From: Bacillota bacterium
GTDB taxonomy: Bacteria > Bacillota > Bacilli > Bu12
DNA: 37,268 nucleotides
Assembly: GCA_014896485.1 (NCBI GenBank)
Contig: JADBKH010000022.1
Coordinates: 1-37,268 of the forward strand
Direction: 5' to 3'
Shown here: positions 1 to 37,268 of the stretch, piece after piece
How the letters are laid out: each line of letters begins with the position of its first letter
How positions within the stretch are numbered: the stretch's first letter is position 1
The notes under the pieces: generated by a model
Seen by the model: the letters and a program-made list of their open reading frames with translations, nothing else
Database searches by the model: none
Told to the model about the DNA's origin: nothing
Program-made: the position numbers and the translations under genes

Positions 1-1046
1 AAGACCCTCTACTGCGCAGCGAAAAGGGAAAATTCAAACCAGAAGATGAATGGCTTTGGGTTGAGAATGCACACCCAGCAATTTTAACTCCTGAAGAGGC
101 CGAAGCGGCTATCAAAATCCTTGAAACACGTGGCCCATGGGGTGGAGTTTCGAGAACTGACGAATCCCCGTATCTTTTCTCAGTAGACAATTCCAATGGT
201 GAGACGCTGTTCACCTGTAAACGGTGCGGCGGACACGTAAGGGGTCATCAGAAGGGCAAAGACCAAAAATTCTATGGATGCCATAATGCAATATCCCAAG
301 GGAAGTATGGGGACTGTGGCTCGTTATGGTTAGTGCGGAAAGACTTTTTGGAGCAGTGCGTCGTGGATACGGTAATTCAACGGTATAGTAGCGGGGAGTT
401 TGTCCAAGCAGTATTGGAGAAAGTCAACCAATCAATCCACGATTTGAACCAGAACGGGAGCGACGAGCTTCAACATTTGGACAAAGCCATCGCTCAACAA
501 CATAAGGTTTTCCAAAACCTCGTTGAAACGGTGAAATTGACTGGACCCTCAATCGCCTTGGCAAAAGAAATACGAGCGGCCGAACAGGAAATCAAGAAAC
601 TTGAGGAGAAACGTACAAAACTCACTCAAGAACTTCAGCCCCTAGAGCCGATCGACATTCAGTATCTGAAGGCCTTGTTGGATGACCTTGCATTAGTAAT
701 GAAGTCGGGCACCAACAAGCAAAAACGTGAGATGATTCGAGCGTTCGTCAGCAAAATGGAGTTCGACCCGGATACTCGCAAAATTGATGTATATTTGTGG
801 CCTACCCCCCTCGCTGGAGGTGACCACTACATAAAGAAGTCGAAGCACATTTTTCTATGCTTCGACCGGGTTAAATCGAATGGTGGAGGCGACGGGAGTC
901 GAACCCGCGTCCGGAGGTCACGTGCGGCGAGTCTCTCCGAGCGCAGCTCCGGTTTATTTTCGATCGCGGCCGCCCCGGAGCCAGGTGAACCTACGATCCA
1001 GCCTGCTGTACGCTCCCCGACGGTTTACAGGCTTTCCGCCAGGTAA
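1..1046 (+). CDS. Large serine recombinase, C-terminal part (cut by window edge)
   Basis: Open in frame 3 from the window edge; the catalytic serine domain lies outside. What remains is the end of the Recombinase domain, a zinc-ribbon (a CxxC pair around 213-226, with further Cys around 280-310), and a long charged coiled-coil (about 420-640). This order is typical of large serine recombinases that integrate phages and genomic islands. Composition is visibly AT-richer (about 45% GC in sampled lines) than the host genes (often near 60%), which suggests transfer. The gene points at, and runs into, the 3' end of ssrA. There is no stop before the tmRNA, so the frame continues antisense through ssrA to a TAA at 1044-1046, giving the protein 54 junction-encoded residues. 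The natural end in the excised element may differ. Family is clear; the exact C-terminus and activity are inferred. Confidence 0.85.
   Translation, partial: DPLLRSEKGKFKPEDEWLWVENAHPAILTPEEAEAAIKILETRGPWGGVSRTDESPYLFSVDNSNGETLFTCKRCGGHVRGHQKGKDQKFYGCHNAISQGKYGDCGSLWLVRKDFLEQCVVDTVIQRYSSGEFVQAVLEKVNQSIHDLNQNGSDELQHLDKAIAQQHKVFQNLVETVKLTGPSIALAKEIRAAEQEIKKLEEKRTKLTQELQPLEPIDIQYLKALLDDLALVMKSGTNKQKREMIRAFVSKMEFDPDTRKIDVYLWPTPLAGGDHYIKKSKHIFLCFDRVKSNGGGDGSRTRVRRSRAASLSERSSGLFSIAAAPEPGEPTIQPAVRSPTVYRLSAR
839..866 (-). terminator. Hairpin downstream of ssrA, probable terminator supplied by the island
   Basis: A perfect 9-bp inverted repeat (GTCGAAGCA / TGCTTCGAC, 10-nt loop) lies 14 nt beyond the tmRNA CCA end. 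Read on the minus strand it is followed by TTCTTTAT, so it could end ssrA transcription. It also lies within the last recombinase codons before the junction, so it may instead be part of the recombinase's attachment-site dyad. Confidence 0.5.
876..900. other. Candidate attachment-site junction (att) at the ssrA 3' end
   Basis: The recombinase gene meets the last bases of ssrA here, with the CCA end at 881-883 on the complementary strand. Integration at the 3' end of tmRNA genes by serine and tyrosine recombinases is well known. The exact crossover cannot be set because the other junction is outside the window. Confidence 0.45.
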
Positions 1047-1264
1047 CCTGCCTCCATTACCACGCTGGTTTCGGCAGGAAAAGCCAGGTGGTTGCCGAAA
1101 GTCGGCCGCCTAAAAGAGGTTAGGCAGCGGCCTCCAGCACAAGTTCGCCGTCGAAGGAATCTTCTTCTTTGGCACTTATTGAAGGTTGCGGTTGGTACGG
1201 GGTCGCAAGCCCCGACTCGCTGCTCGCCTTCCGCAAAGGCCTCCGTCGATTCCGGAACGCCCCC
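881..1264 (-). ncRNA. ssrA: Transfer-messenger RNA (tmRNA, SsrA)
   Basis: tmRNA rescues ribosomes stalled on broken mRNAs by acting first as alanyl-tRNA and then as a template for a degradation tag; it works with SmpB, encoded nearby. On the minus strand the RNA starts GGGGGCG followed by the conserved segment ending AATCGAC (about 1240-1264). It ends with a T-arm carrying GGTTCGACTCCC and an encoded CCA at 881-883. The 5' GGGGGCG pairs with the 3' CGCCTCC to form the acceptor stem. The mRNA-like segment is at 1120-1173. Length is 384 nt, slightly above the usual 350-370. The 3' end doubles as integration target of the recombinase at the left. The 5' leader between promoter and mature end would be removed by RNase P. 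Confidence 0.96.
1120..1173 (-). other. tmRNA tag-peptide reading frame
   Basis: After the TAAGT determinant, the resume codon GCC starts a 17-codon frame ending TAA. The encoded tag is AKEEDSFDGELVLEAAA. It keeps a non-polar Ala-Ala end for ClpXP-type proteases, but the last three residues are AAA preceded by Glu instead of the common LAA or VAA. Confidence 0.85.
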
Positions 1265-1278
1265 AGGTGCATCTACGC

Positions 1279-1306
1279 ATTTTACCACGATCACGTTCCA
1301 AGACAA
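1279..1306 (-). promoter_or_regulatory. Sigma-A-type promoter of ssrA
   Basis: On the minus strand: -35 TTGTCT (1301-1306), 16-bp spacer, -10 TAAAAT (1279-1284). The mature tmRNA 5' end is 14 nt after the -10 box, leaving a short leader of about 7 nt. Confidence 0.75.
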
Positions 1307-1332
1307 TACCAGTCTTTCACAAATGCTGTAGG

Positions 1333-1719
1333 CTACTCCCCGATCAACGCACGATACGCAGCCGCATCCAGCAGCTGATTGGCCTCTTGATCCCAATCGG
1401 TTGGCTCGATCTTGACCAACCAGCCTTCTCCGTAGGGATCTTGGTTGACCAACTCGGGGCGCTGTTCCAACGCTTCGTTTTTCTCGACGACACGACCCGA
1501 AATCGGCGTGTAAACGTCGGAAACGCTTTTGACAGATTCAACCGTACCGATGGCCTCTCCTGCATGGAAGCCCTTTCCGACTTCTGGCAATTCGACAAAG
1601 ATAACATCCCCAAGTTCATTCTGCGCAAAATCGGTAATGCCCAAGCGAACCCGGCCCTCTTCTTGGACCACCCACTCATGTTCCTTGGAATACCGCCGAT
1701 CGTCGCGTACTTCGCTCAC
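1333..1719 (-). CDS. gcvH: Glycine cleavage system H protein
   Basis: A 128-residue lipoyl carrier protein. In the glycine cleavage complex it shuttles the aminomethyl group between the P, T and L proteins; in Bacilli it is also the relay for lipoate to other lipoyl enzymes. The modified lysine is K64 in the motif [10 protein letters not shown], and the family signatures KEHEWV near the start and DPYGEGWL near the end are present. The start is GTG with AAAGGAGGT 7-8 nt upstream. It follows smpB by 34 bp on the same strand, with no terminator seen between them, so it probably belongs to the secG-rnr-smpB transcript. No gcvT or gcvP is in the window, as in Bacillus, where gcvH is unlinked from gcvPT. 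Confidence 0.96.
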
Positions 1720-1753
1720 TCAAAAACCTCCTTTGCAAGACAGCGGCGTCCTC

Positions 1754-2218
1754 TCACGCTTTCTGTTTTTCCCGCAGCGCCCGCTGCATCTGCCGTTGGG
1801 CATCCCGTTTGGCGATGCTTTCCCGCTTGTCGTAAGCTTTCTTGCCCCGAGCCAAGCCGATACGCACCTTGGCCCATCCGTGGCTCAAATAGATCTCAAG
1901 GGGAATCAGCGTATAGCCCTTCTCTTGCGACGCACCCATTAGCTTGGCGATTTCGCGTTTGTGTAGCAGCAACTTGCGCGTCCGCCGTGGATCGTGACCA
2001 AACCGGCTGGCCGGTGCATAAGGGGCAATATAGAGGTTGTAGAGATATACTTCCCCATCCTTAACCCGCGCAAAGGCATCGGCCAAGCTGACACGTCCCG
2101 CCCGCACCGACTTGATCTCACTGCCTGTCAGCTCAATCCCTGCTTCGTACGTCTCATCGATGAAATAATTGTGCCGGGCACGTCGGTTTTGTGCCACAAC
2201 TTTGTGTGCTTCTTCCAC
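1754..2218 (-). CDS. smpB: SsrA-binding protein SmpB
   Basis: A 154-residue RNA-binding protein that binds the tRNA-like part of tmRNA and places it in the A site of stalled ribosomes. Family landmarks: N-terminal [18 protein letters not shown], the core [27 protein letters not shown], and the basic C-terminal tail ([13 protein letters not shown] onward) that enters the mRNA channel. It lies 6 bp after rnr and about 0.5 kb upstream of ssrA, so both partners of trans-translation and the exonuclease RNase R are grouped. The start is GTG with a GA-rich ribosome-binding region in the short gap after the rnr stop. Length matches B. subtilis SmpB (156). Confidence 0.97.
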
Positions 2219-2224
2219 CCTCCC

Positions 2225-4666
2225 TCACCTACCCTCGAAATGGTTTTCGGGACGCTTGCGATCCCGTGGGGGTGTATTTCCCGGACGACCCGAGGCGGGA
2301 CGTTTGGGAATCGACTTGTACTTTCCTTCAGACGAAGACTGCGGGTTTCCTTGCGAGGAGCGACGGGGATCACCCGCTGCGGGGCGGCGTGATCCACCAG
2401 CGCTGCGTGGAGAATTGGATCCTCGCCACCCTGCACCGTTGCCTGTTCCCCTGCCTCGATCCCGTTCACCGCGAAAATGGCGCTGCAACGCCGCCGCTGC
2501 TTCAGCCTGCTTCTCCTCTTCGGTTTTGGCAAGGGTCAGATCAATGGCTTTCTCCTCCACATTGACATTGATCACTTCGACACGAATGGGATCGCCCAAG
2601 CGAAAACTCCGCCGATTGCTCTGCCCAATGAGGGCATACTGCGTCTCGTCGTAAGCATAGTAGTCATCGGTCAGCTGGCTCACATGCAGCAAACCCTCGA
2701 CCGTGTTTTCCATTTCGACAAAGAGTCCGAAGCTGGTCACACCCGAGATGGTCCCATCGAATTGCTGACCCACTTTATCCGCCATATACTCGGCTTTCTT
2801 GACATCTTCAGACTCGCGCTCCGCATCAGTGGCCACGCGTTCACGCTCGGAAGTGTGATCGGCAACTTCTGGCAAAATTGCTTCCAAATGGGCCCGGCGC
2901 TGCGGCGAAAGCCCTTCCTGCCCGAACAGTTCGCGAATGATACGGTGGATCTGCAGATCAGGATAGCGCCGGATTGGCGAGGTAAAATGGGTGTAGTACC
3001 GCGTCGCCAGACTGAAGTGTCCCAGCGGAACCGCAGCGTAGTGCGCCTGCTTTAAGCTGCGCAACAACAGGGTCTGGATCAGCAGCTCTTCGGGAGATCC
3101 TTTGACTTGTGCCAACAGCTCCTGCAGCGCTTTAGGCGTCACCTCATCCGTATCCGCGCCCCGGATGCGGTAACCGAAATTGTAGACAAAATCGGCAAAA
3201 GCTTTGATCTTGTCCGGATCAGGACGTTCATGGACACGGTACAAAAAAGGAACGTCCCGCTTGAAATGCGCTTCGGCAACGATTTCATTGGTACAGAGCA
3301 TGAACTCTTCGATGATCCGCTCAGCGGTTCCCCGAATCACTTGCACGATCTCTATGGGATGTCCCTCTTCGTCACAGCGCACTTTGACCTCTGGAAAGTC
3401 GAAGTCAATCGCCCCGCGCCGCTGACGTTTCTCATTGAGCGTACGGGCCAGTTCGGCCATCAGCTGGAAATCGTCGACGAGCGGGGCATAGCGTTTCCGT
3501 GCCCAAGGCTCCCCTTCGAGCACTTGATTGACGGCGTTATACGTCATCCGCTCTACCGTTTGGATGACACTGGGGTACAGCTCATAGGAGACCACTTCCC
3601 CCTGTTCATCGATCTCGGCATCGACACTGAGCGTCAGACGAGGTACGCGCGGATTGAGGCTGCAGATGCCATTGGAGAGGCGTTCCGGCAACATGGGCAA
3701 GACACGATCGACCAAGTAGACGCTGGTGCCCCGACGATAGGCCTCCCGATCAATGGCAGTTCCCTCACGCACGTAATAAGCGACATCCGCAATATGTACA
3801 CCGAGGCGGATATGCCCATTGGGCAGGCGCAGGACGTCAACCGCATCATCAAAATCTTTGGTGTCCTCCCCATCGATCGTGACGATCGGGCGATCGCGCA
3901 AGTCACGCCGCCCCGAAAGGTCACGTGGACTGACCTGATCGGGAATTTGCTCTGCCTCAAAAAGCACCTCGTCCGGAAAGGACTCCGCAAGGTCGTACTT
4001 GCGTACGACGGTACGGATGTCGACACCGACTTCTCCCGGAAACCCGATCACCTCTGTAATGATGCCTTCCGGACTGCGCCGAAATTCATCGGGATAGGCA
4101 GAGATGGTCACGACCACTTTTTGCCCATCCTGGGCATTCAGCAAGCCCTCAGGAGGCACGAAGATGTCTTGATAGATGCGTTTGTCATCCGGAACGACAA
4201 AACCAAACTGATGGGAGATCTGCAACGTACCCACCACACGCTGGTTGGCGCGCACCAGGATACGGATGACTTCCCCTTCCTTGCGCTGGATCTCTTCCAA
4301 TCCACTGCGCGGAGGTGCTGTCCCTTGTATCAGACGAACGATCACCCGATCGCCGTGCATCGCGCCGTGCAAGTTCTCCCGACTGATGTAAACATCTTCG
4401 ACCCCTTCTTCCTCCGGCAGAAGAAAGGCATACCCCGCACCATGTCCCTGCAAGCGTCCGACGATCAAACCCATCCGGTCCGGCAAGCCATAGCGACCTG
4501 CTCGGGTCCGAACGACCTTGCCCACCTTTTCGAGCTGCGTCAACAGATCGGCGAGCAACCGGCGTTCCCCTGCCTCCAAGCCAATGGATTCGGCCAGCTC
4601 CGGAAGTGTCATCGGTTTGTACGCCTGCTTGCGCATGAAGGCCAAAACGGCCTCCTCGTCAACCAC
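2225..4666 (-). CDS. rnr: Ribonuclease R (3'-5' exoribonuclease)
   Basis: An 813-residue RNase II/RNB-family enzyme that degrades structured RNA processively, including mRNAs released by trans-translation. Order: winged-helix N-terminus (1-60), two cold-shock-like domains (about 65-230), RNB catalytic domain (about 255-600) with the metal-binding run IDGEDTKDFDD at 264-274, S1 domain (about 633-712), then a 100-residue low-complexity tail rich in Arg, Gly, Ser, Pro and Asn. Such basic tails bind RNA or ribosomes. The GTG start is supported by TAGGAGGT 6 nt upstream. It lies between secG and smpB, the usual Bacilli order. Confidence 0.97.
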   Translation of the reverse strand: MVDEEAVLAFMRKQAYKPMTLPELAESIGLEAGERRLLADLLTQLEKVGKVVRTRAGRYGLPDRMGLIVGRLQGHGAGYAFLLPEEEGVEDVYISRENLHGAMHGDRVIVRLIQGTAPPRSGLEEIQRKEGEVIRILVRANQRVVGTLQISHQFGFVVPDDKRIYQDIFVPPEGLLNAQDGQKVVVTISAYPDEFRRSPEGIITEVIGFPGEVGVDIRTVVRKYDLAESFPDEVLFEAEQIPDQVSPRDLSGRRDLRDRPIVTIDGEDTKDFDDAVDVLRLPNGHIRLGVHIADVAYYVREGTAIDREAYRRGTSVYLVDRVLPMLPERLSNGICSLNPRVPRLTLSVDAEIDEQGEVVSYELYPSVIQTVERMTYNAVNQVLEGEPWARKRYAPLVDDFQLMAELARTLNEKRQRRGAIDFDFPEVKVRCDEEGHPIEIVQVIRGTAERIIEEFMLCTNEIVAEAHFKRDVPFLYRVHERPDPDKIKAFADFVYNFGYRIRGADTDEVTPKALQELLAQVKGSPEELLIQTLLLRSLKQAHYAAVPLGHFSLATRYYTHFTSPIRRYPDLQIHRIIRELFGQEGLSPQRRAHLEAILPEVADHTSERERVATDAERESEDVKKAEYMADKVGQQFDGTISGVTSFGLFVEMENTVEGLLHVSQLTDDYYAYDETQYALIGQSNRRSFRLGDPIRVEVINVNVEEKAIDLTLAKTEEEKQAEAAAALQRHFRGERDRGRGTGNGAGWRGSNSPRSAGGSRRPAAGDPRRSSQGNPQSSSEGKYKSIPKRPASGRPGNTPPRDRKRPENHFEGR

Positions 4667-4730
4667 CCGGAGACCTCCTATTCATGTCCGTCTTCTCTCC
4701 ATACCATCGCAACGGTCGGCCTAGGATGCC

Positions 4731-4973
4731 CTAGTGCACCGTCAACCATGCGATCGCCAACGCATCCGCAAAGAACAGTCCCCCGATCACCCAGGTAGCC
4801 CGTTGAAGCAGCCGTTCCAGCGGGCTTAGGTGATGACTTGTACCCCCCTGCTCGTTGCCACCTGCAATCGTTGCCGACAAGCCTGCCTGGTGTCCTGGCT
4901 GCAGCAACACCACAATGATGACCAAAACCGAGAGCACAACCGCTGCAATTCGTGCCACACTATCCCAGCTCAA
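4731..4973 (-). CDS. secG: Preprotein translocase subunit SecG
   Basis: A small SecYEG subunit in the plasma membrane that aids SecA-driven export. Two hydrophobic segments are visible: the first contains AAVVLSVLVIIVVLLQPG with the typical LLQ motif, the second is ATWVIGGLFFADALAIAWL near the end. Between them is a Gly/Ala/Ser-rich loop. I chose a TTG start at 4973 (80 residues) because AAAGGGG lies 8 nt upstream and the length then fits the family (about 75-80); a GTG at 5027 would add 18 unlikely charged residues and lies very close to the predicted transcription start. It is the first gene of secG-rnr-smpB. Confidence 0.88.
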   Translation of the reverse strand: MSWDSVARIAAVVLSVLVIIVVLLQPGHQAGLSATIAGGNEQGGTSHHLSPLERLLQRATWVIGGLFFADALAIAWLTVH

Positions 4974-5039
4974 CGTCCATACCCCTTTTTCTACACATAC
5001 ATTTCTTCTCTTCCGCTCGGCGTTCACCAGGTTTAGCGT

Positions 5040-5068
5040 ATTGTACCATACCCTTCGCTTCTGCCCAA
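5040..5068 (-). promoter_or_regulatory. Promoter of the secG-rnr-smpB operon
   Basis: Minus strand: -35 TTGGGC (5063-5068), 17-bp spacer, -10 TACAAT (5040-5045) with an extended TG upstream (TATGGTACAAT). It sits between the histidine-kinase stop and secG. Confidence 0.72.
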
Positions 5069-5093
5069 TGGCTCGATCTTAGGATAGCGCGTT

Positions 5094-6578
5094 TTACGCG
5101 GCACCGTCTTCTTCCTGCAGCGTGGTACAGATCGGCACATGGAGGGTAAACGCACTTCCTTTTCCTTCTACGCTCTCGACCGAGACGCGGATCTTTAAGA
5201 GCTCACCGAGCTGCTTGACAATCGAAAGGCCGAGCCCCGATTCGCCCGTCGTCCGCGTACGCGATGGATCGACTTTGAAGAATCGGCTCCAGATATGGGG
5301 CAACAACTCCGGGGCAATGCCGGGACCTGTATCTTCTACCGAAAGCAGCAGCTGCCGTCCCTCTACACGTGCACCTAGAGTGACACTGCCTGTTTCCGTA
5401 AATTGAAGGGCGTTTTTGACCAGATTCTCGATCATCTCTTCCAACTTCTCTTCGTCCGTCTCCACTTCAGCTTCTTCTGCTTCAGGAGTCACGGCAGTAC
5501 ATAACTCCAACCCCTTCGCTTCGGCAGTTGGGCGAAAGGTATCGGCAACGTGCCGGAGCACTTCCGCACCCCGAAAACGCGTGGGATGGATCTGCAAAAC
5601 TCCTGATTCGGCACGAGCCAACTCAAGGATCTGATCCACCATACGTCTGAGCCGCTCGATCTGATCGTCCAGGATGAGGTAGGCTTCATGGCGCTCGTCA
5701 TCGCCGATGACCCCCTCCTGCAACGCTTCCACGTAGCCGGCAATCGCAGTCAAAGGGGTTTTGAGATCGTGAGAGATATTGGCAAAGAAATTGGATCGTT
5801 CCTCTTCATACTGGCGTTGGCGCGCACTCGCTTGGGCCAATGCCTCCGCCATCCCGTTCATCTCTTCAGCCAGATCGGCCAACTCGTCATTGCGGTGCAA
5901 AAAGACCCGCCGGTCATAGTCGCCGTTTCCAATCTCGCGCGCCGCTTGCCCGAGTTGCTTAAGCGGACGCGTCAACGAGCGTGTAGAAAAATAGGCGACA
6001 GCACCCGCCACTCCCAGTCCGATAAACCCAGTCAGTCCGACGGCCAACCACAGCCGGTGAATCGCTGGCTCCAACGTGGTCAATGGTGCAAAAGCGATCA
6101 CCATGTCCATGCCTTTACCGACCCGGAGAGGCTGTGCCAGCACCAAGGCAGGCGGCACATTCTCCACCTTCGGGTTCAAAGTACCCACCAAAGGGCCGTT
6201 CTGTAAGACAGAGGGGACGATCTCTTGAGCAGCAAATAGGGTGAGGGCAGCATCGGCATCTGGACCCAGTACCGGTCGGCCCGTCGCATCGGTGACCAAA
6301 AGCGTCGACCCGGAAGTGGCCTCCACCGCACGGATCAAATCATTGAGTCCCACCAAACGCACAGGATCACGGGCAGTGCTTTGGACAGCTGCGCCGATCT
6401 GCTGAACCGCTTTTGCCATGCTCTCCTCTTGGGCGCGTAGGATCAAATTGGCACCTACGATACTGATCCCGACGGCAACCGCTACCAAGGCGACAGCCAC
6501 TACCAAAACAAAGGAGGCGAACGTTCGATGCATCAGCGGGATACGCCGCGTCGCAAGCCAGTGGCGTATCCACTTCAT
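5094..6578 (-). CDS. Membrane sensor histidine kinase
   Basis: A 494-residue two-component sensor. Order: TM1 (about 20-45), an extracytoplasmic sensor region (about 46-172), TM2 (about 175-198), HAMP (about 199-250), HisKA with phosphoacceptor H270 in NISHDLKTPLTAI, and an HATPase_c domain with N box (ENLVKNALQF), G1 (EDTGPGIA), F box (FFKVD) and G2 (GESGLGLSI). All catalytic motifs are intact. Its ATG overlaps the response-regulator stop by 4 bp (ATGA), so the pair is translationally coupled. The sensor domain has no family I recognise, so the signal is unknown. The general type is BaeS/PhoR-like. Confidence 0.93.
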   Translation of the reverse strand: MKWIRHWLATRRIPLMHRTFASFVLVVAVALVAVAVGISIVGANLILRAQEESMAKAVQQIGAAVQSTARDPVRLVGLNDLIRAVEATSGSTLLVTDATGRPVLGPDADAALTLFAAQEIVPSVLQNGPLVGTLNPKVENVPPALVLAQPLRVGKGMDMVIAFAPLTTLEPAIHRLWLAVGLTGFIGLGVAGAVAYFSTRSLTRPLKQLGQAAREIGNGDYDRRVFLHRNDELADLAEEMNGMAEALAQASARQRQYEEERSNFFANISHDLKTPLTAIAGYVEALQEGVIGDDERHEAYLILDDQIERLRRMVDQILELARAESGVLQIHPTRFRGAEVLRHVADTFRPTAEAKGLELCTAVTPEAEEAEVETDEEKLEEMIENLVKNALQFTETGSVTLGARVEGRQLLLSVEDTGPGIAPELLPHIWSRFFKVDPSRTRTTGESGLGLSIVKQLGELLKIRVSVESVEGKGSAFTLHVPICTTLQEEDGAA

Positions 6579-7261
6579 GTCTCATCACAGCGCAAAAGAT
6601 AACCGACACCCCATACCGTTTGCAGGTATTGGGCCGCATGCGCCGCATCTTCGAGCTTTTGGCGAAGCCGTTTGACATGGACGTCTACCGTGCGTGTATC
6701 CCCGGCAAAGTCATAGCCCCACACCTCGCGCAATGCTTCCTCTCGAGAGACAGGGCGCCCCTCGTTTCGCATCAGGTAGACCAACAAGTCAAACTCCTTG
6801 GGCGCCAGATCCAAGGGCACCCCATCCACCGAGGCACGGCGAGGTGCCAAATCGGCAACGAGGGAACCCACGCGCAAGCTCTGTACCTCTTGGCGATCCA
6901 ACCCGACGCGCCGCAGCAGAGCGTTGACGCGTGCCACCATCTCCCGAAACGAGAAAGGCTTGGTAATGTAATCGTCGGCCCCCACTTCCAAACCGGCCAA
7001 ACGATCATCTTCTGTCTCTCGGGCTGTCAGAAAGATAATTGGCACGCTGGAGTGTGCACGAACTGCACGGCAGAGGGCGATACCGTCCATCTTCGGCATC
7101 ATGATGTCTAAAATGAGCAGATCTGGCAGGCTGCTTTCGGCAAGCCGCAGCGCCTGCTCTCCGTCGTAGGCGAGCAAGACGGTGTGATCGGCCTGCTCCA
7201 GGTAGCGCTTCACCAAGTGTGCAATGGCTTGGTCATCTTCTGCAACCAAAATCGTTGCCAT
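6575..7261 (-). CDS. OmpR/PhoB-family response regulator
   Basis: A 228-residue DNA-binding regulator paired with the kinase downstream. The receiver domain (1-115) has the acidic pair E8-D10, phospho-acceptor D52 (LLILDIMMP), T79 and K101. The winged helix (about 130-225) carries the OmpR signature DLAPKEFDLLVYLMRN and DTRTVDVHVKRLRQKL. The frame could open 22 codons earlier, but the ATG at 7261 has GGGAGG 8 nt upstream and starts directly at MATILVAEDD. A promoter with extended -10 lies about 30 nt upstream. The pair is inserted between the glycolytic operon and secG. The target genes cannot be told from sequence. Confidence 0.94.
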   Translation of the reverse strand: MATILVAEDDQAIAHLVKRYLEQADHTVLLAYDGEQALRLAESSLPDLLILDIMMPKMDGIALCRAVRAHSSVPIIFLTARETEDDRLAGLEVGADDYITKPFSFREMVARVNALLRRVGLDRQEVQSLRVGSLVADLAPRRASVDGVPLDLAPKEFDLLVYLMRNEGRPVSREEALREVWGYDFAGDTRTVDVHVKRLRQKLEDAAHAAQYLQTVWGVGYLLRCDET

Positions 7262-7292
7262 CGCTCTTTCCTCCCTACCACCTGCTGCACCC

Positions 7293-7298
7293 ATTGTA
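7293..7298 (-). promoter_or_regulatory. Extended -10 promoter of the two-component pair
   Basis: Minus strand TGGTACAAT, with TACAAT at 7293-7298, preceded by CTTTGTG-rich sequence but no well-spaced -35. It lies in the 95-bp gap between eno and the regulator. I see no convincing terminator for eno here, so read-through from the glycolytic operon is possible. Confidence 0.5.
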
Positions 7299-7356
7299 CC
7301 AGAAGTGCAGGAGCACAAAGGGCGCATCCCTCGAGCAAGTGGCCCTCAGCTAGAGC

Positions 7357-10193
<2,837 letters not shown>

Positions 10194-10227
10194 GCACTCC
10201 CCCCTTTGCAAGGTCTCTGAAAGCCAT

Positions 10228-10998
10228 TTATGCTTCTGCGGCACCCAATGCTTCGGCGATGGCTGCAAACGCCTCCGGATTCAAACTGGCCCCGCCCACC
10301 AAAAAACCATCAATCGCTGGCTGTAAAGCCAATGGTGAAGCATTGCCGGGATCGACACTGCCACCGTAAAGGATAGACAGGGTGGCGGCAATGTCACCCA
10401 AATGTTGTTCGGCTTGTACGCGAATGAAGGCAATCGTCTCTTGTGCAATGGAAGGCGTTGCTGCCTCTCCTGTTCCGATCGCCCAGATGGGCTCGTAGGC
10501 GATCAGCCAGGGCGCTTGCGGAAAGGCTTGCGCCACTTCCCACAGCGGTTGCAGTTGGTGCTGCAACCACAACTGCGTCTGCCCGACTTTACGTTCCTGC
10601 AGTCCCTCACCGACGCAGACGACAGGGCACAGCCCATGCTCCAGCGCAACGCGCATCTTTGCGGCCACCAGGGCATCGTCTTCGCCAAACAGGCGACGGC
10701 GCTCCGAATGGCCGACCAAAACGAGGGAGACACCGACATCCTGCAGCATCGCCGCACTCACTTCACCTGTAAAAGCGCCTTGCAGCCGATCCGAGAGGTT
10801 TTGGGCGCCGATCCGTATTCGACTGCCGGCTGCAGCAGCCGTAGCGGCCGGCAGGTGGGGATAGGGGGGACAGACAGCAACAGAGACCTGCGTCTCCTGC
10901 AAACGTGCCCGCAATCTCTCCAAGTAACCTGCCGTCTGAGAAGGCAGCAGGTTCATCTTCCAGTTCGCAATCGCCCAGCGGTCACGCACTTTTGGCAT
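10228..10998 (-). CDS. tpiA: Triosephosphate isomerase
   Basis: A 256-residue TIM-barrel enzyme interconverting dihydroxyacetone phosphate and glyceraldehyde 3-phosphate. Catalytic residues: K14 (ANWKMN), H97 (VGHSERR) and E169 (AYEPIWAIGTG); the phosphate-binding YGGSV is near the end. The open frame extends upstream through the end of pgk, but the real start is the ATG at 10998 after GAGGGGAG, which gives the family length (B. subtilis 253). It lies 28 bp after pgk. Confidence 0.97.
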   Translation of the reverse strand: MPKVRDRWAIANWKMNLLPSQTAGYLERLRARLQETQVSVAVCPPYPHLPAATAAAAGSRIRIGAQNLSDRLQGAFTGEVSAAMLQDVGVSLVLVGHSERRRLFGEDDALVAAKMRVALEHGLCPVVCVGEGLQERKVGQTQLWLQHQLQPLWEVAQAFPQAPWLIAYEPIWAIGTGEAATPSIAQETIAFIRVQAEQHLGDIAATLSILYGGSVDPGNASPLALQPAIDGFLVGGASLNPEAFAAIAEALGAAEA

Positions 10999-11026
10999 AT
11001 CGCTCCCCTCTCTCCTCTGCCATACA

Positions 11027-12196
11027 TCAGACATCGGGTAGCGCTTCAACACCCGGCAAAGCGCGCCCCTCCATAAACTCCAAAGAGGCGCCTCCCCCGG
11101 TGCTGATATGCGTGATCTTGTCGGCGACGCCGCTGCGCTGCACGGCACTGACCGAATCGCCACCGCCGACGATCGAAGTAGCACCACTGCTGGCGACAGC
11201 ATTTGCCACTGCCAAGGTCCCACGATCAAAGGGGGGCTTTTCGAAGACCCCCATCGGTCCGTTCCAAAAGATCGTCTTTGCCACCCCGATTTCCTGAGCA
11301 AACCGACCCTGCGTCTTCTCCCCAATGTCCACCGCTGCAAACCCTTCGGGTACATTTCCTTCCACTACTTGGAAAGTCGCATCTGCCTCGATGCGTTGGG
11401 TGACGACCAGGTCGCTGGGCAACACCAGTTTTTGTGGAAACTGCCGCAACAGATCCTGAGCCACCGGTACCTTGTCGGTCTCGACCAGCGAGGCTCCCAT
11501 CGCACGGCCTTGGGCCAACAGGAAAGTATTGGCCATACCGCCCCCGATGAGCAAACGGTCCACCTGCTCCAAAAGGCGTTGGAGCACACCGATTTTGTCG
11601 GAAACTTTTGCTCCTCCAATGATGGCGAGGAAAGAATGCTGGGGATGATCCCGTACCTCGCCGAGATAGCGCAGCTCTTTCTCCATCAAAAACCCACAAG
11701 CGGCGGGCAGCAAGTGCGCCACCCCCTCCGTGGAGGCATGGGCCCGGTGCGCGGCACCAAACGCATCGTTGACGTAGATATCGGCCAAAGCAGCCAGCTG
11801 GCGCGCAAAGTCAGGATCGTTTTGCTCCTCTTCGGGATGAAAGCGCAGATTCTCCAACAGGTAAACGTCTCCCGGCTGCATGAGGGCCACCGCCGCTTCG
11901 ACCTCATGGCCTACGCAATCGGGTGCCATCTGCACAGGACGACCCAGCAGTTCCGTCAAGCGCCGCGCCACGGGCGTCAGACGCATCGATTCCACCACCT
12001 GACCTTTGGGCCGACCCAAATGACTGCAGAGGATCGTCTTGGCTCCCTGATCGATCAGGTACTGGATCGTCGGCAACGCTTCGCGAATACGCGTATCGTC
12101 GCTCACCCGCCCGTTGTCCAGCGGCACGTTGAAGTCGACACGTACCAGTACCCGCTTGTGAGCTACATCCAGGGCGCGCACGCTTCGTTTGGCCAT
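11027..12196 (-). CDS. pgk: Phosphoglycerate kinase
   Basis: A 389-residue two-domain kinase making ATP from 1,3-bisphosphoglycerate. Motifs: RVLVRVDFNVPL with substrate-binding DFN, SHLGRPKG, the mid-region GGAKVSDKIGVL, and nucleotide-binding IVGGGDSVSAV with STGGGASLEF near the C-terminus. Two in-frame ATGs are 6 nt apart; the second (12196) is properly spaced from GGGAGG, while the first directly abuts it, so 12196 is chosen. It lies 12 bp after gap. Confidence 0.97.
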   Translation of the reverse strand: MAKRSVRALDVAHKRVLVRVDFNVPLDNGRVSDDTRIREALPTIQYLIDQGAKTILCSHLGRPKGQVVESMRLTPVARRLTELLGRPVQMAPDCVGHEVEAAVALMQPGDVYLLENLRFHPEEEQNDPDFARQLAALADIYVNDAFGAAHRAHASTEGVAHLLPAACGFLMEKELRYLGEVRDHPQHSFLAIIGGAKVSDKIGVLQRLLEQVDRLLIGGGMANTFLLAQGRAMGASLVETDKVPVAQDLLRQFPQKLVLPSDLVVTQRIEADATFQVVEGNVPEGFAAVDIGEKTQGRFAQEIGVAKTIFWNGPMGVFEKPPFDRGTLAVANAVASSGATSIVGGGDSVSAVQRSGVADKITHISTGGGASLEFMEGRALPGVEALPDV

Positions 12197-12208
12197 CTCC
12201 ATCCTCCC

Positions 12209-14292
<2,084 letters not shown>

Positions 14293-14351
14293 CTGAAGCT
14301 CCTCCCCGACGCGCTCGATGCGGACAGACCCATGGATCCGGGCTCGGCAGG

Positions 14352-14387
14352 GACACTTCAGATCCATGCGGGTCAAAAATTGTCCCA
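14352..14387 (-). promoter_or_regulatory. CggR operator
   Basis: Minus strand reads TGGGAC-N6-TGAC-N4-ATGGAT-N6-TGTC, the same spacing as the B. subtilis operator CGGGAC-N6-TGTC-N4-CGGGAC-N6-TGTC. The first half matches well; the second GGGAC-like box is weaker (3 of 6). It lies about 40 bp downstream of the -10 box, consistent with roadblock-type repression. Confidence 0.75.
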
Positions 14388-14424
14388 AATGGACTTGAAA
14401 AGACGGCGTTTATCGCCACGGATC

Positions 14425-14453
14425 AATGTACCGCTTTCGGCAGAAGCTGACAA
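14425..14453 (-). promoter_or_regulatory. Promoter of the glycolytic operon
   Basis: Minus strand: -35 TTGTCA (14448-14453), 17-bp spacer, -10 TACATT (14425-14430). It lies just after the glpP stop and upstream of the CggR operator. Confidence 0.75.
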
Positions 14454-14514
14454 GCATCCGCCATCAGTTATGTTGTTCGAGCGGGATAGGGTACGATGCC
14501 TGAAATGCTTCCAC

Positions 14515-15111
14515 TCATCCAAGGTGGTATTGCCAAAGATCCGAATGACTTGAAGTCACGCCCGTCGCTCCAGCTTCAATCAGCTCCTCTGTATCTTGGA
14601 TAGTTTTAACAAAGCCGCCACATAGAAACGGCAAGCCTACCTTCTCTTTGAAATCTCGATAGATCGAGGAAGGAAGAACACCCGGGAGCAACTCAACCAT
14701 ATCTGCCTGATCCTTTTTGGCCTGCTCAACGGAAGAGGTAAATGCTTCACTGTCGATCAAGAAAAATCGTTGTATGGTGAAAAGGCCACGCTTACGGGCA
14801 GATCGAAGCAACTGAGAACGCGTCGTAAGGATTCCGAAAACACCCAATTCACTCAAAAATTGCATGCCACTCTCATCTTTTCCAACACCAGCGATCAGAT
14901 CGGCATGCACCAGCAGTTCTTTCCCGCTCTTACGCGCCCTACCTATCCAGCGTTGCATTCCTTGGAGATCGCCTTTGAGTAGAATAACGAAAGGTGCCTT
15001 TGGCAGTGAAATCGCACTCTCAAACTGGGCCGAGGTCCGTACTGCTGGAATCACACCCTGTGCACGCATTTCACCAATCACGTTTTCTGTATCTATAGAA
15101 GGAGGCTGCAT
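14515..15111 (-). CDS. glpP: Glycerol uptake operon antiterminator GlpP
   Basis: A 198-residue TIM-barrel-like regulator. In Bacillus, GlpP with glycerol-3-phosphate binds the leader mRNA of glp genes and prevents termination or stabilises the transcript. Family motifs visible: GVIPAVRT near the start, KELLVHADLIAGVGKDE, LTTRSQLLRSARKRGLFTIQR, VELLPGVLPS, PFLCGGFVKT and a C-terminal TSSHSDLW. Composition is noticeably AT-richer (about 47% in sampled lines) than neighbouring glycolytic genes. The ATG at 15111 is 14 nt from the nearest AAGGAG, so the exact start is uncertain. It follows glpK by 74 bp. Its likely target is the hairpin in the glpD leader. Confidence 0.92.
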   Translation of the reverse strand: MQPPSIDTENVIGEMRAQGVIPAVRTSAQFESAISLPKAPFVILLKGDLQGMQRWIGRARKSGKELLVHADLIAGVGKDESGMQFLSELGVFGILTTRSQLLRSARKRGLFTIQRFFLIDSEAFTSSVEQAKKDQADMVELLPGVLPSSIYRDFKEKVGLPFLCGGFVKTIQDTEELIEAGATGVTSSHSDLWQYHLG

Positions 15112-15185
15112 ATGGGATGATCGAGCTCCTTATAGGAATCTTTCGGACAAGAATGTCGGCGTAGAGGAACGCACGAGATGTCCGT

Positions 15186-16709
15186 TTATCGCAAGTGCCC
15201 GTCCACTTCTGGTTGTACCCAGCCTTGAGCGCGCCCAACGGCACGATGCCACCCGTTGATCAGATCATCTCGTATCCTGCCGTCAATGTGTGGTGAAAAA
15301 GTGCACTCTTGTTTCCACAGCGCAGAAAGGGCATCCACTGAAGGCCAGACCCCGACTTCCAATCCGGCCAGAAAAGCCGCACCCATCGCAGTTGTCTCTT
15401 GAACGGCAGGTTTGACAATCGGAACTTGGAGGACATCGGCCTGAAATTGCATGAGGAATGCGTTTCCCGATGCTCCGCCGTCCACCCGCAATTGTTTGAC
15501 CGGTACCTCGCTGTCCCGCTTCATCGCCTCAAGGACATCGTACGTCTGATAGGCCACGGACTCCAAAGTGGCACGTGCAATGTGTGCGCGCGTCGTACCG
15601 CGGGTCAACCCAATCAAAAGGCCGCGCGCGTAAGCATCCCAGTAGGGCGCACCCAATCCTGTAAAGGCAGGTACCAAATAGACGCCTTCGTTGGAATCAA
15701 TGGTGCTGGCCAGCTGCTCCGTTTCTTCCGCTGAGTGGATCAATCCCAGCGCATCCCGCAGCCACTGAACGGCAGCACCTGTGACAAAAATGCTTCCCTC
15801 CAACGCATAGGTGACCTGATCGCCCATCTGCCAGGCAATGGTGGTTAAAAGCTTATTTTTTGAAATAATAGGTGCATTCCCGGTATTCATCAAAACGAAG
15901 CTGCCGGTCCCGTACGTGTTTTTGGCCATACCCGGCTCAAAACACGTTTGTCCAAAAAGCGCTGCTTGCTGGTCTCCAGCGATACCACAGATGGGAATCG
16001 CAACGCCGAATAAACTGGTTTTGGTTTCTCCAAAGGTACCGCTAGAAGGACGCACCTGCGGCAACACTTCGGGCGGTATGTGGAGAAGCTCGAGCAGCTC
16101 GTGATCCCATTGCATTTCGTGAATGTTATAGAGCATCGTACGAGAAGCATTGGTGACATCCGTTGCATGGACTTTTCCGCCAGTTAAGTTGAAAAGTAAC
16201 CAGCTGTCTACGGTACCGAAACACAGTTCACCCTGTTGCGCCCGTTCCCGCGCCTCCGCTATGTGATCGAGCAACCAGGCAAGCTTCGTTCCAGAAAAAT
16301 ACGCATCAATGACCAAACCTGTCTTTTGCTGAATCAAGGATTCCCTTCCCTCACTGCGTAGTCGATCGCAGAGGGATGCAGCGCGCCGATCCTGCCATAC
16401 GATGGCATTGGCCAAAGGTTCTCCGGTCTGTCGATCCCACAGCAAGGTGGTTTCCCGTTGGTTGGTGATGCCAATGGCAGCAACCTGCGCTGCACGGATG
16501 CCGGCATCTTTTAACACTTCTTGAGCAGTCGTGATTTGCGTCTGCCAGATTTCGTTGGGATCATGCTCAACCCACCCAGGCTGCGGATAGAGTTGCTGGA
16601 ACTCCTGTTGCTTGATTGCAACGATCGTTCCGCTATCGTCAAATAGAATCGCACGTGAACTGGTCGTTCCTTGGTCAAGAGCCAAGATATGACGCGTCGC
16701 GATGTCCAT
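15186..16709 (-). CDS. glpK: Glycerol kinase
   Basis: A 507-residue FGGY-family kinase making sn-glycerol 3-phosphate from glycerol and ATP. Motifs: [15 protein letters not shown] at the start, catalytic region [23 protein letters not shown], and the mid-protein [13 protein letters not shown]. In Firmicutes a His in the YHFxG loop just before GDQQ is phosphorylated by HPr to activate the enzyme. Here that loop reads [13 protein letters not shown] with no His, so PTS activation is probably absent. Two ATGs (16727 and 16709) are possible; the second follows AGGGGGTGG and fits family length. The first overlaps the end of glpD, so coupling with glpD is likely. Confidence 0.96.
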
Positions 16710-16716
16710 CCACCCC

Positions 16717-18351
16717 CTAGGCCGCATACGTCTTCAACGTTGCAATGGCATACGTACGCTGCACCTGATTGGCTTGCTCCTCGCGCAGCTGTTCGTTCCA
16801 GTGGAAGTACTGTGCCATCTGATCGACGACACGGGCAGCACTTTCGGCATAACGCTGTGGCTCAAAAAAGAGATAACTGCTGCGTCGCACCAAAAAATCC
16901 AGTGGATAGACCGCCCTCTCCTCTTCTTCGGCATACCGCAACTGTGCCATGGCCAATCCATCATTTTGCCAATAGTCGAGCAAGCGCAGTGTATTAGAAC
17001 CGTATTGATCGGCCAAATAGACCCCATCCTCTTCCGACAACCCGCGCTCCCGGGCCTGTTGAACCCACTTGGACCTCTGTTGCGCAAACCCTTCCGACCC
17101 ACCGCACTCCCCTCCTGAGATGGGAACCTGTATGGTTCGGGCAGAGACAATGGAACGTCCGTCTAGGGCATGCAGCTGTACTGCGATGCGATCGACAGCA
17201 CGTTCTGCCATCTTCCGAAAAGCCGTCAACTTGCCGCCTGCGATGGTGATCAAGCCACTTTTGGAAACCCAGATCTCATCTTTGCGGGATACCTCGTCGG
17301 CCTGTTTGCCGTCCTCGGCAATGAGTGGGCGAACGCCTGCCCAGCTGGAGCACAAATCGGCCAGGGTGAGATGGGTAGAAGGAAAGATGTAGCTGGCAGC
17401 ATCCAGCAAGTACTGGACATCTTCCCGCTCGGGAATGACCTCAGCAGGATCACCCTCGTATTCTGTATCTGTCGTTCCAATATAAGTGATTTTTCCCCTC
17501 GGGATGGCGAAAATCATGCGTTTGTCCACGTTGTCAAAATAGACGGCTCGCCCCAGAGGCAAACGATCATACGGTACGACGATATGCACCCCCTTTGCCA
17601 GCAGCAAGTGCTTTTCATCCATGGAATGATCCATTTTGCGCAATTGATCCACCCACGGTCCCGCTGCGTTGACAACCACCTTGGCCTGCACCTCATACGC
17701 CTTGCCATCCACGCGATCTCGGATAGTCGCCCCCCTGATACGACCGTCTCCCCCATACAAGAGCCCTTCTGCTTTTGCATGGTTGACGGCAAAGGCACCA
17801 TGACTGACCGCCGATTTGATCACGTCGACAGTGAGCCTGGCATCGTTGGTCAGATATTCGTAGTACAGTCCTCCCCCGTTCACCCAGTCTGTCAGCAGTG
17901 GTTCCAGCTGAAACGTTTCCTGTGCGCTGAGCATCTTACGGCGCTCTGTTTTTTTGACACCCGCCAAGCGGTCATAAAGCCAAGTCCCGAATGACATTGT
18001 CAGTCGACTGTAGTTGCCTCCTGGTACCAGGGGCAAGAGCATTTGGGTCGGGCGGACCACGTGGGGGGCCAGGCGATAAAGCACCGCCCGTTCTCGCCCC
18101 GTCTCACGCACGACCCCAAGTTGATATTGCTGCAAGTACCGCAGCCCGCCATGCACCAATTTTGTGGACCTGCTGCTGGTTCCTTCCGCAAAATCCTGCA
18201 TTTCAACCAAGCCTACGCGCATGCCGCGCAAAGAGGCGTCCCAAGCGATGCCTGCCCCCGTGATCCCTCCACCAATGACCAAGACATCCAAAGGAGTCTG
18301 GGCCATCTCTTCCAAATCGGTTTTCCGCTCTTTCGCCTGCAATCCAGGCAT
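16717..18351 (-). CDS. glpD: Aerobic glycerol-3-phosphate dehydrogenase
   Basis: A 544-residue membrane-associated flavoenzyme oxidising glycerol 3-phosphate to dihydroxyacetone phosphate and passing electrons to quinones. FAD motif [10 protein letters not shown] at about 25-34, the signature [17 protein letters not shown], a second FAD contact NAAGPWVD, and WAGVRPLI near residue 330-360. The frame opens far upstream, but the ATG at 18351 has GGGGGACGAAAG before it and gives the family length (B. subtilis 555). It is the first gene of glpD-glpK-glpP, with a strong promoter and a leader hairpin directly upstream. Confidence 0.96.
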
Positions 18352-18371
18352 CTTTCGTCCCCCAATACGCA

Positions 18372-18409
18372 AAGGCCGCAATACCCACTGAAGTGAGTAC
18401 TGCGGCCTT
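18372..18409 (-). promoter_or_regulatory. glpD leader hairpin, probable GlpP target / attenuator
   Basis: A 38-nt inverted repeat starting AAGGCCGCA and ending TGCGGCCTT pairs over 18 bp (two G-U pairs, tiny loop) in the roughly 80-nt leader between the glpD promoter and its ribosome-binding site. B. subtilis glpD has a GlpP-controlled leader terminator at the same place. There is no long U-run after it here, only CCTTTGCG, so classic termination is less certain. Confidence 0.65.
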
Positions 18410-18439
18410 CTCCAAATCTCCCGGCCAATGCTCTGTCTA

Positions 18440-18468
18440 AATGTAAACAACTTGATCTGCCCTGTCAA
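18440..18468 (-). promoter_or_regulatory. Promoter of glpD-glpK-glpP
   Basis: Minus strand: consensus -35 TTGACA (18463-18468), 17-bp spacer, -10 TACATT (18440-18445). The -35 box lies directly after the stop of the glutaredoxin-like gene. Confidence 0.82.
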
Positions 18469-18469
18469 G

Positions 18470-18718
18470 TCAGAAGGATGTAGGAAGAAGCGCTCGCAAC
18501 TGTGCCATCTCGATTCGACCGCTGGCGACCTCTTTGCCATCGATCAATAGCACCGGCAGGCGTTCACCATACGTCTGCTGCAAAAAGGGATCCTCGTCGG
18601 CCCACCATTCTTCATATAAAAAAGGCCTGTCCGCTGCAAGAACACCCAGCGTTTCAAGCCGGCGATGGGTCTCTTCGCAGAGCGAACATCCCTTACGCCG
18701 CACCAAAACCACGCGCAT
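18470..18718 (-). CDS. Glutaredoxin-like thioredoxin-fold protein
   Basis: An 82-residue protein with a redox-type CxxC (GCSLCEE at about 10-16), a cis-Pro region (RLPVLLIDGKEVASGRI) and thioredoxin-fold length; it belongs with the glutaredoxin-like / DUF836 proteins. It probably acts in cytosolic thiol-disulfide exchange; the substrate is unknown. The start at 18718 has AAGGGTGAT upstream; an in-frame ATG at 18763 with AAGGAGGGAGG would add 15 residues and is also plausible. It lies between the low-complexity protein gene and glpD. Confidence 0.75.
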   Translation of the reverse strand: MRVVLVRRKGCSLCEETHRRLETLGVLAADRPFLYEEWWADEDPFLQQTYGERLPVLLIDGKEVASGRIEMAQLRALLPTSF

Positions 18719-18795
18719 CGGATCACCCTTAAACAGCTTAGCGCATCCAAGAAGGGCATGCATCCTCCCTCCTTCTGCGGCTAGGGACACCCCGT

Positions 18796-19395
18796 TTAGC
18801 GTCGGAAGCGATCGCGTCGAAAAGCACCTTGAAAATGGGCTTGCTGGTTATCTCCTGCAAAGGTGTGCCGTTCTTGCGTTTCACTTGCTTTCTCTTGTGT
18901 TTGCCCCTCTACTTGCCCACTCTGCGCGTGGTGGACACGTTCGGAGCCATCGGAGCGCTGGGTCTCTGACGCCTCCTGCGACCCTTCTTGCGACCACGCC
19001 ATCAGTAGGGCACTCGCACGACTAACAGCACGGCTGGCCGCCTCCAGTTGTCCGCGTACCTCCTGCAACTGCGCACTGATCGGAATCACTTGCGAACGCT
19101 CCTCGGCCAACGCACCCACTTCCATCTCTGAGCGTGCCTCCTCCTTTTGTGTCGCACCCGCAACACCACGGTCGACAGTACGGGTAGCCCTCTCTCTTGC
19201 ATTTCGGCCCACTGCTGGGGCATTTTGCGAGGCCTGACGAGAATCTCTCTCCTGCGCTCTCACTTCGGTGGACATCTCCCCTTGCTGAGAGCGATCGGCC
19301 ATCCTGGCGTGGCGCAACTGCAATGCCAATGGCCGCGGCGTCAACAGGCGCGTTCCCGCATACTTGCGGATGTTCCGTCTTTTTTCCTCTTTCAT
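18796..19395 (-). CDS. Hypothetical low-complexity hydrophilic protein
   Basis: I do not recognise this 199-residue protein. It has no signal peptide or membrane segment, is rich in Gln, Glu, Arg, Ser and Ala, and looks mostly disordered. The N-terminus is basic (MKEEKRRNIRKYAGTR). One amphipathic helix (roughly 100-135) could form a coiled coil, and the C-terminus is basic and aromatic (FRRDRFRR). The ATG overlaps the stop of the YetF-like gene by 4 bp and has GGGGAGG upstream, so it is a real, translationally coupled gene, likely functioning with its neighbour. A spore-associated role is conceivable but there is no motif to support it. Confidence 0.6.
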   Translation of the reverse strand: MKEEKRRNIRKYAGTRLLTPRPLALQLRHARMADRSQQGEMSTEVRAQERDSRQASQNAPAVGRNARERATRTVDRGVAGATQKEEARSEMEVGALAEERSQVIPISAQLQEVRGQLEAASRAVSRASALLMAWSQEGSQEASETQRSDGSERVHHAQSGQVEGQTQEKASETQERHTFAGDNQQAHFQGAFRRDRFRR

Positions 19396-20165
19396 CCCTT
19401 CGCCTCCCCATCCTGACCCTTTTGTCCTTGCGTTACCGGACGCTTCTTTTTGGTGATCCAGTCGCTGATATCGGTCATCGTCGGCATATGGTCATCGCGC
19501 AGGTCGATATACAGCTCCCCCTTGGCGTTTAATCCCGCAAAGACAACGTCGGAGAGGTGCTGCACCCCCTGCTCTGCCAGTTTCTGCATCAACCACTTAC
19601 CGTCCAAATGGTTCTGCAACAAATTCTGATAGATAATTTGGCCATCGATGATCAGCTCACTCTCTATTCCCTCATATTGGCTTGGAATGGACAGATCTTC
19701 CCGCGTCGCTGCTTTTTTGGATGCTTTTTTGAGGACAGAGAGCTGGCCGTTGGTTTCCATAATGGCAAACTCGACCTCGCTGGTGTCGAAGATGTCTTTC
19801 AAGCGCAACATGGCGGTGAGATCGTCGATGCTGTAGCGCATGGTGCCGAGGTTCTTTTCGAGGATTTTGCCATTGTGGATCACTACAGTCGGCTCACCCG
19901 TCACCACTTTATTGAGCAGACGGTGACGCAGTTGCAACCAGCCCAGCAGCCCGGTCAGCACTGCGAAGATAATCAAGATGATCAGGTTTTTCAGGATACG
20001 ATCCTCTTGGGCATCTGCGACCAGCCCAGCGAGATCTCCCAATGTAATCCCCGTCACATAATCGACAAAGGTCAGCTGGGAGAGTTGCTTGTTGCCCAGC
20101 AACCGTGTGAGGAACAGGATGATAGCAAACGTCAGGATGCTGTGCAGTGTCGCGTCCGCCAGCAT
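19392..20165 (-). CDS. YetF/DUF421-family membrane protein
   Basis: A 257-residue inner-membrane protein. Three hydrophobic segments lie in the first 85 residues (SILTFAIILFLTRLLG, VDYVTGITLGDLAGLV, NLIILIIFAVLTGLLGWL), followed by a cytosolic domain with GEPTVVIHNGKI and the family motif RYSIDDLTAMLRLKDIFDTSEVEFAIMETNGQLSVL. Spore formers carry several DUF421 paralogues, some expressed in sporulation; the molecular role is unknown. The open frame extends to 20273, but the family start matches the ATG at 20165. No good ribosome-binding site is near it (GGGGGAGG is 24 nt away), and a TTG at 20171 is an alternative. Its stop overlaps the next gene. Confidence 0.85.
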   Translation of the reverse strand: MLADATLHSILTFAIILFLTRLLGNKQLSQLTFVDYVTGITLGDLAGLVADAQEDRILKNLIILIIFAVLTGLLGWLQLRHRLLNKVVTGEPTVVIHNGKILEKNLGTMRYSIDDLTAMLRLKDIFDTSEVEFAIMETNGQLSVLKKASKKAATREDLSIPSQYEGIESELIIDGQIIYQNLLQNHLDGKWLMQKLAEQGVQHLSDVVFAGLNAKGELYIDLRDDHMPTMTDISDWITKKKRPVTQGQKGQDGEAKG

Positions 20166-20264
20166 GGTCAAGCTAAACTGCGTGGCACGCCTCCCCCGAA
20201 CCGACGTCCGCTGCGTATTATGGGGTCTCAAACAGCCGAACATACGCCGAGGGGGAAAGTTGCG

Positions 20265-20360
20265 ATGGGACACTTGTTATCCATCGGGTTGTTGACGTTG
20301 GGGGTTATCGTCGTAGGTTCGATCATCCTATGGATTTTGGTACGCACGGAACGTCTGTGA
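20265..20360 (+). CDS. Possible 31-residue single-pass membrane protein
   Basis: A short plus-strand frame (start MGHLLSIGLLTLGVIV, end WILVRTERL). It would make one transmembrane helix with a basic C-terminal end, the positive-inside pattern of many small bacterial membrane proteins. GAGGGGGAAAG lies 5 nt before the ATG, good support for translation. It is divergent from the YetF-like gene and convergent with the MBL-fold gene. I see no homologue and no strong promoter. Confidence 0.4.
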   Translation: MGHLLSIGLLTLGVIVVGSIILWILVRTERL

Positions 20361-20380
20361 CTCTCTTGCTCGTGTCTGTG

Positions 20381-21361
20381 CTACGAAAAGGTGTCTTCTA
20401 GGTCGAAAGAAGCACCGTCATAGGCAGCCAGTACCGGCACACCACTCTCCTGTGCACAAAAAGCAGCCATCTGTTGTCGTAAATCGTTGGGGACAACGCT
20501 TGCTCGATTGAAGTGTGTAAGGATGCAGAGCTTGGGATGGACTGCGCGAAGCAGTGCAACCACGCCAAAATCGGTGAGATGTCGCTGCCACCAAGCCATA
20601 TGGCTGGTCACGTTGGCGATGATCACTTCCACACCCGCCAGTGCCCCGATCAAATCGTCGCGAATACCGGTGATATCTTCACATCGTTCGATGAGGCGTA
20701 CAGGATCGCCAAAACGAACCGTTCGCTGCCCATTCCAAAAGGAAGTGATCAAGTTGGTATCGGAGGTATAAGCGAGGGAACGGCCTTTGTAGTGAAACCG
20801 ATAACCGAGGTTAGGACCTCCATGATAGGCCTTCAAGGCGGCAATCTGCACCCCGGCCACCTCGGCCTGATCCCCTGGCTTCATCGCGATCACATCGGGC
20901 CCACCCGGATAAGCCGTTGCCCCATCACGCCCCTGATGGAACTGGTCGATCACCTGCTCTTCCAACAGGGTGTGATGAGCAATCAAGTAGCCACGCCGTA
21001 CATACATGGCACGGCACATCGCTTCAATGACCGCAGCAGCGCCACCGACGTGATCCAGATGACGATGAGAGATCAAGACGCCGTGCAGATCACCCAGTGG
21101 CCAGCCCCGTTCCAACGCACGGGGTAACGCACCTGGTCCTGGGTCAAGTGCAAAAAAAGCTGGACCAAAGCGCAACAGAAAACCGCCGGTAGCTGGCACT
21201 TGTCCGACCACCGCTTCTGGATTGCCTCCTGTCCCCAAAAAGCCTAACCAAAAGCGTTCCCCCAGCGTCGGCTCTTGTGTGGAGCGAAACATCTTCCAGG
21301 CTCGCGCAAGTTGTGCTTTCGTTTGCTCCATCAGCATCTCTCTATCGATCGGACTTTCCAT
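20381..21361 (-). CDS. MBL-fold metallo-hydrolase
   Basis: A 326-residue metallo-beta-lactamase-fold protein. The metal motif HxHxDH is H99-R-H101-L-D103-H104; further metal residues are likely in TSDTN (about residue 200) and LTHFNRA near the C-terminus. The arrangement resembles the RNase Z / phosphodiesterase side of the superfamily but I cannot assign a substrate. No signal peptide is seen, so it is cytosolic. GGAGAAGG lies before the ATG at 21361; an ATG eight codons in is an alternative. It is a single gene, divergent from the riboswitch-controlled antiporter. Confidence 0.82.
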   Translation of the reverse strand: MESPIDREMLMEQTKAQLARAWKMFRSTQEPTLGERFWLGFLGTGGNPEAVVGQVPATGGFLLRFGPAFFALDPGPGALPRALERGWPLGDLHGVLISHRHLDHVGGAAAVIEAMCRAMYVRRGYLIAHHTLLEEQVIDQFHQGRDGATAYPGGPDVIAMKPGDQAEVAGVQIAALKAYHGGPNLGYRFHYKGRSLAYTSDTNLITSFWNGQRTVRFGDPVRLIERCEDITGIRDDLIGALAGVEVIIANVTSHMAWWQRHLTDFGVVALLRAVHPKLCILTHFNRASVVPNDLRQQMAAFCAQESGVPVLAAYDGASFDLEDTFS

Positions 21362-21390
21362 GGTTCGGCACCTTCTCCGTCAACCCTTGT

Positions 21391-21419
21391 TTGTACGCTT
21401 GTTTACTCTATGATATACT
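21391..21419 (+). promoter_or_regulatory. Promoter of the manganese riboswitch transcript
   Basis: -35 TTGTAC (21391-21396), 17-bp spacer, -10 TATACT (21414-21419) with TGA just upstream. Transcription would start about 20 nt before the riboswitch. Confidence 0.75.
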
Positions 21420-21447
21420 CCCACTGCTTTGGAAGCACTGCCCCGTG

Positions 21448-21542
21448 GGAGGGGAGTAGGGCGCCGGCTTCGGCTGGTCAGCAAGGTCGTCAACCCGGCA
21501 ACCTGCCCGGCCTTGCTGCACAATTGTGGCCACGAGACCTCC
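21448..21542 (+). promoter_or_regulatory. yybP-ykoY manganese riboswitch
   Basis: The aptamer matches the class closely. P1 is GGAGG (21448-21452) with CCTCC (21538-21542). Next is the conserved GGAGTAG loop, and a long stem CAGCAAGG/CCTTGCTG enclosing TCGTCAA on one side and CCGG on the other. A further hairpin (CACAATTGTG) precedes the conserved GAGACC end. This class senses Mn2+ and usually turns on exporters. The 3' strand of P1 lies inside the 5' arm of the terminator, so Mn2+ binding should prevent the terminator from forming. Confidence 0.92.
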
Positions 21543-21564
21543 GCGCAATTGCGCGGAGGTCTCG
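21533..21564 (+). terminator. Riboswitch expression-platform hairpin
   Basis: A 14-bp perfect stem (CGAGACCTCCGCGC / GCGCGGAGGTCTCG) with an AATT loop, followed by a short TTT. It competes with aptamer P1 for the CCTCC segment. The U-run is short but the stem is very stable. Confidence 0.8.
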
Positions 21565-21585
21565 TTTGCCTAAAGGGAGCTAGAG

Positions 21586-22593
21586 ATGATTCTGTCCATA
21601 GTCCTGGTCATCGTCGCTTTTGTCATCATTCTCATCGGTGCAGAACTCTTCACCAATGCCATCGAGTGGTTGGGCGCCCACCTGCATCTGGGAACCGGGG
21701 CCGTCGGCAGTGTACTCGCAGCCGTCGGCACAGCCCTCCCCGAATCCGTCATCCCCATCATTGCCTTCATCTCCGGCGGCACTGCCTCACACGAAATCGG
21801 TACCGGCGCCGTTTTAGGCGCACCGTTTATGCTTTCGACCTTGACGATGGTCGTGACAGGTGTCGCCGCATTGGCTTACCTGCACCGCAGGGAGACGCCC
21901 TGGATCCACATCCAATATGAGATCGTCAGTCGCGATCTGCTCTTCTTTTTCATGGTCTACATCGGTGCGATCGCCAGCTCTTTTCTGAACGTGCCTGCCC
22001 TCCGCTATACTGTCGCAGGTGCTTTAATCCTCCTCTACGGGGTATATGTATGGTTGACCGTCAAACGAAGCAGTGCCTCTGCTGAAAACGAAGATCTTGC
22101 CGCACTGCGTTTTGCTCCCAAGCAGCAGAAGCCGGACCCGTTGCGGATCATCGCTCAGTTGGTAATCGCCCTGGCTGCCATCGTTGGCGGATCAAATCTT
22201 CTGGTCAATGAAATTGAAAACGTTGCCGCAGCCATCGGCATCTCAGCTTTTGTCATTTCGGTCATCATCATTCCCATTGCCACAGAATTGCCGGAAAAGT
22301 TCAACTCGGTTCTGTGGATCGGACAGAAGAAGGATACACTGGCCATCGGCAACATCACAGGTGCGATGGTCTACCAGAGTTCGCTCCTTCCCGCCATTGG
22401 CATTTTCCTTTCCCCCTGGAGACTGGATGCGTCCGCATTGGCCAGTGCCGTCTGTGCACTGGCTTCTTCCGCCTTCATTGCGATCATGCTGATCCTCACC
22501 AAACGAATGCATGCCGCCGCTTTGGCAGGAATCGGGGCAATCTTTTATGCAGGCTACTTGATTTACCTCTTCGGGTTCTCCCTTGCCGGCTGA
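21586..22593 (+). CDS. CaCA-superfamily cation antiporter, probable Mn2+/Ca2+ exporter
   Basis: A 335-residue membrane protein with about ten predicted helices and the two alpha repeats of sodium/calcium exchangers: repeat 1 with AAVGTALPESV (E53) and repeat 2 with IPIATELPEKFN (E234, E237), plus GGSNLLVNEIENVA. The central loop (about 160-185) is hydrophilic. The family exchanges a divalent cation against Na+ or H+. Placement behind a manganese riboswitch suggests it exports Mn2+ when the metal is in excess; that is inference from context. The start ATG has AAAGGGAGC upstream. It is monocistronic and converges with the HPr gene only 5 bp away. Confidence 0.9.
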   Translation: MILSIVLVIVAFVIILIGAELFTNAIEWLGAHLHLGTGAVGSVLAAVGTALPESVIPIIAFISGGTASHEIGTGAVLGAPFMLSTLTMVVTGVAALAYLHRRETPWIHIQYEIVSRDLLFFFMVYIGAIASSFLNVPALRYTVAGALILLYGVYVWLTVKRSSASAENEDLAALRFAPKQQKPDPLRIIAQLVIALAAIVGGSNLLVNEIENVAAAIGISAFVISVIIIPIATELPEKFNSVLWIGQKKDTLAIGNITGAMVYQSSLLPAIGIFLSPWRLDASALASAVCALASSAFIAIMLILTKRMHAAALAGIGAIFYAGYLIYLFGFSLAG

Positions 22594-22598
22594 GCAGC

Positions 22599-22856
22599 TC
22601 AGATATCGCTGCTTAGAAACCGGACAAGGGCCTCGATCGCGTCTCGTTCATCTTCTCCTTCTGCTGTCAGGACCACTTCACTGCCCTGGCCGACTGCCAA
22701 CGACATCACACCCATGATGCTCTTGGCGTCGGCTTTTTTTCCATTGCGCTCAATGGTGATCTCCGAATTGAACTTTCCTGCTTCTTGTACAAAAAGGGCA
22801 GCCGGACGTAAGTGCAATCCTGTGTGTAGACGAACAACCACCGAACGTGCAACCAT
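22599..22856 (-). CDS. HPr-family phosphocarrier protein (Crh position)
   Basis: An 85-residue HPr-fold protein. It carries H15 (TGLHLRPAA), the residue phosphorylated by PTS Enzyme I, and S46 (ADAKSIMGVMSL), the site used by HPr kinase for catabolite repression with CcpA. In B. subtilis the gene after whiA is crh, whose product lacks His15; this one keeps both sites, so it could be the true HPr or a dual-role form. The start has GGGAGGATGAGG upstream. It is the last gene of the rapZ-yvcK-whiA block, 47 bp after whiA. Confidence 0.93.
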   Translation of the reverse strand: MVARSVVVRLHTGLHLRPAALFVQEAGKFNSEITIERNGKKADAKSIMGVMSLAVGQGSEVVLTAEGEDERDAIEALVRFLSSDI

Positions 22857-22903
22857 GCCTCATCCTCCCGCCATGCGCTGCATTGTAACATATTGTGGCT
22901 TTT

Positions 22904-23755
22904 TTATGAAGTATGATCACGCGCCACTGCTTCGATGGCAGCCAGACGGCGGCCCACTGTTGATTTGGAAAGGGGCTGAGGCAAAAGCCTTCCCAATTCA
23001 GCAAGCGTCGCTTCAGGATAACGTAAACGCAAGCGCGCCACCTCCTGGAGCTTCGCCGGAAGGCCCCCCAATGCTCCCATTGCGTCCAAGCGTTCAATCG
23101 CTTCCCGTTGTCGCACGGCGACAGCAATACTCTTTTCCAGGTTGGCTGTCTCTGCATTGACAAGCCGATTGACGCGATTCTTCATGGAACGCACGATACG
23201 CACATCTTCAAAAGCCAGGAGGGAGTGGGAGGCGCCTGCGGTTTGCAAGAAGGAAGCAATTGTCTCCCCCTCCTTTATGTAAAAAACTACTTCATTGCGA
23301 CGATGGGTCAGGTGTGCCGAGATGCCGCAAGCCTTTAAGGCGTTCTCAAGACGCTTTGCCCCTTGTGCCGTGGGCACGGCAAGTTCCAAATGGTATCCAC
23401 CGACATGTGGATCGCTGACAGAACCTACTGCCAAGAACGCACCCCGTAAGAAAGCACGGCGATCACAGCGGCCCGCGCGTTTCCGGTGTGTAAGGGCGTC
23501 CTCTGGCAAACAGACCTGATACAGATGACGTCCACGGGCTCCGGCTCCGCGGGTCACTGAAACGGTCGGGCGAAGCGCACCTACCTGGCCGGCCAACTGC
23601 AAAAAACGCCGGGCGATCGCGGCACTCTCTGTGCGCAGTCGCAGCGTACCCACAGAAAACGAGCCGATCGACAGGCCCTGTAATTCGGCAATGGCACAGC
23701 AGTCTGCAACCTCCAAATGGGTCAGCTCAGACTTCGCTTCGCTCGCAAATGACAA
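22904..23755 (-). CDS. whiA: WhiA-family DNA-binding protein
   Basis: A 283-residue protein with an inactive LAGLIDADG homing-endonuclease fold (about 1-180) and a C-terminal helix-turn-helix (about 190-280). In Gram-positive bacteria it affects cell division and, in actinomycetes, sporulation genes. Signatures: MSFASEAKSELTHLEVADCC at the start, RRAFLRGAFLAVGSV, LAFEDVRIVRSMKNRVNRLVNAETANL, and TLAELGRLL with SKSTVGRRL. It is about 30 residues shorter than B. subtilis WhiA (316); the missing part lies before RRAFLRGAF in the first LAGLIDADG half. Gene order rapZ-yvcK-whiA is conserved. Confidence 0.95.
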   Translation of the reverse strand: MSFASEAKSELTHLEVADCCAIAELQGLSIGSFSVGTLRLRTESAAIARRFLQLAGQVGALRPTVSVTRGAGARGRHLYQVCLPEDALTHRKRAGRCDRRAFLRGAFLAVGSVSDPHVGGYHLELAVPTAQGAKRLENALKACGISAHLTHRRNEVVFYIKEGETIASFLQTAGASHSLLAFEDVRIVRSMKNRVNRLVNAETANLEKSIAVAVRQREAIERLDAMGALGGLPAKLQEVARLRLRYPEATLAELGRLLPQPLSKSTVGRRLAAIEAVARDHTS

Positions 23756-23780
23756 GGGCCCTTCCTCCCCTCTTCACGCT

Positions 23781-24977
23781 TCAGCGATCCTTTTCTCCGG
23801 CCAATTTCCACAACAGGGCCGCTAACTTGACCGGATCATGACGTGCAAACCCATCACGACTCAATAGCTCCTCCATGGCGACGCGATAGCCGCGGGCCGT
23901 CAACCGGGCGACATCGGCCACAACCGGATAGCTTCCTTCGGCTGCATAGCGCACCAACACTTCTTCTGGGAGGCTGCCACTGGAGAGCACAACCGTATCG
24001 ACAATCGGACCAACATAATGTTCTAGAGCCGCGACATGATCACTGGCCGTAAAGCCATCGGTCTCGCCAGGCTGGGTCATTACGTTACAAACATAAACTT
24101 TGCGCCGCGCATTTGAGTGCAGTATCGCATCTGCAACACCCGACACCAACAAATTGGGAAGCACACTGGTAAATAGGCTTCCCGGCCCCAAGACGATCAT
24201 ATCCGCTTCAGCCAAGGCTTCGAGGACGGCCGGCAGGGCACGAACCGATGGGGTCAACCAGATGCGCGCAATCCGCCCGCCAGCCGCAGTGATCTGACTC
24301 TCTCCCACGACAGTTCGATGGTCTTCCAACTCTGCACACAGCGTATAGGCCTCTGCCGAAACCGGTAGCACACGACCATGAACGCGCAAGACCGAAGAAA
24401 GTTCTGCGACTGCCGCGGGAAAATCCCCTGTCTCTTCCTGCAATGCCGCCAATAGCAGATTGCCGACCGCATGGCCACGGAGGGCACCCGGTCCCTGAAA
24501 GCGATGCTGCAACAGCTGCTCCACGTTCGGAGCCAGTTCGCTGAGGGCGACCAAGACATTGCGAATGTCCCCTGGGGGTGGCATACCGAAGTCTTCGCGC
24601 AACCGTCCCGAAGAACCGCCATTGTCCCCGACGGTCACAACTGCAATCGGAAAAACCGGATAGCGTTTGAGCCCCGCAAGCAGCGTCGACAGCCCTGTAC
24701 CTCCACCAATGGCGACCACCTTCTGCTCCATCAGCCCGCCGACAGGACGCTTTCTGCGCTGCCAGATACGCACGCTTTGCAACGCCGTCTCTACCCGTCG
24801 TGCCCCTGCTGCAACGGAAGTCGTCGCTGCCATCAATGCCACCGAAGAAGCGGCAAAACCCGGCAACAAGTCGAGCAAGCCAGCGATCGGAAAAAGCCAG
24901 CGCCCCACCGCCACTGCGGCGCCAAACCCAGTCAATATCTCCGCGATGCCCGCCCAGCTTTGCTCTAGGCGACTCAT
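23781..24977 (-). CDS. yvcK: YvcK/CofD-like protein with N-terminal hydrophobic extension
   Basis: A 398-residue protein. From about residue 83 it is a complete YvcK (GluP/MgfK) domain: VVAIGGGTGLSTLLAGLK, VTVGDNGGSSGRLR, PPGDIRNVLVAL, and VLGPGSLFTSVLPNLL. The family binds UDP-sugars and is needed for cell-wall synthesis and growth on gluconeogenic carbon sources. B. subtilis YvcK (317) begins at the nucleotide-binding motif; here 82 extra residues hold two hydrophobic stretches (about 12-32 and 36-58), likely anchoring it in the membrane. The upstream ATG is supported by a 4-bp overlap with the rapZ stop; an internal ATG before EQKVVAIGGG has only weak ribosome-binding sequence. Confidence 0.93.
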   Translation of the reverse strand: MSRLEQSWAGIAEILTGFGAAVAVGRWLFPIAGLLDLLPGFAASSVALMAATTSVAAGARRVETALQSVRIWQRRKRPVGGLMEQKVVAIGGGTGLSTLLAGLKRYPVFPIAVVTVGDNGGSSGRLREDFGMPPPGDIRNVLVALSELAPNVEQLLQHRFQGPGALRGHAVGNLLLAALQEETGDFPAAVAELSSVLRVHGRVLPVSAEAYTLCAELEDHRTVVGESQITAAGGRIARIWLTPSVRALPAVLEALAEADMIVLGPGSLFTSVLPNLLVSGVADAILHSNARRKVYVCNVMTQPGETDGFTASDHVAALEHYVGPIVDTVVLSSGSLPEEVLVRYAAEGSYPVVADVARLTARGYRVAMEELLSRDGFARHDPVKLAALLWKLAGEKDR

Positions 24978-25867
24978 TCCCGTCTCTCCAACAGATCCCG
25001 CTGCAGATCACGATGGACCACGTGTGCGACCCCTCCACCTGCTCCTATCCGCTGGGCCAGCCACTCTGCAATGGCGACCGAACGGTGTCGACCGCCCGTA
25101 CATCCGATCGCGATCACCAAGTGGCTCCGACCTTCGCTTTCGTACTGCGGGATCAGAAAGTCGAGCAGATCAGACAGATGGTCGAGGAGCGCTTGGCCGA
25201 TGGGCGTTTCCAATACAAAGCGACGGACCGGTTCGTCTTTTCCGGAGAGGGGACGCAGGTTCTCATCGTAATAGGGATTGGGCAGGAAACGCACATCAAA
25301 AACGAGATCACTGTCGAGCGGCAGTCCGTATTTAAATCCCAACGAGAGGATGCTCACTTGCAGGGTGGTCAATCTACCCTTGGTTCCAAACGAAGCTGTC
25401 AGCAGCTCTTTGAGCGCCTTGGGGGTCAGGGCGCTTGTGTTGATGACGAGATCGGCCATGCCACGTACTGTCGCCAGTTGTTCCCTTTCCCGGCCGATCC
25501 CGTCCAGCGGACTTTCTCCAGGAGAAGCGGACGGATGCCGTCTGCGGCTCTCTTTATAGCGCCGCACCAGGATCTCATCGTCGGCCTCCAAGAAGAGCAC
25601 CTGACAGTGAATGCCGCTCTGTCGGCGCAGCCATGCCACGGCATCGTAAAAGGCGGGGAAAAAGTCCCCGCTGCGCAAATCGGTCACCAGAGCAATATGA
25701 TCGATGGATCCGTGCGTTTGTGAGCACAGCTCGACAAAGCGCTCGATCAAGATAGGCGGCAGGTTATCAATCACAAAATAGCCTGCGTCCTCAAAAAAAC
25801 GGCCGGCCACACTTTTGCCTGCCCCAGACAGACCGGTAATGAGTACACATTCGATCGGTTCGGTCAT
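24974..25867 (-). CDS. rapZ: RNase adapter / nucleotide-binding protein RapZ (YvcJ)
   Basis: A 297-residue P-loop protein. Walker A GLSGAGKS at residues 12-19; Walker B-like region FVIDNLPP; C-terminal domain with VFDVRFLPNP and IAIGCTGGRHRSVAIAEWL, which in E. coli RapZ binds glucosamine-6-phosphate and regulates small-RNA decay. The Firmicute role is less clear (YvcJ affects competence and hydrolyses GTP). The start is the ATG at 25867 after GGGGGGATCTCAG; a GTG five codons upstream lies inside that ribosome-binding site. It is 51 bp after fabF and overlaps yvcK. Confidence 0.95.
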   Translation of the reverse strand: MTEPIECVLITGLSGAGKSVAGRFFEDAGYFVIDNLPPILIERFVELCSQTHGSIDHIALVTDLRSGDFFPAFYDAVAWLRRQSGIHCQVLFLEADDEILVRRYKESRRRHPSASPGESPLDGIGREREQLATVRGMADLVINTSALTPKALKELLTASFGTKGRLTTLQVSILSLGFKYGLPLDSDLVFDVRFLPNPYYDENLRPLSGKDEPVRRFVLETPIGQALLDHLSDLLDFLIPQYESEGRSHLVIAIGCTGGRHRSVAIAEWLAQRIGAGGGVAHVVHRDLQRDLLERRE

Positions 25868-25918
25868 CTGAGATCCCCCCACAGGGCATCTCTCCGCATC
25901 TCTACAAGCCGTTACCGG

Positions 25919-27160
25919 CTAGATGCTCCGAAAGAGCAACGACGCATTTTGCCCACCAAAACCAAACGAGTTGCTCAACGCGTAACGCAATCCAGCCACC
26001 TCGCGACTCTCATTGGGCACGACGTCGAGGGGACACTGGGGGTCAGGCACTTCGTAGTTGAGTGTTGGCGGCAGAATCCCTGTCTGCAGTGCAAGGATGG
26101 TGGCAATGGCTTCTGCAGCACCTCCAGCACCCATCAGATGCCCGGTTGCTCCCTTGATGGAACTGACCGGCAAGCGCGTCAACATCGGCCCAAAGAGATG
26201 GGCAATCGCTTCCGCCTCCACCCGATCCCCCAACGGCGTGGAGGTGCCGTGTGCGTTGATGTAACCGACCTCTTCTGCTGCAACATGGGCATCTTCCAAT
26301 GCCGCGCGCATTGCAGCGATCTCCCCGTGTCCATCAGGAGCAGGCGCTGTTGCGTGATAACCGTCGCCATACGATCCATAACCGATCAGATACGCCAAAG
26401 GATCTACCCCCCGGGCTTGCGCATGGGTCGCGCTCTCTACAAAAAGAGCAGCACCACCCTCACCCATCACCATGCCATCCCGCAATTTGTCGAAAGGTCG
26501 ACACGCATGGGAGGGATCGTCGTTACGCGTCGAGACAGCCCGTGTCTGGCAGATGCCGGCAAAACCGAGGGGCGTCAGCACGGCCTCTCCACCTCCCACC
26601 AAGACTGCGTCACAGACGCCAGAAGTAATCAGGCGCTTTGCTTCCCCAAGTGCCAAGGCACTGGAAGCACATGCAGCCGTATAGGTCAGAGAAGGTCCAC
26701 GCATGCCCCACAAGATGCCCGCCTCATTGGCCGCCATATTTGGCAACATACGCGGGATCATACGGGGGCTGACGCGACTTGGCCCACGCTTCAAGAAGGT
26801 CTGCTCTTCCGTCTCGATCGTCTCGATACCGCCGATCGATGTACCAAAAGTTACGCCGACGCGATACGGATCTTTTTCTTGCTCACTCGACCAGTGGGCC
26901 TGGTCGAGCGCCATCCGCATGGCGGCCAGCCCGAAGAGCATGAAACGATCCCCTTCACGAATCACACGGGTGTCTAGATACTGGGCTGGATCAAAGTCCA
27001 CAACCTCGGCACCAAAGTGGGCCGCATATCCTGTCGTATCAAAGCGGCGGATCAGTGCGATGCCTGAAACGCCAGAGACAAGCGCTTCCCAAAAGGGCTG
27101 CACCCCTACTCCTATCGGGGAGACGACACCCATCCCCGTGATCACCACTTCTTCTGTCAC
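25919..27160 (-). CDS. fabF: 3-oxoacyl-ACP synthase II
   Basis: A 413-residue thiolase-fold condensing enzyme of fatty-acid elongation. Catalytic C164 (TAACASSAL), H304 (NAHGTSTP), K336 and H341 (SIKGATGHLMGAGG), and the C-terminal glycine-rich NSFGFGGQNAS are all present. The start is GTG after GGGGGGAG. Unusually it is not beside acpP or other fab genes here; it sits between the isomerase gene (28 bp upstream) and rapZ (51 bp downstream), so expression may be tied to the sugar-phosphate and wall-regulation genes around it. Confidence 0.96.
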   Translation of the reverse strand: MTEEVVITGMGVVSPIGVGVQPFWEALVSGVSGIALIRRFDTTGYAAHFGAEVVDFDPAQYLDTRVIREGDRFMLFGLAAMRMALDQAHWSSEQEKDPYRVGVTFGTSIGGIETIETEEQTFLKRGPSRVSPRMIPRMLPNMAANEAGILWGMRGPSLTYTAACASSALALGEAKRLITSGVCDAVLVGGGEAVLTPLGFAGICQTRAVSTRNDDPSHACRPFDKLRDGMVMGEGGAALFVESATHAQARGVDPLAYLIGYGSYGDGYHATAPAPDGHGEIAAMRAALEDAHVAAEEVGYINAHGTSTPLGDRVEAEAIAHLFGPMLTRLPVSSIKGATGHLMGAGGAAEAIATILALQTGILPPTLNYEVPDPQCPLDVVPNESREVAGLRYALSNSFGFGGQNASLLFRSI

Positions 27161-27188
27161 GAGCTTTCTCTCCCCCCTGACCAGCCGT

Positions 27189-28253
27189 CTACCCCTCTGC
27201 CAATGCCTGCTTTAATTGTGAAATGATCGGCACCGGCGTCGGATCGATTCCGTAGGCCAAGGCAAGGTAGAGGCTGGCGAAATCCCCCAAATAGAGCAGG
27301 GAAAAGGCCTGGCCCAGTGCCGTCTCTCCCTCTCCTTCGACGATTTGCACCCCGGCAACCTGATCTTTGATCAGATCTGCCGAAATGCTCATCCGCTTAT
27401 GGATACGAGGATGGTCAAAACCCGTCCGCAAGATCACGATCTGCATCTTCTGCAGCACGTCCGCTGGCCCTTGAAAACCGTTGATCTCGTTGTGGTTCAG
27501 CTCGGAGAAGAGGTTCCAGTAGGCCGGTGCTTTGGCGTTTTCGTTGATCTGTGTCTTCCAACGCATCGCAACTGCCTCCGTCGTGCCAGAGGCACCCCAG
27601 ATCACCGGCAACCGATCAACAAAGGATTGCGCGATCTGTTTGGCCAAATTGTTCTCAACGGGATTTTCCGGCGCATATCGTTCGCGCATTGCCCGTAACA
27701 CCGAGAGTACATCGCGCACATCGGCTCCTCCACCGGTGATTAGCGCTGCTGTGTCAAGCAGTAGGATCGCCGGAAAGAGCAAGTAACCCGTTGCGGTACG
27801 GGGTGGATAGCCTTGCGGTACTTCTACCAATCCATCTCCTGCCGCTTTGGCACGCTTGGCAAGCTCTCCACCGGAAGTGATACAGACGATCTGAGCCTTG
27901 CGCTGCTTCGCCTCCTCATAAGCTGCAAGCGTCTCTTCGGTATCCCCCGAATAGCTGGTAACAAAGACCAACGTCTTTTCGTCGACAAAACCGGGTAGAG
28001 TGTACCCGCGGTTGACCACAATAGGGACCTTGGCCTGATCCGCTGCGTAGACGCGGAGCAGATCACCGCCAATTGCTGAACCTCCCAAACCGGTCACGAC
28101 GAGGGTATCGACACGCGGCACATCGATCTGAACGCCGCTTTTTGTCGCCAGTTCCATCGCTTCTTCGATCTGTTCAGGAAGGTGATAGACCCGATCCAAG
28201 CTTTCCCCCGGATCGGCGGCACGCAATGCTTGGGCATCATTAAAGTCGATCAT
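27189..28253 (-). CDS. Bifunctional glucose/mannose-6-phosphate isomerase
   Basis: A 354-residue SIS-domain protein of the PGI/PMI family (TIGR02128 type) described from archaea and some bacteria. First SIS motif GLGGSAIGGDLL (55-66), sugar-phosphate loop TSYSGDTEETL (98-108), catalytic Glu E255 in LNHNEINGF, and a C-terminal His/Lys region (RIHKRMSISADLIKDQ). It would feed fructose-6-phosphate to glycolysis and mannose metabolism. AAAGGAG lies before the ATG, 15 bp after the UPF0182 gene. Whether the genome also has a classical pgi cannot be seen here. Confidence 0.92.
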   Translation of the reverse strand: MIDFNDAQALRAADPGESLDRVYHLPEQIEEAMELATKSGVQIDVPRVDTLVVTGLGGSAIGGDLLRVYAADQAKVPIVVNRGYTLPGFVDEKTLVFVTSYSGDTEETLAAYEEAKQRKAQIVCITSGGELAKRAKAAGDGLVEVPQGYPPRTATGYLLFPAILLLDTAALITGGGADVRDVLSVLRAMRERYAPENPVENNLAKQIAQSFVDRLPVIWGASGTTEAVAMRWKTQINENAKAPAYWNLFSELNHNEINGFQGPADVLQKMQIVILRTGFDHPRIHKRMSISADLIKDQVAGVQIVEGEGETALGQAFSLLYLGDFASLYLALAYGIDPTPVPIISQLKQALAEG

Positions 28254-28268
28254 GCTTCCACTCCTTTC

Positions 28269-31109
28269 TTATCGGCCACCCTGCGCCTGTTGTTGCGCCG
28301 GATGCTGTTGCTGCGTTTGCTGCTGTTGTGCAGCGGGATTGGCTTGTCCGCCGGCTGCCTGCGCCAACTGTTGAAGGACACCTTGCAATTGCTGCTGGAC
28401 CTGCCCATAGCCGCTCCAATCCCCATTGCGTAGCGCCTGCTGACCTTGATTGAAAAGTTGTTGTGCCTGTTGGATAAGCCTGGTGACTTCCGGCGTCGGT
28501 GTCGTCGTGGGAGCAGGCGGCGCTTGCTGCTCCAGTGAGGTCGATGGCGGCGCCTTTGCCCCAAAGACAGCTGCCAACGCTTCTTGTAGCGTCGGGCGCA
28601 TGGCGACCTGTTCATTGTAACCGACAATGACCTGCCTTACCTCAGGGATGCTCGAAGTCCCATTTGCACGCAGGTAGATCGGTTCCACATACAAGATGGC
28701 ATCCTTGACTGGTATTGCCAAAGTATTGCCCCGGATGACGGTCGATCCTCCTGAATTCCACAAGGTAAACTGTTGGGAGATCCCCGGGTCGGCATCGATC
28801 CACCGCTCGAATGTCTGCGGTCCTGGTACCAGTATCCCTTTGGGCATCTCATAGAGTATCAGTTGACCATAATGCTGCGGATCACTGCGCGCAGCCAGCC
28901 AACCGGTCAGGTTGAGTAAAGGAGTCTGCCCCTGTGGCGCAGGAGTAAACGGCTGCATCAACACGAACTCGGCATTGGGTTGGCCGGAAAGTCGCACGAC
29001 AGCGTAGTAAGGCAGCATGCGCTGGACATTGCCCGAGTAGTTCTCATTGGCCTGGGTCCAAGCATCTTCCTTGTTATAGAACACCATCGGATCGGTCATA
29101 TGGTACAAGTTGAGCATGTTGGTTTGAATGCCAAAAAGATCTTCCGGATAGCGCAGATGTGCACGCAATGCAGCGGGCATGGCGTCAAGAGGTTGGAAGA
29201 TTCCACCGTACATGTGATTGTACGTTGTTGCCAGCGGATCTTTGAAGTCGACTTGATAAAAGGTAACGGTTCCGTTGTATGCATCTATGACGATCTTAAT
29301 GGAATTGCGCACATAGTTCAGGTCGCTGTTCGCCGATTCAGACGTCGCATACGGGTACCCAGAGCCCATGGTATACGCATCTTGAATCCAATACAGTTTC
29401 CCGTCTGCAATCACCATGTAGGGGTTGCGGTCGTAGTAGAGAAACGGTGCGATGGTCGCCACGCGATCGGAGATGACGCGATGGATCATCAACCGGCTCT
29501 CCGCAGTAATGTCATTGGAAAGCAGCAGGCGCAACGTGCCTTCGGAAGCGCTGTAAAACAGCCGGTTGTACCAGGTCATCGGAATCCCACCGGTACCCTC
29601 GTAATGGTTGGTCGTGGTTCCTTCGCCAGAGGGAGCGTCGAACTCACCCCCTTTGGTGTTGGCAATGACGTACTCGCTGGTCTGTTCTCCATAGTAAATC
29701 CTCGGCTGTGTGATCGGGATCTCGCTTTGGACAGGAATGTTGTGGGCAATAAAGACCGGATCGCCCGTCGACGTCACTTGACCGACCGGTGCCATGACAA
29801 CCCCATTGCCGTGGGTGTACCGCTCATGCAAGTTGACCCAGGTCTGGCCCTGGGCAGGAATTTTGCTGACGTCCAATTCGCGCGGTGCAAGGATTACCTC
29901 TGTCATTTTACCGCCGATAGGATAGCGATCCATATCCAAATTGGAAGGATTGTCCGATCCCGGATTGGTAAAGGAGTAGTAGTAGCGCAACGCTTCAAGT
30001 TGCGTGAAGGCCTCTTGCGCAGGCTGGATATCGAGCAACCGGATGTTTCGAACGACGTCGGTTTCAGAAGTCACGTCTTGGTAAGTCAGATCGTTACGTG
30101 CCGGAAAGGCATGGGTGGTCACCGCATCGATGTCATACGCCCGACGGGTCCATGCGATGTTGCGTGCAATATAGGGTCGTTCCCGCGTCGCCTCATTGGG
30201 TGTGACCGAAAATTGCTGCAGAAGTGCAGGGTAGATCGCCGTGATGATCAGAACCACCAGATAGCCACCAACGGCCGGTAGAATAAAACGCCGCCAGGCT
30301 CCGCGCCGCATCATGGCGACGAAGAAAAGGGCGATCATTGCGCTGAAGACAAGCCTGACCCACTGCATCGGCAGACGCGCATGGATATCGGTGTACCCCG
30401 CGCCCGCCAATACGGTGCCGTTGTTGCTTTGGAGGAAGCCAAATCGCCCCAACCAGATGCCGATGGCCTGCAGGCCAAAGAAGGTAGCCCATACGAGCAG
30501 GGCATGGAAAGTTGCCTGCTTTGTCAGTGGCCGCTCACCGGAGAAAAGTTCATCCCTTGTCCAGGCACCGAGCACCGCATAACCAATGGTCAAGAGGATA
30601 GCGAGGGCGAGATTGACACCGTTGAGATAGTTCAGCACCGCCTTCCAAAAGGGAAGCACCTGCATATAGAACGAAACATCATGTCCAAAGACCGGATCGC
30701 TTTCGCCAAAGGGCGTGGCGTAGAGCCATTGCAACAGTTTCGGCCAATTGCCCGCAAAGCTGATGCCCAAAAGAATCGCGATTACCAGGCTGAACCAAAA
30801 GGCGATACGTCGTGCCACTGCAGGAGAGAGTGCACCTGACGGTGCCAGCTCGATCACATTGTGCCTCTCCCTATTGGTCGGGCCGTAGTTGACCAACACC
30901 TGGAGAAAGAAGGAGAAGTGAAAACGAAGAAAGAAGAAAAAGCCGATACCTGCAACGATGCCCAATCCCCAACCGGCTGCCAGACGCATCCAATAAACCC
31001 GGGTGTACCCTACTTCCTCAAACCAACGCACGTTCGTGTAGATGCGAATGCCAACGATGATCAGGGCAACGACAACGACCGCCAAGACAACCCAGCGAAG
31101 GCGCTTCAT
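28269..31109 (-). CDS. UPF0182-family (COG1615) membrane protein
   Basis: A 946-residue protein of unknown function. The N-terminal third has about seven transmembrane helices (for example VVLAVVVVALIIVGI at 7-21 and RIAFWFSLVIAILLGISFA near 105). A large extracytoplasmic domain follows (about 290-870) with the family sequence VNLHERYTHGNGVVMAPVG and YYDRNPYMVIADGKLYWIQDAYT. The C-terminal 75 residues are Gln/Ala/Pro-rich and low-complexity. The family is common in Actinobacteria and cyanobacteria and patchy in Firmicutes. Its ATG overlaps the TPR gene by 4 bp, so the two are coupled and probably work together. Confidence 0.93.
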   Translation of the reverse strand: MKRLRWVVLAVVVVALIIVGIRIYTNVRWFEEVGYTRVYWMRLAAGWGLGIVAGIGFFFFLRFHFSFFLQVLVNYGPTNRERHNVIELAPSGALSPAVARRIAFWFSLVIAILLGISFAGNWPKLLQWLYATPFGESDPVFGHDVSFYMQVLPFWKAVLNYLNGVNLALAILLTIGYAVLGAWTRDELFSGERPLTKQATFHALLVWATFFGLQAIGIWLGRFGFLQSNNGTVLAGAGYTDIHARLPMQWVRLVFSAMIALFFVAMMRRGAWRRFILPAVGGYLVVLIITAIYPALLQQFSVTPNEATRERPYIARNIAWTRRAYDIDAVTTHAFPARNDLTYQDVTSETDVVRNIRLLDIQPAQEAFTQLEALRYYYSFTNPGSDNPSNLDMDRYPIGGKMTEVILAPRELDVSKIPAQGQTWVNLHERYTHGNGVVMAPVGQVTSTGDPVFIAHNIPVQSEIPITQPRIYYGEQTSEYVIANTKGGEFDAPSGEGTTTNHYEGTGGIPMTWYNRLFYSASEGTLRLLLSNDITAESRLMIHRVISDRVATIAPFLYYDRNPYMVIADGKLYWIQDAYTMGSGYPYATSESANSDLNYVRNSIKIVIDAYNGTVTFYQVDFKDPLATTYNHMYGGIFQPLDAMPAALRAHLRYPEDLFGIQTNMLNLYHMTDPMVFYNKEDAWTQANENYSGNVQRMLPYYAVVRLSGQPNAEFVLMQPFTPAPQGQTPLLNLTGWLAARSDPQHYGQLILYEMPKGILVPGPQTFERWIDADPGISQQFTLWNSGGSTVIRGNTLAIPVKDAILYVEPIYLRANGTSSIPEVRQVIVGYNEQVAMRPTLQEALAAVFGAKAPPSTSLEQQAPPAPTTTPTPEVTRLIQQAQQLFNQGQQALRNGDWSGYGQVQQQLQGVLQQLAQAAGGQANPAAQQQQTQQQHPAQQQAQGGR

Positions 31110-32560
31110 CCCTTACCCCCAAATGGGGCTGTCTCTTCCCAGATGTTTTGAGATTGTCGCGCCAAGGGAAGCAACAGCCGAACATGTTCGGAGACGGTAC
31201 GCGGATTGGCCCGGTAACGCTCCCCGTACTGCCGCACCGAAACCGGACCGCTTCCTTGGATGCGATCCATGACCGTTTCAATAGCTGCAGCCCAGGCTTC
31301 CGGCTTACGCAGTCGAGGCAACGTTCCCATGCGGGTCAGGACGTACGCCCACAACGCAGCAGCCTGCTGAAAACGCCCACTTTGTCCCAATGCCGATTCC
31401 AGGACGTCAGCGACCGCCAGCCACTGCGGATACCAATCGGGTAGCCGAGGCGCCCAAACCACTTTCTGCGCAACGCTTTTTTCCAAGGGCGGCTCGTTTT
31501 CTCCGATGGTGTAAGGAAGGCGGTGGGCCCATTCTGACACTGCCAGTGCATTGCGCGCCTGTTCCGCCACCTGCTGCCATTCTTCGTCTTCTTCCCCATT
31601 TTCGATCAGCTGTCTCCAGATCTGCGTGGCCAAGCGGGGCCGTCCTGCATTAAAGGCAGCAATGCCAGTAAAATAGGCTAAGATCGGATCAAATCCACCC
31701 AAATGCTGATAGAGTGGGTAGAAGAGAGCCAATGCCTCTCTATCCGCGCCCAAGATACCCAAGGTGGAAGCAAGTTTTTCACGCTGGTCATAGGCCAACG
31801 GCCGCAAGCGACAGAGCAGCTGCTGCTCCTGCTCCGCTTTCTGACGATTGCCCATCTCCATATGAAAGAGGGCGAGATTGCAATGCGCATGGATATTGCC
31901 CTGATCGCGCTCGATGACAGATTCGGCCAGTTGAATGGCCCGGCCGACCTTTCCTTCGTGAAAATAGGCCAATGCTAGATTGTTGCGCAGAGCAATCGCA
32001 TCCGGATAGCGGGAAACCGCTTGTTCCAAGACTGCAGATGCCTCTTGAAAGTGGCCATCTTCCAGCAGTAGTCGTGCCTCTTCATTTTCTGCAGCTGCGC
32101 CTTCTGCGGTCGGATCCTCTGTCTCCGAAGCCTCTTCTGGAGGTACTTCATCCTGCTCTTCTTCCAAGATTGCAATCAATTCCTCTGCTTCATCTGCCAA
32201 CTCCCCTGCCGGTGCCCGTTCCAAGTACCGGCGTGCCGCCCTCAGAGCAGTTTCGAACTCCCCCAAGTTTCCATAGTTGACGGAAAGCCAGTAGTCGTAC
32301 TCTGCCTCATCCTGGCGCAGTTCCTTCATCAGGTATTCAAACACGGCAATAGACTCTTCAAAGAACCCCATTTCACTGAGCAACCGTGCCAAATCAAAGT
32401 GGACTGCGGCGTTTTGGGGGGCGCGTTCACTTGCTCGCCGTAAATAGCGCAATGCGCGGCCATATTCTTGGCGATCCGCCCACTTGTGTGCCCGTCGACG
32501 GTAAGCCTCTGCACTCAAGTCGATGGGGATCACTCGTTTTTGGACAAGTTTACGTTGCAT
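31106..32560 (-). CDS. Tetratricopeptide-repeat protein
   Basis: A 484-residue soluble protein. TPR-like helices occupy about 15-130 (KWADRQEYGRALRYLRRASERAPQ-type repeats with A8/P32 pattern), an acidic linker (about 130-165) is rich in Glu and Pro, and more TPRs run from 165 to about 300. The C-terminal part has Trp-rich helices and a segment resembling a helix-turn-helix (YRANPRTVSEHVRLLL). Likely a scaffold or interaction protein; partners unknown. The start at 32560 follows AGGAGACGATCG; the frame opens 27 codons earlier, beyond the promoter. It is the first gene of the long operon through UPF0182 and fabF. Confidence 0.8.
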   Translation of the reverse strand: MQRKLVQKRVIPIDLSAEAYRRRAHKWADRQEYGRALRYLRRASERAPQNAAVHFDLARLLSEMGFFEESIAVFEYLMKELRQDEAEYDYWLSVNYGNLGEFETALRAARRYLERAPAGELADEAEELIAILEEEQDEVPPEEASETEDPTAEGAAAENEEARLLLEDGHFQEASAVLEQAVSRYPDAIALRNNLALAYFHEGKVGRAIQLAESVIERDQGNIHAHCNLALFHMEMGNRQKAEQEQQLLCRLRPLAYDQREKLASTLGILGADREALALFYPLYQHLGGFDPILAYFTGIAAFNAGRPRLATQIWRQLIENGEEDEEWQQVAEQARNALAVSEWAHRLPYTIGENEPPLEKSVAQKVVWAPRLPDWYPQWLAVADVLESALGQSGRFQQAAALWAYVLTRMGTLPRLRKPEAWAAAIETVMDRIQGSGPVSVRQYGERYRANPRTVSEHVRLLLPLARQSQNIWEETAPFGGKG

Positions 32561-32615
32561 CGATCGTCTCCTGAACAGATGTCCTGCCTCAACCGGTCGT
32601 TCCCTTGATATTGTC

Positions 32616-32643
32616 AGTATACCATAGCCACGCTTGCGCAAAA
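32616..32643 (-). promoter_or_regulatory. Promoter of the TPR-UPF0182-fabF-rapZ operon
   Basis: Minus strand: extended -10 TATGGTATACT (TATACT at 32616-32621), 16-bp spacer, weak -35 TTTTGC (32638-32643). The -35 overlaps the U-run of the upstream terminator. Confidence 0.6.
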
Positions 32644-32668
32644 GAAAAGGCGGCGGGAATCCGTCGCC
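32638..32668 (-). terminator. Intrinsic terminator after the DUF3501 gene
   Basis: Minus strand: 8-bp GC-rich stem (GGCGACGG / CCGCCGCC, one G-U) with a 4-nt loop, followed by TTTTCTTTT. It ends the peroxide-stress transcript 30 bp after the DUF3501 stop. Confidence 0.85.
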
Positions 32669-32698
32669 TCTCTCCTACGATCGCCGAAAAATCCGTTC

Positions 32699-33274
32699 TT
32701 AAGCGAGATCCTGTGCCAATTCTTGGCGAAGCGTTTCAGGAACGGTCGCGCTTTCCGTATATCGTGGATGATCGATGACCAAGCGCAACGGTGCACTGCC
32801 GTTTCGGATTGCCTCGGCATGGACCTCGTTCAAGTTGAACTTGAGGTAGTGAACCGAGGCAGTTTTGTCCGTCCGCGTCAGATCCTCGTCCGGTGTCGCA
32901 GCGACGCGCTCCTCACCGATCATCAGTGCAACATGGTTCTCGATGCCGACCAACTCACCCAAGATCACCGGTATCTGGGATTGCTCCGTAATTTCGATAA
33001 ACATCGTCGCACACAACTGGTTGCCCTGTGGCACCAAGTCGTTGTAGATCTCGACCTCTTCTTGGATTTTCTCAGGTTCGTGCATGTTTTCGGCCCGCAC
33101 CATTTCTTGGATCTGGTAGGCCATGGTATCGTGGTTCTCAAAATAAATGGTCACACGGTCACCGATATGCAAACGCCGACGATCTTTGATCGCTCGAACC
33201 TCTTGGCGCCGCTGTTCACGCACCGGAGCATACGCTTCTGGAGAGAGAATTTCCTCTGCAGTCACCAATTTCAC
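32699..33274 (-). CDS. DUF3501-family protein
   Basis: A 191-residue cytosolic protein of unknown function. Family features: an N-terminal region with YAPVREQRRQEVRAIKDRRR, then VTIYFENHDTMAYQIQEMVRAE, EKIQEEVEIYNDLVP, an ATMFIEI strand, and a C-terminal half with VHYLKFNL. Members are often next to rubrerythrin genes, sometimes with a heterodisulfide-reductase-like Fe-S protein, so a role in peroxide or metal homeostasis is inferred. The frame opens at 33439 inside the rubrerythrin gene, but the GTG at 33274 has GGAGGTGA upstream and gives the family length. A terminator lies between it and the rubrerythrin. Confidence 0.85.
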   Translation of the reverse strand: MKLVTAEEILSPEAYAPVREQRRQEVRAIKDRRRLHIGDRVTIYFENHDTMAYQIQEMVRAENMHEPEKIQEEVEIYNDLVPQGNQLCATMFIEITEQSQIPVILGELVGIENHVALMIGEERVAATPDEDLTRTDKTASVHYLKFNLNEVHAEAIRNGSAPLRLVIDHPRYTESATVPETLRQELAQDLA

Positions 33275-33313
33275 TTCAAACTCACCTCCGCAGCACCGCT
33301 TACCCGTCTCTGC

Positions 33314-33345
33314 AAAAAGGTGGCAGTCCGCCGGGACTGCCACCT
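33314..33345 (-). terminator. Intrinsic terminator between rubrerythrin and DUF3501
   Basis: Minus strand: perfect 12-bp stem (AGGTGGCAGTCC / GGACTGCCACCT), CGGC loop, then TTTTTGC. It lies 15 bp after the rubrerythrin stop. I see no good promoter between it and the DUF3501 start, so partial read-through probably sets a lower level of DUF3501. Confidence 0.88.
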
Positions 33346-33360
33346 CACCTGCTTCGTCTC

Positions 33361-33786
33361 TTAGGAAGCCAGGCTTTCCAGTCCCTTCTGGAAGCGCGCC
33401 GCATGGGCTTTTTCTGCCCGGGCCAAGGTCTCCAGCCAATCGGCAATATCGTCAAACCCTTCATCCCGTGCGACACGGGCAAAGCCAGGGTACATCTCCG
33501 TATATTCGTAGGTTTCCCCAGCAATGGCCGACTTGAGATTCTGTTCCGTGGTCCCGATCTTCTCTCCTGTTACCGGATCACCCCATGACTTCAAAAAGTC
33601 GAGGTGCCCAAAGGCATGTCCCGTCTCGCCTTCCGAAACATCGCGGAAGAGTCCGGCGACATCGGGCCGCCCTTCGATATCCGCTTGCCGCGCGAAGTAG
33701 AGATAGCGCCGGTTGGCCTGAGATTCTCCAGCGAATGCGACCTTTAAGTTTTCCAGGGTTTTCGTACCTTCCAGTGACTTTGCCAT
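33361..33786 (-). CDS. Internal start for free rubrerythrin (141 residues)
   Basis: Within the fusion frame, CAAGGAGGCG lies about 10 nt before an ATG at 33786, where the sequence [20 protein letters not shown] begins exactly like separate rubrerythrins. A stand-alone diiron protein without rubredoxin domain (sulerythrin-like, about 140 residues) could therefore be made from the same mRNA. The two products share all codons from 33786 on. Confidence 0.6.
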
Positions 33787-34266
33787 AGGTGCAACGCCTC
33801 CTTGGATTTGCTCGGAACTTTGTCGTGCATGCACAGAAACGAGATCTGAGTAGGCAGCCTGGCAGGACGGACATCCGTCCACCACAAACCACAGCTCGGT
33901 CCGCACCAGTGGCCAACCCTTCTGGCGCAGAGGCAGCGGATCGGGTAAGGCAACCTCATCGCAATCCATCAGGCGCCCACAACGCTGGCAATACAGGTGG
34001 GCATGCTCATCCGTCCGGGTGTCGAAATGCAACCGTGCATCACCAAAGGAGTACGGTTGCAATACGCCCATTTCCACGAGCTCCCCGATCACCTTATAGA
34101 CGGTGGCCTGTGAAAGGGTCGGTTGCACTTGGCGCACACGAGCCAACAAGACGTCCGCCGTGGGGTGGGTGTCATCGCCGCTGAGGGCATGAACGACGGC
34201 CATCCGCTGTGCCGTGATGCGCTTGCCACGCTGTCGATAAGCAGTAATGACTTCGTCGACTGTCAG
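33361..34266 (-). CDS. In-frame fusion: PerR-type peroxide sensor + rubrerythrin
   Basis: One uninterrupted frame of 301 codons. Residues 1-139 are a Fur-family repressor with all PerR regulatory metal ligands (H34, D82, H88, H90, D101, matching B. subtilis H37, D85, H91, H93, D104) and the structural zinc Cys pairs (C93/C96, C132/C135). The Asp at 101, not Glu, points to PerR and not Fur. A 21-residue hydrophilic linker leads into a rubredoxin-less rubrerythrin (161-301) with diiron motifs GES, ExxH (SEGETGH), GETYE and AEKAH. The full N-terminal helix ([20 protein letters not shown]) requires a CTG start at 34266, 7 nt after GGAGAGGGGG; an ATG at 34203 would cut off that helix. Rubrerythrin reduces H2O2, so sensor and effector are joined. 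Confidence 0.8.
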
Positions 34267-34346
34267 GCGCCCACCCCCTCTCCTCTCTCTGGAGAATTAT
34301 GCAGAATTGTTCCTAAAATGGAACGCTTCCGCACTTCTCGCTATGA

Positions 34347-34375
34347 AATATAACACCCTCTCGTTGGACAATCAA
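34347..34375 (-). promoter_or_regulatory. Promoter of the perR-rubrerythrin gene
   Basis: Minus strand: -35 TTGATT (34370-34375), 17-bp spacer, -10 TATATT (34347-34352), about 80 bp before the CTG start. The leader contains an imperfect inverted repeat (GGAGAATT / AATTGTTCC, near 34291-34313) that could be an operator, but it does not match the classic PerR box. Confidence 0.65.
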
Positions 34376-34495
34376 CCCCGCGCGACAAAAACTGTCCACT
34401 CACCCACCAGTTGGGGACGATCGTCCGTCGCAAACCCGCCCGGATACGCATCGATGGAAGTGGGGAAACGGCAAGTGCGAAAGGAAGGATGGGCC

Positions 34496-34780
34496 ATGTC
34501 AGAAGAAGAGAAACTCCCTGGGGAAGAAGATACGGTAGAACCGATCTGGTATGAGGAAGACCCGCAGGACCCGAAAAGAACGCCACACCGGCATTACCCT
34601 CGCCGTCATTATCGGCGCTATCCCTGCCGACCGGGTTATCCCCCTCCCTACTATCCGCCTTATTCGCCGTGGGAGGGCCATAAACCTCACCCGATGCCCT
34701 GGCAAGAGGATTGGGATACCCACGATGATTGGTGGAAGATGCCGAAGGGCTGCGACGGCAAGTGGATGCCGGAAGAATAG
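34496..34780 (+). CDS. Small His/Pro/Tyr/Trp-rich protein, possibly spore coat
   Basis: A 94-residue protein beginning MSEEEKLPGEEDTVEP. It has an acidic N-terminus, a middle basic/aromatic stretch (HYPRRHYRRYPCRPGYPPPY), and a Trp/Asp/His-rich C-terminus (DWDTHDDWWKMPKGCDGKW). No membrane segment is seen. Tyr/Pro/His-rich small proteins of this style are common in Bacillus spore coats, but I recognise no named family. AAAGGAAGGATGGGCC precedes the ATG; an ATG at 34455 upstream (MEVGKRQ...) is less likely. It is plus-strand, divergent from perR and convergent with hisJ (7 bp apart). Confidence 0.6.
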   Translation: MSEEEKLPGEEDTVEPIWYEEDPQDPKRTPHRHYPRRHYRRYPCRPGYPPPYYPPYSPWEGHKPHPMPWQEDWDTHDDWWKMPKGCDGKWMPEE

Positions 34781-34787
34781 GCAATCC

Positions 34788-35594
34788 TTACCCGAGGGGA
34801 ACCGGTGAGGCTTCGCGGTTGTGAAAGCGCAAAACCGATGTCACGCCGAGGCTTTGCAACCACGCGGCGATCCGATGCAGCTGTGCTCCGACACGATGGG
34901 GTGCATGGGCATCGGAGCCGAGTACAAACGGTATGTGCCGCGTGATCGCTTCCTGTACCAGCCACCGGGCTGGGAAGGGAGAAGCCTTGGGATAGCGGAG
35001 ACCAGAGCTGTTGATTTCGATGGCCATACCGGCTTTGCGAAGTTCCTCAAGCGCCGCGATGGCCACTTCTCGTGCCAGCTGGGTATGTCCGCAAAAGAAT
35101 TTGTCGACGACGTCGAAATGTCCTGCGATCTGAAAGAGGCCACTACGCGCCAGTCCCTGCACGTCAAAAAAGTAGGATTCACTCAAGGACAGGGCACTGG
35201 TTGCAGCATAACGTTCCAAAAACCGCTCGTCGGTTAGGTCCCAACCATTGACAAAATGCACCGAACCGATGACGTAGTCCCACGGATAGGGGGCCAGGAG
35301 TGCTGCCAAGCGCTCTTCTTGTCCCGCTACATAATCCGCCTCCAACCCCAACCGGACCGGCAACTCAGGATGACGCTGCGCCAGCTGCATGACCTCTGCA
35401 ACGTACTCAGGCAACTCGGTCTCTGTCATGCCGATGCCCGGGTAACGCGCCGCTTCGGGAAGAAAGTAGGGGGGATCGTGGTCGGAAAAGCCGATCTCGT
35501 CCAGGCCCGCCCGCTGTGCTTGCAGGAGATACGCCTCCATCTCCCCTGTCGCATGACCGCACCTCGGTGTATGCAAGTGATAGTCGAGTAACAC
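34788..35594 (-). CDS. hisJ: PHP-type histidinol-phosphatase
   Basis: A 268-residue PHP-domain phosphatase removing phosphate from L-histidinol phosphate. Metal ligands by motif: H6, H8 and H14 (DYHLHTPRCGHA), D38/H39 (FSDHDP), E85 (GLEADY), H113 (GSVHFV), GHFDVVDKF, and GSDAHAP near the end. This matches the HisJ/HisK family of B. subtilis, not the HAD-type. The start is GTG at 35594 after AGGAGGGCGAT; an ATG in another frame nearby gives only a shadow. It follows hisIE by 9 bp. Confidence 0.93.
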   Translation of the reverse strand: MLLDYHLHTPRCGHATGEMEAYLLQAQRAGLDEIGFSDHDPPYFLPEAARYPGIGMTETELPEYVAEVMQLAQRHPELPVRLGLEADYVAGQEERLAALLAPYPWDYVIGSVHFVNGWDLTDERFLERYAATSALSLSESYFFDVQGLARSGLFQIAGHFDVVDKFFCGHTQLAREVAIAALEELRKAGMAIEINSSGLRYPKASPFPARWLVQEAITRHIPFVLGSDAHAPHRVGAQLHRIAAWLQSLGVTSVLRFHNREASPVPLG

Positions 35595-35603
35595 ATCGCC
35601 CTC

Positions 35604-36359
35604 CTAGCTGCCGCGCTCATAGCGGCGACGCAATTCTGACAGCACACTTTCCAACGGCACGCCATCGGCCGTCAGCAAGGCCAGCAGGTGGTAGAGCGTA
35701 TCGGCTGCCTCGTACACCACTTCATCTGGTTGGCGTGCGACGCTGGCCAATGCAAGTTCGACAGCTTCCTCACCAAATTTTTTGGCGACATGTTCCACAC
35801 CACGCCCCAACAACTGTGCCGTATAGGAGTGCGTCCCACCCGTTTGCTGCCGTTGTGCAATGCGAAGCATCAAATCATTTAGAACCTCTACATCGGTGGC
35901 CGGCGCTCTCTCCTTGGATGGAAAAGCAACCGGCTCTGACGGTTGGCGATGGGCATCAGGTTCTTCGCCACGCGCGACGGTGGCAGCGCTGCGGATCGCC
36001 GTCGCTTGCCGATCTGCCAATGTTCGGTAGAAGCAACTCTGTTCCCCTGTGTGGCAAGCTGGCCCTGCCGGCCGGACGAAGTAGCAGAGGGTATCGGCAT
36101 CGCAGTCATACGCAATACGCACCACCTCTTGCGTATGACCAGAAGTCGCCCCTTTGTGCCACAGCACTTGCCGTGATCGACTGTAAAACCAACTTTCACC
36201 GCTCTCTAGGGTCTTGGAAAGGGCCTGCCGATTGGCATAGGCCAACATCAAAAGCTCCCCCTGCTCCGCATCGAGTACCACGACCGGCAACAGCCCGTGC
36301 GCATCGAAGCGCAGGGACAATAGGCCTTGGGGGTCAACTACGGCCAACGCGTCGCTCAT
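35604..36359 (-). CDS. hisIE: Bifunctional phosphoribosyl-AMP cyclohydrolase / phosphoribosyl-ATP pyrophosphatase
   Basis: A 251-residue fusion catalysing steps two and three of histidine synthesis. The N-terminal HisI domain (about 10-115) has [15 protein letters not shown], the metal/zinc cysteines in [11 protein letters not shown], and [14 protein letters not shown] poorly conserved linker (about 125-155) follows, then the HisE domain (about 157-250) with the MazG-like motif [13 protein letters not shown] and [13 protein letters not shown]. The ATG overlaps the hisF stop by 4 bp. Fusion of HisI and HisE is common in Bacilli and enterobacteria. Confidence 0.96.
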
Positions 36360-37114
36360 CGTACCGGCACTCCTTTTTCCCGCAGATATCCCTTCAGCGA
36401 AGCAATGCCTATTTCTCCAAAGTGAAAGACAGAAGCGGCCAGGGCCGCATCGGCACGGCCCTCTGTAAAGACCTCGTAGAAATGCTCCTTGCGCCCAGCC
36501 CCTCCGGATGCGATGACTGGGATGTGCAGTTCCTCCGAAATGGCCCGTGTGAGTGGCAGATCGTATCCATCCTTGTGACCGTCCTTATCCATGCTTGTCA
36601 ACAAGATCTCGCCGGCGCCCAACGACTCAACGCGATGGGCCCACTCCAATGCAGAAAGTCCCGTTCGTGTCCGTCCGCCATGGATCATCACTTCCCAATC
36701 GCCGGTCTGGGGTCGCAGTTTTGCGTCGATGGCGACAACCACACATTGGGATCCAAAACGGGTAGCGGCCTCTTTGACCAAGGTAGGCGTCCGCACCGCT
36801 GCCGTATTCAAGGAAACCTTGTCGGCCCCGGCCGAAAGGAGGGTTCGAATTTCCTCAACAGAAGAGATGCCGCCCCCCACCGTAAAGGGGATATAGACCG
36901 CTTCTGCTGTCCTGCGCACAACGTCGAGCAGGGTACTGCGGCCTTCGTAAGAAGCCGAGATGTCGAGAAAGACCAACTCATCGGCGCCTTCCTGATCGTA
37001 GCGCGCTGCCAAAGCGACCGGATCGCCGGCATCACGCAATCCTTGAAAGGAACGTCCCTTGACCACACGTCCCTGATCCACATCCAGACAAGGAATGATG
37101 CGTTTGGCAAGCAT
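36356..37114 (-). CDS. hisF: Imidazole glycerol-phosphate synthase subunit HisF
   Basis: A 252-residue TIM barrel, the cyclase subunit that with HisH converts PRFAR and ammonia to imidazole glycerol phosphate and AICAR. Catalytic D11 ([13 protein letters not shown]) and D130 (VVAIDAKL), phosphate-binding VGGGISS (79-85) and ASGGAGR (about 200-210) are present. Length is standard. GGGAGGT lies 9 nt before the ATG, 15 bp after hisA. The neighbour hisH is expected upstream, outside the window. Confidence 0.97.
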
Positions 37115-37129
37115 GCGCCGCTACCTCCC

Positions 37130-37268
37130 TTAGATGTCCTGCACCGACGAAATCGCCGCTTTCAGATCCATCCGGCCGTCATAGAGCGCCCGGCCGATGA
37201 TTACGCCTCGGATTCCCTGGTCGGCATACGCTGCTGCCTGCTGTACGGCCTCCAGCGAGCTCACCCCT
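37130..37268 (-). CDS. hisA: HisA (ProFAR isomerase), C-terminal end, cut by window edge
   Basis: The last 45 codons of a TIM-barrel isomerase, ending TAA at 37130-37132. The visible sequence SSLEAVQQAAAYADQG followed by GVIIGRALYDGRMDL matches the C-terminus of HisA, with the phosphate-binding helix start at GVIIGRALYDG. The product is 1-(5-phosphoribosyl)-5-[(5-phosphoribosylamino)methylideneamino]imidazole-4-carboxamide isomerase. It lies 15 bp upstream of hisF, as usual. Confidence 0.88.
   Translation of the reverse strand, partial: GVSSLEAVQQAAAYADQGIRGVIIGRALYDGRMDLKAAISSVQDI

Follow-up and report, generated by a model that had tools for sequence, protein, structure and literature searches.

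Archaeal integrases of the SSV type are tyrosine recombinases whose attachment (att) site lies inside the integrase gene, and integration splits that gene. The case described here differs in that a serine recombinase would exchange only the tail lying past its folded body. Closer to it are the ssrA islands of Dehalococcoides, in which the dsiB gene always overlaps its att site and reaches its stop codon beyond the island; it was proposed that dsiB may reach full function only when on the circle, or when next to another island that carries the needed 3′ fragment (McMurdie et al. 2011, PMC3146451). In mycobacteriophage BPs, integration changes the C-terminus of the repressor, and the loss of a degradation tag was measured (PMC4557955).

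The window, by which we mean the whole stretch of DNA analysed, is the entire contig C15 (37,268 nucleotides) of a draft genome of 2.17 Mb in 65 contigs. Judged against the open-licence literature, it is a further case of the Dehalococcoides-type overlap known since 2011: its integrase gene overlaps the att site and has no stop before the island edge, which is the trait of the DsiA/DsiB module. A first reading of the sequence alone had drawn this parallel, correctly so, since PMC3146451 reports the same overlap for dsiB. As in the DsiA/DsiB islands, a serine recombinase gene at the edge overlaps the ssrA att site and stops only beyond the island, tandem islands are also found in the relatives, and a DsiA-like small resolvase-domain gene stands beside the integrase in L003, G169 (Pfam) and G404 (sequence resemblance). 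The Dehalococcoides islands differ in having a 20 bp repeat and a T-loop insertion, whereas here a core of 11-12 bp lies at the extreme 3′ end of ssrA. The excised C-terminus was left open in PMC3146451, whereas the left arms described below carry what appears to be a constrained tail. BPs is alike in that the att site lies within a gene whose product has its C-terminus altered by integration; it differs in that the gene is a repressor and the functional consequence was measured there.

The recombinase gene and its run into ssrA

The window opens within a forward-strand ORF (3-1046) whose 5′ end is open, the contig start falling inside the gene. Judged from its domain matches, this ORF encodes the C-terminal portion (3-881) of a large serine recombinase, which would be the integrase of the island. 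A zinc beta-ribbon domain was identified at 207-374 (Pfam PF13408, Zn_ribbon_recom, residues 69-124, E 1e-6) and the ORF also matches PHROG 95 'integrase' (2.7e-25). The closest full-length recombinase, L003 from an Alicyclobacillus MAG, is 80% identical to that of the window and is followed by L004; L003 carries Resolvase, Recombinase and Zn_ribbon domains, of which the window holds the zinc ribbon together with the C-terminal part. The frame is intact for 293 codons.

The gene abuts the 3′ end of ssrA, which lies on the reverse strand (881-1264) and is left intact after integration, as found by ARAGORN and by a full-length match to Rfam RF00023 (124.5 bits); the tmRNA tag reading frame, AKEEDSFDGELVLEAAA followed by a stop, occupies 1120-1173 on the same strand (ARAGORN coding part 92-145). 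GC content steps at 881 from 46-48% before to 54-60% after, which we attribute to the island boundary. The sequence-only reading had claimed that the recombinase reaches the ssrA 3′ end without a stop and gains 54 antisense residues, and this was borne out: in the integrated state the tail spans 882-1043 on the forward strand and ends at a TAA (1044-1046). The length of such a tail has little meaning by itself, as judged from the ssrA sequences of the relatives. In most relatives antisense ssrA offers 42-76 open codons in the frame of the recombinase, and a few have an early stop.

It had also been anticipated that a direct repeat of the ssrA 3′ end would mark the other end of the island. This was sought and not found here: even with up to 3 mismatches allowed, the 25-base ssrA end does not occur again in the genome of the window, because the remaining island is not in the assembly. 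The same genome has no PF07508 Recombinase domain anywhere, no left-arm sequence like that of the nearest relatives, and only a chance copy of the 11-base left-end core, inside a spermidine-synthase-like frame. Since the assembly lacks its left end and the 5′ half of its recombinase gene, the excised tail of the window is inferred from relatives. Phage and plasmid records searched with a full-length relative gave no useful match, viral contigs carrying the subfamily of the window were not found, while the second subfamily has 80 such loci. Nor was a circular form seen for the subfamily to which the window belongs. The window and L013 (end of G148 C14) are contigs of unrelated draft genomes that both break within the island recombinase near ssrA, as would be expected if the population were mixed for the island.

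The attachment core and the two ends of the gene

The attachment core is TGGTGGAGGCGA, 12 bp (881-892), whose in-frame translation is (N)-Gly-Gly-Gly-(D/E) and within which the crossover would take place. The core is common to both ends of the G169 island and to left ends elsewhere, and sequences diverge immediately past it; in the relatives the part common to both ends is 11-12 bp. We examined ten recombinases abutting ssrA (the window, L003, L004, L011, L013, L016, L017, L110, L112 and L113), which span at least three subfamilies and came in part from searches of the class and one family. All ten genes reach the core without a stop and translate it in one shared frame, giving Gly-Gly-Gly-(Asp/Glu/Gly) except in L113, where it is Gly-Ala-Glu. 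The spacer ahead of the core varies by whole codons, even with the extra 20-residue stretch of subfamily 3, and L115, a related recombinase away from ssrA, has its stop at the end of its fold. Where measured directly, the integrated antisense tails are 6-76 residues long, with L110, L112 and L113 inside that range. For one gene, 35 open codons before the core have a probability of about 0.19 by chance, so a single gene is weak evidence, and it is the ten loci together with the left arms that carry the argument. Compared across subfamilies with different spacers, the shared frame past the ssrA end is not a matter of chance.

Both ends of the island were located on one contig in four genomes, 17.8-55 kb apart. 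The left end is laid out as a terminator, then TGGTGGAGGCGA or a variant of it, then the left arm. In G169 the ends lie at C21:313 and 21129, 20.8 kb apart, and the left one reads as a host-type terminator, GGTGGAGGCGA and then GGCTCCTCGGCCTGAAATCCTCAGG...; searched by similarity against its genus, the host flank of this left end matched in its first 76 bases alone, at many places. G323 (55 kb), G389 (17.8 kb) and G298 (23 kb) each have one plausible left end upstream of their recombinase. Joining the left arm to the recombinase keeps the frame open in all four, and the joined tails in this set are GGGEAPRPEILRYTIYV-stop, GGGGATPVKNLSFTTVARYVKN-stop, GGGEAHPEINLSIVKPLRIVRGE... and YGAEAWTCRATIRRGLLLELYEIAV-stop. 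Further tails, GGGEAPRSEILKYTLYV-stop and GGGEGTPTVTLLEEFSFVI-stop, come from G404, each sharing a contig with its recombinase. In the free or left-arm forms examined the stop comes 10-32 residues past the core, with the exception of a left end on G406 C55 (L089, C55:109966), which gives a two-residue tail, GGGEPC-stop, with host-type terminator and core present. Pairing of a left arm on G228 C10 with the recombinase on G228 C20 by contig order was dropped, because the C20 end has the leftmost gene of the G169 island and no core, and an intervening piece is probable.

Both endings also occur naturally, as seen in a pair of phage contigs from metagenomes, L174 and L175, which share 99.5% identity along 3.1 kb that contain the recombinase. 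Past AGTGGAGCTGA, tmRNA sequence follows in L174, whereas L175 goes on with an amidase gene and with holin-like and tail-like genes, as named from their translations. The C-termini are accordingly GAEGNRTPVRKPIHCSISHHSQSFNIPSV in L174 and GAEPNNLLPLSISVYRRSDLTLINFYLLKQVA in L175, the latter being a probable free form by its gene order, in records not classed as circular. Similarly, of two 97% identical recombinases, that of G406, located at ssrA, ends in GGGDGS-stop and that of G404, ahead of another island, in GGGEGTPTVTLLEEFSFVI-stop. The proposal of the sequence-only reading that integrated and excised forms have different C-termini is thus confirmed in the relatives, by the same-contig islands and the natural phage pair, and by extension it would hold for the window. 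The near-identity of the G406 and G404 genes (L016 and L090) across two genera points to recent transfer of one element.

Predicted terminators at ssrA

A candidate intrinsic terminator for ssrA lies within the recombinase frame at 838-867 on the reverse strand, where a 12-bp stem, GGTCGAAGCA...TGCTTCGACT, is followed by TCTTTATG. The hairpin on the ssrA strand has a folding energy of -18.3 kcal/mol (z -4.5) and is shared by L003, L004 and L011. Between the window and L004 a T-A pair of the stem becomes G-C and, with it, Ser and Asp become Ala and Ala; since the paired change alters two amino acids, the stem and not the protein appears to be conserved there. Subfamily 3 has another hairpin at the same place (G406 attR), and a clear terminator hairpin was not seen in L017, L110 and L113. 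All ten left ends that were folded have an ssrA-strand hairpin just outside the core, mostly with a clear T-run, and in an empty site (G264 C36) the terminator stands immediately beside ssrA. The recombinase end would thus supply a new predicted terminator for ssrA, termination at the hairpin being itself inferred; this hints at how tmRNA transcription is still brought to a stop in an island carrier once the host terminator is displaced. The G264 MAG has an occupied ssrA site (C87, L004), the empty one (C36, L031) and a contig with a different ssrA (C127), which points to contamination or a mixture of strains; in L004 the recombinase gene carries a frameshift and has a transposase-like ORF directly upstream.

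The exchanged tail and its possible meaning

Taken together, it is very probable that the island recombinase gene spans the att site, and that integration swaps its excised tail for an antisense-ssrA tail and supplies a terminator to ssrA. This reading builds on the frame, the core, the terminator hairpins and the tail swap in relatives, all of which were observed directly. According to it, the window would start within a genomic island inserted at the ssrA 3′ end, on the side that carries the integrase, with TGGTGGAGGCGA read as a Gly-Gly-Gly linker right after the folded body of the enzyme. On the excised circle the gene would run into the other end of the island and stop after a short tail. 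Upon integration this short tail would be left at the opposite end of the island, and the gene would instead read antisense ssrA, for 54 residues here; likewise, the recombinase 3′ end would give ssrA a new intrinsic terminator while its own is moved to the far end. The enzyme would mostly tolerate the swap, which need not be a required switch.

A fold model of the free-form relative L175 has a mean pLDDT of 80.8 for the body and about 33 for residues 490-525. The model predicts, with very low confidence for the tail, that this part is disordered and outside the folded body, so that the exchange of tails would take place outside the folded enzyme. It is likely from this model that the integrated and excised forms are both active recombinases. 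An AlphaFold model of the subfamily of the window was set aside, as too few sequences were available and the mean pLDDT was 51.

The excised tail shows signs of being coding sequence. Eleven genomic left arms or junctions were picked because they have the core DNA together with a terminator or the end of a recombinase gene upstream, and in every one the recombinase frame runs for 13 codons or more without a stop. In 20 arms, nine of them viral and picked for having an open frame, this frame stays open for a median of 17.5 codons, and the two alternative frames for 5 and 10.5. Where left arms differ from one another, first, second and third codon positions account for 7, 6 and 21 of the differences (P = 0.002), in a test of three pairs that were chosen by us and with small counts. 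Excised tails are alike between genera and families (GGGEASPLKNLSITTEIRYRK and GGGGATPVKNLSFTTVARYVKN, for example), and by manual count 12 of 20 end in A, V, I or C as against none of 10 integrated tails, which end in Arg, Asp, Pro or Ser. The open frames and the excess of differences at third positions suggest that the excised tail is constrained as coding sequence. The beta-strand propensity of the tails (1.085, against 1.013 and 1.044 in the other frames) was too slight for a structural claim.

What the swap does can be read in more than one way. We lean slightly towards a plain by-product, in which overlap of gene and site saves space and holds integrase and site together, the swap being without effect in either state. 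The core follows the folded domain and encodes a Gly linker, in tandem islands the inner recombinase receives the tail of its neighbour, and the integrated tails differ freely from host to host in sequence as well as in length (6-76 residues), which argues against a specific role for them. Third-position bias and the recurrent motifs of the excised tails, on the other hand, suggest that the excised tail is not free to vary. The same constraint, with the similarity across genera and families, would fit a functional switch, where a tail encoded at attP alters the stability, partner binding or direction of the recombinase and is removed by integration. The A, V, I or C endings are possible protease signals, and the BPs repressor, which loses its degradation tag on integration, is a precedent (PMC4557955). 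Against this stand the disordered tail and intact body of the L175 model, and the fact that ssrA-derived tails are non-independent samples, Arg-rich by composition; we consider a switch of this kind rather unlikely. The suggestion of the sequence-only reading, that the swap could turn the enzyme from an integrative into an excisive form, is so far not supported. It is equally doubtful, and perhaps a shade more so, that the attP-spanning tail is a working control element, such as a protease signal or a tail that binds a partner, whose removal at ssrA shifts integrase stability or direction. If it were, ssrA islands and phages of several bacterial groups would share a self-acting sensor of integration. 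A regulatory role for the excised tail is thus a possible lead and not a result.

Two further readings concern the locus itself. The recombinase might be the remnant of a decayed island with an accidental open frame into ssrA, as the presence of a fragment alone and the frameshifted L004 gene beside a transposase-like ORF could indicate; we regard this as improbable, given that the truncation is the contig start, the frame is intact over its 293 codons and read-through occurs in ten loci. That the assembly fused an unrelated recombinase to ssrA might be thought of for a draft genome whose contig ends 880 bp ahead of ssrA with a GC step at the junction. The island boundary accounts for that step, and a recombinase 80% identical has a base-identical junction with a different ssrA on a 223-kb contig of another assembly, making such a chimera extremely improbable.

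For an att-spanning gene as proposed here, gene catalogues would give such integrases C-termini that belong to the host tmRNA, and cloned integrases may bear the wrong tail; to find the constrained tail, one has to look at the circle or at the island's far end. The left arms provide sequences for asking the question of McMurdie et al. in Bacilli and in a phage.

The islands of the relatives were also of note in themselves. In G404, contigs C100 and C1 (L018-L024, L090 and L091) carry serial ssrA-core junctions with at least two recombinases, so that many ssrA islands may stand there in tandem, in a large array resembling the high-plasticity region of Dehalococcoides. The 20.8-kb ssrA island of G169 (L028, C21:313-21129) resembles a defence island: named from translations alone, its cargo comprises a restriction-type helicase and DNA methylase-like pair, an SNF2-type helicase, two more serine recombinases and a small resolvase-domain gene.
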